Assembly: GCF_008808095.1 (NCBI RefSeq)
Contig: NZ_CP023396.1
Span: 868,001-932,000, forward strand
Length of the DNA stretch: 64,000 nt
Direction of reading: 5' to 3'
Source: Pseudoalteromonas ruthenica
GTDB lineage: Bacteria; Pseudomonadota; Gammaproteobacteria; Enterobacterales; Alteromonadaceae
Shown here: positions 1 to 64,000 of the stretch, one piece after another
How the letters are laid out: each line of letters starts with the position of its first letter
Position numbering within the stretch: position 1 is the stretch's first letter
Program-made: the position numbers and the translations under genes
The notes under the pieces: model-generated
Told to the model about the DNA's origin: nothing
Seen by the model: the letters and a program-made list of their open reading frames with translations, nothing else
The model's database searches: none

Positions 1-239
1 AATGGCTGAGTGATCCCCGATTGCTTAGCGAAGTTCTCGAGCTGCAGCTGACGCTTATTCTGCCACGCAGTCAAATCTCGGCGCAAAAGCTCTAACTGGC
101 GGTCAAGACATTGGATATAGTCACGACGACTATCGGGTGTTTCGCCTACCGGCGCGCATTGAGCAATTTCATTGGCATCAACAGTATTGAACAAGCAGGC
201 GCCGAGGCCAATGGTTAACACAAAAAAGTGACGTTTCAT
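1..239 (-). CDS. Exported hypothetical protein, 3' part outside the window
   Basis: An open frame starts at the ATG at 237-239 and runs off the left edge without a stop. The first residues (MKRHFFVLTIGLGACLFNTVDA) have a short basic start, a hydrophobic core and an AxA-like end, so a Sec signal peptide is likely. The mature part has two Cys residues (in QCAP and QCLD) and then a Gln/Leu/Arg-rich, probably helical stretch. It lies only seven bases after the phoQ stop on the same strand and is probably the last gene of the phoPQ transcript. I do not recognise a family, and the truncation prevents more. Confidence 0.6.
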   Translation of the reverse strand, partial: MKRHFFVLTIGLGACLFNTVDANEIAQCAPVGETPDSRRDYIQCLDRQLELLRRDLTAWQNKRQLQLENFAKQSGITQP

Positions 240-246
240 AATGACG

Positions 247-1584
247 TTAGGTTATCTCTTGGTAATCAAACTCAAGCATAAAGCGAGCGCCGCCCAAGGG
301 GCTGTCGTCAATGCTTAAAATACCATGATAGCCGTTTACGAGATCAGCGACAATGGCCATACCCACACCGTGCCCGCTTTCATAGCTATCAAGGCGGGTA
401 CCACGTTGCAACAGCAACTCACGCTTCTCCTCAGGCACGCCAGGACCATCGTCTTCAATCATCAGTTTAAGACGCTTCTTACGTTGCTCGACCTTTAAAC
501 TCACCTGCGAGACACAGGCTTTACAGGCGTTATCAATGAGGTTGCCAAGCAGTTCCATTAAATCGGTTTTATCGCCCAAGAAAAAGTGTTTGTCGCTCAC
601 ATCGACACTGAATTCGATGTCTTTATCACGATACACTTTACTCATGGCATTGAAGATAGAATCCGCTACCGGCTTAATATGTGTTTGTTTTTTCCATGTA
701 TCGGACGCACCCGTGGCTGCGCGCTTTAATTGGTGTTCGATCATCACATTGATGCGGTCCAACTGCTCTTGGGCATCGTCATCGCTGGCCATAGGGCTTG
801 ACTTAAGTACAGCCAAGGGGGTTTTCAGGGCGTGGGCAAGGTCACTTAAAGACGCGCGATAACGCTCTTTTTGCCGCTGTTGCGATTCCAACAGTAGGTT
901 CAAATCGGCTTTTATATTTTGCAGCTCAACAGGGTAGTTGCCTTTGATACGCGTGCCTTCGCCCGATTCAATGGCTTTTATCTCTTTATCTAAGCGGTGT
1001 AATGGACGAGAGTTCCAGATAAAGCCGATGATCATCAACACGGTGATCACTACACCCATAATTAACATCCAGTTTATTGATGTCTCCTTAAACCCTTCCA
1101 TCAGCCTTAATAAACCATCGTTACTTTTAACCACAATGAAGCGGGCTTCAATGGTTTGGTCGAGATTCGCGAGGATCCCAGTGAGTGACAGTTGCCAGTA
1201 TTTGCGACCATTGACGGTCACGAGGCGAAAATCCGCTTTACCGGTTTCGGTGATCACTAAGTCCGGCTTGTAATCAATATTTAAGGCGGACTCACTTTGC
1301 CAGACTCGCTCGTTGCCATTATAAATCATGGCATAGGTGTCTGATGTGACGCGGTTCAGCTCGGGGGCAAGAATACTGCGCGGCATTTCTACACCACGCT
1401 CACTGTATTCAACTTCAGATATTAACGAGTATAAATGCGCTTCGAGGGTTTTCTCAGTGGCCTCCACTAATGAGGCACGATACGCGTTGCCAATCGAAGC
1501 AAATAAAATAGGCATGGCTACGATCAACAAAAAGACAAGGATAAATCCTTGTCTTATTTTCAGTGAAACTTGATTTCCTACCAC
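247..1584 (-). CDS. phoQ: PhoQ-like sensor histidine kinase
   Basis: Inner-membrane histidine kinase that would autophosphorylate and pass phosphate to the PhoP-like regulator encoded just before it. Visible order: TM1 about residues 12-31, a periplasmic sensor of about 140 residues, TM2 about 172-191, a HAMP-like linker, the H-box DLAHALKTPLAVL with His251, an N-box (LLGNLIDNACKAC), the G1 box EDDGPGVP and the G2 box GHGVGMAI. The H-box is of the PhoQ type (E. coli has DLTHSLKTPLAVL). The start is GTG at 1584, overlapping the end of phoP by seven bases. The acidic patch before TM2 that E. coli PhoQ uses for divalent cations is not seen, so the ligand may differ. Other PhoQ-like kinases remain possible. 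Confidence 0.85.
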   Translation of the reverse strand: MVGNQVSLKIRQGFILVFLLIVAMPILFASIGNAYRASLVEATEKTLEAHLYSLISEVEYSERGVEMPRSILAPELNRVTSDTYAMIYNGNERVWQSESALNIDYKPDLVITETGKADFRLVTVNGRKYWQLSLTGILANLDQTIEARFIVVKSNDGLLRLMEGFKETSINWMLIMGVVITVLMIIGFIWNSRPLHRLDKEIKAIESGEGTRIKGNYPVELQNIKADLNLLLESQQRQKERYRASLSDLAHALKTPLAVLKSSPMASDDDAQEQLDRINVMIEHQLKRAATGASDTWKKQTHIKPVADSIFNAMSKVYRDKDIEFSVDVSDKHFFLGDKTDLMELLGNLIDNACKACVSQVSLKVEQRKKRLKLMIEDDGPGVPEEKRELLLQRGTRLDSYESGHGVGMAIVADLVNGYHGILSIDDSPLGGARFMLEFDYQEIT

Positions 1585-2252
1585 TGGGTGCGCAGCCTGT
1601 ATCCTCGCCCACGTAGGGTCTCAACGGGGTTCAGGGTGCCTTCTGGGTCCAGTTTCTTGCGCAGACGCAGAACAAATACTTCTATCACGTTAGAGTCGAG
1701 ATCAAAGTCTTGGTCGTAAATGTGCTCGGTCAATTCCGATTTAGAAATCACTTTTTGTGGATTCACCATCAGATATTCCAACACTTTATATTCGTAAGCG
1801 GTCAGGTTGAGCTCGCGCTCTTCTACCCATACCTGCTGCGAGCGTGTATGAATACGGATTGGGCCGTTTTCAATTTCAGGGTTAGCCTGACCCGCACTGC
1901 GACGAATTAATGCGTTACAACGAGCAATTAACTCTTCCACATGAAATGGCTTGGTAAGGTAGTCGTCGGCACCGGCATCGAGGCCTTCGACCTTATCTTG
2001 CCAGCGATCGCGCGCAGTCAAAATTAAGATAGGGATGTCGACGCCATTTTTACGGGCTTGTCTGATAAGCTCAATACCATCAATTTTTGGTAAGCCTAAA
2101 TCAACCACCGCCATATCCAGTGGGTATTCACAAATATGGAAAAGGCCCGCTTCTCCATCATTGCACAAATCAACGCTGTAGCGCTCCTTTTCTAGGGCAC
2201 TACGCAGGTTATCTGCCAAATGTAAGTCGTCTTCAATTACTAGTATGCGCAT
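1578..2252 (-). CDS. phoP: PhoP-like OmpR-family response regulator
   Basis: DNA-binding response regulator of 224 residues, the usual length for OmpR/PhoB proteins. The receiver domain (1-120) shows the acidic pair Glu7-Asp8-Asp9, phospho-acceptor Asp51 in AVVDLGLP, the LTAR Thr region and Lys in LTKPF. The winged-helix domain carries LTAYEYKVLEYLM and ends RGRGYRLRTQW. Its ATG overlaps the stop of the upstream PepSY gene (TAATG) and its end overlaps the kinase start, so the three are translationally coupled. In related bacteria PhoP controls envelope and Mg/low-pH responses. The regulon here cannot be read from the window. Confidence 0.88.
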   Translation of the reverse strand: MRILVIEDDLHLADNLRSALEKERYSVDLCNDGEAGLFHICEYPLDMAVVDLGLPKIDGIELIRQARKNGVDIPILILTARDRWQDKVEGLDAGADDYLTKPFHVEELIARCNALIRRSAGQANPEIENGPIRIHTRSQQVWVEERELNLTAYEYKVLEYLMVNPQKVISKSELTEHIYDQDFDLDSNVIEVFVLRLRKKLDPEGTLNPVETLRGRGYRLRTQW

Positions 2253-2506
2253 TAATTATTTTCCTTCTCTACCTGCCCGGTGCGTTTTGAGACGCTGACG
2301 TCAACCACACGGCCCTTGGGCTTTAATATACGAACAATAAACTTTTCCCTTTGTTCAGATATCTTTAACACTTTACCGTTTTCGGCTTCTTTGGCAATTG
2401 CCACTGCCTGCTTTTTATCAATGTCTTTGGGGGGCGTTGAGCCAGCCTGGGCCACTGACGTGGCTAAAACAAAAGCAGTAAATATAGCGGCTATATATTT
2501 AAGCAT
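2252..2506 (-). CDS. Small exported PepSY-domain protein
   Basis: A protein of 84 residues with a clear Sec signal peptide (about 1-21, ending VAQAG) and one PepSY-like unit: DIDKKQAVAIAKEAENGKVLKI followed by a strand pair and VDVSVSKRTGQVEKENN. PepSY proteins are small periplasmic modules, and such genes often sit directly before PhoPQ-type two-component genes. The start-stop overlap with phoP shows co-transcription. A role in sensing or modulating the kinase is inference from position only. The start ATG is the first possible one that gives the signal peptide. Confidence 0.72.
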   Translation of the reverse strand: MLKYIAAIFTAFVLATSVAQAGSTPPKDIDKKQAVAIAKEAENGKVLKISEQREKFIVRILKPKGRVVDVSVSKRTGQVEKENN

Positions 2507-2606
2507 GGTTCAAAGAACTCCCAATTGATCTTTCGTTGCGCAACATACACTGCACTTGCAGCGGCAATGTCGCAAGCATACAAAAAATCAATTAACCTTT
2601 ACTGAA

Positions 2607-2909
2607 TTACGCTGGAAGCACCTTTTTGAAGGGCTTGACTACTGAGTTTTCATATACACCAGCGGCGATGTAGGGGTCATCAGCGGCCCATTCCCGTGCA
2701 TCTTCTAAAGATGCAAATTCAGCCACCACTAATGAGCCGGTAAAGCCAGCTCCACCCGGGTCGTTACTGTCCGTCGCTGGAAGTGGTCCGGCAAGGTGTA
2801 AGCGCCCTTGGTGCTGTAACTCATGCAAGCGTGCAAGATGCGCTGGACGCGCTTTAAGACGCTGCTCGAGCGAATTTTCCACATCGGTGGAATAAATCAT
2901 GTACAACAT
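2607..2909 (-). CDS. yciI: YciI family protein
   Basis: A cytoplasmic ferredoxin-like alpha/beta protein of 100 residues. The frame is open further upstream, but the family begins at [28 protein letters not shown], so I place the start at 2909 (YciI proteins are about 98 residues). Recognisable family features are the N-terminal strand, R-x-HLARL, the LHLAGPLP strand, [23 protein letters not shown] and a C-terminal VKPFKKVLP strand. The His/Asp pair proposed as the active-site dyad in YciI proteins can be seen (His in PAHLARL, Asp in DDPY). The function is unknown in most species. It lies near yciB, as is common in gammaproteobacteria. Confidence 0.85.
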
Positions 2910-3080
2910 AATAATAACCAAGTGCTTGGTATCGATTACATTTATGATAGCCAGCAATGATAGGCGTTGTAAATTAATATCGTTGTTTAAATGGGACCGC
3001 GCTCACCAGCAGTCGTTAAAGCTTGAAAAGCTTTGTTTAACACTGGTAGAGTCGGGTTAAAACAATAACAAGGTTTTTCT

Positions 3081-4505
3081 ATGAGCGAAAAACGTGAACA
3101 TTTTAGCTCTCGCTTGGGCTTTATTCTTGCTGCTGCAGGCTCTGCGGTAGGTATTGGCAACCTCGTTGGGTTTCCTGTTTCCGCCACCAAAAACGGCGGT
3201 GGTGCCTTTCTTTTAGTTTATGCACTGTTTGTGGCGTTTATTTGTTTGCCGGTCATGATGGCGGAAATGGCCATGGGCCGAAAAGCGCAAAAAGACCCTT
3301 ATGGCGCATACAAAACACTGTCGGATAATTCACCGCGCTGGCGCGGTGCAGGGGTTCTTGCGGTACTGACGCCGTTTATGATTGCGGTGTTTTACATGGT
3401 TATTACGGTGTGGATTTTTGGTTATCTGGCACAAACAGCCATGGGCAATCTCGATGCGCTTGCCGACCCCGGTAACTTTGGCCGCTTCATTAATGAATAC
3501 AGTATTTTTGGCTACATGGTGGTGGTCGCCATTGTGGTTAACTTAATCCTCGTCGGTGGCGTCAAAGAGGGCATTGAAAAGGCTGCGAAGTTTTTAATGC
3601 CAGCCCTTTTTGTGCTGCTCATCGGTTTGGTTGCCTATGTGTTGACTTTGGATAATGCCATGGCGGGTGTGCGCTATTATGTGGTCCCGGATTTCTCAAA
3701 AATGAATGCCAGCGTACTCAATGGTGCCTTATCACAAGCGTTTTTCTCGCTGTCGTTAGGGATGGGGATTTTGATGACCTACGCGTCCTACATCTCAAAG
3801 AAGGATGATATTGTTGGTGGCGCAAAGATGGTCGCCATCACCGATTCGCTGGTGGCTTTTACCGCCGGCTTAATGGTGTTGCCAGCCATTTTTAGCTTTA
3901 ATCCGGATACTGACCCAAGCCAGCTCTCAGAGTCGTCGGTGTCGATGATATTTGTTTATTTACCGAAGATTCTTTTGGCACTGCAAACCGATATTGGTTA
4001 TATGGGCGCGTCTATGGTGGCGTTTGTATTTTTCTTGTTGGTGTTTTTTGCTGCCATTACGTCGTTGGTGTCGATTGTCGAGGTGCCCACAGCAACGCTT
4101 ATTGAGGAAAAGGGCTACAGCCGCAAAAAAGCACTGTTAGTTTTAGCAGGCGCTATCGGCTTACTCACCATTGGCTGTACCGTATCATTTGGCATGGTCG
4201 ATTGGTTGACTCAGTTCACCCACTACGGTGATGCTGATAAGAGCTTCTTTGATGTGGTTTATGACGTGTTTTATGACACCATTTTACCTCTTAACGGCTT
4301 GATGGTGTGTTTGTTTGTTATGTATCGTTGGAAGAAGGCGCGTTTGAATGATGAGCTTTCGCAAGGCTGCGCTAGTTACGAAGGCAGCTTTATGCAAAAG
4401 TACGTGAATTTCTCACTATCAACCTTTATCCCAGCGATTTTGCTGTTGATTTTCATCAATACTGTGGCAACCAAGTTTTTCGCCATCAGTATTTTCGGCT
4501 TTTAA
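3081..4505 (+). CDS. Neurotransmitter:sodium symporter (NSS/SNF) family transporter
   Basis: Inner-membrane sodium-coupled transporter of the LeuT fold, 474 residues with about 11 membrane segments. The N-terminus RLGFILAAAGSAVGIGNLVGFP is the family hallmark: the unwound TM1 that binds Na+ and substrate. GGGAFLLVYALFV and PVMMAEMAMGR follow as expected for TM2. The segment NGALSQAFFSLSLGMGILMTYASY matches TM6, which carries the second half of the substrate site. Bacterial relatives carry amino acids such as Leu, Trp or Tyr. The substrate cannot be told here, although the trp operon lies 3 kb away. An SD-like AAGG precedes the ATG. It is transcribed alone and converges on the next gene. Confidence 0.9.
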   Translation: MSEKREHFSSRLGFILAAAGSAVGIGNLVGFPVSATKNGGGAFLLVYALFVAFICLPVMMAEMAMGRKAQKDPYGAYKTLSDNSPRWRGAGVLAVLTPFMIAVFYMVITVWIFGYLAQTAMGNLDALADPGNFGRFINEYSIFGYMVVVAIVVNLILVGGVKEGIEKAAKFLMPALFVLLIGLVAYVLTLDNAMAGVRYYVVPDFSKMNASVLNGALSQAFFSLSLGMGILMTYASYISKKDDIVGGAKMVAITDSLVAFTAGLMVLPAIFSFNPDTDPSQLSESSVSMIFVYLPKILLALQTDIGYMGASMVAFVFFLLVFFAAITSLVSIVEVPTATLIEEKGYSRKKALLVLAGAIGLLTIGCTVSFGMVDWLTQFTHYGDADKSFFDVVYDVFYDTILPLNGLMVCLFVMYRWKKARLNDELSQGCASYEGSFMQKYVNFSLSTFIPAILLLIFINTVATKFFAISIFGF

Positions 4506-4513
4506 TTTGCCGG

Positions 4514-4540
4514 TCGGGGGCTAGCCTAAATAGCCCCCGA
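4514..4540. terminator. Strong stem-loop between convergent genes
   Basis: A perfect 10-bp stem (TCGGGGGCTA with TAGCCCCCGA, seven-base loop) lies just after the NSS transporter stop and overlaps the 3' end of the convergent CPBP gene. There is no U-tract on either strand, so it may be a 3'-end stabiliser or a weak bidirectional terminator. Confidence 0.5.
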
Positions 4541-5164
4541 ATCTAAATAACTGCCAAGTCCCAGAGTAAACATCCACAACCCCCACAAACTATGTTCCAG
4601 TACACACACAAGTGTGGAGCGTGAGTGCGCATAGGTATAAGAAAACAGTAGCCCACCGCAAAACGATAATACTATCGCAACCCAATTCCCATAAACCATG
4701 TGTGCCAAGGAAAATACGCTTGCACTTAACCAAATACGCCAAGTTTTGCTAGGAATGATGGGTTTATAGCGGTGAAAGAAATAGGTGCGAAAAATCAGCT
4801 CTTGTGGCAACACAGAGAGCAGCGGGTATAACACCAGTAGCATCAACCAGCTCAATGGTGATTGCAGCGGGTAGCTAAACCAGTTTTCCTGATTGAGAAT
4901 GCCATAGAGTACACCCGAGAATAATGCTCCGGTGAGAAAAAACGTGGCAATGCGCTTACGCACCGCTGAGAACTGCCCCATGGATGTGATGCGAAAGCGT
5001 TTAAAGTGGGGATCGGTAAGCAGAACAAAACAACACACCGCAGTGAGGGTAATTAACGCTGGGATCAGCCAATTATGCAAATACTCGCGCATCAGCAAGC
5101 CGGCAACCGGCAATAGGATAAAGATACAGAACAGCTCTAGCCAGCGATACTGCGCGTTATTCAA
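4526..5164 (-). CDS. CPBP-family intramembrane protein
   Basis: Polytopic membrane protein of 212 residues with the order of conserved motifs of the CPBP (CAAX protease and bacteriocin-processing, Abi) family: QELIFR at 121-126 on a membrane helix, FSLAH at 151-155 and a late His in EHSLWG (His191). In active members motif 1 is EExxxR. Here the first Glu is Gln, so protease activity is uncertain. The family includes Rce1-like proteases and bacteriocin-immunity proteins. It follows yciB on the same strand with a 59-base gap that contains a hairpin, and may be co-transcribed with it. The role is unknown. Confidence 0.72.
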   Translation of the reverse strand: MNNAQYRWLELFCIFILLPVAGLLMREYLHNWLIPALITLTAVCCFVLLTDPHFKRFRITSMGQFSAVRKRIATFFLTGALFSGVLYGILNQENWFSYPLQSPLSWLMLLVLYPLLSVLPQELIFRTYFFHRYKPIIPSKTWRIWLSASVFSLAHMVYGNWVAIVLSFCGGLLFSYTYAHSRSTLVCVLEHSLWGLWMFTLGLGSYLDSGAI

Positions 5165-5170
5165 TGTTTC

Positions 5171-5212
5171 AGCCCATTGCTACACTCAATATGTACTCAG
5201 TGTAGCAGGGCT
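5171..5212. repeat. Intercistronic hairpin between yciB and the CPBP gene
   Basis: An inverted repeat with a 9-bp stem (TGCTACACT / AGTGTAGCA) extended by AGCCC / GGGCT after a two-base bulge. It fills the gap between the two minus-strand genes and has no U-tract. It may stabilise the upstream yciB mRNA. Confidence 0.45.
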
Positions 5213-5223
5213 GTACGACAGCT

Positions 5224-5805
5224 TTATGACTCTTCTTCAGGAAAGTAAGGGTAAAGACGCATAATCGTGGCAATAATAGCCATAAAGGTGATGCCGATAA
5301 GGCCGAACACTTTGAAGTTTACCCAAAAGTCGAGCGAGAAATTGTAGGCAACATAAATGTTGAGCACTGCAATAACGGCAAATAAAATAACCCAGAAAAT
5401 GTTTAACTGCTCCCAAATCCGCTCTGGTACCGTAATCTCTTGGCCTTGCTCACCGCCTTGTTTCTCTTCTACCGACTTGAGCAACCCAGTGAGAGCCTTT
5501 TGCACTAGGTTCTTTTTGAAAAACAGCCGTGCGGCTAATAACACCAGCGCTAACAGCGCATAAATGAAGGTGGCCTTCCATTGGATAAAATGCTCATCTC
5601 GAAACAGAATGGTCATGGTTCCTAACACCAGGGCGATAGCGAAAAACACCCAATGACGCTTAGCAATATGGCCCTCTTTGAGATAGCCATAAGCAAGCTG
5701 TAGGGCACTGGTGCCGATTAATACGCCTGTCGCCCAGTAGATATCAACGAGTTTATAAACAGCGAAAAATAAAATTAGCGGAATGTATTCAATTAAAGTA
5801 CTCAT
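5224..5805 (-). CDS. yciB: YciB/IspZ inner-membrane septation protein A
   Basis: Inner-membrane protein of 193 residues with five or six hydrophobic helices. The beginning (LIEYIPLILFFAVYKLVDIYWATGVLIGTSALQLAYGYLK), the segment TILFRDEHFIQWKATFIYALLALVLL and the end NFKVFGLIGITFMAIIATIMRLYPYF are typical of YciB (IspZ). The family takes part in envelope homeostasis and septation in enterobacteria and Shigella. A hydrophilic insertion around residues 112-126 (SVEEKQGGEQGQEI) makes it longer than the roughly 180-residue E. coli protein. It is divergent from the HU-like gene and heads the unit that includes the CPBP gene. Confidence 0.9.
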   Translation of the reverse strand: MSTLIEYIPLILFFAVYKLVDIYWATGVLIGTSALQLAYGYLKEGHIAKRHWVFFAIALVLGTMTILFRDEHFIQWKATFIYALLALVLLAARLFFKKNLVQKALTGLLKSVEEKQGGEQGQEITVPERIWEQLNIFWVILFAVIAVLNIYVAYNFSLDFWVNFKVFGLIGITFMAIIATIMRLYPYFPEEES

Positions 5806-5938
5806 TCACGACGTCCATTACATTAGGTAGCAGCCGTTTTACCAGTATCTGAGAGCAAGCTCAAGCATCAGTGCGACATTGACATTTTCATTGTCGCCTT
5901 TTAGGCTGCGCGGCTTTGAGTTTTCAGTAGGTAGCACC

Positions 5939-6217
5939 GTGAACAAAAAGCAACTAATTGATGCCATGCATGGGCGCAGTGGATTAACTAAGCAACAATC
6001 TGCGGCAGCGTTAACATCGCTCGTTGAGGCGATAACGCGGTCTTTACACGAAGGGGATGCGGTATTTATACCTAAGTTTGGTAACTTTTCGCTTAGCTAT
6101 CATCCGGCGAAACGCGGTCGTAACCCGCAAACAGGGGAGGAAATAGAAATAGCAGGGCAAAATAAAGTGGCCTTTAAATGCGCCAAGGCATTAAAAGACC
6201 ACATACAACCAGGCTAA
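5939..6217 (+). CDS. HU-family nucleoid protein
   Basis: Histone-like DNA-binding protein of 92 residues. The frame is open from 5879, but homology begins at the GTG at 5939 ([20 protein letters not shown]), which restores the normal HU length of about 90. Visible features are the helical dimerisation body, [49 protein letters not shown], with the flexible beta-arm carrying RGRNPQTGE. It is expected to bend DNA non-specifically as a dimer. Main HU genes usually begin with MNK and carry FG(T/S)F, and the more divergent middle suggests a paralog rather than hupA or hupB. Its stop codon overlaps that of the convergent trpA. Confidence 0.85.
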
Positions 6218-7020
6218 CCCTTGGTCGCCTCTTTCATAGCGATAGTAAACACTTTCAGCTCTTCACACATGGCCTCTGGGTGGTCCAAGTTGGCGGCAAT
6301 AATTTTTACCACGGCGGAGCCACTGATAGCCCCCGCAGCACCACTGCTAAGGGCTTGGCTCACATCATCCGGAGTGCTGATACCAAAGCCAAGCAACGCG
6401 GGTGCGGCATGATATTCTTTTAGCTTGGCAATCATCGAATCCGCCGGCATTTGCGCTTTGGTTTCGGTGCCCGTGACGCCAGCTCGGGAGAGCAAGTAGG
6501 TGTAACCGCGCCCGTAAGAGGCGCATTGTCGAAGGGTGTCATCATCGGCATTGGGGGTGGCGATAAAAATCGGCTCGATGGCGGTTTCAGTCGCCGCTTG
6601 ACGGAACATTTTCGACTCATGTAAGGGCACATCAGCGACCAAGATTGAGTCTACCCCGGCGTCTTTGGCTTGTTGGTAAAACTGCTGCGGTCCACGGGCT
6701 AGTACCAAGTTAGAATACAGTAGTAAACCAATTGGAATATCTGCGTTATAGGCGCGAATTTCGCGAATGATGTCAAAGCAATCACCGGTGCTAATGTTCG
6801 CCTCTAAGGCACGAATATTGGCGGCCTGAATCACCGGGCCATCGGCAATTGGGTCGGAGTAGGGGATGCCCAACTCTAATGCGTCGGCACCGCCATCAAT
6901 CAGGCTTTTAATAATGGCAATACTTTGTGCTTTACCCGGATCGCCCAGGGTCACAAATGGCACAAACGCGCCTTCATTGTGCTCGGCGAGGTTGGCGAAG
7001 GTGGTGGCATAACGACTCAT
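6214..7020 (-). CDS. trpA: Tryptophan synthase alpha chain
   Basis: Cleaves indole-3-glycerol phosphate to indole and glyceraldehyde 3-phosphate and passes indole to TrpB. It has 268 residues, the standard length. The catalytic acids are in place: Glu49 in [18 protein letters not shown] and Asp60 in the same stretch. The phosphate-binding end is visible as [10 protein letters not shown] and GAISGSAVV. Its ATG overlaps the trpB stop (ATGA), with an AGGAG ribosome-binding site inside trpB, so the two subunits are translationally coupled. It is the last gene of the trp operon and converges on the HU gene with a four-base stop-codon overlap. Confidence 0.97.
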
Positions 7021-8204
7021 GATATATCTCCTTTAGCAGCAAGCACTTGATGCACATGGGCCAAGTCTTTGTCACCTCGGCCGCTGAGGTTTACAACAAT
7101 AATACACTCTTCACTTTGTTGCTCCGCATACTGGAGGGCATAGGCCAGTGCGTGGCTCGACTCAAGTGCCGGTATAATGCCCTCATGGCGTGCCAGCGCC
7201 TTAAATGCATCGAGCGCCTCATCATCGGTGATACCTACATATTGGGCGCGGCCGCTTTCATGCAGATGCGCGTGCTGAGGCCCCACTGCAGGGTAGTCTA
7301 AGCCTGCCGATACTGAGTAAGACTCTTCAATTTGGCCTTGCTCAGTTTGCATGATGTAGGTGTAAGCGCCATGCAAAATTCCTTTGCTACCACGACATAA
7401 GGTCGCGCCATGTTCACCGCTATCAAGGCCCTTACCTGCGGGTTCAACGCCGATCAGCTTAACGCTCGGCTCATCAATGAAATCGGTAAACATGCCAATG
7501 GCGTTAGAGCCGCCGCCGACACAAGCAATGACCGCATCGGGTAAACGCCCTTCGGTTGCCAGAACCTGTTGTTTGGCTTCTTCACCAATCATTTTTTGGA
7601 ACTCGCGCACCACCGTTGGGAAAGGGTGTGGTCCGGCAGCGGTGCCGAGCAGGTAGTGCGCCGTTTTATAATTCGCTGACCAGTCACGCAGCGCTTCGTT
7701 CACGGCATCTTTCAAGGTACCAGAGCCGGCGGTAACAGGTATCACTTCAGCGCCCATCAAGCGCATACGAAATACATTAGGCTGCTGGCGCTCGACGTCT
7801 TTAGCGCCCATATAAATGCGGCACTTTAAACCCAACAGCGCACAGGCTAAAGCCGTAGCCACACCGTGCTGACCAGCGCCGGTCTCGGCGATGACTTCCT
7901 CTTTGCCCATACGTTTGGTGAGCAAGGCCTGGCCCAACACTTGGTTGGTTTTATGGGCGCCACCGTGAAGTAAATCCTCACGCTTAAGGTACAGTTTGAC
8001 CTTGGGGTTTTTCACTAAGTTACGGGTTAACGTTAAGGGTGTCGGACGGCCGGCATATTCATTGAGCAAAGAGTGAAACTCTTTTTCAAAAAGCGGGTCG
8101 TGTTGTGATTTATTAAACTCGGCTTCTAGCTGTTTAAGCGCCGGCACCAAAAGCTCCGGCACAAACATGCCGCCAAAATCGCCAAAATAGGCTGAATTAC
8201 TCAT
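7017..8204 (-). CDS. trpB: Tryptophan synthase beta chain
   Basis: PLP enzyme that joins indole and serine to give tryptophan. I place the start at 8204, where GAGGTGGTTATG gives a strong ribosome-binding site and the protein (395 residues) begins [19 protein letters not shown] as in TrpB1. The frame continues upstream into the end of trpC. The PLP lysine is Lys85 in GGAHKTNQ, the phosphate cup is GGGSNAIG, and the end has [10 protein letters not shown]. It belongs to the ordinary TrpB1 class, coupled to trpA by an ATGA overlap. Confidence 0.97.
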
Positions 8205-8211
8205 AACCACC

Positions 8212-9576
8212 TCAATAATTCCGAATTGCCGCAAAGGCAGCATTAATTTTCTGTGTACATTTTTTACCGGGTGCGGTTTCTACGCCGGAATTAATATCCA
8301 GCCCGGTTGCGTTGTGTGCTAAAGCGTCAGCAATATTGCCAGGGGTCAAGCCGCCTGCCAGCATGAAAGGGGACTCAGCCTGCGCCAGCAGTTGCCAGTT
8401 AAATTGCTCACCGGTGCCACCTTTCGCTTGTTTGCTATACGTGTCATAGAGAATACGGTCGACGCCCGCGAGCGCTTTAGGCAGCTGCGCAGCCACCGCT
8501 TGTGCTTTCCAAATTTGGCACGATAACGGCAGCGCTTGGCGTAACGACTGAATATAATGCTCATCCTCCACACCATGCAGCTGCACGGCGGCCAGTTTTA
8601 ATCGCGTGGCATAGTCGCTGACTTGCGCAACCGGTGCGTCAACGAAAACCCCCACATAATGCAGCGGCGCACTATCGACAATGGCCTTGGCGCAATCAAT
8701 GTCAACATAGCGGGGTGAGCCTGGATAGAAAATCAGGCCACCATAATAGGCACCAGCTTGGTATACCGCTTGTGCATCCTGTGAGCGCGTAAGACCACAG
8801 ACTTTATGCTCGCCAAAAATTAAGGCGCGACAAGCGCTTTCAATATCAGCCTGGGCCATAATAGAACTGCCAACCAGAAACCCGTCACACAAGGGGCTTA
8901 AGCGCTGCACGTCTTTATGGCTGTAAATGCCCGACTCAGAAATCACCACTTTATCACTGGGGATCAATTGGCGAAGCCGTTCAGTGGTCGCCAAATCGGT
9001 CGATAAGTCGCGTAAGTCACGGTTATTGATACCGATGATCTCGGCGTTCAACGCCAGCGCCCGAGTTACTTCCTGTTCATTGCTTACCTCAGTTAATACA
9101 TCCATATTCAGTGACTTAGCCAGTTTACTGAGCGCCGTATAGGTGTCGTCATCAAGCACTGAAAGCATCAACAAAATAGCATCACCGCCGTGTAAACGAG
9201 CCAAATAAACTTGATAAGGGTCGATAAAGAAATCTTTGCAAATCAGTGGCTGGCTGACTTTCTGTCGTACCTGGGTTAAGTAGTCAAAATGGCCTTGAAA
9301 GTACTTTTCGTCGGTCAGCACACTAATACAGCTGGCGTACTTTTTATAGACGGCAGTGATTTCATCCAGGTTAAAGACATCACGAATAAGCCCTTTTGAG
9401 GGCGATGCCTTTTTACACTCCAAAATAAAGCTCGTTGGGCCCTGTTTCAGGGCACGATAAAAATCACGGTCGCTCGCAGTGATGTCGTCAATAAAGCTCG
9501 CTAACGGTTGCGTGCGTTGACGCTGCGCTACCTCGTGGCGTTTATCGGCAACAATTTTTTCTAATACATTAGCCAT
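8212..9576 (-). CDS. trpC: Bifunctional indole-3-glycerol-phosphate synthase / phosphoribosylanthranilate isomerase
   Basis: Two-domain fusion of 454 residues, as in E. coli TrpC(F). The first half is indole-3-glycerol-phosphate synthase ([32 protein letters not shown]). The second half, from about residue 256, is phosphoribosylanthranilate isomerase ([38 protein letters not shown]). Together they catalyse two successive steps in tryptophan synthesis. The frame begins at 9600, but the ATG at 9576 has GAGG before it and matches the family N-terminus ([16 protein letters not shown]). It overlaps trpD by eight bases and ends seven bases before trpB. Confidence 0.96.
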
Positions 9577-10573
9577 GACTGACCTCAATGATGGTATCAA
9601 GCGTGCGTTGTGCTTGCTGGGATTGTAAAACGTCTTGAACCTGCGCGCTGGCCTCTTTGAAATTAGCCGCTTTACCGGTCAATACTAATAACGCTGCGAC
9701 ATTGATCACCACCGCACTGGTGTGCGCCGGCTCTCCTTGGCCGCTTAAAATCGCCCGCGTGGCATTGGCGTTGTAGTCTGGCCCTTGACCACTGAGTTGC
9801 GCAAGTGAATAGTTTGCAAGTCCGAAGTCACTGGGGTTTAAGGTGTACTCATGCAGTTGCCCTTGGTTGAGTTCAACCACTTGAGTCTCACCGTGTAAGG
9901 CGATTTCATCGGTGCCGGCACCATGGACAACCATCGCCCGTTTGCACCCTAAGGTCTGCAGGGTCTTTGCCATCGGTAAGCATAAGGCAGGGTCGTACAC
10001 CCCGAGTAATTGATAATCCGGTGCTGCCGGGTTAGCAAGCGGCCCGAGAATATTAAATAGGGTTCGTGTTTTAAGGGTGGTACGCACCGCCATCGCGTGC
10101 TTGACCCCTTGGTGGTAAAGCGGAGCGAACAAAAACGCAAAGCCGGTTTGCTCTAGCATCGCGGCGGCTTGCTCTGGGCTCATATCGATATTGATACCCA
10201 GGCTTTGTAACAAATCAGACGACCCTGAGTTACTCGATACACTGCGGTTACCATGTTTAACCATATTAATTCCACAGGCGGCGGCTACAAGCGCTGCCGT
10301 GGTGCTGATATTAATAGTGTTGGCACCATCACCACCGGTGCCACAGGCATCGACCAAGTGTTGCGCCGAGGTGTTAAAGGGCAGGGCATTGGCGCGCATA
10401 GCGGCGGCGGCCCCGGCAATCTCGTCGGCGCATTCACCCTTAATTTTCAGCGCGGTAAGCATGGCCGACAGGGTGATATCATCAATATCGCCGCGCATTA
10501 CGCTATCGAACAGCTGCTGTGACTCTGCAAAGGTTAAGTCCTGCTGCTGATACAGCTTATTCATTACATCCAT
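9569..10573 (-). CDS. trpD: Anthranilate phosphoribosyltransferase
   Basis: Transfers the phosphoribosyl group from PRPP to anthranilate. It has 334 residues. The PRPP-binding motif CGTGGDG is at about 77-83, the anthranilate/PRPP loop KHGNRSVSSNSGSSD at about 106-120, and LGPLANPA and VVHGAGTDEI follow as in the family. The start at 10573 has an AGGGG site in the preceding trpG end, while a second Met three codons on is less well placed. It is a separate gene here, not fused to trpG as in enterobacteria. It lies three bases after trpG. Confidence 0.97.
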   Translation of the reverse strand: MDVMNKLYQQQDLTFAESQQLFDSVMRGDIDDITLSAMLTALKIKGECADEIAGAAAAMRANALPFNTSAQHLVDACGTGGDGANTINISTTAALVAAACGINMVKHGNRSVSSNSGSSDLLQSLGINIDMSPEQAAAMLEQTGFAFLFAPLYHQGVKHAMAVRTTLKTRTLFNILGPLANPAAPDYQLLGVYDPALCLPMAKTLQTLGCKRAMVVHGAGTDEIALHGETQVVELNQGQLHEYTLNPSDFGLANYSLAQLSGQGPDYNANATRAILSGQGEPAHTSAVVINVAALLVLTGKAANFKEASAQVQDVLQSQQAQRTLDTIIEVSHG

Positions 10574-10576
10574 GAG

Positions 10577-11167
10577 TTACCCCTGTGCTGTTAAATATTC
10601 AAGGCTTTGCTGCAATAGTTGCGCGCCATGAGGAGTTAGAATCGACTCTGGGTGAAACTGATAGCCAAGCACCTTATCTTGATGCTGACACACAGCCATC
10701 GGCATGCCCTGATAATGCGCGATAATCGCTAATTGCTCGCTTACCTTGGTTGCCACTAAGGAATGGTAACGGGCCACCACGAGGTGCTCGCCAAAACCAT
10801 TAAAAGCGGGGTGAGGCGTTAAGCTAATGGTGGATGATTTACCATGCACCGTTTGCTGGGCATGGCCAATTTCACCCCCATACGCCTGCGTTAATGCTTG
10901 TTGCCCGAGACAAATCCCAAGCATCGGGAAACGTCCCCGACACAGGTCAATGAGCGCCATTAAACATCCCGCGCTATCGGGTGCGCCGGGCCCGGGGGAC
11001 AGCACGAGCACCACCGGCTGGGTTTCTGCGCACATGCGCTCGAATATGACTTCCGCCGCCACGGTATTGCGATACACCACCAACTCTTGGCGCAACTGCG
11101 CAAATTCATCCACCAAGTTATAACTGAAAGAGTCTTCGTTATCTAAGAAGTAAATCTTATAATTCAT
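10577..11167 (-). CDS. trpG: Anthranilate synthase component II (glutamine amidotransferase)
   Basis: Supplies ammonia from glutamine to TrpE for anthranilate synthesis. It is a class I glutamine amidotransferase of 196 residues with the full catalytic triad: Cys86 in GICLGQQA, and His172 and Glu174 in YQFHPESIL. The oxyanion region LSPGPGAPDSAG is present. It is a stand-alone subunit whose ATG overlaps the trpE stop (ATGA), so it is translationally coupled to its partner. The operon position, not sequence alone, favours TrpG over PabA. Confidence 0.96.
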   Translation of the reverse strand: MNYKIYFLDNEDSFSYNLVDEFAQLRQELVVYRNTVAAEVIFERMCAETQPVVLVLSPGPGAPDSAGCLMALIDLCRGRFPMLGICLGQQALTQAYGGEIGHAQQTVHGKSSTISLTPHPAFNGFGEHLVVARYHSLVATKVSEQLAIIAHYQGMPMAVCQHQDKVLGYQFHPESILTPHGAQLLQQSLEYLTAQG

Positions 11168-12741
11168 GCGTTTGTTGCTCCTTGGCTGGTGGCGATAGCG
11201 CGCAGTACGGCGCCGGCTTTTGCGCGAGTCTCATCGGCTTCACTTTGCGGGTCTGAGTCATAAACCACCCCAGCGCCGGCTTGCACATGGGCCAGACCAT
11301 CTTTGACAAAAGCACTGCGGATAACAATGCAAGAGTCCATGGCTCCCTCACCCGTGAGATAGCCGACGGCACCGCCATAGCTGCCTCGGCGTTTCTTTTC
11401 TACCTCACGAATTAAGCGTGCAGCGCTGACCTTGGGGGCGCCAACCAAAGTGCCCATATTCATACAGGCCGAGTAAGCGTGCAGTGCATCAAGGTCTTCT
11501 TTTAACTGTCCTACCACCCGCGAAACAAGGTGCATGACATGGGAGTATCTATCGACTTTGAGTAGCTCTTTAACGTGACGCGTGCCGGCCTGGCTGATAC
11601 GAGCGACGTCATTACGCGCTAAATCGACGAGCATAATGTGCTCGGCGCGCTCTTTGCCATCATTGCGCAAATCAAGCTCGATGCGCGAATCGAGGTCTAA
11701 ATTTAAACGTCCATCGGCATGCTTCCCACGCGGGCGCGTGCCCGCTATCGGATACACCTCAACTTGATTGCTCTGGGCACAGTATTTCAAGGCCGATTCA
11801 GGAGAAGCGCCGAATAGCGTAAAATCTTGGTCGCGCAAATAGAACATATAGGGGCTGGGGTTTTGTGTTTTCAGCTGTGCATAGGCCGCTAATGGCTGTT
11901 GGCAAGGCAGAGTAAAGGTTCGTGAAGGCACCACCTGAAAAATATCACCGTCGATAATATGTTGCTTTAGTTGGCTAACCTGCGCCTTGAAGTCTTCGTC
12001 ACTGATATCGACACTGGCTTCTACAGGCTGCGCCGTTGCCTGTGGCGCCGGTAGTACCTCCACGTCATCACAGAGGGTGTTTAAGCGTTCGACTTTTTGT
12101 CCTACCTCAAAGCAATTGGCATGCACTTGCGGGCCATTGAACACGTTACCGATAATTTCAGTGCTCTGTGCTTGGTGATCAACCACCACTAGGGTTTCAG
12201 CAAGGTAAAAAACATAGTCTGGGCAGCTGTTATCTTTTGCCTCGACGGCGGGAAGTTGCTCAACATTCGCGACCATGTCGTAGCCCATTACGCCGCCTAA
12301 GAAAATGGCAAACGGATTGTCAGAGTTGTCGCTGATGCGATTAATGCACTGACGTAGGGTATCGAAGGCGTTGGCCGCTTTGAGCTTAGCATGCTCATCT
12401 AAATCGCTGGCCACGGGCGGGTAGCTGATTTGCAAGGTGGTGTTATCGAGTGTGGTGGTGCCGGCATCGATGTGGCGCTGCAAATAAGGCAGCAGTTGCG
12501 CACCGTTGTTTGATAGCGCGACGACACTGACCTCGCTGCCGTTACACTCTATGCGCAATGCGCTATCAACTAATACGATACTTTTTAAATTGGCTTTGGA
12601 GTCTATTTCTGCGGACTCCAGTAACAGGCTATTATCGGTATCGAGCTTGGCGAATAGGCTCAGCGCAGAGGGGATATAGTCTCGCCGCTGGCTAATGCTG
12701 GTCACCTGACCGGGCTCGGTCGAGATGTGGCTAAAAATCAT
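11164..12741 (-). CDS. trpE: Anthranilate synthase component I
   Basis: Converts chorismate to anthranilate, the first committed step of tryptophan synthesis. It has 525 residues. The N-terminal feedback region holds LLLES at 39-43, the motif that binds inhibiting tryptophan in TrpE proteins. The chorismate-binding C-terminal half shows PVxGTRPRG-like PIAGTRPRGKHADG, DLARNDVARIS, HLVSRVVG, GAPKVSAARLI and the final GAGVVYDSDPQSE. A good ribosome-binding site (TGAGGAC) precedes the ATG. It is the first structural gene after the double attenuator leader and overlaps trpG by four bases. Confidence 0.97.
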   Translation of the reverse strand: MIFSHISTEPGQVTSISQRRDYIPSALSLFAKLDTDNSLLLESAEIDSKANLKSIVLVDSALRIECNGSEVSVVALSNNGAQLLPYLQRHIDAGTTTLDNTTLQISYPPVASDLDEHAKLKAANAFDTLRQCINRISDNSDNPFAIFLGGVMGYDMVANVEQLPAVEAKDNSCPDYVFYLAETLVVVDHQAQSTEIIGNVFNGPQVHANCFEVGQKVERLNTLCDDVEVLPAPQATAQPVEASVDISDEDFKAQVSQLKQHIIDGDIFQVVPSRTFTLPCQQPLAAYAQLKTQNPSPYMFYLRDQDFTLFGASPESALKYCAQSNQVEVYPIAGTRPRGKHADGRLNLDLDSRIELDLRNDGKERAEHIMLVDLARNDVARISQAGTRHVKELLKVDRYSHVMHLVSRVVGQLKEDLDALHAYSACMNMGTLVGAPKVSAARLIREVEKKRRGSYGGAVGYLTGEGAMDSCIVIRSAFVKDGLAHVQAGAGVVYDSDPQSEADETRAKAGAVLRAIATSQGATNA

Positions 12742-12810
12742 AAAAAGTCCTCATTCCCAAAATGTATTGCCATCGCTTTTATTGCTGCTAGCAATGATGA
12801 TGGCCTAAAA

Positions 12811-12843
12811 ACAAAAAACCCGCATACTTCGAAAAGCTGCGGG
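12811..12843 (-). terminator. Second (proximal) trp attenuator terminator
   Basis: On the minus strand CCCGCA and TGCGGG (12838-12843 and 12819-12824) form a stem that is followed by six U. It lies between leader peptide 2 and trpE. A GCGGGT segment right after leader peptide 2 can pair with the left arm instead, which would be the antiterminator. Confidence 0.85.
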
Positions 12844-12878
12844 TTGCAATTATGCTCAGCCGTAACAAGGCCCACCCG

Positions 12879-12929
12879 CTATCTCGAGTGCCACCACCAA
12901 ATTACTGTTACGAACTGCGTTAAAATCAT
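12879..12929 (-). CDS. trpL: trp leader peptide 2
   Basis: Sixteen codons, MILTQFVTVIWWWHSR, with three consecutive Trp codons followed by HS. The ATG at 12927-12929 has a good ribosome-binding site (AAAGGTAAGTAAC before ATG). In family logic a ribosome stalled at the TGG codons when Trp-tRNA is scarce frees the following RNA to form an antiterminator. It is too short for ordinary gene finders. It shares TGGTGGTGGCACTCG and a following GCGGGTGG with leader peptide 1, which lies 143 bases upstream, so the two units look like a duplication. Confidence 0.88.
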   Translation of the reverse strand: MILTQFVTVIWWWHSR

Positions 12930-12952
12930 GTTACTTACCTTTGTTTAGATAC

Positions 12953-12979
12953 AAAAAAAACCCGCTTGCTGCGGGTTTT
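12953..12979 (-). terminator. First (distal) trp attenuator terminator
   Basis: On the minus strand a compact GC stem (CCCGC / GCGGG, loop AGCAA) is followed by eight U. It lies between leader peptide 1 and leader peptide 2. The GCGGGT just after leader peptide 1 can pair with the ACCCGC arm as an alternative. Confidence 0.88.
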
Positions 12980-13024
12980 GTTAATCAGGCAGTACTCACT
13001 GCGCACGACTAATTCCACCCGCGA

Positions 13025-13075
13025 TTACGAGTGCCACCACCATGTCATATGTGTGTTGTTAGCCTGTGACTGCAT
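13025..13075 (-). CDS. trpL: trp leader peptide 1
   Basis: Sixteen codons, MQSQANNTHMTWWWHS, ending directly after the WWWHS motif. The ATG at 13073-13075 has AGGA eleven bases before it. A second in-frame ATG at 13046-13048 would give only seven residues. It is the first of two Trp-rich leaders between the promoter and trpE. As in known trp leaders, three adjacent Trp codons lie just before a pair of alternative RNA structures. It is absent from ordinary ORF calls because of its size. Confidence 0.87.
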   Translation of the reverse strand: MQSQANNTHMTWWWHS

Positions 13076-13101
13076 GAGCTTGATAATCCTAATTAATTGA
13101 T

Positions 13102-13137
13102 GGCTGTTAGTTAAACCTAGCTGAGCATCAGTGTCAA
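13102..13137 (-). promoter_or_regulatory. trp operon promoter with possible TrpR operator
   Basis: On the minus strand TTGACA (13132-13137), a 17-base spacer and TTAACT (13109-13114) form the same -35/-10 pair as the E. coli trp promoter. CTAG and CTAA flank the -10 box, a partial match to the TrpR operator half-sites, but the spacing differs from E. coli, so TrpR control is only possible. Transcription would begin near 13102. Confidence 0.8.
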
Positions 13138-13224
13138 CCATTTTATAAATAAAAAGTTATTGCCGCGCTGCGGGGTGAAAAATGATAAGCTAATGGCATT
13201 ATTGATAGCTGTTAAGAGGGCTGT

Positions 13225-14058
13225 GTGCTTAAGTACGATTTACATTGCCACAGTAATTTTTCCGACGGGACCTTAAGTGTTGATGAGTTGGTTTCAAGAG
13301 CCGCCGACAAGGGAGTTGATGTGCTCGCGCTCACCGATCACGATACCATTGCCGGTATCGCTGCAGCGCGCGCCGCGATAGCTGCGCAGGCGCTCGACCT
13401 AGAATTAGTCGCCGGAGTAGAAATATCCACGCGCTGGCACAGCTTTGAAATTCATATTGTTGGCTTGCAGGTTGACACTCAGGCTCCGGAACTGACAGCG
13501 TTATTGGCTGAACAACAGCAAAAGCGCAGTGAACGAGCGGTAAAAATAGGCGAACGTCTGCAGAAGGCAGGGTTTGAAAACACCTATGAACAAGCCTGTG
13601 AGCTGGCCGCTGAGGCGCAAGTAACGCGTGCCCATTTTGCCCGGGTGTTAATGGCGCAAGGCGCAGCGAAGACCTTTCAAGGCATCTTCAAAAAATACCT
13701 CAGTCGCGGCAACACCGGGTATGTACCAAGTACATGGTGTGACATGCACACCGCCATTAAGGCCATTGCCGCAGCGGGTGGGCAAAGTGTGCTCGCGCAT
13801 CCGGCTCGATACAAAATGTCGAATAAGTGGCTGCGTAAGTTAGTAAACGAATTCGCCACGCTCGGTGGCGATGCAATGGAAGTGGCCCAAACCCAACAAG
13901 CGCCCTGTGAAAGGCAGTTTTTAGGGCAGCTTGCGCGTGAGCATGGGCTGCTGTGCTCGCAAGGTTCTGATTTCCATTTTCCTTTACCTTACATAGAATT
14001 AGGAAAGAACCTATACTTACCTAAAGACTGTGAAGGCGTATGGCAGCGTTGGCAGTAG
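13225..14058 (+). CDS. rnm: PHP-domain RNase AM / 5'-3' nuclease
   Basis: A 277-residue metal-dependent phosphoesterase of the PHP family, E. coli YciV (TrpH, now Rnm), which matures the 5' ends of rRNAs and acts on 3',5'-bisphosphonucleotides. The metal ligands are visible: DLHCHSNFSDG at 5-15, LTDHD, GVEIST, VLAHP and GSDFHFP. The start is GTG at 13225 with AGAGGG before it. It is divergent from the trp operon, a conserved neighbourhood in gammaproteobacteria, and is followed by yciO. Confidence 0.92.
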   Translation: MLKYDLHCHSNFSDGTLSVDELVSRAADKGVDVLALTDHDTIAGIAAARAAIAAQALDLELVAGVEISTRWHSFEIHIVGLQVDTQAPELTALLAEQQQKRSERAVKIGERLQKAGFENTYEQACELAAEAQVTRAHFARVLMAQGAAKTFQGIFKKYLSRGNTGYVPSTWCDMHTAIKAIAAAGGQSVLAHPARYKMSNKWLRKLVNEFATLGGDAMEVAQTQQAPCERQFLGQLAREHGLLCSQGSDFHFPLPYIELGKNLYLPKDCEGVWQRWQ

Positions 14059-14083
14059 TCGTTATCACAAAGCAAGGATAAAC

Positions 14084-14704
14084 ATGAGTCAATTTTTTCA
14101 CATTCACCCGCAAAACCCGCAGCCAAGGCTGATCCAACAAGCGGTGGATATTGTGCGCAAAGGCGGCGTAATGGTCTATCCCACCGATTCAGGGTATGCC
14201 ATAGGATGCCAACTAGGGGAAAAGGCCGCGCAAGAGCGGATCACCCGAATTCGGGGTATCGAAAAGCACCATAATTTTACTTTGATGTGTCGCGATTTAT
14301 CAGAGCTTGCGACCTATGCACGCGTTGATAACCAGATGTTTCGGTTGATCAAGAATAATACGCCAGGCCCTTATACCTTTATTTTCAAAGGCACTAAGGA
14401 AGTACCACGACGAGTATTAAATGATAAAAAGAAAACCATTGGTATTCGCGTCACCGATCATCCTATTAGTAAGGCGTTACTTGAAGAGCTTGGCGCACCC
14501 TTAATGTCGTGTTCATTGATTTTGCCTGGCGCTGAATTCACCGAGTCTGACCCCGATGAAATTCGCGATCGTTTAGAGAAGCACGTCGATGTGATCATCC
14601 ATGGTGGTTTTTTGAGTGAACAGGCGACTACTGTGGTGGATTTGTCCGATGACGCAGTGGAGATTTTGCGTGTCGGTTGTGGTGATCCCAGTCCCTTCAA
14701 ATAA
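14084..14704 (+). CDS. yciO: YciO, Sua5/YrdC family protein
   Basis: Predicted RNA-binding protein of 206 residues, the same length as E. coli YciO. The frame opens at 14030 inside rnm, but AAGGATAAAC before the ATG at 14084 and the sequence MSQFFHIHPQNPQPRLIQQA fix the start. The YrdC fold is seen in GGVMVYPTDSGYAIGC, RIRGIEKHHNFTLMCRDLSEL, the PGPYTFIFKGT strand and TIGIRVTDHP. YrdC/Sua5 proteins make threonylcarbamoyl-AMP for tRNA, and YciO is a paralog whose role is less clear. Its stop overlaps the scpA start (TAATG). Confidence 0.93.
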   Translation: MSQFFHIHPQNPQPRLIQQAVDIVRKGGVMVYPTDSGYAIGCQLGEKAAQERITRIRGIEKHHNFTLMCRDLSELATYARVDNQMFRLIKNNTPGPYTFIFKGTKEVPRRVLNDKKKTIGIRVTDHPISKALLEELGAPLMSCSLILPGAEFTESDPDEIRDRLEKHVDVIIHGGFLSEQATTVVDLSDDAVEILRVGCGDPSPFK

Positions 14705-15522
14705 TGACCCAAGATACTTTGGTAGAGCAGCAAAAGCTGCCGCTGGCGTTTATTCGCGGCGAGGCCGTGGTTGAAAAGCCAGAAGATTTATATATTCCAC
14801 CGGATGCCCTAGAAGTCGTACTCGAGACTTTTGAAGGGCCTTTGGACTTGCTGCTTTATCTTATCAAAAAGCACAAACTCGATGTCCTTGAGCTGTCTAT
14901 TTTTAGCATCACCGAGCAATATATGCGCTATGTGGAAATGATGCGTGAGTTTCAATTGGAGCTCGCCGGTGAGTATTTGGTAATGGCGGCGCTATTGGCG
15001 CAGATAAAATCACGTTTATTGTTACCTGTGCATGAAGAGCTGGGTGAGGAAGAGGAAGACCCTCGCGCCGAGCTGGTCAGACGGTTGCAAGAATATGAGC
15101 AATTTAAAAAGGCGGCGGAGCAGCTCGATGAATTGCCGCGCATGGAGCGCGATATTTTTACCGCTCACGCGTTAGTTGAAGAAGCGGCTATGCCTGAACC
15201 TTTATTTCCCGAAGTAGCGCTAGAAGAATTAATGCTGGCACTCAGTGATGTCATGGCCCGAGCCAAAACCTTTGAGCATCATCATATCACTCCTGAGCAG
15301 CTATCGACCCGAGCACGCATGAGCGCTATTTTAGCGCAATTACAAAACCACTCTGGTTATGTCGATTTTGCCTTGCTATTTACCCCACAAGAAGGGCGCG
15401 CCGGTGTGGTGGTGACCTTTATAGCCATATTAGAGCTCACCAAAGAAGGGCTTATTCACTGCCAACAAGCTAATAGCGAAAGTGCCATACATGTGCGTTT
15501 AAAAGAGCATGCTGCAGCGTGA
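14704..15522 (+). CDS. scpA: Segregation and condensation protein A
   Basis: Kleisin subunit of the SMC-ScpAB condensin. It has 272 residues. The typical N-terminal motif FEGPLDLLLYLIKKHKLDVLELSIFSITEQYMRY is at about 43-76, followed by LAGEYLVMAALLAQIKSRLLLP, an acidic linker and a C-terminal winged helix (LAQLQNHSGYVDFALLF...FIAILELTKEGLI). It overlaps yciO by one base and precedes scpB by 58 bases. No smc gene is in the window. MksFEB at 58-63 kb is a second, unrelated-type condensin, so the genome may carry two systems. Confidence 0.95.
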   Translation: MTQDTLVEQQKLPLAFIRGEAVVEKPEDLYIPPDALEVVLETFEGPLDLLLYLIKKHKLDVLELSIFSITEQYMRYVEMMREFQLELAGEYLVMAALLAQIKSRLLLPVHEELGEEEEDPRAELVRRLQEYEQFKKAAEQLDELPRMERDIFTAHALVEEAAMPEPLFPEVALEELMLALSDVMARAKTFEHHHITPEQLSTRARMSAILAQLQNHSGYVDFALLFTPQEGRAGVVVTFIAILELTKEGLIHCQQANSESAIHVRLKEHAAA

Positions 15523-15580
15523 TTTGCATTGCCTTATGGTGTAGCTCTGCCATAATAGCGCCCGCGATGGAGGTCTGAGC

Positions 15581-16171
15581 ATGAGCACGCGACGCATTAG
15601 TGACGAGCAGCTTATAGAGTTGCTAGAGGCGGCAATTTTCGTTGCCCCTCAACCGCTGACAAAAAAACAACTCAAAGAAACTGTACTCAGTGATATTAAT
15701 GTGTCTTCTAAGCGCGTTAATGAAGCTTTAGAGGCCATCAGCGCGCATTATCAAACCCGAGGGATCCGCTTGGTGCACGTTGGCTCAGGCTATCGCTTTC
15801 AGGCGTGCAGCAGCTTAAGCCCTTGGCTCAGCAAGCTATTCCAAGAACGGGCACCGAAATATTCAAGGGCGTTAATGGAAACCCTGTCACTGATAGCCTA
15901 TCGTCAACCTATAACCCGAGGCGAAATAGAGCAAGTGCGCGGTGTGACAGTTGCTAGCAATATTATGAAAACATTGCAGGAGCGCGGTTGGGTGAAGGTG
16001 ATTGGCCATAAGGAAGTCCCTGGTCGCCCCGCGTTATATGCGACGACGAATGAATTTTTAGATTATTTTTCGCTATCTGGCTTAGAGCAATTACCGCCGC
16101 TCCCTGAGCAGCAGCAAAGCCAGATAGACAAGTTATTACACGATCCTTCTGTGAGAGAACCATCTGAATGA
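15581..16171 (+). CDS. scpB: Segregation and condensation protein B
   Basis: Winged-helix dimer that binds ScpA in the condensin complex. It has 196 residues. Family features are [21 protein letters not shown] at the start and the core [70 protein letters not shown] site precedes the ATG. The last codons overlap rluB (ATGA), which shows one transcript through rluB. Confidence 0.95.
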
Positions 16172-17031
16172 GTGAAAAGTTACAAAAAGTCCTAGCCAGA
16201 GCCGGCGTCGGCTCCCGTCGCGAGATGGAAAAGTACATCGAGGCCAACCGCGTGAGCGTTGATGGCAAAGTGGCGCGCTTAGGCGATCGCGTTGAGCCTA
16301 ATCAAACCATTCGTGTTGATGGCCACATTGTCAAAGTTGAAGAGCCACAAGAGCGAGTGTGTCGGGTATTAATGTACCACAAACCCGAAGGTGAACTGTG
16401 CACTCGTAAAGATCCTGAAGGGCGTCGTACGGTATTTGACAGACTACCGCGAATTGAAGGTGACCGCTGGATTGCCATTGGTCGTTTAGATATTAACACC
16501 TCAGGGTTGCTGTTATTTACCAACGATGGAGAGCTCGCCAACAGGGTGATGCACCCGAGCTACGAAATTGAGCGTGAATACTCGGTGCGCGTATTTGGTG
16601 ATGTAAGCAAAGAAGCAGTTCGCAACCTCACCAAAGGCGTGGAGCTCGATGATGGGCCGGCACGTTTTCATAGTGTTAAGCCTATGGGCGGTGAGGGCAT
16701 CAATAAATGGTTTAACGTTACATTGAGCGAGGGCCGTAACCGTGAGGTACGTCGTATGTGGCAATCTCAAGGAGTGGAAGTATCGCGCCTGATCCGCGTA
16801 CGTTATGGCGAGCTGGAGCTCAATAAGCGCTTACCACAAGGTGGCTGGGAAGAACTTGAACTCAGTAAAGTGAATTACCTGCGTAAGACCGTTAAGTTAA
16901 AGCCTGAAACACAAACTAAGTTATCGGTTGACCCTATCAAGCGAAAAGACAAACGCGCTAAAGTGAACCGCATTAGAAAGGCTGTTAAAAAGCATAATCA
17001 GCGCGTGCAACAACAAAAGAAACGCCGTTAA
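16168..17031 (+). CDS. rluB: 23S rRNA pseudouridine 2605 synthase
   Basis: Isomerises a uridine near the peptidyl-transferase centre (U2605 in E. coli). It has 287 residues. An N-terminal S4 RNA-binding domain ([34 protein letters not shown]) is followed by the RsuA/RluB catalytic domain with the Asp at about 108 in [19 protein letters not shown] and by [25 protein letters not shown]. The basic C-terminal tail ([30 protein letters not shown]) is usual in RluB. It is coupled to scpB and ends at a strong terminator. Confidence 0.95.
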
Positions 17032-17034
17032 TTC

Positions 17035-17077
17035 AGATGTAAAAAACGCCGCAATCAACGCGGCGTTTTTTACATCT
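17035..17077. terminator. Bidirectional terminator between rluB and yciK
   Basis: A perfect inverted repeat with an 18-bp arm (AGATGTAAAAAACGCCGC and its complement, seven-base loop). The GC core is followed by six T on either strand, so it can end both rluB and the convergent yciK. Confidence 0.93.
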
Positions 17078-17089
17078 ATGATGTGCTAA

Positions 17090-17839
17090 TTATTTCTTTT
17101 TAATTTGCGCATCCAACGACTGACCATTAACGTCACTAGAGTCATCACTCATTAAATAAAGGTACGTGGGCATCAAGTCCTCAGGCGTTGCTAGCTTGTC
17201 TTTGTCTTCTCCCGGGTAAGCACTGGCACGCATACTCGTGCGGGTGGCACCTGGGTTAATACAATTGATGCGAATATTGGTTTTATCGACTTCTTTCGAC
17301 CACGTCTGCATCATGCCTTCGGTGGCAAATTTAGAAATAGCATAAGCTCCCCAAAATTCGCGGCCTTCGCGGCCAACGCCCGACGACGTAAACACAACCG
17401 ATGCATTGTTTGATTTCTTTAACACAGGAAACAACGCTTTGGTCAGCATTGCTTGCGCAGTGACATTGACCTTCATGATGTTCTCGAAAGTGGATGTACA
17501 GAAATGTTCCATTGGGCCTAATGCACCCAGGATACCCGCATTGTTTAATAAGCCATCGAGCTTACCAAATTGCTGATCAATAGTGGCGGCCAGGTCACGG
17601 TAATTTTGCTGCGTGGCGCCTTTTAAATCTAATGGAACAATCGCTGGTTGTGGGCCACCTGCAGCGACGATTTCATCGTAAACTGCTTCGAGCTTTTTAG
17701 TTGTTTTACCTAATAAAATTACTGTAGCACCGTATTTGGCATAGGTTAACGCGGCAACCCGGCCGATGCCGTCGCCAGCCCCAGTAATTAATATGACTTT
17801 TTCATCTAATGCATTTGCACTTGCTTGGTAGTTTTGCAT
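17090..17839 (-). CDS. yciK: YciK, short-chain dehydrogenase/reductase
   Basis: NAD(P)-dependent oxidoreductase of the classical SDR fold, 249 residues. The dinucleotide motif TGAGDGIG near the N-terminus, the structural NNAG and the catalytic YAISK (YxxxK) with the preceding Ser (VFTSSGVG) are all present. The pattern GRVAALTYAKYGATVILLGKTTKKLEAVYDEI is close to E. coli YciK. A GTG three codons upstream is possible, but AGG with an eight-base gap favours the ATG at 17839. The substrate is unknown in the family. Confidence 0.9.
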   Translation of the reverse strand: MQNYQASANALDEKVILITGAGDGIGRVAALTYAKYGATVILLGKTTKKLEAVYDEIVAAGGPQPAIVPLDLKGATQQNYRDLAATIDQQFGKLDGLLNNAGILGALGPMEHFCTSTFENIMKVNVTAQAMLTKALFPVLKKSNNASVVFTSSGVGREGREFWGAYAISKFATEGMMQTWSKEVDKTNIRINCINPGATRTSMRASAYPGEDKDKLATPEDLMPTYLYLMSDDSSDVNGQSLDAQIKKK

Positions 17840-18037
17840 AAGCTGCACCTAGAGCATGATCTTTTTAAGAATTTTACCATACTCAAATAACAAGTAATCG
17901 ATTTAATTACAAAATTAAGTGGCGAAAGGCATAGGTTTACGTTAAGTTAAACTGGTCTAATGTGTCATTAACATTTTGCTATCTTTAATACACACATAAT
18001 AAGCAGATAACAATAAAAAAGGTTTGGAGCCAACAAC

Positions 18038-20443
18038 ATGAAAAAATTGCTACTTCCTCTCGCTGTAGCGTCTGCGCTCGCTGGCTGTGGTGGCGGAGAA
18101 ACGCTCGAAGACGTTAAAAATGAAACACCTACGGTTGTTCCGCAATCCACAGTGGTGTTTGACCCCGGTGCCGGGGAAATCTCCGTACCCAATGATCTGC
18201 TTTTAAGCGGCACCACCGATGGCACCTTGAATATTCCTGGTGAAGGCGATGATTACACTAACCCCCAACTGGCGCTCGGTGCGTTAGATGGGTGGTCGAC
18301 GCAAATGCCGTATGCCATTGATTTCGATTTTTCCCCTGGTGTAAGCCTTGATGCAACATCGGCTGCAACACCGGGTAATGTGCGTATTTTTGAAGTTGTG
18401 ATGGGCGCCGACCAAAGCTCACAAACCTGCGCCCAAGTACCGGCAGGCATCGCCTGTGAATATGTTAAAGAACTTAACTTTGGCGTCGACTTTATCACCC
18501 AAGCCAGTGGTAATTCCGTGGCTGTTGTACCACTTAAGCCATTTACTCAAGGGCGCTCGTACATTACGGTATTGACTAACGGCCTGACCGACTCAGCCGG
18601 TAACGCCATTGCCCCGTCATCGACCTATGCTAGCGTTAGCAGTGAAGACCCACTTGTTACTGAGCAGCAACTGAGTTTGCAAGCGGTGATCAATAGTTAC
18701 GAAGACGTTATTGTTGGCGGCAGTGACCTAAGCAAAGACGACATTATTTACTCAGCGGCGATGACCATGCAAAGTGCAGGTGAAGTGCTCGGCACGATTA
18801 AAAGCTTGCTTGCTGCGTCGCTCACTCAAGATAGCTTACCTAAGCCTGAGATGATGATCCCACAACAGCCTGCGCTCACAGTAGGGCAGGTTTTTGCGGC
18901 TCAAGGCATGCAAGACATTAATCCTGCATTTAACGCAGTGAGCTATGAAAAAGGCAGCATTGTTCTTCCTTACTACTTAAAAAGCCCACAAGGCAAAGAA
19001 CTCAGTGATTTAAACGACACCTACTGGCAAGCAAACTGCGACAGCGCTGTAACCGTACTTGGTTACAAAGAGCAGGCTGGCGAAGCATTCCCTGAGCAAC
19101 CAGTGAGTGAAAATGATGCGATATGTGCCGCTCTCAGCGGCGGTCAATTGCGTGATTTAAGCTTGGATGACAAACGTCACCTAACGAAATACAACACCAT
19201 TCCGAAAGTGCAGAGCTATCGCAATATACCTGTACAGGTTACAAAACCGGCAGATTTAATGACCTTAAACGCTATCCGCAGTCAGCTTGGGCTTGATGCC
19301 ATGAGCATGCCTGCTGCTGGCTGGCCAGTTGTTATCATGCAACATGGGATTACCAGTCGCAAAGAGGATATGCTGGCGTTGACTGCGGCGCTAAGTATTC
19401 AAGGTTTTGCCACTGTTGCTATTGACCACCCGGCTCACGGTGAGCGTGGAATCGATGTCGACAACGATGGCACTGACGATTTTAATGCGACCACAGGCTC
19501 TGTGCTTGCGTATATGAATTTGAATTCATTGCTGGTGGCGCGTGATAACTTACGCCAATCAGCTGCGGATTTATTGGGTTTGCGCCTAGGTCTTAATTTT
19601 GCCAACGACCCTATGCTCAACACGATGGATGTGGGCTTCGTCGGTCACTCCTTAGGTGCGGTTGTGGCCCCGGCTTTCTTATCCATGACGAATGCGGAGC
19701 TTGACCCTCAGGTTGATCCATTGTTTAAAGTGAACACTGTGGCACTTGGCAGTGGTGGTGGCGGTATCGCCAATTTCTTACTTGCTTCAGATTCATTTGG
19801 GCCATTTATCCAGGGTTCAGTATTAGCTGGCGCAGGAACCGATGAGTCAGCAGCGTTTGGCGCATTCCTACAAGAGGGCGCAGTCTCTAGCTGTGCACAA
19901 TTTATTGATAACCAAGAGGCGTATGTTGGCTGTGGTTACCAAGCGTTTTTAGCGCAGTTAACAGCTCAAGGTGACACTGCCAGCTTGGCTAATATTCAAG
20001 GGTTGTTAACGCAGTTTACCTACGCTGCACAAACATTGCTTGATGCTGGAGACCCAACCAACTACGCAATGCGTGTAAACGCACAGCAAACCCCAGTTTA
20101 CACCAGCGTGGTTGTGGGTGATGGCATGGAAAACAAGCCGGATACGGTGATCCCGCCTATGGTTGAGAGCAACCCCATTGCCGGCACTATTCCACTTGCA
20201 ATGATGATGGGCGCTGACAATGCAGCACAAACGCAGTTAGCAGATAGCCCACAAAGCTACCTTGTACGCTTTAGTAAAGGCCACCATGGTACCCTTTTGA
20301 CGCCAGCTGCGAACCCGCAAGCAGGAGCAAGTGCAGCAGATAGCGCCGCAGCGAATGCTGAAATGCAACAGCAAGTAGCGACCTATCTGAAATCCAAAGG
20401 TACGATATTGCCTATCACTAATGAAGATGTGATAGCCCAGTAA
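18038..20443 (+). CDS. Surface lipoprotein lipase, Pla-1/cef (VolA-like) family
   Basis: A secreted lipoprotein of 801 residues. The signal peptide ends in a lipobox ASALAGC with Cys17. The N-terminal half is all-beta and acidic (FDPGAGEISVPNDLL), as in the Pla-1/cef extracellular lipase family. The C-terminal half is an alpha/beta hydrolase with GWPVVIMQHG (oxyanion region) and the nucleophile Ser538 in GHSLG. A late His in SKGHHGTLL is a fair candidate for the third triad member. VolA in Vibrio is a surface lysophospholipase. A similar task, release of fatty acids from phospholipids, is inference. It is followed by a terminator and sohB. Confidence 0.87.
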   Translation: MKKLLLPLAVASALAGCGGGETLEDVKNETPTVVPQSTVVFDPGAGEISVPNDLLLSGTTDGTLNIPGEGDDYTNPQLALGALDGWSTQMPYAIDFDFSPGVSLDATSAATPGNVRIFEVVMGADQSSQTCAQVPAGIACEYVKELNFGVDFITQASGNSVAVVPLKPFTQGRSYITVLTNGLTDSAGNAIAPSSTYASVSSEDPLVTEQQLSLQAVINSYEDVIVGGSDLSKDDIIYSAAMTMQSAGEVLGTIKSLLAASLTQDSLPKPEMMIPQQPALTVGQVFAAQGMQDINPAFNAVSYEKGSIVLPYYLKSPQGKELSDLNDTYWQANCDSAVTVLGYKEQAGEAFPEQPVSENDAICAALSGGQLRDLSLDDKRHLTKYNTIPKVQSYRNIPVQVTKPADLMTLNAIRSQLGLDAMSMPAAGWPVVIMQHGITSRKEDMLALTAALSIQGFATVAIDHPAHGERGIDVDNDGTDDFNATTGSVLAYMNLNSLLVARDNLRQSAADLLGLRLGLNFANDPMLNTMDVGFVGHSLGAVVAPAFLSMTNAELDPQVDPLFKVNTVALGSGGGGIANFLLASDSFGPFIQGSVLAGAGTDESAAFGAFLQEGAVSSCAQFIDNQEAYVGCGYQAFLAQLTAQGDTASLANIQGLLTQFTYAAQTLLDAGDPTNYAMRVNAQQTPVYTSVVVGDGMENKPDTVIPPMVESNPIAGTIPLAMMMGADNAAQTQLADSPQSYLVRFSKGHHGTLLTPAANPQAGASAADSAAANAEMQQQVATYLKSKGTILPITNEDVIAQ

Positions 20444-20464
20444 GCACACTGGTTTCGACTATCA

Positions 20465-20488
20465 GCCGCGCAATTGCGCGGCTTTTTT
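20465..20488 (+). terminator. Rho-independent terminator after the lipase gene
   Basis: The perfect palindrome GCCGCGCAATTGCGCGGC is followed by six T. Confidence 0.9.
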
Positions 20489-20543
20489 GTGGCTAATGGC
20501 TGTGCTACATTGCCGTGCATCAACAATGAAAGAGGGACTCTAG

Positions 20544-21560
20544 GTGGAGTATATTTATGAATACGGGTTATTTTTTGCAAAAACCCTGACTTTTTTAGTG
20601 GCAATCGTCATTATCATCGCAATGATTGCAGGAGCGGCAAATAAACCTAAAAGTAAAGAAGGATCACTTCAGGTTGACGATCTCTCAGCAAAGTTAAAAC
20701 AGTTGAAAGATGACTTTTTAGCAAACACCCTGGATAAAAAAGCCTTAAAAGCGCTCAAGAAAGAACAGAAAAAGGCAGCTAAAAGTGACAGCGGTGACGC
20801 AGAGCAAGGGCGCCTATACGTGATTGATTTTGTTGGCTCCATGGATGCTCATGAAGTTGAGAGCCTACGTGAGGAAGTCACGGCGATTTTAACATTGGCC
20901 GATAAGCAAAAAGATAAGGTATTAGTGCGCTTGGAAAGCGGCGGAGGCGTTGTTCATGGGTATGGCTTAGCAGCGTCGCAACTGGCCCGTTTGAAAGCGG
21001 CACAGATACCACTGACCATCGCCATTGATAAAGTCGCCGCCAGTGGTGGATATATGATGGCATGTGTTGGCGATGAAATCATTGCTGCGCCTTTTGCTAT
21101 TGTTGGCTCTATTGGTGTGGTTGCGCAAATACCAAACTTTAATAAGGTGCTGAAAAAGAACGATATTGATCTAGAGCTCATTACCGCAGGGCAATATAAG
21201 CGGACCCTCACTTTGTTTGGTGAAAACACCGATGAAGGGCGAGAAAAGTTCCGCCAAGAAATCGAGCAAACGCATCAATTGTTCAAACACTTTGTCAGCG
21301 AGCATCGCCCTGAATTAGACTTAGGCACCGTCGCTACCGGGGAGCACTGGTTTGCAATTGATGCCAAAGAAAAAGGGTTAGTGGATAGAATCACGACCAG
21401 TGATGATGAATTACTGGCACTGAGTAAAGAGCGACAAGCTTACAAAGTGAGCTATAAGAAAAAACAAGGCTTGGCGGATAAAGTCGCGCATAGCCTAAGC
21501 CTAGCGGTGGAAAAAGCAGGTTTAAAGATATGGTCTAAGGGTCAGCGCCTGAGACCTTAA
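20544..21560 (+). CDS. sohB: SohB, signal-peptide-peptidase-like S49 protease
   Basis: Inner-membrane-anchored serine protease of 338 residues with one N-terminal membrane helix and a periplasmic or cytoplasmic S49 domain. The catalytic Ser is in KVAASGGYMMACVGDEIIAAP and the Lys in QYKRTLTLFGE. LESGGGVVHGYG is the family substrate loop. The start is GTG at 20544 (MEYIYEYGLFFAKTLTFLVAI), which matches E. coli SohB (MELLSEYGLFLAK) and has AGAGGG before it. SohB acts in envelope proteolysis, and its natural substrates are not established. Confidence 0.93.
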   Translation: MEYIYEYGLFFAKTLTFLVAIVIIIAMIAGAANKPKSKEGSLQVDDLSAKLKQLKDDFLANTLDKKALKALKKEQKKAAKSDSGDAEQGRLYVIDFVGSMDAHEVESLREEVTAILTLADKQKDKVLVRLESGGGVVHGYGLAASQLARLKAAQIPLTIAIDKVAASGGYMMACVGDEIIAAPFAIVGSIGVVAQIPNFNKVLKKNDIDLELITAGQYKRTLTLFGENTDEGREKFRQEIEQTHQLFKHFVSEHRPELDLGTVATGEHWFAIDAKEKGLVDRITTSDDELLALSKERQAYKVSYKKKQGLADKVAHSLSLAVEKAGLKIWSKGQRLRP

Positions 21561-21569
21561 TTTAGATAT

Positions 21570-21602
21570 AAAAAAACCTCGCCACAACGGCGAGGTTTTT
21601 TT
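21570..21602. terminator. Bidirectional terminator between sohB and the DAACS gene
   Basis: CCTCGCC / GGCGAGG stem with a five-base loop, seven A before and seven T after, serving both convergent genes. Confidence 0.93.
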
Positions 21603-21614
21603 ATACAAGTAAGA

Positions 21615-22949
21615 TTAGCTTCTTGCTTTGGGCTTATATTCTTCCAGTTCTTTAGCCGACTCGAGATCGTTAAAGACGGTCTCATCAAGCTGCCCTTCAG
21701 ATTTGGCGACAACACAGGTAACCATACAATCACCGGTCACATTTACCGCTGTACGCGTCATATCTAACAATCTATCGACGCCGATAATAATCGCGATACC
21801 TTCGACGGGGAGCCCCACCTGATTCAGTACCATCGCCAGCATAATCAGGCCTACTCCTGGCACTCCAGCGGTTCCAACGGATGCCAATGTGGCGGTAAGA
21901 ATAACCATTAGGTAATCTGAAATACTTAAATCGACACCAAACACTTGAGCGATAAACACGGTTGCACAGCCTTGCATGATGGCGGTGCCATCCATATTAA
22001 TAGTGGCTCCCAGTGGCACAGTGAATGAGGCAACGGAGTTACTGGCACCGAGCTTTTTAGTCGCGGTCTCAAGTGTAATAGGCATGGTTGCACTGGAACT
22101 TGAGGTGCTAAACGCAAACAAACAAGTGTGCTTCATTTGCGATAAAAAGGTGACAGGATTTAAGCCAGTCAGCACTTTCAATAGGATAGAGTAGTTAATT
22201 AACCCATGGATCAGCAGCGCTGCGACCACCACACCGAAATACTTCATCAGGCTCCAAATAAGCCCCAGCTCAATGGTCGTAAACAGTTTTGCCATCAAAC
22301 AAAAGACCCCGTAAGGGGCAATGTTCATAAGTAAGGTAACCAGTTTAAGAATGACGTTATTAAGGTCCTCAAAAACGGCGCTTAGGCGCTGGCCCGCTTC
22401 GCCACTGAGAGCCATTGCAATGCCGAATAGTAGCGCAAAAACAATGACTTGCAACATGTTACCACTGGCCATAGCATCAATAGGGTTCGTGGGGAACATA
22501 TTGATGATGACCTGAGCCAGCGTCGGCGCTTCTTTAGCATCAAAGGTCGCATCATTTGGCAAGGTGACGCCATCGCCAGGGCTTACTAACAACGCTAAGG
22601 TAATGGCGACGGTGATGGCAATGGCGGTGGTACCCACATACATGGCGATAGACTTACCACCTAAACGACCTAAGGTTTTCGGGTCACTGAGGCTACAAGT
22701 ACCACAAACGAGGGACACAAATACCAGTGGCACCACCAACATTTTTAAGCTGGCAATGAAGATTTGCCCGCCAATATTGAATAAACCGTCAACAAAAAAG
22801 CCTTTAACAGGAAAGGCAAACAAGCCTAAATCAAGTAATAATTCGTCTTCACCGGCCAAAATCAACTTGAACAAAAAGCCGACAACAACACCTAGCGCCA
22901 TACCAATCATAATACGCGTGGTGAGAGACATTGAACCTTTTTCAGACAT
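21615..22949 (-). CDS. Dicarboxylate/amino acid:cation symporter (DAACS)
   Basis: Inner-membrane sodium- or proton-coupled transporter of the glutamate/aspartate/C4-dicarboxylate family (GltP, DctA, SstT type), 444 residues. The re-entrant hairpin motif FSTSSSSATMPITLE, the TM7 motif NMDGTA and the second hairpin GVPGVGLIMLAMVLNQVGLP are intact, followed by DRLLDMTRTAVNVTGD, which holds the conserved substrate-binding Asp and Asn. The exact substrate (Glu, Asp, succinate or Ser) is not readable. It stands alone and is divergent from the Ig-like lipoprotein. Confidence 0.92.
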   Translation of the reverse strand: MSEKGSMSLTTRIMIGMALGVVVGFLFKLILAGEDELLLDLGLFAFPVKGFFVDGLFNIGGQIFIASLKMLVVPLVFVSLVCGTCSLSDPKTLGRLGGKSIAMYVGTTAIAITVAITLALLVSPGDGVTLPNDATFDAKEAPTLAQVIINMFPTNPIDAMASGNMLQVIVFALLFGIAMALSGEAGQRLSAVFEDLNNVILKLVTLLMNIAPYGVFCLMAKLFTTIELGLIWSLMKYFGVVVAALLIHGLINYSILLKVLTGLNPVTFLSQMKHTCLFAFSTSSSSATMPITLETATKKLGASNSVASFTVPLGATINMDGTAIMQGCATVFIAQVFGVDLSISDYLMVILTATLASVGTAGVPGVGLIMLAMVLNQVGLPVEGIAIIIGVDRLLDMTRTAVNVTGDCMVTCVVAKSEGQLDETVFNDLESAKELEEYKPKARS

Positions 22950-23114
22950 AGGTATGATTCATCTTCGTTATTGTAATTCGCTATAGCCTATCAGCGAAAA
23001 TCACTCAATGCAGCGAAAAACGACAACTTTTTTCAAAAAAGGAATGCGTAATTCACTCATCCTGGGTTAATATTAAGTAAATAATTTAAACAATAAAACG
23101 TTAGGGAGAAGTCA

Positions 23115-26006
23115 ATGCGTTTTGTGCGATTGCTCAGTGCCTCATTACTGAGTTTACTTCTAGTCGCCTGCGGTGGCGGCGGCAGTTTAGAAGAAGGTGG
23201 TGACACGGGGGGAGATGGTAGTTCTTCCGGTAGTTATTCCATTACCGTAACCGTGGTGGACAGTGAAGGCAACGAAATATCTGCCGAAAATCCTATTTCT
23301 AATGACAACCCGGCGCAAGCAGTAGCAACGCTCAGCGCAACTTCAGGCTCTGTGTCTGGTAAGGCCATTGAGTTTAGCCTGCAGCAAGTAAGTGGCAATA
23401 CCCTAGGTGAGCTAAAACCTGCTTCTGCACAAACGAACGCAGATGGTGTCGCACAGGTCACTATTGGCCCAGGTCAAGTGAAAGGCGCGGGTCGTGTAAC
23501 CGCAACTTACATTCCGGCGGCGGGTGAGCAGGTGGCAGCGCAAGCGGATTTTACCACCCAAGGTGATGACGTTGTTGTGACCGAGGAAACCGCCGATGTT
23601 GACGTGTTACTGCTCACTGGTTGTAACGCTGGCTGGGATAATGATCGTGATAACGTGATGCTTGACCCTCGTGACCCAAATACTGGTTGTAACATCGTAA
23701 ATAGCATTTCTTCTAATGAAGTGGGCGAGATCTACGTTGAAGTAACCAGCATTCAAAGTGGCGATGGCGTAGGCTCGGCAATCGTTAATGCCGAGACATC
23801 CGTGGGTACAGTATTACCATCGTCTGGTACTGCATTAACCGACTCATTTGGCCGCGCACTGCTGCGTTTACAGCCAGGCAACCAAGGTGGCGCAGGCACG
23901 ATTACCGCGGAAGCATTGGGCGTTACCGACACCACCAACTTTGCTGTAGGTGTGGTAGATTTAGAGCTGACAGTTGATAACGGCTTGGCAACGGATAACA
24001 ACAATAACGTTATCCCACTTAAAGCCGGTGGCAGTACGGTTATCGAAGTGCAGCTTCGCGATGAGGAAGGCAGCCTATTCCAAACCCCAACCGATGTGGA
24101 ATTTAGTTCTACTTGTGCGGCCAGTGGTCAGTCTACTTTGGATGACAAAGTAAAATCGCGTGCCGGTATTGCTACAGCAACGTACCGCGCGAACGGCTGT
24201 AACATTAGCGATAACGTCACTGTAACGGTAGAGACTGGCGGTAAAAACTACACCGCAACAACTATTATTCCGGTTGAGGCCTCACCCGTACAATCTATTC
24301 AATTTATGGATGTAAGCGAGGCGTTTATCGCTCTTCCTCCAGGTGAAGGCGGTGTTCCTACACAATCTGTAGTGCGCTTTAAGCTCCTTGATGAGGACGG
24401 CAACCCAGTCGCTCAAGACCGCATTGATTTTCGTTTGACGGACGGTACCGGTGAAGCTGGGCTGACTCAGGTAACAGGTAATACTGATAACAACGGTGTG
24501 GTGCAAACCACGGTCACATCAGGTGTGGTCCCTGGTGCCCTAGTTGTAAAAGCCTGCTACGTGCCAAAAGCAGACGTTGCGGCGCTGCCTGAAGGTGATG
24601 ATTTGACCTGTTGGGTTGATGAATATGAAGCGTGTCAAGCAGCCGATGCCCCAAGCTCTTGTCCTGAAGGCGAACTTCGACTTATTCCACTAAGTGAGCA
24701 AATCAGCTCGGTGTCTAGCTTACTTACATTAAGCTCAGGCGTGACTGATCAAAATAGCTTTGATTTAAGCACCGACGTTATAAATTCCAACTCGCTTTAT
24801 TACAACAATGTGGTATCCAATCTTACGGTATTTTTTGGCGACCAGTTTAATCAGCTAAGCGGCGATGGCGTTGAAGCAACCGTACTTGCCGAGGCAGGCG
24901 CTACTGGTTTGCTTGATGGCACGCAGTTTAACCCCACCTTTAAGTGTCAAACCACCGATGCGGCCTGTACCATTCAATGGCGCAGCCAAGGTGATAGACC
25001 ATTTTGGGATTACAAATGGGGTAACCGTATCGGTGATATCGATGGCGACTCATCTACCACCGAGGGCATTAACCCAAAAACCGGTGTTCAAAACTGCGAC
25101 CCTTATTTTGGTGCAGCGGCACCTTGTATCAACGGCATGATTCGGGCTAAAAATGACCCTAACGGTATTGTAATGGGTGGCCGCGTTACCGTGATGGCGG
25201 TAGCCAAAGGCCAAGAGAATTTCGTTGATGAAGAGTCGAGCGGTGGTATTACTCGCCGTAACGGCCTGTTCGATATTGGTGAATACTATCAAGAGTATGA
25301 CTTAAGCGAAGCCTTTATCGATCACAACGAAAACGGCACCTTCGATAAAGCTAACTGTGACCCTGCACCTGGGCCTACTGACCCTTGTTCAGAGCTAATC
25401 TCACGAGGCGGTCATAACGAGACATGGCGTGACCTCGATAACGATGGCATCTTTGATGAAGCGGATGGCAAATACAATGGTCTATTGTGTTCACAAGAAG
25501 CTGAAGCAGCCGGTGAGTGTACTCGTGAGCTAATTGAGGTACGTAATAGTCTTGAGCTGGTGATGTCTGGTGATGAACCTTACGTAAGGTTTGTGATTGA
25601 TTCAAATAGCTGCACCAGTGATGCTCAACGTGTGCTTGAGTCAACTAACGTTGCTGGTAAATGTGACATTGAGTCAGTTGATGTGAGTTCAGAGGAAAAT
25701 GGTGGTTTGGCATCTCAGGTAGTCGATATTTACTACAGTGATGAATTTGGCAACCCTCTGCCAGTGGGTACGGAAGTGTCTATTACCACGGCTAACGGCG
25801 ATATCGATATTTTAGAGCATAGCGGAACAATTGGAAACACGAACACCGATAAGCCAACTCGCTCTAGAGTGTTGATCTCTCGGGAGTCAGAAGGGAATCG
25901 AAAAAGTGTGGGCAGTTTAACGGTGATGTTTACTATTCCATCTGGACTTGAAGATGTGGATGACAAAGTTGTATCCAAAGCTATGCAGGTCATTGACGAT
26001 CAATAA
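23115..26006 (+). CDS. Large lipoprotein with bacterial Ig-like domains
   Basis: A 963-residue lipoprotein (lipobox LLVAC, Cys19, then a Gly-rich linker). At least three segments have the pattern of invasin/intimin (Big-1) Ig domains: YSITVTVVDSEGNEIS...NADGVAQVTI, a second around GGSTVIEVQLRDEEG, and a third with VVRFKLLDEDGNPVAQDRIDF...NNGVVQTTVTSG. The C-terminal third is Cys-rich and contains DxDxDG-like loops (DIDGDSS, DHNENGTFD, DLDNDGIFDEADG) that may bind calcium. This suggests an outer-membrane surface adhesin or structural protein. The function is unknown. A strong terminator follows, so it is monocistronic. Confidence 0.75.
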   Translation: MRFVRLLSASLLSLLLVACGGGGSLEEGGDTGGDGSSSGSYSITVTVVDSEGNEISAENPISNDNPAQAVATLSATSGSVSGKAIEFSLQQVSGNTLGELKPASAQTNADGVAQVTIGPGQVKGAGRVTATYIPAAGEQVAAQADFTTQGDDVVVTEETADVDVLLLTGCNAGWDNDRDNVMLDPRDPNTGCNIVNSISSNEVGEIYVEVTSIQSGDGVGSAIVNAETSVGTVLPSSGTALTDSFGRALLRLQPGNQGGAGTITAEALGVTDTTNFAVGVVDLELTVDNGLATDNNNNVIPLKAGGSTVIEVQLRDEEGSLFQTPTDVEFSSTCAASGQSTLDDKVKSRAGIATATYRANGCNISDNVTVTVETGGKNYTATTIIPVEASPVQSIQFMDVSEAFIALPPGEGGVPTQSVVRFKLLDEDGNPVAQDRIDFRLTDGTGEAGLTQVTGNTDNNGVVQTTVTSGVVPGALVVKACYVPKADVAALPEGDDLTCWVDEYEACQAADAPSSCPEGELRLIPLSEQISSVSSLLTLSSGVTDQNSFDLSTDVINSNSLYYNNVVSNLTVFFGDQFNQLSGDGVEATVLAEAGATGLLDGTQFNPTFKCQTTDAACTIQWRSQGDRPFWDYKWGNRIGDIDGDSSTTEGINPKTGVQNCDPYFGAAAPCINGMIRAKNDPNGIVMGGRVTVMAVAKGQENFVDEESSGGITRRNGLFDIGEYYQEYDLSEAFIDHNENGTFDKANCDPAPGPTDPCSELISRGGHNETWRDLDNDGIFDEADGKYNGLLCSQEAEAAGECTRELIEVRNSLELVMSGDEPYVRFVIDSNSCTSDAQRVLESTNVAGKCDIESVDVSSEENGGLASQVVDIYYSDEFGNPLPVGTEVSITTANGDIDILEHSGTIGNTNTDKPTRSRVLISRESEGNRKSVGSLTVMFTIPSGLEDVDDKVVSKAMQVIDDQ

Positions 26007-26024
26007 TAGCGCGTCTTGTTAAAC

Positions 26025-26053
26025 AAAATGCCAACCACTCGGTTGGCATTTTT
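26025..26053 (+). terminator. Rho-independent terminator after the Ig-like lipoprotein
   Basis: AAAATGCCAACC / GGTTGGCATTTT with a four-base loop and a T-tract. Confidence 0.92.
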
Positions 26054-26272
26054 GTTTTTATTCCTATATATTGCCCGGCGTTAGCCTGTGCATCGGTGAT
26101 TAATCACCATAACGGACAAAATCACAGCAACAGCTGGTCAAAAAATCGCTGATTAGATAAAAGTTTAGCGTCAAAGCTTGTAACAATAGGTGTTTGTAGA
26201 TATACCTATATTTATTCGTGCCCACGAACAAGGGCAATCATTATAAAAAGAGATAGGTCAACTTAGGCTATT

Positions 26273-28918
26273 ATGGGCAAATCGCTAGTCATTGTAGAGT
26301 CTCCTGCAAAAGCAAAAACAATTAATAAATACCTAGGCAAGGACTATGTTGTTAAGTCCAGCGTAGGTCACGTACGCGACCTTCCCACCTCTGGGTCAGG
26401 TAAGGCGAAGGCGCCTGCGGCAAAATCCCCCGCCGAAGTGCGCAAAATGGCCCCTGAGGAAAAAGCCGCCTATAAAAAGAAGCGTGACTATCAAAACCTA
26501 GTTGCACGCATGGGTATAGACCCAGAAAAAGGCTGGGAGCCTCACTATGAGGTGCTACCCGGCAAAGAAAAAGTTGCTCAAGAATTAAAAAAACTCGCCG
26601 AAACGGCAGATGAAATTTATCTCGCAACGGATTTGGATAGAGAAGGGGAAGCCATTGCATGGCACCTTGAAGAGATTATCGGCGGTGATAAGTCGAAGTA
26701 CAAACGGGTGGTTTTTAACGAAATCACCAAAAATGCCATTCAACAGGCCTTTTCTACCCCGGGCGAGCTCAATACCGATATGGTACAGGCTCAGCAAGCG
26801 CGACGCTTCCTAGACCGTGTTGTTGGCTTTATGGTCTCGCCTTTGTTGTGGCAAAAAGTGGCGCGCGGGTTATCTGCTGGGCGCGTGCAGTCCGTTGCCG
26901 TTCGTCTTCTCGTGGAACGCGAGCGCGAAATCAAGGCCTTTATCCCGCAAGAGTTTTGGGATATTCATGCTGATGTACAAGCCAAAGCCGATGCGTTACG
27001 TCTTCTGGTAACCAAAGAGCAAGGTAAAGCCTTTAAACCGGTTAATAATGACCAGGCAGAGGCCGCTGTGGCGCAGCTGCAATCGGCTCAGTACCAAGTT
27101 ACCGACGTTGAAGAAAAACCGAGTAAAAGCCGCCCAAGTGCGCCTTTTATCACCTCCACCATGCAACAAGCGGCCAGTACGCGCTTAGGTTATGGCGTTA
27201 AAAAGACCATGATGCTAGCGCAGCGTCTTTACGAAGCCGGTTATATTACCTATATGCGTACCGACTCGACTAACTTGTCACAAGACGCTATCGCCATGTG
27301 TCGCGGTTATGTGGCCGATAATTTTGGCGACAATTACCTGCCGGAAAAAGCCAATATTTACAGCGCAAAAGGCAACGCACAAGAAGCGCACGAAGCAATC
27401 CGACCGTCAGATGTGAACGTTCTTTCAGGGCATGTTGAGGGTGTTGATGCTGACGCGAAGAAACTGTATGAGCTTATTTGGCGTCAATTTGTTGCCTGCC
27501 AGATGGTGCCAGCGCAATACGATTTAACCACAGTGACGGTCACAGCGGGTGAGTTTGAGCTTAAAGCCAAAGGCCGTGTATTACGTTTTGATGGTTGGAC
27601 CCGAGTGCAACCTGCTGTGCGCAAGAAAAGCGATGAAGAGCAAGCGCTGCCAGCATTGAGTGTCGGTGATGAATTAAGCTTAGATAAGCTGGACCCACAA
27701 CAGCACTTTACCAAGCCGCCAGCGCGATACAGTGAAGCAAGCTTGGTTAAAGAGCTTGAGAAGCGCGGTATCGGTCGACCCTCAACCTATGCTTCGATCA
27801 TCGGCACTATTCAGGACAGAGGCTATGTGCGGGTGGAAAACCGTCGTTTCTTCGCTGAAAAAATGGGTGAAATCGTCACCGATCGCCTTGTTGAGAACTT
27901 TACCGAGCTGTTGAACTACGACTTTACCGCCAAAATGGAAGAGCGCCTGGATGATATTGCCGAGGGCGAACGCCAGTGGACTCAAGTGCTGGATAACTTT
28001 TATGCCGACTTCTCGGAAAAGTTAGCAATTGCCAGTGGCGATGAGGCGCAAGGCGGAATGCGTCAAAACCAAATGGTCGAGACTGACATTGATTGTCCTA
28101 GCTGTGGCAGAAAAATGGGGATCCGCACAGCATCAACCGGTGTGTTCTTAGGTTGTACTGGGTATAACTTGCCCCCTAAAGAGCGCTGCACCACCACCAT
28201 GAACCTCACGCCTGGTGAGGAAGCGGTCAATGCCGATGAAGTTGAAGATGTTGAAACATCAACACTGATGCAAATGAAGCGTTGCCCTAAATGTGAAACC
28301 GCCATGGATTCATATTTAATTGATGAAACCCGAAAACTGCATGTCTGTGGTAATAATCCCGCGTGCAGTGGCTACCTCATTGAACAAGGGCAGTTTAAGC
28401 TCAAGGGCTATGATGGTCCGATTATTGAGTGCGATAAGTGTGGCGCCGATATGGAGCTGAAAAACGGTCGCTTCGGTAAGTATTTTGGCTGTACCAATGA
28501 AGACTGTAAAAATACTCGTAAACTGCTTAAAAATGGCGAGCCGGCACCACCTAAAGAGGACCCGGTGCACTTGCCAGAGCTTGAATGCGAGAAATCGGAT
28601 GCCTATTTCGTGCTGCGTGATGGCGCTGCCGGTATATTCTTGGCTGCCTCTACTTTTCCTAAGTCACGGGAGACTCGGGCACCTAAGGTTTCTGAATTAA
28701 AGCGTTTTCGCGACCGTATATCACCTAAATTTTACTATTTAGCCGATGCGCCAGAGACTGACTCTGATGGTAACCCAGCGGTAGTACGTTTTAGCCGAAA
28801 GACTAAGTCGCAGTATGTAATGACAGAAGTCGATGGTAAAGCGACTGGCTGGAAGGCAACCTACGAAAGTGGTAAATGGGTTGAAGAAGAGAAAAAGAAA
28901 GCGAAAAAGAAAAAGTAA
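26273..28918 (+). CDS. topA: DNA topoisomerase I
   Basis: Type IA topoisomerase that relaxes negative supercoils. It has 881 residues. The TOPRIM domain is at the start ([22 protein letters not shown], and [13 protein letters not shown] for the acidic metal site). The active-site Tyr327 is in [12 protein letters not shown]. Zn ribbons follow at the C-terminus (CPSCGRKMG...[14 protein letters not shown]...[16 protein letters not shown]...GCTNEDC), and the protein ends in a Lys-rich tail. A 266-base gap lies before it, with only a modest ribosome-binding site (TTAGG). Length and domain order are as in E. coli TopA. Confidence 0.97.
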
Positions 28919-28934
28919 CCCGCAGAAAAAAAGA

Positions 28935-28967
28935 AAAAGCCGCTCACATTGATTGAGCGGCTTTTTT
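28935..28967 (+). terminator. Rho-independent terminator after topA
   Basis: GCCGCTCA / TGAGCGGC stem with a seven-base loop, preceded by an A-rich run and followed by six T. Confidence 0.92.
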
Positions 28968-28996
28968 ATTCCCCTAGGCCCATATTAGGCAAGTGG

Positions 28997-29233
28997 CTAT
29001 TTGATATTCACTTGTTGTACGTGCTGGTAACCATTGTCACTGAGCTCATCATTGACACAGTCGAGCACATACTGATACTGGCTTTGCGCATCAATGTCAT
29101 CTTCCGTGGCCCAGTCTAGGCACATCTGCGTGTGCTCCTTGATTATCTCCTCGGGGGCGACTGGTAGGTCATCGCTGGCAAAAGCACTTTGTAAGCCAAT
29201 AGCAAACAGCGCACTTAAAACAAGGTATTTCAT
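28997..29233 (-). CDS. Small exported hypothetical protein
   Basis: A 78-residue protein with a signal peptide (MKYLVLSALFAIGLQSAFAS) and a short acidic mature part holding two Cys (QMCLDWA and LDCVNDEL) that could form a disulfide in the periplasm. GAGGA lies nine bases before the ATG. I do not recognise a family. It is encoded convergently to topA and appears to have its own promoter region (29234-29360). Confidence 0.65.
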   Translation of the reverse strand: MKYLVLSALFAIGLQSAFASDDLPVAPEEIIKEHTQMCLDWATEDDIDAQSQYQYVLDCVNDELSDNGYQHVQQVNIK

Positions 29234-29361
29234 TGCATAGTTCCTCTTTGGAAAGTGCTTTATTTTTAGCGTAATCCCCGGTTTTTAGAAAGTGAGTTAT
29301 TTTTATCGTCAAGATAACCGACGTTGTCCTTGGGTGAGCAACATGACTTTTGAACAAGCAC

Positions 29362-29390
29362 AAAAAAAGCACCCCGTAGGGTGCTAAAAA
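29362..29390 (-). terminator. Terminator after the GH13 glucosidase gene
   Basis: AGCACCC / GGGTGCT with a four-base loop is flanked by A and T runs on both strands. On the minus strand it directly follows the glucosidase stop. Confidence 0.88.
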
Positions 29391-29393
29391 ATG

Positions 29394-31040
29394 TCACGTT
29401 TTATGACACAAGGGAAGGGGATAAAGACGAGCAAACCAACAGCCAAATGCAGGTAAATGCAGTGTTTGGCCTTGCAATCGCCCAGTGTGATGGCGCAACG
29501 AATCTTGATATTGATGACTGGGCGCGTGCGTTACTTCGACACTCACGGGTTGCTCCGATAGGTTAAAATAACAACATATGGACTCATCACCGTGGTTGCG
29601 GATAAAGGCAAGAACGGGCTCATGAGTATCAATAAAGTGAATGTCACCTTCAACTAACGCACGATGCTGACGCCGCCAAGCCATAAATTCGCTGTAGGCA
29701 TTGAGCGTTGAATGAGCATCCTGTTGTTGTTTGGCAACATGTTGTAGGCTGTGAGCATGACTTACTGGCAGCCATGGTTTTACCGTGCTAAACCCGGCGT
29801 GCTCACCGTCTTGCCAAGGCATCGGCGTGCGACAGCCATCACGGCCTTTAAAGTTGGGCCAAAAGGTAATGCCGTACGGGTCTTGCAAATCTTCGAATGC
29901 AACATCCGCTTCGCCTAATGCCAGTTCTTCGCCTTGATACATGCATACACTGCCACGTAGGGAGCCAAGCAGTGCGGTCAACATTTTGACTTGTTCAGGG
30001 TTAACTTCGCCGTTTTTTGCCCAACGGCTGGCAACACGCTCCACATCATGATTACTAAACGCCCAGCAAGGCCAGCCCTCGAGCATATTCGCCTCTAAGG
30101 TCTCAACCGTTTTACGAATATAGGCGCTGCTGTAATCATCGGTTAGTAGCTCGAAACTATATCCCATATGCAGCTTGTCGCCGCCGCTGGTGTATTCGGC
30201 CATGGTTGCAAGGGAATCCTCAGAGGAGATCTCCCCAAGTGCTACCGTGCCTGGATATTTGTCGAGTAAGGCACGAATATCGCGCATAAATTCGAGGTTT
30301 TCAGGTTGCGTGTTGTTGTAGTAGTGGTATTGAAAAGCGTACGGGTTATCTTCGCTAAAACCACGGCCTTGACGCTTTTCTTTTGGCTTTGCCGGGTTAT
30401 CACGTAATTGAGCGTCGTGATAACAAAAGTTAATGGCATCTAAGCGGAAGCCATCAACCCCTTTTTTGAGCCAAAACTCCACGTTATCAAGCACCGCTTG
30501 ACGCACTTGCGGGTTATGAAAATTAAGGTCTGGCTGCTCGGTAAGAAAGTTATGCAAATAATACTGTTCGCGACGAGGTTCCCATTGCCATGCCGGGCCG
30601 CCGAAAATGGATAGCCAATTGTTAGGCTGCGTGCCATCTTCTTTAGCGTCTGCCCACACGTACCAATCGGCATAGTCATTATTGTTTGATTCGCGGCTTT
30701 GCAAGAACCAGGGATGCTGATCAGAGGTGTGGCTCAATACCTGATCAATAATGATTTTAATATCGCGCTGATGTGCTTCGGCGATCAGTTCATCGAAGTC
30801 TGTAAGATCGCCAAAAATAGGGTCAATATCACGATAGTCGCTGATGTCATAACCGAAATCCTTCATTGGCGATTTGAAGAACGGTGAGATCCACACCGCA
30901 TCCACACCCAAGCTTTTTATGTAATCAAGGCGGTTAATAATACCTCGGAGGTCGCCAATTCCATCGCCGTTTGTATCTTGAAAGCTGCGGGGGTAAATCT
31001 GATAAATTACCGCACCTTTCCACCAAAGAGGGTTCGCCAT
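29394..31040 (-). CDS. GH13 alpha-glucosidase (oligo-1,6-/maltodextrin glucosidase type)
   Basis: Cytoplasmic (no signal peptide) glycoside hydrolase of 548 residues that would release glucose from imported maltose or maltodextrins. The GH13 barrel begins WWKGAVIYQIYPRSFQDTNGDGIGDLRGI. The nucleophile is Asp201 (GFRLDAI), the acid/base Glu270 (ALGEISS) and the transition-state stabiliser Asp332 (FSNHDVER). This is the alpha-glucosidase branch rather than amylase. It is divergent from the TonB receptor and has two operator-like palindromes upstream, which ties it to the sugar regulon. GGAG precedes the ATG. Confidence 0.92.
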   Translation of the reverse strand: MANPLWWKGAVIYQIYPRSFQDTNGDGIGDLRGIINRLDYIKSLGVDAVWISPFFKSPMKDFGYDISDYRDIDPIFGDLTDFDELIAEAHQRDIKIIIDQVLSHTSDQHPWFLQSRESNNNDYADWYVWADAKEDGTQPNNWLSIFGGPAWQWEPRREQYYLHNFLTEQPDLNFHNPQVRQAVLDNVEFWLKKGVDGFRLDAINFCYHDAQLRDNPAKPKEKRQGRGFSEDNPYAFQYHYYNNTQPENLEFMRDIRALLDKYPGTVALGEISSEDSLATMAEYTSGGDKLHMGYSFELLTDDYSSAYIRKTVETLEANMLEGWPCWAFSNHDVERVASRWAKNGEVNPEQVKMLTALLGSLRGSVCMYQGEELALGEADVAFEDLQDPYGITFWPNFKGRDGCRTPMPWQDGEHAGFSTVKPWLPVSHAHSLQHVAKQQQDAHSTLNAYSEFMAWRRQHRALVEGDIHFIDTHEPVLAFIRNHGDESICCYFNLSEQPVSVEVTHAPSHQYQDSLRHHTGRLQGQTLHLPAFGCWFARLYPLPLCHKT

Positions 31041-31115
31041 GTTTCGCTCCAGAACATCGGTTAATTTTTTTGCTTGGCAAAGAATACGGCAACCTCAGAA
31101 CGCTTGTAAAAAATC

Positions 31116-31129
31116 TGCATACGTATGCA
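31116..31129. promoter_or_regulatory. Operator-like palindrome (ATACGTAT class) upstream of the GH13 glucosidase
   Basis: TGCATACGTATGCA is a perfect 14-bp palindrome. Three near copies occur in this locus and none was noticed elsewhere in the window. A LacI-family regulator of the locus (43780-44805) is the likely ligand, by inference. Confidence 0.75.
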
Positions 31130-31132
31130 TGA

Positions 31133-31146
31133 TGTATTCGTATGCA
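31133..31146. promoter_or_regulatory. Second operator-like site upstream of the GH13 glucosidase
   Basis: TGTATTCGTATGCA matches the adjacent perfect site at 12 of 14 positions and lies 17 bases from it centre to centre. Confidence 0.55.
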
Positions 31147-31536
31147 AAAGCGCATCAGGTGGCTTTAGTGTTTGCTTGGCTTTGTCACCAAATTGATACC
31201 AAAAGGCTGTTTACCAATGGAAACAGTGCCATTGAGTTGGCTGGTTCCGGTAATCGGGTCTTGCACTTATTTAAGGCGATTCAGCCCACCAGTGCACTAA
31301 AGTAGTGCGAAAATGAATGGTAAGACCAATTACCACGTCACAGTATGGGCTCTTACTATCATGTTCTCAATAGCCCTACTAGTAAGGGATGTGGGCTTAT
31401 TTATGGGTTCAGGGGGCTGGCGTAGGCTAGGGCAGCGTATTGTTGGGGGTGTTAAATTGTAACTGTGCTGTAAAGGCTAGCAAGCTCGCATATTTACTGG
31501 ATTGTTGCTAATTTTGATGTAACTAAAATGTAAAAT
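31147..31536. other. Gene-free part of the divergent regulatory region
   Basis: The region between the glucosidase and the TonB receptor is 652 bases long. Apart from the palindromes I describe I see no convincing gene, terminator or RNA here. A weak open frame at 31039-31305 on the plus strand has no family signal and no good ribosome-binding site. Confidence 0.4.
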
Positions 31537-31550
31537 ATTGCAGCTGCAAT
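31537..31550. promoter_or_regulatory. ATTGCAGCTGCAAT palindrome before the TonB receptor
   Basis: A perfect 14-bp palindrome five bases before the ATACGTAT-class site. A shorter CTGCAAT stands at a similar distance from the site at 37894. It may be a second regulator site or part of the promoter. Confidence 0.45.
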
Positions 31551-31555
31551 TACAT

Positions 31556-31569
31556 TGAATACGTATGCA
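31556..31569. promoter_or_regulatory. Operator-like site upstream of the TonB-dependent receptor
   Basis: TGAATACGTATGCA differs at one position from the perfect palindrome at 31116 and is identical to the copy at 37894. Confidence 0.7.
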
Positions 31570-31692
31570 TAAGTTTGTTAATAATTTAAGACGAGCGTTA
31601 GTATTTTTTGCGACAACAACACGAGCCAAATTGGTGCAGCGCTAACTATCACCAATTGGTCCTAATAAAATGGTTAATCGGGATAAAACACT

Positions 31693-34497
31693 ATGTCTAT
31701 GTTCAAACCAAGTATGCTAACGCTTGCACTGTTGAGTGCCGGTTTAGGTAGCCAAGTCGCGTATGCTCAAGGCAACGAAGCGCAGGCGCAAGCCGATGAG
31801 CAGCAAGATGTTGAAGTGATTGAAGTACGTGGCTTTCGCCGCAGTGTCGTCGAGTCAATCAATACTAAGCGTTTTGCAACAGAAGTGGTAGAGTCAGTGT
31901 CTGCGGAAGACATTGGTAAATTACCAGATTCGTCTATTGCTGAATCTATTGCTCGCTTACCTGGTTTGACTGCACAGCGCTTAGACGGTCGCGCATCACG
32001 TGTCAGCGTACGTGGTTTTAGCGAAAACGAGAGCGCCACCACCTTTAATGGTCGTGAACAAGTCTCTATCAGCGACAACCGTGGCGTAGAATTCGACCTT
32101 TACCCGTCAGAAATTATGAGCGGTGTAACGGTCTATAAAACACCGAGTGCATCACTTGATGCTGAAGGCATTGCCGGTGTTATCGATATGCAAACAGTCC
32201 GGCCGCTAAGCAAGGGCGAGCAGGTCATTCAGTTTAACGGCCAGCTTGAGCAAACGAGTTTCGATAAACTAAATCCAGACGGCGATGACAAAGGCTTCCG
32301 TGGTACGGTCTCTTACATTGATCAGTTCGCTGACGATACCTTTGGCGTTGCTTTTGCTTATACAACGATGAGTTCACCCAACCAGGAAAAGCGTTGGAAC
32401 TCATGGGGCTACCCTGAATTTACCACAGACTCAGGGGATACTTATTCAATCTTGGGTGGGGCGAAACCTTTTGTGCGCTCATCAACGCTCGAGCGTGACT
32501 CTGCGATGTTAGTGCTTGAATACGCGCCTACCAGCGACTTGAGCATGACCTTTGACGCGCTTTATGTTGATTTTACTGACGAAAAAATCCTTCGTGGTAT
32601 TGAAGTCCCCTTTGCTTGGGGTCAAGGCTCAATCTCTCCTGAGAGCGCAACGGTTGACTCCGACAGCGGCTTTATCACCAGCGCCTTAACAGAAGGTCAA
32701 CGCGTTGTCGTTCGTAACGACTTTGAAGAGCGTAAAGCGGATCTGAGTCAGTTTGGCTTTAATGTAGAATACCTCCTTAGCAACGACTGGGAGTTGGAAT
32801 TTGACGCCAGTCGCTCCGAAGTAGAGCGTCAAGTATGGAGTATCGAAAGCTACTCAGGTACAGGTCGTGGTGATAATAACGGTATTTCCGATAATATCGG
32901 TTATGCCTTTGATGATGGCAACACCGGCGCCCAATTCTCGCACCAGCTTGATTACAGCGACTTCAACCTTATTCAATTAGGTGGGCCTTTATCTTGGGGT
33001 TCTAGTGCGGCATTAAATAATCAATATGGCTTAACCGGCACGCCATATGAGAATACCGCGCAAGATGGCTTTATTAATGCCCCAGAAGTGGAAGACGAAT
33101 TAACTACGTTGAAATTGGCCGCTAGCAAGGCAATGGATAACGCCTACATCAGCGGTGTGGAATTTGGCGTGTCTTATCGTGACCGTGAGAAAACCAAGGT
33201 CTCTGAAGGCTACTTTATGACTTTGGCTGATTTCTCTTACCCAGAGAACGTCGGCATGCTCGAAGTGCCTGAGCAGTATCGTCTAGGTAGTGCCGATTTA
33301 AGCTTTATTGGCATGGGCCCAATGGTCGCTTACGATACCCGTGCGCTCGTGGATGACGGTTACTATAATCTGCTGCGTGAAAGCCTAACCGACTCTAAGC
33401 ACTTAACACGTTCATGGACAGTGCAAGAAGAAGTCACCGCCGCCTTTGTACAAGCCAATATTAATGCAGAGCTAGGTGATATCCCAGTAACGGGTAATGT
33501 CGGTGTGCGTTATGTGTATACCAAACAGTCGTCACAGGGTAATGCCTTTAATGTCGTTGATGGCCTCGTTGTGGCCGAACCCACCGATATTAGCCACGAC
33601 TACAGCAATGTGCTGCCGAGCCTAAACCTTAACTTTGCTCTAGATGAGCAGCAAACGCTGCGTTTTGGTGCGGCGAAAACCATTTCTCGTGCGCGCTTAG
33701 ATGAAATGAATGCCTCAATCAGCGCCTCGTACAATGCCCAGCAGCCAGATGAAAACGGCAATTATTGGTCGGTATCCGGCGGCAACCCGGAGCTTGAACC
33801 CAAAGAGGCGACGGGCTTCGACTTAAGCTATGAGAACTACTTTAGTGAAGAAGGTTACTTCTCGGCAGCGGTGTTCTATAAAGACCTGAACCAATGGATT
33901 TTTGACGGTAACTATGAGATTGATATGAGCGGCGTGGCGGACCCGGCTACTGGTGAAATTCCACCAAACAGCACCGGTACCGGCTCAGGTAAAATCAATG
34001 GCGGTGGCGGTGACCTATGGGGTTACGAGCTTTCCGTGGCATTACCGTTTAACTTATTTGCCGATGAGCTAGAAGGTTTTGGCCTACTGGCCAGCCATAC
34101 CGGTGTTGAGCAGGATATGGAAGACCCCAATGGCAACGACTATGAATTGCCAGGTTTGTCTGACAGCATTCAAAGCTTAACCTTGTACTATGAGCGCTAT
34201 GGCTTCACCGCACGTACGAGCATGCGTAAGCGTAGTGACTTTAAAGGCGATATCTACGGTGTGGGTTTCTCAACTGACCAAGTCGATATCCAAGGTGAAA
34301 CCATCTGGGATGCACAGCTTGGGTATGACTTTGCTGATTCCGGTATTCAAGGCCTAGAGAGTCTAGAGATTACTTTCCAAGTGCAAAACATCACCGAAGA
34401 GCCGTTTATCTCGCTACAAGGTGACAATGCCCTGCAAGTACGTGATTACCAAGATTATGGTCGTACCTACTTGCTCGGTTTCAAGTATGAGCTATAA
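31693..34497 (+). CDS. TonB-dependent receptor, probable maltodextrin importer
   Basis: Outer-membrane 22-strand barrel of 934 residues that would take up large sugars using TonB energy. It has a signal peptide (about 1-25, AYAQG), a TonB-box-like stretch (DVEVIEVRGFRRSV) and a plug domain (KLPDSSIAESIARLPGLTAQRLDGRASRVSVRGF...IDMQTVRPL), and ends in a barrel strand with Leu as the last residue (YLLGFKYEL). The plug pattern is of the class found in sugar loci of Caulobacter, Xanthomonas and Alteromonadales. The substrate is inferred from the neighbouring GH13/GH15 genes. A terminator follows, yet the next gene is close and probably shares control. Confidence 0.9.
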   Translation: MSMFKPSMLTLALLSAGLGSQVAYAQGNEAQAQADEQQDVEVIEVRGFRRSVVESINTKRFATEVVESVSAEDIGKLPDSSIAESIARLPGLTAQRLDGRASRVSVRGFSENESATTFNGREQVSISDNRGVEFDLYPSEIMSGVTVYKTPSASLDAEGIAGVIDMQTVRPLSKGEQVIQFNGQLEQTSFDKLNPDGDDKGFRGTVSYIDQFADDTFGVAFAYTTMSSPNQEKRWNSWGYPEFTTDSGDTYSILGGAKPFVRSSTLERDSAMLVLEYAPTSDLSMTFDALYVDFTDEKILRGIEVPFAWGQGSISPESATVDSDSGFITSALTEGQRVVVRNDFEERKADLSQFGFNVEYLLSNDWELEFDASRSEVERQVWSIESYSGTGRGDNNGISDNIGYAFDDGNTGAQFSHQLDYSDFNLIQLGGPLSWGSSAALNNQYGLTGTPYENTAQDGFINAPEVEDELTTLKLAASKAMDNAYISGVEFGVSYRDREKTKVSEGYFMTLADFSYPENVGMLEVPEQYRLGSADLSFIGMGPMVAYDTRALVDDGYYNLLRESLTDSKHLTRSWTVQEEVTAAFVQANINAELGDIPVTGNVGVRYVYTKQSSQGNAFNVVDGLVVAEPTDISHDYSNVLPSLNLNFALDEQQTLRFGAAKTISRARLDEMNASISASYNAQQPDENGNYWSVSGGNPELEPKEATGFDLSYENYFSEEGYFSAAVFYKDLNQWIFDGNYEIDMSGVADPATGEIPPNSTGTGSGKINGGGGDLWGYELSVALPFNLFADELEGFGLLASHTGVEQDMEDPNGNDYELPGLSDSIQSLTLYYERYGFTARTSMRKRSDFKGDIYGVGFSTDQVDIQGETIWDAQLGYDFADSGIQGLESLEITFQVQNITEEPFISLQGDNALQVRDYQDYGRTYLLGFKYEL

Positions 34498-34521
34498 CTC
34501 TTAACTGTCGTAACTTGTTTA

Positions 34522-34551
34522 AAAAGCCCTTGAATTTTCAAGGGCTTTTTT
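34522..34551 (+). terminator. Terminator after the TonB-dependent receptor
   Basis: AAAAGCCCTTGAA / TTCAAGGGCTTTT with a two-base gap and a T-tract. It probably lowers expression of the downstream genes relative to the receptor. Confidence 0.9.
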
Positions 34552-34583
34552 GAAGTTAACAGCTAATAGCGGGGCACGCAGAG

Positions 34584-36077
34584 ATGGCAAATATTAATCG
34601 GGTGGTGATCTTAGGAGGCGGTACAGCAGGGTGGTTGAGTGCCGCGTTGCTGGCAAAAATGCTGGGTAAACAGCTGAGTATCACCTTAGTGGAGTCCACG
34701 GATATTGGTACTGTCGGTGTCGGCGAAGCGACCATACCGCCGATTGTCGCCTTTAACAACGCCTTGGGGATTGATGAAAAAACGCTGATAAAGCGCACTG
34801 GAGCGACGATCAAATTAGGGATCCAGTTTGAAAACTGGGGCCGCAAGGGCGACAGCTACATGCATGCGTTTGGTCGTTTAGGTAAAGCGCTGCCCTTTTG
34901 TGATTTTCATCACCTTTTTCACCATGCAAAAGAGCAAGGTCTTGGCCATTCGTTGTGGGATTACTCACTTAATTTCCAAGCAGCAAAAGCAGGGCGCTTT
35001 GCACCACTGCGGCATTTACCCAATACCCAGTTAGCCGGTACTGAGCATGCGTATCATTTTGACGCCAGCTTGTATGCGCAACTGTTGCGCGAGCGCGCCG
35101 AACACTTTGGCGTTCAGCGTATAGACGCTAAGGTTGATAAGGTTGAGCAAAGTGATAACGGCGATGTGCAGGCGTTGGTGTTACAATCAGGCGAGCGCGT
35201 AGAAGGGGACTTATTCATTGATTGCAGCGGTCAACGAGCACTGTTGATAGCGCAAACCTTAGGGGTCGGTTTTGAGGATTGGTCACACTGGTTACCGTGC
35301 GACCGCGCCATCGCTGTGCAATCGCATCACGGCGACGATAAAGACCCGCTACCTTATACCCGCTCCATCGCTCATGATAGCGGTTGGCAGTGGCAAATCC
35401 CGTTGCAGCATCGCGTTGGTAATGGCTTAGTTTACTGCTCTCGCTACCTCGATGACGACCAAGCCAAGGCGCAGTTACTGGCAAACCTTCCCGGTGAGGC
35501 ATTGCATGAGCCCCGGGTGATCCCATTTCGCACTGGTGCTAGGCGCCAGCAATGGCACAAAAATGTGGTCGCCATCGGTTTAAGCAGTGGCTTCCTTGAG
35601 CCCCTTGAGTCCACCAGTATCCATTTGATTCAAACTGCGGTGATCCGCTTACTGAAACATTTTCCACACCAAGGCATTGCTCCCGCCTCGGTGCGTGCAT
35701 TTAACCGCTTATTTAGCACCGAAATGGCACAAATTCGCGACTTTATTATTCTCCATTATGCCCTCAATCAGCGCCAAGATAGTCGTTTTTGGCGTTACTG
35801 CGCCGATATGGAACTGCCGCCATCTCTCAGCGAGCGTATCGCCCAGTTCCAACAAAGCGGGCAGGTGCACCGCTATCAAGATGAACTCTTTGCCGAAGTG
35901 GCCTGGCAGCAGGTATTGATCGGTCAAAACTGTTGGCCCCAACAGCACCATCCGCTGGCTGAGCAATTATCAAATGAGCAACTTGATGAATTACTGCAAA
36001 GTTTACGCACACTGATTAATCAGGCAGTGCAAAGCATGCCGAGCCACCAACAATTTATTCAAAGGAATCTAAGCTAA
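34584..36077 (+). CDS. Flavin-dependent (tryptophan-type) halogenase-like protein
   Basis: FAD-dependent enzyme of 497 residues related to PrnA/RebH. The FAD motif GGGTAGW is at 11-17. [10 protein letters not shown] follows. Lys77 ([12 protein letters not shown]) is at the place of the catalytic Lys79 of PrnA. The family WxWxIP motif is intact (WQWQIP, 268-273), and [10 protein letters not shown] is at 335-344. These are the marks of a competent halogenase. It sits between the TonB receptor and a secreted amylase and overlaps the latter by one base (TAATG). Such halogenases occur in TonB/sugar loci of other bacteria, where their natural substrate is mostly unknown. A role in sugar use is not obvious. 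Confidence 0.87.
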
Positions 36078-37891
36078 TGCGTGTATTTATGGTGTTATTA
36101 GCCTTATTGGCATTACCTTGTCAGGGCCTCGAAGTGGCGCCAAAACATTGGTGGGTAGGAATGCAAAACCCCGATGTGCAATTACTGCTGCATGCACCAA
36201 ATACTGCCCAGCGGCAGTGGCAGTTACGCCCATACGACGGCGTTAAGCTAACGCGTCAGCATCATCTTGACTCCGACAACTATCAGTTTCTCAGCGTGCA
36301 TATCGGTGCCCAAGCGCGTCCAGGCACACTGCAGTTTGTCGCCGACGATGGCACTCAATTTGACTATCAACTCAAGGCGCGGGCGCACAATTCAAAGCAA
36401 CGTCAGGGTTTTAGCAGTGATGATGTGATCTACCTTATTAATCCCGATCGCTTTGCTAACGGCAACGTTCATAACGATAACCACCCCAGCATGATAGAAA
36501 AAGTCGACCGTCAGGCGCGCGACGGCCGCCGTGGTGGTGATTTACAAGGAATAACCGAGCGTCTTGATTACCTAAAGCGCATGGGCTTTACGCAACTATG
36601 GCTCACTCCAGCGCGAGAAAATAATATGGCCACAGGGTCATACCATGGGTATGCGATGACCAACCTATATGCCATCGACCCGCGCATGGGCGGCAATGAG
36701 GCCTATTTTGATATGGTGGCGCAAGCCGCTGAGCGGGGTATCGGGGTGATCATGGATATGGTGCCCAATCACATTGGCGTCAATCACCCATGGGTAGCCG
36801 ATAAACCGAGCCGAGATTGGATTAACAATGGCGGTGAGTTTTTGGCTAATAATCATCGCCGACAAACGGTGATGGACCCCCATAGCAGCGAATACGATCG
36901 CACTCGCTTTAACGATGCGTGGTTTGTACCAGCAATGCCCGACCTGAATCAGCGTGTAGACGAGCTGAGCACTTATTTGATTCAGCACAGTATATGGTGG
37001 ATTGAGCAGGCCGGGCTTAGCGGTATTCGCGTCGATACCAATTCCTATTCCGATAAAGCCTTTATGGCCCGTTGGAGTCAGGCCATTATGGCCGAGTATC
37101 CCAACTTCAGCATTGTTGGTGAGGAGTGGACCACCAATCCAGGGATTATTGCTTATTGGCAGCGCGGCAAACACAACCAAGACGGTTTTAGCACCGCCAT
37201 CAATTCAATGATGGACTTCCCGTTGCAAGCGGCTCTGGTCAAAGCCCTCAATGAAGAGCCCGGTTGGCACACCGGCTGGGTACGGGTGTATCAAAGTCTC
37301 GGTAATGATTTTATGTATGCCAACGCCGATGACTTGCTGGTGTTTGCCGATAACCATGATATGAGCCGCATATACACCCAGCTCGGGCAAAGCGTTAACA
37401 AAACCAAGTTGGCAATGACACTGATGCTTACTATTCGTGGCATTCCCCAAGTCTATTATGGTACCGAGGTGTTACTTGATAACACCCCTTCGGATGCCCA
37501 TGGGGATATTCGTATTGAGTTCCCCGGCGGTTTCAGTGGCCATCAAGCCGATGCCATCACTGGGCAAGGCTTGAGCGCAGAGCAAACACAGATGCAAGGC
37601 TATCTGCGCACCTTATTGCAGTTGCGCAAACAACATAGCGCGCTGCGTCAAGGTCGGATGGTGCACTTTGCCCCCAAGGACAATGTCTACCTGTATGCCC
37701 GTATTGATAATGAGCAGCGCATTGTGGTGATATTGAATAAAGGCGGTAAACAGCACCTAGAACTGGCACCTTATGCCGAGATTTTACAAGGCGCAAAGCA
37801 GGCCAAAAACCTGCTAAGTGGTGAGATGTTACGGTTAAATCAGACGCTGGCAATCGGCGCTGAACAAGCCATGATTTTAGCACTGCAATAG
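36077..37891 (+). CDS. Exported cyclomaltodextrinase-type GH13 enzyme
   Basis: A 604-residue periplasmic hydrolase for cyclic or linear maltodextrins. A signal peptide is at 1-18. An N-terminal Ig-like cyclomaltodextrinase domain (PKHWWVGMQNPDVQLLLHAP...) is followed by the GH13 barrel (DVIYLINPDRFANGN) with nucleophile Asp320 (GIRVDTNS), Glu349 (IVGEEW) and Asp428 (FADNHDMSR). The C-terminal beta domain includes VYLYARIDNEQRIVVILNKG. The combination matches cyclomaltodextrinase-N plus GH13. No lipobox is seen, so it is soluble. It is coupled to the halogenase gene by a one-base overlap, and the next promoter site begins three bases after its stop. Confidence 0.9.
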   Translation: MRVFMVLLALLALPCQGLEVAPKHWWVGMQNPDVQLLLHAPNTAQRQWQLRPYDGVKLTRQHHLDSDNYQFLSVHIGAQARPGTLQFVADDGTQFDYQLKARAHNSKQRQGFSSDDVIYLINPDRFANGNVHNDNHPSMIEKVDRQARDGRRGGDLQGITERLDYLKRMGFTQLWLTPARENNMATGSYHGYAMTNLYAIDPRMGGNEAYFDMVAQAAERGIGVIMDMVPNHIGVNHPWVADKPSRDWINNGGEFLANNHRRQTVMDPHSSEYDRTRFNDAWFVPAMPDLNQRVDELSTYLIQHSIWWIEQAGLSGIRVDTNSYSDKAFMARWSQAIMAEYPNFSIVGEEWTTNPGIIAYWQRGKHNQDGFSTAINSMMDFPLQAALVKALNEEPGWHTGWVRVYQSLGNDFMYANADDLLVFADNHDMSRIYTQLGQSVNKTKLAMTLMLTIRGIPQVYYGTEVLLDNTPSDAHGDIRIEFPGGFSGHQADAITGQGLSAEQTQMQGYLRTLLQLRKQHSALRQGRMVHFAPKDNVYLYARIDNEQRIVVILNKGGKQHLELAPYAEILQGAKQAKNLLSGEMLRLNQTLAIGAEQAMILALQ

Positions 37892-37893
37892 AG

Positions 37894-37907
37894 TGAATAC
37901 GTATGCA
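37894..37907. promoter_or_regulatory. Operator-like site upstream of the GH13 lipoprotein operon
   Basis: TGAATACGTATGCA, identical to the copy before the TonB receptor, lies 67 bases before the next gene and marks a second promoter for the block 37974-43693. Confidence 0.7.
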
Positions 37908-37973
37908 CGGCATATCAAAGGGGCCGTGGAGAACGTAGTATTTTTGTCATAAAAGAAATAACAAAGTGTACCC

Positions 37974-39806
37974 ATGAAAGACAACAAGTTAACAACCACG
38001 CTACTGGCTGGGTCATTGGCTGTAGCCCTGCTAGGCTGCTCTGAAAACACCAGTTCCTCGCACAGCAAAGACGCTGAAAAAGAGCTGCAACAAGATGCCG
38101 AGCAAGTACAAAAGCCGGTGGTCTACCAAGTGTTTACGCGCTTATTTGGTAACACCAAGCAAACTAATAAACCATGGGGCACGCTCAGCGAAAATGGCGT
38201 AGGCAAATTTGCCGATTTTGATGACAAAGCCCTCGCGGGGATTAAAGAGTTGGGGGTGACTCATATTTGGTATACCGGGGTGTTACACCACGCCACGGTC
38301 ACCGACTACAGTGACTTCGGACTACTAGGTGATGATCCTGATGTGGTCAAGGGGCGGGCGGGCTCACCCTATGCCATTAAAGATTATTATAACGTTAACC
38401 CCGACCTAGCGGCGAAACCAAGCGATCGCTTACAAGAGTTCGAGGCCTTGATTGCTCGTACTCATGAGCAGGGCATGAAAGTGCTTATCGATATTGTGCC
38501 TAACCATGTCGCGCGTGATTATCACTCGGTATCTAAGCCCGAGGGAGTAGCGGATTTCGGCGCCAATGACGATACCAGCGTCAGCTATCGCCGCGATAAC
38601 AACTTTTATTATGTGGTCGGTGAGTCATTTCAGGTACCGCAGTCGCCGCAGTATCAAGTACTCGGGGGGATGAGCCACCCCAAGGCCGATGGCCACTTTG
38701 CGGAAACCCCAGCGAAATGGACCGGCAATGGCGCGCGCAAGGCGCAGCCTGATATCAACGATTGGTACGAGACGGTAAAGATCAATTATGGTGTCAAACC
38801 CGATGGCAGCTATGACTTCCCGCGTTTGCCTGAGGACTATGCGAACAAAGATTACCGTGCTCACTACCAGTTTTGGCAAGATAAATCCCTACCGGATAGC
38901 TGGTATAAATTCCGCGATATTACTCAGTACTGGCTGGCCAAAGGCGTGGATGGCTTTCGCTATGATATGGCAGAAATGGTGCCGGTAGAGTTTTGGAGCT
39001 TCCTAAACTCCGCTATTAAAATGACCAACCCCGATGCCTTCTTACTTGCCGAAGTGTATAACCCAACCCTATATCGCCCTTATATTCACCAAGGGAAAAT
39101 GGATTACCTGTACGACAAGGTGGGTTTTTATGACACCTTAAAAGCCATTATTCAGGGGCAACAAGGTGCGGATACTTTGCTTGCTAAGCACCAAGAGGTG
39201 GCGGATATTGAGCAGCACATGTTGCACTTTTTAGAAAACCACGACGAGCAGCGTATCGCCAGCAGCGATTTCGCCGGCGACATGAACTGGGGCAAGCCCG
39301 CGATGACGGTGTCGACCTTAATCGGACGCTCGCCAAGCATGCTCTATTTTGGCCAAACAGTGGGCGAGGATGGCTCCGAAGAGCCCGGGTTTGGCGACCC
39401 AACACGCACCAGTATTTTTGACTACATTGGGGTGCCTGCTCATCAACAGTGGATGAATAACGGCGCCTTTGACGGTGCACTGCTGAGCCCAGAGCAGCGC
39501 CAATTACGGCAGTTTTATGTCCAACTTATGGCCCTTAATTCGTTGCCTGCCATTGTCGGCGGTGAGCTGCAAAGCGTTGCCAACTCACAACCAAAGCAGG
39601 TGGTTAGCTTTGTGCGCCAACTCGCGCAGCAGCGCATTCTCGTGGTGGCTAACTTCGCGCAGCAGCCACAGTCTGTGCGTATTGATATCGTCAGTGGCGA
39701 GGGGGAAACCTTACTAGGCACAGAGCCACAATTCGATGCCCAAGGCATCAGCTTAACATTGCCATATCAGGGTGTCAGTGTGGTGCAATTAGGAAGTAAA
39801 CAATAA
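37974..39806 (+). CDS. GH13 alpha-amylase family lipoprotein
   Basis: A 610-residue lipoprotein (lipobox VALLGC) with a short Ser/Gln-rich linker and a GH13 barrel: KPVVYQVFTRLFGN, nucleophile Asp331 (GFRYDMAEM), acid/base Glu360 (LLAEVYNP) and Asp424 (ENHDEQR). Anchoring at the outer membrane suggests degradation of starch fragments near the cell surface, as SusG does in Bacteroides. Which of endo-amylase or neopullulanase it is cannot be told. Its stop overlaps the permease start (TAATG). Confidence 0.88.
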   Translation: MKDNKLTTTLLAGSLAVALLGCSENTSSSHSKDAEKELQQDAEQVQKPVVYQVFTRLFGNTKQTNKPWGTLSENGVGKFADFDDKALAGIKELGVTHIWYTGVLHHATVTDYSDFGLLGDDPDVVKGRAGSPYAIKDYYNVNPDLAAKPSDRLQEFEALIARTHEQGMKVLIDIVPNHVARDYHSVSKPEGVADFGANDDTSVSYRRDNNFYYVVGESFQVPQSPQYQVLGGMSHPKADGHFAETPAKWTGNGARKAQPDINDWYETVKINYGVKPDGSYDFPRLPEDYANKDYRAHYQFWQDKSLPDSWYKFRDITQYWLAKGVDGFRYDMAEMVPVEFWSFLNSAIKMTNPDAFLLAEVYNPTLYRPYIHQGKMDYLYDKVGFYDTLKAIIQGQQGADTLLAKHQEVADIEQHMLHFLENHDEQRIASSDFAGDMNWGKPAMTVSTLIGRSPSMLYFGQTVGEDGSEEPGFGDPTRTSIFDYIGVPAHQQWMNNGAFDGALLSPEQRQLRQFYVQLMALNSLPAIVGGELQSVANSQPKQVVSFVRQLAQQRILVVANFAQQPQSVRIDIVSGEGETLLGTEPQFDAQGISLTLPYQGVSVVQLGSKQ

Positions 39807-41293
39807 TGCAAAATGAAAGACCCAGCTTAAGCTTTTGGCAAATATGGAATATGTGCCTCGGATTCATGGGGATCCAGTTTGGCTTTGCGTTGCAAAACGC
39901 TAATGTCAGCCGCATTTTCCAAACGCTCGGAGCAAAAATCGATGACATCCCCATTTTATGGGTGGCGGCGCCGCTTACCGGGCTTATCGTGCAACCCATT
40001 ATTGGTTATATGAGTGATAAAACGTGGGGGCGCTTAGGACGTCGCCGTCCGTATTTCTTTTACGGTGCGATCGTCACCACGGCGGCCTTAGTGGTAATGC
40101 CTAACTCACCAACACTGTGGGTTGCGGCGGGCATGTTATGGATTATGGATGCGTCAATTAACGTCACCATGGAACCCTTTCGTGCATTAGTCGGTGATAA
40201 CTTGCCGAACAAGCAACGTGCGCTCGGCTACTCACTACAAAGCTTTTTCATTGGCGTGGGGGCGGTGGTCGCTTCCAGTTTACCGTGGATCTTAAGCAAT
40301 TGGTTTGATGTCAGTAATACCGCTGCCGCCGGGGTGATTCCTCCTTCAGTGCAGTATGCCTTTTACGTCGGCGGTGCGTTCTTGTTGGGATGTGTTATGT
40401 GGACGGTGTTTACCACCAAGGAATACAGCCCAGAGCAGCTCGCGGCGTTTAATGACGACGCACAGGCCAATACCACTATCGATACCACGCAGGTCATTAA
40501 CTTTGCTCGCACTTTAGTGGTCAGCGGCCTATCAGGGGCGGCGATTATCGCAGCCGTTGGGGTGATGGAGTTAGAGAAAGAGTTGTACTTGCTCGGGGGC
40601 TTACTGCTGGCCTTTGCCATGTTACAAGGCATCGCCGCTTGGCAACAGCGCCAAGGCTACACAGGCAACGGCTTCTTCACGGTGGTACACGATGTTTTCA
40701 CTATGCCTAAGGCCATGCGTCAACTTGCCTGGGTGCAGTTTTTCAGTTGGTTTTCGCTCTTTGCGATGTGGATTTACACCACGGCTGCGGTGACCAGCCA
40801 CCACTACGGCAGTGTTGATGTTACTTCTAAAGCTTACAATGATGGTGCTGACTGGGTTGGCGTGCTGTTTGCCGCTTATAACGGCTTTGCTGCGCTGGCC
40901 GCACTGGTGATCCCGGTGATGGTGAAGCGCGTCGGTATTCGCATCGCCCATGCCCTTAACTTGCTCTTAGGCGCACTGTCGCTGGCCAGCTTTTTGGTTA
41001 TTAGTGACCCAGCCTGGCTGATGCTACCTATGGTGGGAATTGGCTTTGCGTGGGCGTCTATTCTTTCGTTGCCTTATGCCATGCTCTCGAGCGCGCTACC
41101 GAGCTCGAAAATGGGCGTGTACATGGGTATTTTCAATTTCTTTATCGTTATTCCGCAGTTGCTTGCAGCCAGTATTCTCGGGCTTATTTTAAAGCATGGC
41201 TTTGCCAATCAACCTATTTACGCGCTCATCATTGGTGGCGTGTCTTTTGTGTTGGCAGCGCTTGCACTTACGCGGGTGAAACTTAATCATTAA
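39806..41293 (+). CDS. Sugar permease, MFS (SLC45/GPH-like maltose transporter)
   Basis: Inner-membrane transporter of 495 residues and about 12 helices. The beginning FWQIWNMCLGFMGIQFGFALQNANVSRIFQTLGA and PLTGLIVQPIIGYMSDKTWGRLGRRRPYFFYGA belong to the bacterial maltose/sucrose branch of the major facilitator superfamily seen in TonB-type maltodextrin loci. The RRRPY stretch is the MFS loop 2-3 motif. It would bring maltose or maltotriose made in the periplasm into the cytoplasm for the GH13 glucosidase. It overlaps the amylase stop by one base. Confidence 0.9.
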   Translation: MQNERPSLSFWQIWNMCLGFMGIQFGFALQNANVSRIFQTLGAKIDDIPILWVAAPLTGLIVQPIIGYMSDKTWGRLGRRRPYFFYGAIVTTAALVVMPNSPTLWVAAGMLWIMDASINVTMEPFRALVGDNLPNKQRALGYSLQSFFIGVGAVVASSLPWILSNWFDVSNTAAAGVIPPSVQYAFYVGGAFLLGCVMWTVFTTKEYSPEQLAAFNDDAQANTTIDTTQVINFARTLVVSGLSGAAIIAAVGVMELEKELYLLGGLLLAFAMLQGIAAWQQRQGYTGNGFFTVVHDVFTMPKAMRQLAWVQFFSWFSLFAMWIYTTAAVTSHHYGSVDVTSKAYNDGADWVGVLFAAYNGFAALAALVIPVMVKRVGIRIAHALNLLLGALSLASFLVISDPAWLMLPMVGIGFAWASILSLPYAMLSSALPSSKMGVYMGIFNFFIVIPQLLAASILGLILKHGFANQPIYALIIGGVSFVLAALALTRVKLNH

Positions 41294-41308
41294 TCTAAGG
41301 GTGATACA

Positions 41309-43693
41309 GTGAAAGTATTAAACGCAATTGCCAGTGCCATGGTACTGGCAACGGTGGCGGGATGTAACAGTGCCGCCCCCACAGCGAACAGCGATAGCGC
41401 GCCGGGGGCTCCTGGCGATAAACCGTTTTGGGCGTATTCGGGCAAAACCGGTATTGGTACCTCTTATGAGGCTTATCAACAAGGTCGTTACGATGACAAC
41501 AGTGCCACAGGCACGGTATCAAAAGTGTGGTTTTCCTTGGCAAAAGGGATGATCACCGAAACCATGTTTGGGCTGATTCACCAAGCGCAAATTCGTGACA
41601 TGCAATTTATTGTCAGTGGTGAGGACTTCGTTGTCGCTGAAAGCGATGGTCTTAGCAATAGCGTGGAATACCTTGATGTCGACCCCCAAGGGCGACCGAC
41701 ATCATTGGCATACCGGGTAACCAGTGAGGATAGCCAAGGGCGCTTTCGCATTATTAAAGATATCTTTACCGACCCGGATGCGCAGTCACTGATGGTGCGC
41801 GTACGTTTTCAGGCCAATGAGCCGGGGCTGCGAGCACATGTGCAGGTGAACCCTTATGTGAATAATGATGGCGTTGACGACCGGGCCAAAGTTGCCGACG
41901 ATGCCCTTATTGCTTATTCCGGTGGCCATTACCTGAGCTTGCAAAGCGCCAAGGGTCTTAATGACGGCTCCGTTGGTTTTGTTGGTCAATCGGATCGCTA
42001 CTCGCAGCTTAAAGCGCGCGGTGAGTTCACGCGCTATCAAAGCACTGGCGAGCAAGCGGGGAATGTCGCCATGAGTGCCACACTCGGCGAGATAAGCGAA
42101 AACAGCCAGTTTGATCTGGTGTTAAGTTATGGCAACAGTGAACAAGACGCGCTTGCTCAGGGTCAAAAAACGCTGAAGCGTGGCTATGATAAGGTGCTTG
42201 CGCACTATAATGGGGATGGCGATGCCATTGGCTGGCAGGATTATTTGCAGAGCTTGCAGCTTGAGCGTCTTTATGATGCCAGCACTGATGGCGGCAAATT
42301 ACTCAATACCAGTGCCTTAGTGCTCAAAGCGCAGGAAGACAAAACCCATGCCGGGGCATTGATTGCCTCTTTATCAAACCCATGGGGTGATACCGTGGCC
42401 GCAGAGCAAGGCCATACTGGCTATAAGGCGGTATGGGTACGCGACTTCTATCAAGTTGCTATGGCTTTTCTAGCCATGGGGGATACGCAAACGGCAAAAG
42501 CGGCGTTTAACTATTTACCTAAGGTCCAAGTACGAGAGGATACCCCTGGCAACCAAGGTGATACCGGCTGGTTTTTACAAAAGACCCATGTTGACGGTGA
42601 ATTAGAGTGGGTGGGGGTGCAACTGGATCAAACCGCAATGCCTATCATGCTCGCCTGGAAACTATACAAAGGCGGGGTGCTGTCGAAAAACGAACTCACT
42701 CAGTGGTATCGTACCATGCTGCAGCCGGCTGCAGACTTCTTGGTCGAAGGGGGACTGGCAAAAATCCTGTGGAATGACACCCAGATCACGCCGCCTTATA
42801 CGCAGCAGGAGCGTTGGGAAGAGCAAGCAGGCTACTCGCCTTCTACTACCGCCGCCGTAGTGGCTGGATTGATCAGTGCCGGGGAAATTGCCAAGCTAAG
42901 CGATGATACCGACAGTGCCCAGCGTTATTTGGCAACGGCGAAGCAGTATGAGCAAGACATTGAAGCCTTGATGTTTACCAGTAAAGGCACATTAACGGGT
43001 GAAGCCAGCGATGGCCGCTATTTTGTGCGTATCGCCCAGGATGAAAATACCAATGGCGATACCCGGCTGGCCGCAAACAATGGTCGTGCCGGTATGGATA
43101 AAAAGCAGATTTTAGATGGCGGCTTTTTAGAACTGGTGCGCTATGGCGTGCGTGGTGCAGACAGCGAGTCGGTGACTGCGTCTCTGCCTGAGTACGACGA
43201 CCAAAGTCTCGTCGATAATCTGCGAGTCAAATATACCTTTACCGATGAGCAGGGGCGCGCCTATCCCGGTTGGCGTCGCTATGGTAATGACGGTTACGGC
43301 GAAGATGAAAAGCGGGGTAGCAACTATGCCGAGGGCGGCAACAATACCGACGGTCAGCGCGGTCGGGTATGGCCCTTTTTCACCGGTGAGCGGGGTCACT
43401 ATGAAATTGCCGCAGCCAATGCCGTACGTGGCGGGTTCACAGCGAAAGACTATCAGCGTATTCAGCACACCTATGTGTTCGGTATGGAAGCCTTTGCTAA
43501 TAAGGGCATGATGCTGCCGGAGCAAGTGTGGGATGGTGTCGGTGTCAACCCGTTTGGCTATGAGCTTGGCGAGGGCACAAACTCGGCCACGCCACTGGCG
43601 TGGACCCACGCCGAATACGTGAAGCTACTGCGCTCATTGACTGATAAGACGGTATGGGACCATTACCCCATTGTTGAGCAAGCGTTGCAGTAA
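41309..43693 (+). CDS. GH15 glucoamylase (glucan 1,4-alpha-glucosidase) lipoprotein
   Basis: A 794-residue exo-hydrolase that releases glucose from starch chain ends. The start is GTG at 41309 with AAGGGTG before it. The lipobox TVAGC anchors it to a membrane. The N-terminal beta-sandwich (FWAYSGKTGIGTSYEAYQ...KVWFSLAKGMITETMFG) and the (alpha/alpha)6 barrel (GYKAVWVRDFYQVAMAFLAMGD, QGDTGWFLQKTHVDGELEWVGVQLDQTAMPI) are as in bacterial GH15. GEELEW-like GELEWVGVQLD at about 430-440 is the catalytic region. It is the last gene of the sugar block and has a terminator. Confidence 0.92.
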   Translation: MKVLNAIASAMVLATVAGCNSAAPTANSDSAPGAPGDKPFWAYSGKTGIGTSYEAYQQGRYDDNSATGTVSKVWFSLAKGMITETMFGLIHQAQIRDMQFIVSGEDFVVAESDGLSNSVEYLDVDPQGRPTSLAYRVTSEDSQGRFRIIKDIFTDPDAQSLMVRVRFQANEPGLRAHVQVNPYVNNDGVDDRAKVADDALIAYSGGHYLSLQSAKGLNDGSVGFVGQSDRYSQLKARGEFTRYQSTGEQAGNVAMSATLGEISENSQFDLVLSYGNSEQDALAQGQKTLKRGYDKVLAHYNGDGDAIGWQDYLQSLQLERLYDASTDGGKLLNTSALVLKAQEDKTHAGALIASLSNPWGDTVAAEQGHTGYKAVWVRDFYQVAMAFLAMGDTQTAKAAFNYLPKVQVREDTPGNQGDTGWFLQKTHVDGELEWVGVQLDQTAMPIMLAWKLYKGGVLSKNELTQWYRTMLQPAADFLVEGGLAKILWNDTQITPPYTQQERWEEQAGYSPSTTAAVVAGLISAGEIAKLSDDTDSAQRYLATAKQYEQDIEALMFTSKGTLTGEASDGRYFVRIAQDENTNGDTRLAANNGRAGMDKKQILDGGFLELVRYGVRGADSESVTASLPEYDDQSLVDNLRVKYTFTDEQGRAYPGWRRYGNDGYGEDEKRGSNYAEGGNNTDGQRGRVWPFFTGERGHYEIAAANAVRGGFTAKDYQRIQHTYVFGMEAFANKGMMLPEQVWDGVGVNPFGYELGEGTNSATPLAWTHAEYVKLLRSLTDKTVWDHYPIVEQALQ

Positions 43694-43710
43694 ACGACCT
43701 TGAGAAATAC

Positions 43711-43742
43711 AAGCCGCTGGCGTTATCGCAGCGGCTTTTTTA
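43711..43742. terminator. Terminator between the glucoamylase and LacI genes
   Basis: AAGCCGCTG / CAGCGGCTT stem followed by a T-tract on the plus strand, between convergent genes. Confidence 0.88.
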
Positions 43743-43779
43743 TGATTAACCAATCGGCAACAGGCTGCGCGCAGCGTTA

Positions 43780-44805
43780 CTACCGGCTCGATTGGCGCAC
43801 GATAAGCTGCGGTGGCAAAATGCTATTCGCTAAGTCGACTTCTTGCTCACCGATCAGGCTGAGTAAGTTAGCCACCAACATCTGTCCGGCCAAAGTGGTA
43901 TTTTGTTGGACAGTAGACAGCGGGGGCGTACAAAAGCGCGCCACTGCTAAGTCATCGAAACCAACGACTGACACATCATGGGGGACCCGAAGTCCCGCCT
44001 CTTGCAAAGCACGAATGGCGCCTATGGCGATTAAGTCGCTAGCACCGAATAGAGCGTTAAAGGTTATGTTGTTGGCCAGTAAGGATTTGGTCGCTTGATA
44101 ACCGGATTCTTCGGTAGAAATAGCGGTGGCCATTTTACGCTCGCTTACATGTTTGCCGTTATCTTGTAAGCGCTGCTCGAAGCCCTTAAAGCGAGCGCTA
44201 AATTCTGGACTGTGGTGTGACGCATCTCCAATAAACGCACAATCAGTGCGACCCAATTCAATAAAGTGCTCTGCCACTAAGCGCCCCCCATACTGGTTAT
44301 CACAGCTTACCGTCAGCTCTGGACGGCCATCCACATTAGCGCCCCAGCAAACGAACTTAGTATTGGTATCTAATAAGCGGGCAAATTTGGCTTGGTAGTC
44401 AATGTAATCGCCGTAGCCAAGCAAAATAATGCCATCGGCACGATGACTTTCAGCGTAATCGGCATGCCAGTCATTACTACTGGATTGAAAAGACACTAAC
44501 AGGTCATAGCCTTCTTTGGCGCAAGCGCGGGTAATAGATCCCAGCATGGATAAAAAGAAAGGGTTAATTTGCGACTCGTCTGAAGTTGGGTCTTCAAACA
44601 AGAGTACCGCCAAAGTCGAGCTTTGTTGCGCCCGTAAATTGCTGGCGTTCTTATCCACCTTGTAATTTAGCTTGCGCGCGACTTCAACCACTTTACGCCG
44701 TGTCTCCTCATTTACCAATGGGCTCCCTCTTAGGGCACGGGAAACCGTGGACTGAGAAACCCCAGCATAGTGGGCAATGTCGAAAGAGGTGGCTTTACCT
44801 TTCAT
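43780..44805 (-). CDS. LacI-family regulator, probably of the maltodextrin genes
   Basis: Transcription factor of 341 residues. The frame runs to 44883, but TGAGGAAATAC before the ATG at 44805 and the sequence MKGKATSFDIAHYAGVSQSTVSRALRGSPLVNEETRRKV mark the start. The LacI helix-turn-helix occupies about 7-26. A hinge region and a periplasmic-binding-protein-like effector domain follow (TLAVLLFEDPTSDESQINPFF, DGIILLGYGDYIDY, ALFGASDLIAIGA, SVVGFDDLAVARF). It sits beside the starch genes and probably binds the ATACGTAT-class palindromes. The second regulator at 46182 would then take the ACACCGGTGT class. This pairing is inference. Confidence 0.88.
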   Translation of the reverse strand: MKGKATSFDIAHYAGVSQSTVSRALRGSPLVNEETRRKVVEVARKLNYKVDKNASNLRAQQSSTLAVLLFEDPTSDESQINPFFLSMLGSITRACAKEGYDLLVSFQSSSNDWHADYAESHRADGIILLGYGDYIDYQAKFARLLDTNTKFVCWGANVDGRPELTVSCDNQYGGRLVAEHFIELGRTDCAFIGDASHHSPEFSARFKGFEQRLQDNGKHVSERKMATAISTEESGYQATKSLLANNITFNALFGASDLIAIGAIRALQEAGLRVPHDVSVVGFDDLAVARFCTPPLSTVQQNTTLAGQMLVANLLSLIGEQEVDLANSILPPQLIVRQSSR

Positions 44806-44929
44806 GTATTTCCTCATAGAGCGCTCGCAATAGTCCACGACAATACAGCCAAGTACCATTAAAGAGAAGCGAAGTGTCTGCAAAAAACGGGCATTTTGCT
44901 ACATTTTTGCCGCAAACTGAAAATTTTTA

Positions 44930-44959
44930 TTGATTCATAGCTGACACCGGTGTCATAAT
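44930..44959 (+). promoter_or_regulatory. Candidate glk promoter
   Basis: TTGATT, an 18-base spacer and CATAAT fit a sigma-70 promoter. The ACACCGGTGT palindrome lies inside the spacer, the right place for repression. Confidence 0.65.
44942..44955. promoter_or_regulatory. Operator-like palindrome TGACACCGGTGTCA before glk
   Basis: A perfect 14-bp palindrome with central CG, as LacI-family operators have. Two more copies stand before edd. Confidence 0.8.
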
Positions 44960-44997
44960 GTCGGCGTTTTATCATTTTGTTGTCACAAAACGGTTTG

Positions 44998-45026
44998 GCT
45001 GCCCGCTGCCCGGGCAGCACTTTTTT
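44998..45026 (+). terminator. Terminator-like hairpin in the glk leader
   Basis: GCTGCCC / GGGCAGC with a seven-base loop is followed after two bases by six T. A second stem ACTTTTTTC / GAAAAAAGT (45019-45043) uses that T-tract, so the two are mutually exclusive. It stands between the glk promoter and the glk start. Confidence 0.6.
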
Positions 45027-45152
45027 CAGTAGCGCGAAAAAAGTACAGCTAACATAAAGTTAATAAGTTTATACCAGTTAAGTCAATGGTGAAGAAAAGC
45101 GCGGCCTACACACCCACACCATGACGCTGGATAAATAACAAGAGAATACATT

Positions 45153-46169
45153 ATGAGTCCAGCGAGTACACAGGCAGAGAACAAGGTGCCATTCGCACCC
45201 ATTTTGGTCGCTGATATTGGCGGCACTAATGCGCGTTTTGCGCTGATCACCGACTACCTACCCAACGACAACGAGTTTGTCATTAGCCATCGCCATACCT
45301 TTCCTAGCAGCGATTTCAGCACCTTTGAAGATGCGATTAGTGAATACCTAGCGCAATTATCAGAAATCACCATAAGCCGTGCTTGCCTCGCCGTTGCAGG
45401 GCCAGTTAAGGGTGAAGAAGTGATGCTGACTAATCTCGGCTGGCACTTCAACGTCACCCAGCTAAAAGCGCGCTTCGACTTTAGTAATTTACAAGTTATC
45501 AATGACTTCGCAGCGTTTGCCTATGCCGCGCCTTATCTTAATGCCAGCGATAACATTGTTGTTAAACAAGGCCAAGCACAGGCACAGGCTAATATTGCTG
45601 TGTTTGGTCCCGGCACCGGTTTCGGCGCTGCGTGTTTAGTGCGCTCTCAAGGGAATCAAGCGGTGATGAGCTGTGAAGCAGGGCATATTAGTCTTGCCCC
45701 AGTGACAGAGCTGGACCGACAACTTCATAACGTGCTGCGCGATGAGTTGCAGCATGTTTCTGTTGAGAATGTGTTTGCCGGCCCCGGCATAGCAAGGCTG
45801 TATCAGGCCATGGCTAAGGTTGAGGGGGCGCAGGTCAATGAACTCGATGCAGCGCAAATTGCTGCGCTTGCACAAAGTGGCGAGTGTCATATTGCTACCA
45901 AAACACTGAATCACTTCTGTGACTGGATAGGCAGTGTGGCTGGTGATATCGCCTTGAGCTTTGGCGCTCTGGGCGGTGTGTATATTGGCGGTGGTATTTT
46001 GCCGCGCATGCACGAGCGCTTGCTTAATAGTCGCTTTAACGAGCGTTTTATCGCCAAAGGCATGATGTCACAGTACAATAGTCAAATTCCGGTGACCTTG
46101 GTGTGCCAAGAAAATATTCCTTTTATTGGCGCTGCGGCGTGTATCCACCAAGGGCAGAGTAAGGACTAA
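45153..46169 (+). CDS. glk: Glucokinase
   Basis: Phosphorylates glucose from ATP. It has 338 residues and belongs to the bacterial glucokinase group (not ROK): ILVADIGGTNARFALI near the start is the phosphate-1 site, followed by SRACLAVAGPVKGEEVMLTNLGWHF, VINDFAAFAYAAP (with the catalytic Asp), GPGTGFGAACLV, CEAGHISLAP and GGVYIGGGILPR. It has a 200-base leader and is followed after 12 bases by a LacI-family gene. Glucose released by the GH13/GH15 enzymes would enter metabolism here. Confidence 0.95.
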   Translation: MSPASTQAENKVPFAPILVADIGGTNARFALITDYLPNDNEFVISHRHTFPSSDFSTFEDAISEYLAQLSEITISRACLAVAGPVKGEEVMLTNLGWHFNVTQLKARFDFSNLQVINDFAAFAYAAPYLNASDNIVVKQGQAQAQANIAVFGPGTGFGAACLVRSQGNQAVMSCEAGHISLAPVTELDRQLHNVLRDELQHVSVENVFAGPGIARLYQAMAKVEGAQVNELDAAQIAALAQSGECHIATKTLNHFCDWIGSVAGDIALSFGALGGVYIGGGILPRMHERLLNSRFNERFIAKGMMSQYNSQIPVTLVCQENIPFIGAAACIHQGQSKD

Positions 46170-46181
46170 GTTGCGCGGATT

Positions 46182-47222
46182 ATGAAAAAGATAACAATTA
46201 ATAGTGTTGCCAGTTACGCCGGCGTATCCAAAAAAACTGTGTCGCGGGTATTAAATAACGAGCCTAATGTCAGTGATGCGACCCGAGAAAAGGTGCTTAA
46301 AGCCTTTAAAGAGCTGGATTATACGCCGAATCCCATTGCCCGGGGTCTAGCGCGCAATCGCAGCTTTATTATTGGTTGTCTTTACGATAATCCGTCAAAA
46401 AGTTATATCACGCGTTTGCAAAGCGGTGCACTGGCAGCGTGCCATGAGCATGGCTTTAATTTGTTGATCCATCCTTGTGAGTTGCGCGCAGAGGCGTTAC
46501 TTGAAAATATAGAACAGCTGCTGCAAACCTCGCGTCTAGATGGTTTGGTATTGACTCCTCCATTTTCAGATCATGCCGAGTTGGTGGCGTTTTTGCGCAA
46601 AAAAGGCGTGCCATTCGCCCGTGTCGCCTCGGTGAAACTTGATGACGACTCTATTTCTGTGCGCAGTAATGACGAGCAGGGCGCTTTTGAGATCACCGAG
46701 CTATTGATTAATATGGGGCACAAAGATATCGCCTTTATCAAAGGTCACCCCGATCACAGTGCTACCGAGCAGCGCTTTAATGGTTATCGACGAGCGCTCA
46801 AGCAACACGGTATTGAATATCAAGAACGGTTAGTGGAAGAGGGTAACTTCTCCTACCATTCTGGTGCCGACAGTGCACGCACCATTTTACATTTAAACCC
46901 TCGACCTACGGCGGTTTTTGCCTCGAACGATTACATGGCCGCTGCGGCGCTCAAGTTAGCAACGCAAATGAACTTGAAAGTACCGGATGATATTTCCATT
47001 GCGGGTTTCGATAACGCGCCGATAGCCCGTCATATTTGGCCCGGTTTGACGACCATCGCACAACCGGTTGAGGAAATGACGCGTCTTGCGGTTGACCACC
47101 TGATAGAACAAATCAATCATGCCACCGATGAGCAGCAAGAAGGCGAGCAACGTCAACCTCTGCAGCTGACCCTCGAAGCAGAATTGATCACCCGTGAGTC
47201 TACGGCGGCACCAAAAGCCTAA
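46182..47222 (+). CDS. LacI-family regulator linked to glk and the Entner-Doudoroff genes
   Basis: Transcription factor of 346 residues with a clear LacI DNA-binding domain (MKKITINSVASYAGVSKKTVSRVLNNEPNVSDATREKV) and sugar-binding domain (IIGCLYDNPSKSYITRLQSGAL, RLDGLVLTPPFSDH, AVFASNDYMAAAALK, SIAGFDNAPIARHIWPGLTTI). It is co-transcribed with glk. It lies between the single TGACACCGGTGTCA site before glk and the pair before edd, so it is the best candidate to bind them and to repress its own operon. The effector, possibly glucose or an ED intermediate, is unknown. Confidence 0.9.
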   Translation: MKKITINSVASYAGVSKKTVSRVLNNEPNVSDATREKVLKAFKELDYTPNPIARGLARNRSFIIGCLYDNPSKSYITRLQSGALAACHEHGFNLLIHPCELRAEALLENIEQLLQTSRLDGLVLTPPFSDHAELVAFLRKKGVPFARVASVKLDDDSISVRSNDEQGAFEITELLINMGHKDIAFIKGHPDHSATEQRFNGYRRALKQHGIEYQERLVEEGNFSYHSGADSARTILHLNPRPTAVFASNDYMAAAALKLATQMNLKVPDDISIAGFDNAPIARHIWPGLTTIAQPVEEMTRLAVDHLIEQINHATDEQQEGEQRQPLQLTLEAELITRESTAAPKA

Positions 47223-47248
47223 ACAGCACCCAAATCCCAATTGCAACT

Positions 47249-47282
47249 GGCCCATATTCAGCTCGCTGATATGGGCCTTTTT
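47249..47282 (+). terminator. Terminator after the glk-lacI operon
   Basis: GGCCCATAT / ATATGGGCC stem followed by five T. Confidence 0.92.
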
Positions 47283-47401
47283 GTGATCTAACCGACTATA
47301 CTTTGAGTCACATTACACCCTGACTAGCGCTGTTATTTTTTCGTTTTTATTTGGTAAATAACTCGCAACATAGAAATTTTAAACTAAATTTATAGACAGG
47401 G

Positions 47402-47417
47402 TTGACACCGGTGTCAA
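47402..47417. promoter_or_regulatory. Operator-like palindrome 1 before edd
   Basis: TTGACACCGGTGTCAA is a perfect 16-bp palindrome. Its TTGACA may serve as the -35 box, so a bound repressor would block the polymerase. Confidence 0.82.
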
Positions 47418-47435
47418 AGGTGTGAGTTAATAACC

Positions 47436-47451
47436 CTGACACCGGTGTCAG
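47436..47451. promoter_or_regulatory. Operator-like palindrome 2 before edd
   Basis: CTGACACCGGTGTCAG is a perfect 16-bp palindrome with its centre 34 bp from that of palindrome 1. Confidence 0.82.
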
Positions 47452-47482
47452 CTTGGTTGTGAGAGACGAGTTGGCAGCGTAC

Positions 47483-47549
47483 CTTTGAACGGGTAAATCA
47501 AAGCTGCTCAGTACTTCATTGCCTTGGAGTCGGTATTGAAGTACTGAGC
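47483..47549 (+). promoter_or_regulatory. Two hairpins in the edd leader, the second terminator-like
   Basis: A small stem CTTTGA / TCAAAG (47483-47503) is followed by a perfect 13-bp stem GCTCAGTACTTCA / TGAAGTACTGAGC (47506-47549) with an 18-base loop and then CTTTTAT. It is 33 bases before the edd start and may act as an attenuator or mRNA stabiliser. Confidence 0.6.
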
Positions 47550-47582
47550 CTTTTATCCACCAACGGCAAGAAGAGCAGAATT

Positions 47583-49445
47583 ATGTTGCATCCGCGTATT
47601 AAAGAAGTCACCGAACGAGTTATAGAGCGCAGCAAGGCGACACGCCAAGCGTATCTAGCTCGTATGAACGAAGCCAAATCTCAAGAGCGCGTTCGAGCCG
47701 GTATCGGGTGTGGCAATTTGGCCCACGTGATGGCGGCCTGTAGCAGCGACGATAAAGCCCGCTTAAGTGGCGACGAAAAACCAAACCTCGCTGTCATTAA
47801 CGCCTACAATGACATGCTTTCCGCGCATGTACCTTATAAAGAATACCCTGACCTTATTAAACAAGTAGCGAAAAAGTTTGATGCCACTGCGCAAGTCGCT
47901 GGTGGCGTACCTGCGATGTGTGATGGTGTCACCCAAGGCCGTGATGGCATGGACCTTTCGTTATTCTCCCGTGATGTTATCGCTATGTCCACGGCAGTGG
48001 CATTGTCTCATGATGTATTTGATGGCGTGTTTTGCCTCGGGGTGTGCGACAAAATCGTCCCAGGCTTAGTGATTGGTGCCTTATCATTCGGCCATTTACC
48101 GGTTTACTTTTTACCTGCAGGGCCGATGCCTTCAGGCATTCCAAATAAAGAAAAAGCCCGTATTCGTCAAAAATTCGCGCAAGGATTAGTGAGTCGTGAA
48201 GAGCTCCTTAAGGCCGAGAGTGAGTCTTATCATAGTGCCGGTACATGTACCTTCTATGGCACCGCAAACTCCAACCAAATGCTAATGGAAATCATGGGCT
48301 TACATTTACCTGGAAGTTCTTTCATTAATCCTTATACAGAGTTACGCGATGGCCTCACTGCCAATGCAGTAGAAACCATGCTTAAGCAACTCGTAGAGAG
48401 TAAAGACGCAGTGCCCATGGCCGAGGTGATGAGCGAGAAAACCATCATTAATGGTCTAGTTGGTCTACTGGCGACGGGTGGTTCAACCAACCATGCCATT
48501 CACCTTGTGGCTATTGCCAAGGCTGCAGGGGTGGAATTGACGTGGAAAGACATGTCTGACCTATCTGAAATCGTGCCACTGTTGACGCGTATTTACCCCA
48601 ACGGCCATGCCGATGTGAACCATTTCCAAGCCGCAGGCGGCATGGGCTTTTTAATGAAGCAACTACGTGATAAAGGCCTGTTGCATAACGATGTAAAAAC
48701 CATTCTTGGAGAAGGGCTCGACCCTTACACCACTGAGCCTCGCTTAGATAAAGATAGTAACCTGATCGTTTCTGACGCCAGCGGCCCAAGCAAAGTGAAG
48801 TGGGTGCCATGCCCTGACAATTCACATGATGAGGACGTGTTACGTCCAGCGGATAATCCTTTCCATCGTAGCGGTGGTTTACAGTTATTAAGCGGTAATT
48901 TAGGTAAAGCAGTCATTAAAGTGTCTGCGGTCCAAGAGCAGCACCAAGTAGTGAGTGCGCCAGCCAAGGTGTTCTCAGATCAGGCCGAGCTTCAAGCCGC
49001 CTTTGGTCGTGGTGAACTGAACCAAGACTTTATCGCAGTTATCAAAGAGCAAGGTCCAAAAGCCAAAGGTATGCCGGAGCTACATAAGCTGACACCCGTT
49101 ATGGCCAGCCTGCAAGACCAAGGTTATAAAGTGGCGATTGTCACTGACGGGCGCATGTCTGGTGCCTCAGGCAAAGTGCCTGCGGCGATTCACTTGGCGC
49201 CCGAGGCAGTTGAAGGTGGCCTAATCGCAAAAATTCGCGAAGGCGATTTAATTACCTTAGATGCGCCAAGCGGCGAGCTAAAAGTACACGTCAGCGATGA
49301 AGAGCTTGCCCAGCGTGAAGTGGAGCTGGTGCACACAGGGCCAACCTTTGGCACCGGTCGTGAGCTTTTCGCTGGTTTTAGAAATATTGTCAGCAGTGCA
49401 GATTTAGGCGCGAGCGCCTTTGCGCCAGCTTACGAACAACAATAA
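47583..49445 (+). CDS. edd: Phosphogluconate dehydratase
   Basis: First Entner-Doudoroff enzyme, which turns 6-phosphogluconate into KDPG. It has 620 residues of the IlvD/Edd iron-sulfur dehydratase family. Family stretches are AVINAYNDMLSAHVPYKEYPDLIK, GGVPAMCDGVTQGRDGMDLSLFSRDVIAMSTAVALSHD, CLGVCDKIVPGL, AGTCTFYGTANSNQM and TDGRMSGASGKVPAAIH. The Cys residues in GVPAMCDG and AGTCTFYG are the cluster ligands. It heads edd-eda-gap and has two operator-like palindromes and a hairpin leader. No HexR-type gene is nearby. Confidence 0.97.
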   Translation: MLHPRIKEVTERVIERSKATRQAYLARMNEAKSQERVRAGIGCGNLAHVMAACSSDDKARLSGDEKPNLAVINAYNDMLSAHVPYKEYPDLIKQVAKKFDATAQVAGGVPAMCDGVTQGRDGMDLSLFSRDVIAMSTAVALSHDVFDGVFCLGVCDKIVPGLVIGALSFGHLPVYFLPAGPMPSGIPNKEKARIRQKFAQGLVSREELLKAESESYHSAGTCTFYGTANSNQMLMEIMGLHLPGSSFINPYTELRDGLTANAVETMLKQLVESKDAVPMAEVMSEKTIINGLVGLLATGGSTNHAIHLVAIAKAAGVELTWKDMSDLSEIVPLLTRIYPNGHADVNHFQAAGGMGFLMKQLRDKGLLHNDVKTILGEGLDPYTTEPRLDKDSNLIVSDASGPSKVKWVPCPDNSHDEDVLRPADNPFHRSGGLQLLSGNLGKAVIKVSAVQEQHQVVSAPAKVFSDQAELQAAFGRGELNQDFIAVIKEQGPKAKGMPELHKLTPVMASLQDQGYKVAIVTDGRMSGASGKVPAAIHLAPEAVEGGLIAKIREGDLITLDAPSGELKVHVSDEELAQREVELVHTGPTFGTGRELFAGFRNIVSSADLGASAFAPAYEQQ

Positions 49446-49469
49446 TTGCGCTGGGAATGAGGACAAACT

Positions 49470-50090
49470 ATGTCAATTGAACAGATTTTAACATCGGCAC
49501 CGGTCGTGCCAGTGGTTGTTATCGACCGCTTAGAAGATGCCGAGCCGCTAGCGAAAGCTTTATATAACGGCGGTCTTAAAGCACTGGAGATCACCTTGCG
49601 TACTCCCGTTGCTGCAGAAGCAGTGAAGGTGATGAAACAAGCCGTTCCTGATGCGTATGTAGGCACCGGTACGGTGATTGATAAAGCCACATTTGATGCC
49701 TCTATTGCAGCCGGAGCTGACTTTATGGTTAGCCCCGGTGTTAACGACCAACTGCTAGAGCTTGCTAGCCAGTGCGATACCCCTTTCTTGCCCGGAGCGG
49801 CCACGCCAAGCGAAGTAATGAGGCTCGCTGAGCGTGGCTTCTCTTTTTTGAAGTTTTTCCCTGCCCAGGCAGCAGGAGGCCCAGCGATGCTTAAGTCTAT
49901 TGGTGGGCCATTACCTGGAGTGAAGTTTTGCCCTACAGGTGGCATTAGTTTAGATACCGCACCCCAGTATTTGGCCCTTAACAACGTAGTCTGTGTGGGC
50001 GGAACTTGGATGCTAGATAAAACACTTATTGAAAAACAGGACTGGCACGCAATTGAGCAGCTCGCACGTCAAGCCAGCCAACTGAAATAG
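49470..50090 (+). CDS. eda: KDPG aldolase
   Basis: Splits 2-keto-3-deoxy-6-phosphogluconate to pyruvate and glyceraldehyde 3-phosphate. It has 206 residues. The Schiff-base Lys lies in [14 protein letters not shown], the catalytic Glu in [12 protein letters not shown], and the phosphate site in CPTGGIS. GAGGA precedes the ATG. It follows edd by 24 bases and precedes gap by 16 bases, so all three share one transcript. Confidence 0.97.
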
Positions 50091-50106
50091 TCGAGGGGAG
50101 AGTAAG

Positions 50107-51111
50107 ATGATTAAAGTTGCTATTAACGGATATGGCCGTATTGGTCGCAACACTTTGCGTGCACTGTACGAGTCTGGTTTAAATACTGATATTCAAATTG
50201 TTGCCATTAATGACTTGGCACCGGCGAACGTCAATGCGCACCTAACACAGTTCGATTCCGTGCACGGCCAATTTTCGCAAAAAGTAACCTTGCAAGATGA
50301 TGTGATGGTGATTGGCAGTGATGAAATTAAGCTGGTACAAGAGCGTGACCCAGCGAACTTGCCGTGGGCAGAGCTGGGCGTCGATATTGTCCTTGAGTGC
50401 ACAGGCTTATTTACCAAACGTGAAGGCGCCGCTAAGCACATTGAGGCGGGTGCCAAGAAGGTGATTGTCTCAGCACCAGGTACAGATATGGACGCCACCG
50501 TCGTTCATGGTGTTAACGATGATGTTCTCGATGCCAGCAGCACCATTATTTCTAATGCCTCTTGCACCACTAACTGTTTAGCACCCGTGGCCAAAGCACT
50601 CAATGACAGCATCGGTATAGAGCAAGGCAGCATGACGACGATTCATGCTTACACCAATGACCAAAATTTATCTGATGTATATCACCCCGACCTTTACCGT
50701 GCCCGTAGCGCCACGCAGTCGATGATCCCTACCAAAACTGGCGCTGCTAAGGCCGTTGGTTTGGTACTTCCAGAGCTGGCAGGCAAACTTGATGGCATGG
50801 CGGTACGAGTACCGACCATCAACGTGTCTTTGGTCGATTTGACCTTTGTTGCCAAACGCGACACCAGTGCGAGCGAAGTCAATGAAATCGTCAAAGCCGC
50901 AGCCCAAGGTGCGATGAGCCAAGTGCTTGATTATAACGAGCTACCGCTGGTTTCCATCGATTTTAATCATAATCCTGCATCATCAGTGTTTGATTCAACG
51001 CAAACCAAGGTCGATGGTAAATTGGTTAAAGTAATGGCTTGGTACGACAACGAATGGGGATTCTCAAATCGGATGTTAGACCAAGTGAAAAACTTAGCAC
51101 AGTTTTTATAG
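50107..51111 (+). CDS. gap: Glyceraldehyde-3-phosphate dehydrogenase, type I
   Basis: Oxidises glyceraldehyde 3-phosphate from the KDPG aldolase step. It has 334 residues. The dinucleotide motif is NGYGRIGR, the catalytic Cys153 lies in SNASCTTNC, and WYDNEWGF is at the C-terminus. The adenine-ribose loop reads AINDL, the NAD-type Asp pattern. Strong AGGGGAG precedes the ATG. It is part of edd-eda-gap and differs clearly from the second GAPDH at 53452, which belongs to the arsenic cassette. A terminator follows. Confidence 0.95.
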
Positions 51112-51130
51112 TTCCATTGTTGTTAAGTGA

Positions 51131-51153
51131 AGCCGCCTAGAGCGGCTTTTTTT
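51131..51153 (+). terminator. Terminator after gap
   Basis: AGCCGC / GCGGCT stem with a five-base loop, followed by seven T. Confidence 0.9.
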
Positions 51154-51224
51154 ATGCTTGGCATTTTGACTTGTAGTTGAAGCCAACTATGCTCTTAACT
51201 ACGCCAACTCTATAAATCAATACA

Positions 51225-53018
51225 TTGAAATTACAACGTTTTGCAACCTGGCTTTTGGGCTCAGCTGTCCTCATTATTGGCTCCTTAATTGCCGCCACAA
51301 CTTATGTCTACTTTAGTTTGCACACCTTAACTGACGTGCAGCGTCAGGTGCAGCAATATCAGTATTCTGTAGACCGATTAGTGATATTAAAAAACGAGCT
51401 GCTACTGAATCGCGACGAAGCCAGCGTGCAGGCACTGCATCGGCAAATAGACAGTCATATTGCCGCGCAATTAAGTAATCCTTTTAATGCCCAAACGCAT
51501 GCCCAATCTGCACTTATCACTGAAACTCAGCAGGCCCTAGAGGAATACATAGCACACCTTAATACCTTGGTGAGTTTGTTAACGCGTATGGGACTCAATG
51601 AGGATAAAGGTCTACGCCAGCACTTTCGTGCCCAAGCACATAAACTGCAAGAGTTAGCCGAAGAGCAGAACAACCTCATTCTAAACAACGAAGTATTAGA
51701 GCTAAGAAGGCGTGAAAAGGATTACTTAATGCGCTTTGATGACCAGAACCTAGCGCAGCATCGCCAGCATTATGACGCTATACTCACCCTTATAGAGCGC
51801 CAGCAACTAGGCAATAGTGCGTCTCGTATACTTAAAAGTTATGGGCAAAACTTTGCAGAAGTGGTGGCGCTGTTTAACCGCATTGGTGTGCATGGTGATG
51901 AGGGAATAAGGCAGACGTTAAGGCAGCAGGAAAGCCGCATCGAGGACTTACTGCAGCGACTCGATATTCAATATACGCAAACACAAATCGATGATGCGTT
52001 GCTTGCGATTACGGCCACCTTGGTAGTTGTGGTTCTTGTTGCCGTGGTGCTGTTAGCGTTCTTGCAGCTTCTGAGTATGCGCGTCAATGATTCACTCACG
52101 CGCTTACACCGGCAAATCAGGCAAGTCATGGACGAAGAGGACTTCTCCTCACGCACTGGCCTAGATGGGCGTGATGAAATAGGGCGGTTGGGTCAGGATA
52201 TCGATCAACTCTTTGCCTTTATTGAAGAACTTCTTGAACGCTTAGCGAACGCACAAAATAAGCTGGTAGAGGAGGCTAAGCTCGCCAGTTTAGGCAGTAT
52301 GGTCAGTGGCTTTGCCCATGAACTTAATACGCCAATTGGCGTTGCCATTACTAGCCAGTCATTGTTGAAAGATCAATTTTCCTTACTGAAAACAGATTTT
52401 TCCACCGGAAAGTTGAAAAAACACACTCTCAGCGCACTTATTGATAACGCCGAGCAATCGTTAGCGCTGTTGGAAAATAACCTCAATCGCAGCGCCAGTT
52501 TGATTGATACATTTAAAATGATGGCGGCACAAAACCAGTATGACAAAGAAGGCCTATTTAACGTGCGCACAACTGTGAGTCATATCATGACTAGTTTGCA
52601 GTCTGAGTTTGATTCGGCTGTGGCTATCTACCACATTGATATTGATGAGCAGCTTGAGATAATTTCTTCACCCGCAGCGCTGACCCATATTATAACCTGC
52701 TGTGTGCGCAATTGCTTGATGCATGGTAAGACAAGCGGGCGCACGCTGGAAGTCGGTATCAGAGTGAAAGTGCAAAATAGCGCGTTGCACGTGTTTATAG
52801 AAGACAATGGGCCCGGCATTGAGGAGTCGTTATTGAGCAAAGCATTTGAGCCTTTCATTACCACCAAGCGTCATGAAGGTAGCACAGGGTTGGGTTTGGC
52901 GATTGTCTACAACCTAGTCCGTAGTAATTTAGATGGCCAAATCACCTTGCACAACCTACCACAACGAGGTTTAAGCGTGCATGTAACCTTCACGCCTAAG
53001 TCTATCCAGCGCGGATAG
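51225..53018 (+). CDS. Orphan membrane sensor histidine kinase
   Basis: A 597-residue kinase. TM1 is about 9-30. A helical extracytoplasmic sensor of about 225 residues follows, then TM2 at about 257-280, a HAMP linker, a coiled stretch (ELLERLANAQNKLVEEAKLASLG) and the H-box GFAHELNTPIGVA with His365. The ATPase domain shows EDNGPGIEESLL and STGLGLAIV. The N-box (CVRNCLMHG) lacks the usual second Asn pattern. The start is TTG at 51225 without an evident ribosome-binding site. No response regulator is adjacent, so the partner and signal are unknown. It stands between gap and arsR. Confidence 0.85.
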   Translation: MKLQRFATWLLGSAVLIIGSLIAATTYVYFSLHTLTDVQRQVQQYQYSVDRLVILKNELLLNRDEASVQALHRQIDSHIAAQLSNPFNAQTHAQSALITETQQALEEYIAHLNTLVSLLTRMGLNEDKGLRQHFRAQAHKLQELAEEQNNLILNNEVLELRRREKDYLMRFDDQNLAQHRQHYDAILTLIERQQLGNSASRILKSYGQNFAEVVALFNRIGVHGDEGIRQTLRQQESRIEDLLQRLDIQYTQTQIDDALLAITATLVVVVLVAVVLLAFLQLLSMRVNDSLTRLHRQIRQVMDEEDFSSRTGLDGRDEIGRLGQDIDQLFAFIEELLERLANAQNKLVEEAKLASLGSMVSGFAHELNTPIGVAITSQSLLKDQFSLLKTDFSTGKLKKHTLSALIDNAEQSLALLENNLNRSASLIDTFKMMAAQNQYDKEGLFNVRTTVSHIMTSLQSEFDSAVAIYHIDIDEQLEIISSPAALTHIITCCVRNCLMHGKTSGRTLEVGIRVKVQNSALHVFIEDNGPGIEESLLSKAFEPFITTKRHEGSTGLGLAIVYNLVRSNLDGQITLHNLPQRGLSVHVTFTPKSIQRG

Positions 53019-53034
53019 CTTATATGTAACTTTC

Positions 53035-53103
53035 CGTATATACGTTATTGCATATATCCAACCTTAAGGGTAAGCTAGGTATATTCGATATTTCGTATAT
53101 ATA
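53035..53103. promoter_or_regulatory. Candidate ArsR operator/promoter region
   Basis: A stretch of AT-rich inverted elements: the palindrome CGTATATACG (53035-53044), CCTTAAGG (53062-53069), and TATTCGATATTTCGTATATA just before arsR. The last overlaps a TATATA -10-like box. This is consistent with autorepression by ArsR, but no exact operator is proven. Confidence 0.45.
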
Positions 53104-53107
53104 GTCT

Positions 53108-53440
53108 ATGGCTGTACTTTTTTTTAAAGCGCTCAGTGATGATACCCGTCTACAGACGTGTTTACTTATTGCCGAGCAAAAAGAGCTGTGTGTGTGCGAG
53201 TTGGTTTGCGCCTTGGCACTGAGCCAGCCGAAAATATCTCGCCATTTGGCGCTGCTAAAAGAGGCGGGAGTGTTGGCGACACGCCGAGACCGTCAATGGG
53301 TGTATTATCGTATCGACACCAGCCAACCCCAGTGGCGGCAGCAGATTATAGCCACCACGCTAAATAACCAAGCAGAATTAATAGAAGATGCACTGGCGCG
53401 ATTACAGGCAATGGATAATCGCCCTTCGTGCTGCGATTGA
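53108..53440 (+). CDS. arsR: ArsR-family arsenic-responsive repressor
   Basis: Winged-helix repressor of 110 residues. [64 protein letters not shown] contains the CxC arsenite site (ELCVCEL) and the recognition helix. A C-terminal CC pair (SCCD) may add a ligand. Arsenite binding would release the DNA and switch on the following genes. No Shine-Dalgarno lies before the ATG at 53108, and the TATATA box ends only a few bases earlier, so the transcript may be leaderless. It is 11 bases before the GAPDH gene. Confidence 0.9.
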
Positions 53441-53451
53441 TGGAGAAAACC

Positions 53452-54456
53452 ATGACATTGAAAGTAGGCGTTAATGGCTTTGGCCGCATGGGACGGTTGG
53501 TGTTGCGCGCAGCGTATGACTGGCCGGAAATAGAGTTTGTTCATATCAACGACCCCGCAGGTGATGCTGCTACGCTCGCGCACTTATTGGAATTTGATTC
53601 GGTGCACGGACGTTGGCAATACCCAGTTAGCGCTGATGATGAGGCTCTGTGCATCAATGAGCAGCGTATCCAATGCAGCGCCAATAAAGCCATTGGCGAT
53701 ACCGACTGGTCGCAGTGTGATATTGTTATTGAAGCGTCCGGGAAGATGAAAAGTACTGAATTGCTGCGCCAGTATCTCGCTCAAGGGGTGCGTAAAGTCG
53801 TGGTCACCGCTCCGGTTAAAGAACAAGGCGTCCTGAATGTGGTGATGGGCGTTAATGATGCGCTGTATTGCCCAGATAGCCATGATATTGTCACTGCGGC
53901 TTCATGCACCACCAATTGCCTCGCGCCGGTGGTTAAAGTGCTGCAGGATAAAATTGGTATTAAGCATGGCTCCATGACTACCATCCACGATATCACCAAT
54001 ACGCAAACGATTTTGGATGCCCCTCATAAGGACTTACGTCGAGCGCGCGCCTGTGGTATGAGCCTGATCCCAACCACCACCGGCTCGGCCACAGCCATCA
54101 CCCATATCTTTCCTGAACTTAAAGGCAAGCTCAACGGTCACGCAGTGCGAGTGCCCCTAGCGAATGCATCGATCACCGACTGTGTGTTTGAGCTTAACCG
54201 TGAAACCACAGAACAAGAGTTAAATGCCTGGTTTAAAGAGGCAGCTCAGGGCGAGCTCAAGGGCATCCTGGGTTATGAAGAAAAGCCGCTGGTATCAATA
54301 GACTACCGCACCGATCCGCGTTCAAGCATCGTTGATGCCCTGTCGACCATGGTGGTCAATGGCACCCAGGCGAAGTTGTACTTGTGGTATGACAACGAGT
54401 GGGGTTATGCCAATCGCACCGCCGAGCTGATGCGCAAAGTCGGCAATAGCCTGTAG
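53452..54456 (+). CDS. GAPDH of the organoarsenical (ArsJ) pathway
   Basis: Glyceraldehyde-3-phosphate dehydrogenase paralog of 334 residues. With arsenate in place of phosphate it is known to make the unstable 1-arseno-3-phosphoglycerate, which ArsJ exports. It has NGFGRMGR, Cys152 in TAASCTTNC, and [10 protein letters not shown]. The open frame starts at 53428, but GGAG before the ATG at 53452 and [15 protein letters not shown] set the start. Its neighbours arsR and arsJ, rather than fold alone, give the function. It is clearly different from the central gap at 50107. Confidence 0.92.
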
Positions 54457-54465
54457 GGACCCGCT

Positions 54466-55659
54466 ATGAATACATCGCCAATTCAGCAGTATGGCGTGAT
54501 CACCGCAAATTATTGGGCCTTTACGCTCAGCGATGGCGCCCTGCGCATGCTGGTGGTTCTGTACTTCTACCAGCTTGGCTATGCGCCCTTGGCCATTGCC
54601 ATGCTGTTTTTGTTTTACGAGTTTTTTGGCGTGGTAACCAACCTTGTGGGGGGCTGGCTAGGGGCTCGTATCGGCCTCAATCGCACCATGCAAATAGGCA
54701 TGGCATTGCAACTGATTGCCCTGGCCATGTTGTTAGTGGACAAAAGCTGGCTCAGTGTGCCCTGGGTAATGGCGGCGCAAGCACTCAGTGGCATTGCCAA
54801 AGATCTCAATAAAATGAGCGCGAAAAGTGCCATTAAAACCGTGGTCAGTGACACACAACAAGGGCGTTTATACCGCTGGATAGCGCTACTTACCGGGTCT
54901 AAAAATGCCTTAAAAGGGGCGGGCTACTTTGCCGGTGGTACGCTGCTGTCGTTACTCGGTTTTAGCGGTGCGGTGATTGCGTTAATGGCCGTGGTGGGTG
55001 CTGGCTTTATCCTCAGTGCCTTGCTGCTCGGTGAGGATCTAGGTCGTAGTAAGTTTAAACCTAAGTTTCGACAATTGTTTTCTAAGAACGCGGCACTGAA
55101 TCGCCTAGCAGCTGCGCGTATGTTGCTTTTTGCTTCTCGCGATGTCTGGTTTGTGGTGGCCTTACCGGTGTTTTTTATTAGTGAGCTTGGTTGGCAACAC
55201 ACCGAGGTTGGCAGTTTTATGGCACTGTGGATTATTGGCTATGGCGTAGTGCAAAGTATCGCGCCGCGCTTGAGCCGTCATGCCCGTGTATCGGTGTTTC
55301 ACCAAGCAACCGCATTTAGTGCATTGTTGACGCTAACAACGGCGCTGTTAATAGCGGTGTGGTTGCTGTTTGTCACCACCCAGAGTGTGCAAAATATTGT
55401 CTTGGTGGTCGGGTTATTGTGTTTTGGTGCGGTGTTTGCGGTTAACTCATCGCTGCATAGTTACCTGGTTGTCAAACTCGCAGACAGAGATGCGGTGTCT
55501 TTGGATGTGGGCTTTTATTACATGGCCAACGCCATGGGAAGGCTTATTGGCACCGTGTTATCGGGTTGGTTATACCAACAAAGCGGACTACTGGCTTGTT
55601 TAGTCAGCGCGTTATTGATGCAAATAGCCACCTGGTGGGTGACCCGAAAGATAGCTTAA
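54466..55659 (+). CDS. arsJ: ArsJ organoarsenical efflux permease
   Basis: Major facilitator superfamily exporter of 397 residues and about 11-12 helices. MNTSPIQQYGVITANYWAFTLSDGALRMLVVLYFYQLGYAPLAIAMLFLFYEFFG and GLNRTMQIGM, AQALSGIAKDLNKMSAKSAIK are characteristic of ArsJ. It pumps out 1-arseno-3-phosphoglycerate, which then falls apart to arsenate and phosphoglycerate, giving arsenate resistance. It lies ten bases after its partner GAPDH gene and ends at a terminator. Confidence 0.93.
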   Translation: MNTSPIQQYGVITANYWAFTLSDGALRMLVVLYFYQLGYAPLAIAMLFLFYEFFGVVTNLVGGWLGARIGLNRTMQIGMALQLIALAMLLVDKSWLSVPWVMAAQALSGIAKDLNKMSAKSAIKTVVSDTQQGRLYRWIALLTGSKNALKGAGYFAGGTLLSLLGFSGAVIALMAVVGAGFILSALLLGEDLGRSKFKPKFRQLFSKNAALNRLAAARMLLFASRDVWFVVALPVFFISELGWQHTEVGSFMALWIIGYGVVQSIAPRLSRHARVSVFHQATAFSALLTLTTALLIAVWLLFVTTQSVQNIVLVVGLLCFGAVFAVNSSLHSYLVVKLADRDAVSLDVGFYYMANAMGRLIGTVLSGWLYQQSGLLACLVSALLMQIATWWVTRKIA

Positions 55660-55663
55660 ATAC

Positions 55664-55692
55664 GCGGCCAAGCATTCGCTTGTGGCCGCTTT
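55664..55692 (+). terminator. Terminator after arsJ
   Basis: GCGGCCA / TGGCCGC outer stem with an inner AGC/GCT pair, followed by TTT and a later T-tract (55698-55706). Confidence 0.82.
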
Positions 55693-55818
55693 GATATTCT
55701 TTTTTTGCTGTCAGCACGGCCGTTTTGTTTTTCAATCAAGGGCAACCGCACACACTCTTTTACATTTTTCGCCGAACTTTTTGTGCTCGCGCCCACCTAA
55801 GGCAAAAAGGAGTGAACC

Positions 55819-56505
55819 ATGTCTCAACCAGCTAAACGCCGCCATTGGGCTGCGCAATTAATTAAGAACAACCGTGGATTTATCTGTTTTATTATCGGCA
55901 TGTCGGTATTTCGCAGCGCTTTTGCTGATTGGTATACCGTGCCGACGGGCTCTATGCTGCCAACAATAGAAGTGGGTGACCGTATTACCGTGAATAAGAT
56001 GGCTTATGATTTGCGCGTCCCTTTTAGTGATGTTTCACTGTTACGAATGGGCGAGCCAGAGCGTGGCGATATTGTGGTGTTTGATTCCAAGGCAGCTGAT
56101 AACCGCCTCATTAAGCGTGTTGTGGGAGTGCCAGGCGATACCATCGCTATGCACGATGAGGTGTTAATTATCAATGGCCAGGCGCAGCGTTATAAGGTGA
56201 CAAAGGAGAACGCTAAGGCGTTATTTGCCACCGAGTTGCTCGGTGACCTCGCCCATGCCATTCGTATTGATAAAACCCGTGCCATGCATGCTGGTAACTT
56301 TGCGCCGATACTTATCCCCAACGATCACTATTTAATGATGGGCGATAACCGCCGTAACAGTGCCGACTCTCGCTACTATGGCTTAGTGCCACGGGGAGAG
56401 TTAAAAGGGAAAGCTCATCACGTGGCCTTTTCTTTGGACTATGACCATTATTACCTGCCTAAGCGAGAGCGCTTTGGTGAATCCTTATACAGCTACAGTG
56501 AGTAA
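55819..56505 (+). CDS. lepB: Signal peptidase I
   Basis: Membrane serine protease that removes Sec signal peptides. It has 228 residues with one N-terminal membrane helix (about 18-36). Catalytic Ser45 lies in PTGSMLPTI, Lys99 in DNRLIKRVVGVPGD, and the structural boxes ERGDIVVF and MGDNRRNSADSRYYG are intact. It is shorter than E. coli LepB (324 residues) and is not beside lepA, so it is probably an extra paralog. AGGAG precedes the ATG. The downstream racemase fragment begins three bases after the stop. Confidence 0.9.
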   Translation: MSQPAKRRHWAAQLIKNNRGFICFIIGMSVFRSAFADWYTVPTGSMLPTIEVGDRITVNKMAYDLRVPFSDVSLLRMGEPERGDIVVFDSKAADNRLIKRVVGVPGDTIAMHDEVLIINGQAQRYKVTKENAKALFATELLGDLAHAIRIDKTRAMHAGNFAPILIPNDHYLMMGDNRRNSADSRYYGLVPRGELKGKAHHVAFSLDYDHYYLPKRERFGESLYSYSE

Positions 56506-56508
56506 GCG

Positions 56509-57202
56509 ATGAACACCCTAGGCATTATTGGCGGCATGAGCTGGCAAAGTACACAAAGTTACTATCAACTTATAAATCAAGGCGTGGCGCAGCGATTAGG
56601 GGGGGCTGCACAGTGCTCAATTAATTCTCAATAGTGTCGACTTTGCCACTATTGCGCAGCTACAGCACGACAATCAGTGGTCGCAACTGGCAGATCGCCT
56701 CGGCTATGCTGCAACACAGTTACAGCGTGCAGGTGCTGACTGTGTGCTTATCGCCACCAACACCATGCATAAAGTCGCCGATGAGGTAAGCGCCCATATT
56801 GATATACCACTTTTACATATCGTTGATGCGGTCGGTGAAGCGCTGCAACAACAGGGAATTACCACCGTAGGTCTGTTGGGCACGGCGTTTACCATGGAAC
56901 AGCCTTTTTACCGCCAGCGCTTGTATGAGCAGTTCGATATCAGTGTCCTAGTGCCGAATGCTCAGCAGCGCCAGCGCGTTCACGAGGTAATTTACCAGCA
57001 ATTGTGTAAAGGGCATATATGTCAGCAGGCCAAGTCTGATTACCTAAACATTGTCACTGAGCTCGGCCACCAAGGAGCTCAAGGCGTCGTCTTAGGGTGT
57101 ACAGAAATCGGGTTGTTGCTAAAGCAACAAGACACCGCCATGGCATTATTTGACACCACGGCACTGCATGCGCAAGCGGCGGTCAATTTTGCCTTGCGCT
57201 AA
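56509..57202 (+). pseudogene. Aspartate/glutamate racemase family gene, frameshifted in a poly-G tract
   Basis: From the ATG at 56509 the frame reads MNTLGIIGGMSWQSTQSYYQLINQGVAQRLGG and then fails after seven G at 56599-56605, stopping at 56631-56633. Removing one G restores LHSAQLILNSVDFATIAQLQ and a protein of 230 residues, the normal length for this family (YgeA-like). The first substrate-side Cys is not at the usual CxxC-free place I can judge, but CVLIATNTMHK and GVVLGCTEIGLL carry the two catalytic Cys. It may be broken, a sequencing error in a homopolymer, or a slippage switch. Confidence 0.82.
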
Positions 57203-57219
57203 ATGGCACAGCAGTGTGT

Positions 57220-57816
57220 CTAGTCAATTATATAAAAGGAGAACACCACCAACCATAAGATTTGCCAGCCGTAACTCAAACGTTGATATAGGCCTGGGTA
57301 AGTGCGTGCTTTAAAAGCTAGATGAAGCTGATAGCAAAAATATAAGCAGGCGCAGACACACAGTAGCGAGAATCCCCGCATAAGCGATGTGAACTCCGAT
57401 GATAACGCGACTATGCTCGGGGCAATGAGCAAGGAAAGCAACATCAGCGCCCCACAATAGGAGTGAATGGTGCAGCTCAGGGTGGGGTGCTCAGTATAGG
57501 GGTCGCTATCCATCGCAAACAGCCCGCATCCCCAGGTTGATACCCCATGCACAATGACTAAGATGCCGATACTCAGATAGGCCAGTGAACCGTCGCTGAC
57601 GCTGATGACATAAGCGCCAAACAGAGTAAAGAGCAGCCCTAATGGATAATTATTTATCAGCGGTGAGAGGGTATGTGTCGGGCTGCCTGTGGCGCCAAGC
57701 TCGCTACAAAACTGGCGAGTATGGCTGTATTGAGGATAGAACAGTGACGCAACATAGACCCCAGTGATGAGCCAGATAGAGGCAGCGATCCCCGAATATT
57801 GCACTATGCTTTGCAT
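57220..57816 (-). CDS. DUF998-family membrane protein
   Basis: A 198-residue protein with about six hydrophobic helices. The pattern of a first helix, a short loop with SHTRQFCSELGATGSP, and then NNYPLGLLFTLFGAYVI is typical of DUF998 proteins. GGAAG lies before the ATG. Cys residues are frequent (GCGLFAMD, LCVCACLYFC). The function is unknown in the family. It is on the opposite strand to the racemase and is followed after 17 bases by its convergent end. Confidence 0.68.
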   Translation of the reverse strand: MQSIVQYSGIAASIWLITGVYVASLFYPQYSHTRQFCSELGATGSPTHTLSPLINNYPLGLLFTLFGAYVISVSDGSLAYLSIGILVIVHGVSTWGCGLFAMDSDPYTEHPTLSCTIHSYCGALMLLSLLIAPSIVALSSEFTSLMRGFSLLCVCACLYFCYQLHLAFKARTYPGLYQRLSYGWQILWLVVFSFYIID

Positions 57817-57874
57817 CGTTTTCTTCCCTGATTCGTTACTATTAACGTGTAGCCATCAAAGTATCACTTTTTAC

Positions 57875-58348
57875 TTAATCACACATGATAAACGCTTTTT
57901 GAGTCTGGTCACTGCGAGCACCGGCTAGTTGAGCAACTTGGAGTAGCTCAGGGGTTATTGCAAATTCGGCCCCCGTGCCTGGCCAATAGAAATCACTCGG
58001 GATGGCAGCGTTCTCATTTAAGCACAGTGTCAGTAACACCGGCACTGCGGGGAGTACCGCTTCTTCGCCTTTTTCCACCGCCATCGCGTAGCTGATATCA
58101 CCACTTTGTTGTCCTCGTATCGGGGTGATAATCTCGCCACGGTAGATATGCCACACCAAAGCCTTATCATCGGCAATACTGCTGATGCTGTGCACGCGCA
58201 CCACTGCGCTAAAGGGAGTTTGTTGTATACTTCTTTGCAAAAAACCTTGCTGGGCATCAAGCACACTCGGGCTTGGCGCTTGCCCAGCATAACTGCAATT
58301 AAGCGGCAAAAACGCCGCGACTAACAAAGACAACACTCCTTTTCTCAC
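57875..58348 (-). CDS. Exported hypothetical protein
   Basis: A 157-residue protein with a signal peptide (MRKGVLSLLVAAFLPLNCSYAG) and a beta-rich mature part (VVRVHSISSIADDKALVWHIYRGEIITPIRGQQSGDISYAMAVEKG). Cys in LCLNENA and in the final MCD may pair. The start is GTG at 58348 with AGGAG before it. I do not recognise a family. It lies 68 bases from the end of mksB on the same strand, so it could be read from the same transcript, but this position in no way defines its role. Confidence 0.68.
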   Translation of the reverse strand: MRKGVLSLLVAAFLPLNCSYAGQAPSPSVLDAQQGFLQRSIQQTPFSAVVRVHSISSIADDKALVWHIYRGEIITPIRGQQSGDISYAMAVEKGEEAVLPAVPVLLTLCLNENAAIPSDFYWPGTGAEFAITPELLQVAQLAGARSDQTQKAFIMCD

Positions 58349-58416
58349 TCTATGCTCCTAGCGTGGTAGCTAATTTAAAGGCGACAGAAATAAGTGCCTT
58401 CCATCGCAGTCATTTT

Positions 58417-61203
58417 TTAGCTAGCTTGGTCTTGCTCTACTTTAATCCAGTCACGCTCGTCAACCCAGTTCTGTTTACCATCACCTAGGGTGCGAATCGG
58501 GACGATATAGTCGCAGCTTATTTGCGGCTTCACCGAAGCAAAAATAGGCACAAAGCCAAAGCTCAGTGCGGTTTCAATGATCGCCTGTTGGTTTTGTGGG
58601 TCAATATCAGCCGCTTCATCAATATATAAAGGCACGCGATACAGGCTCTTTTCTTTGTCGGATAGCAAATGGCGTATAAATAGCATGCCACATAGCAGTT
58701 TAATGGTGATACGGGTGCCATTGGAGCCAGCGGAGTCTATTTTATCGAAGTACTCGGTTTCGCCAGCGCGATTAATCACCTGAAAGCGAATATCGAATAA
58801 ATCACTCAATGTCAGCCCAGCCTTTTCCGAGGCGAGCTTAATTAACTGATCTTTCGCCTCATTCACCTGCGACTCGTTGATATGCTGCTCTGAGAGTAAA
58901 TCAAGGCTGTCACCTTGTTCATACAGATCAGAGGTCGCCAAAATGGTATCAATGCTTTGCACTAGCATCTGCCTAGGCAGCACATCAATTTTAAAGCCTT
59001 GCAGGTTAGAGATTTGCTGCTCACTGATACCATCGTTAAATAACCGCATCTCTGCCGTTAACCTATCCAGGTCTTGGCGTAACCCTTTGATCGTTGCCGC
59101 TACCTCGGTGAGGGCCACACGGGCTTGGCGGTTGACGGCTTCGCGTTCGTTATCAATGTTGTGATAGGCACTGATGAGCTTTTGGTATTTACTCAGCTCA
59201 TCGCTTTCGTTGTCGAACTTGGTAATCCCGGCATTGTAGATGTGTAAGTAGGTGTTGCGAATATTAATATCGAAGTTGCGCAGCTCCTGACAATCTTTGT
59301 TAAAGGTATGAATGGTGTCAGCCAGTGAATCAAAATCAAAGTTAATGTCGATTAAGTACGGCGTCACCTTACCGTCTACAACATCTAGCGTGTGGTCGAT
59401 ACGCTCGCTTTTAACCTGCTCTAAGCGTGCCTTTTGTCGTGCCAGGGCTTCTATCTTGGAGTTCACTATTGCGCGGCTATCGGCAATCCCCGCTGCACTT
59501 TGCTGTACCTCGCTGAGATAACCATCCACCTCTTCCTGTTCGGCGTTCAGGGTCTCCATCAGTGCCTGCTGCGCTTGCTGCGAGCGCTGCATCACCTGGT
59601 ATTGCTCATAGCGCTTTAATGCCGCCTCTTGGGCCATCAACTGTTCATAAAGGGCGTCACGCTCAGCTTGTTTGCCGGCGACATCGGCGGCTACGTCACG
59701 CTGCGCTTTTAAATCGGTTAATGAATGCTCCAATGACTGCAATTGCTCGGTGAGCTGTGCTTTATCGGCGCCACTTTGCATTTGCACCACAGGCAGCTTT
59801 TTAAGCTTGATGGTGGCACCGGGCAGCACTAATTCGCCGCCGCGTATCGCCTCGCTCAACAGGCTTAAGAAGTCGCCAAAGGCGTGCTCATCGTCAATGC
59901 TAATTTCGCCGCCGCTGGTGGTGGCAAAAGAGAGCAAGTCTGGGTTTAAAATGCGCGAAATTTCTTCAACCTCTTTAAGCGATAAATCTTCGCGCATGCG
60001 AGTAAACAGGTTGTACTCAAGGTTTTTGAGTTGCAATTTCAGGCTTTTGATTTGCTTTTGCGTTTCCTTAATACGGAAATCTAAGGTGTGTAAGCTTTGT
60101 CCTTCGGCGCTTTTCAGCGAGTGACTAAGGGTTTCATATTCACCCTTCAGTGCTTTGAGCTCGCTGTGTAAGGTATCACTGTTGGCGAGTTCAAACTCAT
60201 GATGCAGGGCATCGAAATCACTAAACCAGGCGTTGAGTTCGGTCATTTTGCGCTCAATATCCCGAGATTGTTGCACATATAAACGCTGTTTTTGCTCAAA
60301 CTCGTGCTTTTGCGATTCAATGGCCGAGAGTTGCTCATTGAGCTCGTCATTTTGCGCCTCGAAGTACTCAGCATACTCGCCCAAGGCAACATCTATTTTC
60401 GGCCCATAGGCACCCAGCTTCCCCTTGAGTGCGCTTTGATGTTCCAGCATATTTTCCAAGGCGGCAATGGGCTCTTGCATGGTCTCTAAGGCATTGAGCT
60501 CGCGGCGGGCTCGGTTAACCTTATCAAAGGCGCGTTGCCACACTTCGTAGAAGTCTACATGGGCGTTGGACATATGGCGTTCAAACACACGCAGCATAAA
60601 GCGTTTAACATCGCCGGCCCCGAGCTTATGAAGATTAAGCATACGGCGAAAAATTTCTTTGTAAGTAGGTGCGTCGCTGACATTATTAAGCGGGATCATG
60701 CGTAAATTGATATCGCCGTCAAAGGGTGTAGCACCGCCAATCAGCAAGGCATTGAGCTCTTGCGCCTTAAGCTCGAGCGGCTGGTAGCCTATGTCTTGTA
60801 AATGCTTAAATAACCGGGTGTACTTAACGATGCGTTTATTGTCGGTAAAATCCTCTAAATTTAAAGCGCCGTTATAGCAAAAGTACTGATGAGCGAAACC
60901 GGCGATTTTACCTAGCCCAGCGACGCCGATAACCACTTTGCCATGGGGAAGATCAGCCTCCAATAAAATGTAGGATTGGTCGGAGGCAAAATAGAACTTA
61001 CGAGTTTCCTCTAAGTTATGGCCATCCCACTCGGTGAGCCGCAAATCGTTAATCAAAGGAAACTGTAAGGCATTAATGACCGAGCTTTTTCCGGTATTAT
61101 TAGGGGCACATATGGAGCTACTTTTATGCAAGGGGATAACGCACTTGGCATAGTCGGCGGTATTTAACAACGCGAGTTTGCTTAATCCGTGTAACTGCTG
61201 CAT
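58417..61203 (-). CDS. mksB: MksB, SMC-like ATPase of the MksBEF condensin
   Basis: Chromosome-organising ATPase of 928 residues, much shorter than MukB (about 1,490). The Walker A motif is APNNTGKSS at 33-41 (the usual leading Gly is replaced by Ala). Long charged coiled-coil segments (about 215-420 and 480-760) surround a central hinge-like part. The signature stretch GSNGTRITIKLLCGM starts near 826, and Walker B is LYIDEAADID at about 859-868. It starts directly after the mksE stop. With MksF and MksE it would form a MukBEF-like loop extruder. A defence role, as in JetC of Wadjet, is less likely without the nuclease. Confidence 0.87.
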   Translation of the reverse strand: MQQLHGLSKLALLNTADYAKCVIPLHKSSSICAPNNTGKSSVINALQFPLINDLRLTEWDGHNLEETRKFYFASDQSYILLEADLPHGKVVIGVAGLGKIAGFAHQYFCYNGALNLEDFTDNKRIVKYTRLFKHLQDIGYQPLELKAQELNALLIGGATPFDGDINLRMIPLNNVSDAPTYKEIFRRMLNLHKLGAGDVKRFMLRVFERHMSNAHVDFYEVWQRAFDKVNRARRELNALETMQEPIAALENMLEHQSALKGKLGAYGPKIDVALGEYAEYFEAQNDELNEQLSAIESQKHEFEQKQRLYVQQSRDIERKMTELNAWFSDFDALHHEFELANSDTLHSELKALKGEYETLSHSLKSAEGQSLHTLDFRIKETQKQIKSLKLQLKNLEYNLFTRMREDLSLKEVEEISRILNPDLLSFATTSGGEISIDDEHAFGDFLSLLSEAIRGGELVLPGATIKLKKLPVVQMQSGADKAQLTEQLQSLEHSLTDLKAQRDVAADVAGKQAERDALYEQLMAQEAALKRYEQYQVMQRSQQAQQALMETLNAEQEEVDGYLSEVQQSAAGIADSRAIVNSKIEALARQKARLEQVKSERIDHTLDVVDGKVTPYLIDINFDFDSLADTIHTFNKDCQELRNFDINIRNTYLHIYNAGITKFDNESDELSKYQKLISAYHNIDNEREAVNRQARVALTEVAATIKGLRQDLDRLTAEMRLFNDGISEQQISNLQGFKIDVLPRQMLVQSIDTILATSDLYEQGDSLDLLSEQHINESQVNEAKDQLIKLASEKAGLTLSDLFDIRFQVINRAGETEYFDKIDSAGSNGTRITIKLLCGMLFIRHLLSDKEKSLYRVPLYIDEAADIDPQNQQAIIETALSFGFVPIFASVKPQISCDYIVPIRTLGDGKQNWVDERDWIKVEQDQAS

Positions 61204-61752
61204 TTATAGCTCCTCGGCGCTTTCAAGCGCATCACTGTTTACTTCTAATAGGGCATCTAAATAGCGGTGGATGGGCGCGAGTAGGCGAAAGGCATGGTCT
61301 TTTTCTTTGCATAGCCCTAAGCGCACCATGCGCATTAACACGTCTTTGCGCAGGTCGGTGCCGGAGAAAATCTCCAGTTGGTCAAACAGCACCTTGTTGT
61401 GCAATACCAACTCTTGGCATAGCTCTAAATCCACCTCACTGTCGAATAGCGCACGCATTGGATCTTTACCGGCATTGGCGTAGTGTTCGATTAAGGTGTA
61501 GATAAAAAGCGCGATGGCCCGCGATATTTTACCCATATTGGCGGTGCCTTCATCCATAGCGAAGTAATAAAAGCCTCGCGCATCATGCACAAGGGTGTGG
61601 CCTAAGGCCGTAAATAACAGCTCGTATTGGTCTCGCTGTTGGTCTAGCTCTTGCCAGGCCAAGTTGTCTTGCTCGCTGACGTGGTAGCCACTGACTAGTT
61701 TTTTGTTAATGTAATGCAGTTGCGTTAGCTGCGATAAATCAATCTGACTCAT
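61204..61752 (-). CDS. mksE: MksE, condensin accessory subunit
   Basis: Winged-helix KITE-type subunit of 182 residues, MukE-like in role. The sequence MSQIDLSQLTQLHYINKKLVSGYHVSEQDNLAWQELDQQRDQYELLFTALGHTLVHDARGFYYF has the MksE pattern, with an acidic C-terminal tail. It overlaps mksF (ATGA) and abuts mksB (TAA then ATG), so the three are translated in a fixed order. It binds the MksF kleisin and controls the ATPase. The assignment leans on context as well as sequence. Confidence 0.85.
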   Translation of the reverse strand: MSQIDLSQLTQLHYINKKLVSGYHVSEQDNLAWQELDQQRDQYELLFTALGHTLVHDARGFYYFAMDEGTANMGKISRAIALFIYTLIEHYANAGKDPMRALFDSEVDLELCQELVLHNKVLFDQLEIFSGTDLRKDVLMRMVRLGLCKEKDHAFRLLAPIHRYLDALLEVNSDALESAEEL

Positions 61753-63023
61753 ACCGGGTCATTACTCTCATTAGTGGGCTCGCTGGCGGCAACGAAGGGA
61801 TACAAGGTAAAGCGCTTGCCAGCGAAGGTCTTCTGTTCGGGGTGGGTATCTTGCTCGAGTGCTAAGCTCGCGTCGTTAATAAGCTTTTGATACAGGTAAA
61901 GTAGCTCATCGGCTTCTAGTTCTGGGTAGGAGCCACTGAGTACATCGATAACCTGTTGTTTGCCTGCGCGCTTTTTATTGTTGCTTTTAAACAGAGCGCG
62001 CACATCGCCATAAGCGGGGATCGCTGGTGGCGTATAGGGCGCAGCTTGGTCGCCATCGGGCAGCTCAAAGTCGTGCTCTTCAAATTCAGCCAACCCTGCC
62101 ATATAGGCTGTTAGCTGAGCATTACTGCCGAGCTGGTGGCGCATCGGATCGGAGGCGAAAAACGGCTGGTGGGCACTCATAACCGTGTCTAACCCGCGCT
62201 TTCTTATGTGTGCCAGCACTTTTGCTGCCTGACGGGTGATCAATGTGTTTTGTCGTAACTCCTCACGCAGTGGCATAAGAATATCGGCGCTGTGACGCAA
62301 GCTTTGCTGACCTACTTGATGCATATCGAGGATGCGGGTGCGCAGCTGCTCAAGCATGCGAATACTGGCGCTGTCACGACCACTTTGCTTTAGTGTGTAC
62401 AAGTGCGCGCTGAGGCCTTGCTCAATGGCATCAAAACACAGCTGAAATGGGCCGTTGATATCGAGCATGGCTAACATCGGCTCAATGTACTCATCGAACG
62501 CTTCAATAACGGCTTTGTAGCGTTTTGCCAGCGACAAGTGCGAGGCGTCAGACTTGGCTTGCTCAACCAAGTTGTAAATGGCATTTTCGTTATGTCGATA
62601 GAGCTTAACGATTTTGCGAACCCGTTCATCCATAATCCGGCTGTAACGACTAATATCCATGTAATCAGCATCATCTACCGCTTGTGCCAATTTAGTGCTC
62701 AAGCGTTGCAGGTCTTCCACCAAAACGTGAATCTCTGCGGCCACACCGAGACTTTCATCTTGCAGCAAGTAAGCGGCAAAATCACTAATGGCGCGGTTAA
62801 TCTCCAACTGCGAAGACTTGGCCAAGGGCACCAAGATATCTTGATTGAGTAGGCGGTTGGTTTCTTTGTATATTTGCGCGCCGGAATAATGGGGAAAGTG
62901 CTGCTTCACTATACTCTGCACTTCTTTAATACTGAAATCGCCCATCTTGTAGCGTTTAATCAGAGTTTCCAGCACCGGCCATAGCTCTGTCAGCGTATTG
63001 AGAACGCGCTTGGCTAGTATCAT
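61749..63023 (-). CDS. mksF: MksF, kleisin subunit of the MksBEF condensin
   Basis: Kleisin-like protein of 424 residues, similar in size to MukF. An N-terminal winged-helix region (LTELWPVLETLIKRYKMGDFSIKEVQSIVKQHFPHYSGAQIYKETNRLL) is followed by long helices (about 90-260) and a C-terminal winged-helix segment. It bridges the two MksB heads. It is first in the operon and divergent from nhaD. No MksG/JetD (Toprim nuclease) gene is found on either side, which suggests chromosome maintenance rather than plasmid defence. Confidence 0.84.
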   Translation of the reverse strand: MILAKRVLNTLTELWPVLETLIKRYKMGDFSIKEVQSIVKQHFPHYSGAQIYKETNRLLNQDILVPLAKSSQLEINRAISDFAAYLLQDESLGVAAEIHVLVEDLQRLSTKLAQAVDDADYMDISRYSRIMDERVRKIVKLYRHNENAIYNLVEQAKSDASHLSLAKRYKAVIEAFDEYIEPMLAMLDINGPFQLCFDAIEQGLSAHLYTLKQSGRDSASIRMLEQLRTRILDMHQVGQQSLRHSADILMPLREELRQNTLITRQAAKVLAHIRKRGLDTVMSAHQPFFASDPMRHQLGSNAQLTAYMAGLAEFEEHDFELPDGDQAAPYTPPAIPAYGDVRALFKSNNKKRAGKQQVIDVLSGSYPELEADELLYLYQKLINDASLALEQDTHPEQKTFAGKRFTLYPFVAASEPTNESNDPV

Positions 63024-63180
63024 GTTATGTATTCTTTGTGCTTGGCAATGGGGAGCGATTATAACGAAAGCGAACTAAGGGTAAAACAGCTTTTGCGCCG
63101 TTGCGCAAGCTTTACACGAGGGGAGTAAAAAAATTGTCATATTAGCGTATTTGGTAATAGCCCCGGGACATAAGCGGTGT

Positions 63181-63337
63181 TAGAATTCGCGCCGCTTGCA
63201 GACCAAAAACCTGTTATTGGTCTGACAATTAACCCAGGGTACTCCTAAGTTTGTTTTTTGTAGCGCGGGTGTGTGCATACGGGCAGTAAACTTAGCAGTA
63301 TTGTTCTATTCGCCTATAGCAAGGAAAAATACCAAAA
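63181..63337 (+). promoter_or_regulatory. nhaD promoter element and structured leader
   Basis: TAGAAT at 63181-63186 is a good -10 box, without a clear -35. The predicted leader of about 145 bases contains CAGACCA / TGGTCTG (63199-63224) and a long-range stem CTAAGTTT / AAACTTAG (63245-63252 with 63288-63295). No T-tract follows, so translation control or a riboswitch is possible, but I cannot name a known class. Confidence 0.5.
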
Positions 63338-64000
63338 ATGGTCAGTGCGCTCATCTTGACGCTCATTGCCGTGGCCTTTGTGCTTATTGTCGTGGAAGAT
63401 GTCATCCACGTGAATAAGGCCAAAACCACGCTGTTTTTCGGCACCCTGTGCTGGATCATCCTCTTTATCTCCCCACTAAACGGTCACTCCCTCGACCACA
63501 TTAAACATGAACTCAATGAGAATATTTTAGAAATTGCCACCCTTTGGCTATTTTTAATGGCGGCAATGACCTTTGTTGCCTATCTCAATTCCAAAGGGTT
63601 CATTCAAAACTTAGTGCAACGCGTATTGCCCAGCGAAATAAGTGAGCGTAAATTAATGTTCCTGATTGCTGGTTTTGCCTTTTTGTTTTCGTCGATTTCC
63701 GACAATATCACCGCAACCTTAGTGTCATTGGCGGTGGTGATGTCGTTGAAGTTAGACGGACGCAAGCTGGTCAAGTACGCTACGTTAATCATCTTCGCGG
63801 TTAACTCAGGGGGGGTGTCGCTTATTACCGGTGATGTCACCACGCTAATGATCTTCCTTGCTGATAAAGTCACCATAGCTAATCTTCTGCTGCTAGTGGC
63901 CCCTGCAGCACTGAGCGTTATTGTGCTCGCTGCTTTGTTATCGATGAAAATGAATGGTCGAGTGAGCTTCGCCTTGGGCGAGCCTAAAGCGATAGAAAAG
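63338..64000 (+). CDS. nhaD: NhaD Na+/H+ antiporter, 3' end outside the window
   Basis: Sodium/proton antiporter of the ion-transporter (ArsB/NhaD) superfamily. The first 221 residues show a hydrophobic start (MVSALILTLIAVAFVLIVVEDVIHVNKAKTTLFFG), LEIATLWLFLMAAMTFVAYLNSKG, the family stretch SSISDNITATLVSLAVVMSL and VNSGGVSLITGDVTTLMIF, which hold the conserved ion-site Asp, Asn and Thr. AAGGA is 12 bases before the ATG. NhaD is common in marine and halophilic bacteria and gives Na+ and Li+ tolerance. It is divergent from mksF. Confidence 0.92.
   Translation, partial: MVSALILTLIAVAFVLIVVEDVIHVNKAKTTLFFGTLCWIILFISPLNGHSLDHIKHELNENILEIATLWLFLMAAMTFVAYLNSKGFIQNLVQRVLPSEISERKLMFLIAGFAFLFSSISDNITATLVSLAVVMSLKLDGRKLVKYATLIIFAVNSGGVSLITGDVTTLMIFLADKVTIANLLLLVAPAALSVIVLAALLSMKMNGRVSFALGEPKAIEK

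Follow-up and report, generated by a model that had tools for sequence, protein, structure and literature searches.

A probable tandem of ribosome-mediated trp attenuators upstream of trpE in Pseudoalteromonas

The trp attenuator is a textbook device and is usually described as one unit per operon. The E. coli type, located upstream of trpE, consists of a short ORF with adjacent Trp codons, four RNA segments (1–4) and an intrinsic terminator. Repetition of a sensing element upstream of a biosynthetic gene is known from tandem T-boxes. In the accessible text of Lee and Groisman 2012 (PMC3641672), nutrient-biosynthesis genes are described as normally controlled by a single attenuator, and the tandem riboswitches of B. 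clausii metE are named. The same text describes the Salmonella mgtCBR leader, whose tandem attenuators answer to ATP in one case and to proline in the other, and whose stem-loops, according to its authors, do not resemble intrinsic terminators. The rimP leader carries a second terminator upstream in several Gammaproteobacteria, as reported in the available part of Naville and Gautheret 2010 (PMC2965389). A doubled trp attenuator appeared in none of the titles or abstracts among the open-access matches listed. A 2004 survey of proteobacterial attenuators by Vitreschak and others is cited in PMC1262725. The accessible portions of PMC2965389 and PMC8632094 mention neither a tandem trp leader nor Pseudoalteromonas, while PMC1183508 is, from its accessible portion, a modelling study.

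The trpE leader region of the window

The whole stretch of DNA analysed, 64,000 nucleotides of Pseudoalteromonas ruthenica, is referred to here as the window. An original prediction, made from the letters of the window, had placed two complete leader-peptide/terminator units between one promoter-like site and trpE. Direct reading of the sequence confirmed both units at the predicted positions, each with three adjacent Trp codons, GCGGGTGG and a terminator with a CCCGC arm. The features of the region were as follows.

13109..13137, minus strand: promoter-like site found by sequence reading, −35 TTGACA (13137–13132), 17 nt spacer, −10 TTAACT (13114–13109)
13075–13025, minus strand: leader peptide 1, MQSQANNTHMTWWWHS, three adjacent Trp codons, the first at 13042
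13022–13015, minus strand: segment 2 of unit 1, GCGGGTGG, whose alternative partners are segment 1 (CACTCG, 13033–13028) and segment 3
12953..12979, minus strand: intrinsic terminator of unit 1 with U tract, hairpin 12979–12957 (−12.6 kcal/mol), arms segment 3 AAAACCCGC (12979–12971) and segment 4 GCGGGTTTT (12965–12957)
12929–12879, minus strand: leader peptide 2, MILTQFVTVIWWWHSR, three adjacent Trp codons, the first at 12899
12879–12872, minus strand: segment 2 of unit 2, GCGGGTGG, with segment 1 CACTCG at 12890–12885
12813..12847, minus strand: intrinsic terminator of unit 2 with U tract, hairpin 12847–12815 (−14.6 kcal/mol), arms segment 3 AACCCGC (12845–12839) and segment 4 GCGGGTTTT (12823–12815)
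11164..12741, minus strand: trpE, first gene of the operon (NCBIfam anthranilate synthase component 1, E 5.7e-236)
10577–11167, minus strand: trpG, by family match
9569–10573, minus strand: trpD, by family match
8212–9600, minus strand: trpCF fusion, by family match
7017–8243, minus strand: trpB, by family match
6214–7020, minus strand: trpA-like ORF, named by position and sequence alone
13225–14058, plus strand: RNase RNM gene, divergent neighbour of the trp leader, by family match

The neighbouring RNase RNM gene is YciV-like. Both ORFs with Trp codons precede trp synthesis genes, as expected of an attenuator, and in each unit of the window GCGGGTGG is followed by a CCCGC/GCGGG hairpin. The ribosome-binding site proposed for each leader could be found in the form of modest SD-like purines: AGGA at leader 1, AAGG at leader 2. 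The 28-nt cores of the two units were identical at 25 of 28 positions and lay 143 nt apart, as had been predicted.

The two leaders account for two of the six TGGTGGTGG sites counted over the two strands of the 64-kb window combined. When the complete genome was searched with a covariance model derived from the unit 1 sequences of 17 genus loci, among them that of the window, the two leader units were the sole matches at E ≤ 1e-3, with 66.2 and 60.7 bits; the next-best match scored 31.4 bits (E 0.0011). No Rfam family, T-box included, matched anywhere in the window at its gathering cut-off. At a relaxed threshold, RF00513 (Trp_leader) scored 25.8 and 18.2 bits for the two units against a cut-off of 41 bits. 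The units would work like members of RF00513 but fall short of the score for curated membership.

Distribution of the two units in Pseudoalteromonas and related taxa

The search for the doubled unit in relatives covered the trpE upstream regions of 99 Pseudoalteromonas genomes, the window's included, drawn evenly from a larger group. Two complete units were present in 94 of the 99 by strict rules, and a second leader with a terminator, in any state, in 96. G082 (L104) and G060 (L111), which were dropped by the strict script, carry a second Trp leader and terminator with an altered segment 2. This segment is short of part of the G run in both (GCGGAAG and AGCGGACGG), which may weaken the second antiterminator of these two genomes. 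In G003 (L045), G017 (L055) and G034 (L041), a single WWW leader is followed by two terminators approximately 32 nt apart, an arrangement that would fit loss of the second leader and retention of its terminator.

The closest named TrpE loci, at 82–83% identity, belonged to Pseudoalteromonas sp. T1lg88, T1lg48 and T1lg75 (L005–L007), and all three alike showed two TGGTGGTGG runs upstream of trpE; T1lg48 (L006) is already counted among the 99 as G052, and the other two records probably are as well.

The Trp run of unit 1 consisted of three adjacent codons in every genus genome (99/99), with 21–23 nt from the first Trp codon to segment 2. In the 94 second units, the run had three codons in 83, four in 8, two in 2 and a broken W-G-W in one (G006); the spacing to segment 2 was 21 nt in 85 of the 94 (range 18–24). 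The two Trp runs of these 94 genomes were 128–199 nt apart (median 135). The N-terminal parts of the peptides differ among species, and the Trp codons and RNA segments are conserved. An SD match shorter than three contiguous bases was observed for 24 of 99 first leaders and 10 of 94 second leaders. Unit 2 has diverged in the majority of the genus genomes, frequently with WWW followed by R or C and L, with GCGGGACGG and with CCCC-type arms. Ungapped comparison revealed 12–20 of 28 like positions between the cores of units 1 and 2 in 90 of 94 genomes; cores alike at 25–28 positions were seen solely in the window and three close relatives (4/94).

The original prediction had described the units as arranged as after a duplication. 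The recency that this wording implies does not hold, given a genus-wide tandem with mostly dissimilar cores. Since the tandem is genus-wide, the core likeness in the window was more likely retained or homogenised between the units than produced by a fresh duplication. If the tandem did arise by duplication, that event probably dates back to the origin of the genus or earlier.

Two further features of the genus loci could be noted. In L033 (G055), unit 2 is separated from trpE by approximately 265 nt more than in near relatives, which looks like an insertion. Many of the 45 rows of alignment A4, described below, have a motif like GTYGTGTCTAAC in the antiterminator loop that separates segments 2 and 3; that it could be a polymerase pause signal is a guess.

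Outside the genus, 66 loci from 51 other genera of the family were surveyed. A single unit was the commonest form (39/51 genera), two units were called in 2 of the 51 and none in 10. The two tandem-bearing genera were g22 (L114) and g29 (L120, L125), called by the leader and hairpin detector alone. Among the 10 uncalled genera, g51 and g11 have a visible Trp leader for which no hairpin was called. For several others, as exemplified by covariance-model matches in G111 and G124, the attenuator is located over 1 kb upstream, at or past the end of the sequence retrieved, and these genera therefore count as unread rather than negative. Nine loci of other family genera (L147, L151, L154, L156, L160, L165, L167, L178 and L179) had no attenuator call immediately ahead of trpE and seem to have approximately 1.1–1.4 kb between the trp attenuator and trpE, a stretch that is probably a gene. 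At least two covariance-model matches were found in a number of other family genomes, for which only the best places were listed; these were excluded from the tandem counts.

No tandem could be confirmed in 44 loci from 20 other families of the order, of which 6 had no called unit and three (L213, L218 and L220) had a unit at the edge of the stretch. Two detector-called doubles in f20 (L197 and L202) were rejected because their upstream "leader" was, by eye, a membrane-protein-like ORF. A class-wide pattern search of 369 genomes matched in 71, and an adjacent, non-overlapping pair was seen, on inspection of the listing by eye, in the window's genome only. The pattern is insensitive: both units were recovered from just 53 of the 99 genus loci, and at least one unit from 18 of the 66 loci of the family and 20 of the 46 of the order, so that tandems may occur elsewhere in the class.

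A first TrpE tree grouped g1, g22 and g29 with support of 96/85. In a second tree, with 20 additional genera and without 21 of the 32 genus-1 rows, four near-duplicate rows and 4 of the 8 outgroup families, g29 was unplaced and g1 and g22 were joined at 88/79, with a bootstrap that had not settled. From these TrpE sequences, a single origin of the tandem for g1, g22 and g29 is plausible. The unit 2 terminators of two g29 congeners differ on both sides of the stem, with CCCGC/GCGGG in one and CCCAC/GTGGG in the other, and the g29 segment 2, GTGGG, can pair with both the CCCGC and the CCCAC arm if G-U pairs are allowed.

Folding, terminator strength and transcriptional context

The original prediction called for terminator and antiterminator pairings in the folded leader RNA, and both could be found in both units under a crude ribosome mask. 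A ribosome modelled as halted at the Trp codons before synthesis of segment 4 left segments 2 and 3 joined by at least 4 pairs in every unit 1 (99/99) and every unit 2 (94/94). With the ribosome placed at the stop codon, segments 3 and 4 paired, again in every case (99/99 and 94/94). In these masked folds, each unit thus has mutually exclusive 2:3 and 3:4 hairpins, the latter being the intrinsic terminator. When all segments were left free, the antiterminator was the minimum-energy fold in 11 of 99 unit 1s and in none of the 94 unit 2s. As it is so seldom the most stable fold, the antiterminator must win kinetically, by timing.

Antiterminator stability was compared with that of shuffled sequences in seven genomes, and z values ranged from −1.24 to −4.46 for unit 1 and from −0.70 to −2.72 for unit 2. 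In the window, none of 300 shuffles was as stable as the unit 1 antiterminator; the unit 2 antiterminator hairpin was not unusually stable, with 27 of 300 shuffles equal or better.

Covariation of the 2:3 helix was evaluated in alignments A4 (45 distinct unit 1 sequences), A5 and A6, all without the window's clade and the latter two also without two G065-like unit 2s. A5 showed no excess over shuffles, A4 had no pairs, and none of the three pairs in A6 covaried; the core pairs hardly vary. For the terminator, one of three tested pairs covaried in each unit, with 0 of 2000 shuffles as high in a test that ignores kinship. The covarying pair was paired in 32 of 45 distinct loops for unit 1 (shuffle mean 17.6) and in 33 of 43 for unit 2 (shuffle mean 21.9). 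No excess was found for the other two pairs of either unit: 316 and 368 of 2000 shuffles were as high in unit 1, and the unit 2 pairs had no variation that the shuffle can judge.

The terminator of unit 2 was stronger than that of unit 1 in 89 of 94 genomes and in 75 of 78 distinct pairs, taking isolated-hairpin energy as a proxy for termination efficiency. Subtracting the terminator energy from that of the antiterminator gave medians of −0.5 kcal/mol for unit 1 and +6.4 kcal/mol for unit 2, and unit 1 was the more antiterminator-favoured of the two in all 94 genomes. These modelled energies suggest a permissive first stage and a strict second stage.

The promoter context is also shared across the genus. 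A TTGACA-like −35 element with at most one mismatch, followed after a 17–18 nt spacer by a −10 element (TTTACT, TTAACT or TATAAT in the search), was present upstream of leader 1 in 99 of 99 genomes, a count made with no shuffle control; TTGACA with TTTACT occurred in 86 of the 99. A generic promoter scan of the window, which requires A at position 2 of the −10 element, returned no site there. The gap between hairpin 1 and leader 2 had a median of 28 nt, was below 45 nt in 68 of 94 genomes and reached at most 90 nt. So short a gap leaves little room for a second promoter between the units; such a promoter was considered and set aside for those 68 genomes, and it is possible in the other 26.

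The window's genome (G000) gave no match to TrpR (PF01371) in a search in which the E. coli control was matched. Partial matches at E ≤ 1e-3 were found in 8 of the 99 genus genomes, and the cut-off was reached by G091 alone (27.0 bits, model positions 36–71). The family sample had matches in 6 of 118 genomes, none at the cut-off, and the weak matches of genus and family were limited to model positions between 31 and 85. Judged from these profile matches, a convincing TrpR appears to be absent from both samples, and attenuation is probably the main Trp-specific transcriptional control in the lineage, where it may carry work done elsewhere by repression. Of the "trp-like promoter" named in the original prediction, the promoter-like site could be retained, while the implied control by TrpR could not, because no TrpR was found in the genome. 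Loss of TrpR was also considered as the specific cause of the doubling. It does not explain it, because the single-unit genera, which are most of those in the family sample, likewise lack a match at the cut-off.

A two-stage reading, its alternatives and known systems

The best reading of the locus, and the one originally proposed, is that two complete ribosome-mediated trp attenuators very probably operate in series in one leader RNA behind one promoter-like site. The analogy with the known switch is strong, and on that analogy the mechanism would proceed as follows. When Trp-tRNA is plentiful, the ribosome would reach the stop codon and cover segment 2, and the 3:4 terminator would end transcription. 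When Trp-tRNA is scarce, the ribosome would stall on WWW, segments 2 and 3 would pair, and polymerase would continue. We infer that both leaders are translated and respond to Trp. Since a transcript must pass both units, the total read-through would be approximately the product of the two. The units may have different thresholds, with unit 1 tuned for easier passage of polymerase and unit 2, with the stronger terminator in most species, acting more strictly. Jointly, they could confer lower basal expression and a wider or steeper response to Trp than one unit. We regard the locus as a genuine and conserved two-stage form of a known switch, probably of old origin.

The units might also be coupled instead of independent, so that passing the first checkpoint would help to open the second. 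Antitermination at unit 1 would free its segment 4 (GCGGGU), which could then pair with segment 3 of unit 2. For isolated duplexes of the window, this cross pair was estimated at −11.7 kcal/mol, and the 2:3 and 3:4 pairs of unit 2 itself at −11.3 and −11.5 kcal/mol. The medians over 94 genomes were −9.5 for the cross pair, −10.0 for 2:3 and −15.8 kcal/mol for 3:4. As the cross pair is mostly much weaker than unit 2's own 3:4 pair, coupling would be strongest in the window's clade. We consider coupling rather unlikely; if true, it would yield a cooperative, steeper Trp switch.

It is unlikely, and slightly more so, that one unit alone senses Trp and the other is a plain or vestigial terminator lowering basal transcription. 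The three genomes with one leader and two terminators indicate that a leaderless second terminator is viable, and the degraded segment 2 of unit 2 in G082 and G060 and the weakness of the unit 2 antiterminator against shuffles point the same way. However, the Trp codons, stop position and segment 2 spacing of leader 2 are conserved in 94 of 99 genomes, which is hard to explain without ribosome sensing. A very unlikely reading is that the second unit serves chiefly to release a trans-acting product, either a terminated leader RNA or a peptide, as reported for peTrpL, the trp leader peptide of Sinorhizobium. Two terminators would produce two short RNAs, and the accessible part of PMC7298713 reports a role beyond attenuation for the S. 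meliloti trp leader peptide. The variability of the peptide N-termini, set against the conserved Trp codons and RNA segments, fits sensing in cis instead. As for an assembly artefact or a private recent duplication in the window strain, the high core likeness of the window speaks in their favour, but the genus survey refutes both, and we give them practically no credence. Of the 99 genus genomes, 96 carry a second Trp leader with a terminator, which no assembly duplication would explain, most cores in the genus are far less alike, and the two Trp runs recur in the named Pseudoalteromonas records.

Two attenuators in series thus remain the preferred reading. A genus-wide tandem with a consistent difference in terminator strength provides a natural experiment on a second checkpoint for the same signal, from which the possible gains are a lower leak, a wider range or a steeper response.

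Compared with the E. coli-type attenuator (RF00513), the locus has the same kind of ORF, segments 1–4, intrinsic terminator and position at trpE; it differs in having two complete units in series, scores below the cut-off and no TrpR match. It shares with rimP two premature terminators in tandem, although rimP is not described, in the accessible text, as an amino-acid leader-peptide system. With mgtCBR, as far as the accessible text describes it, the common feature is a single leader RNA holding two leader ORFs and their attenuators, whereas here Trp should be the signal for both units and each has an intrinsic terminator. Tandem T-boxes and riboswitches sense tRNA or a ligand directly, in contrast to the translating ribosome here. 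The mechanism would be that of the textbook; a tandem for the same signal, kept across a genus, is new as far as the open-access titles and abstracts listed show.
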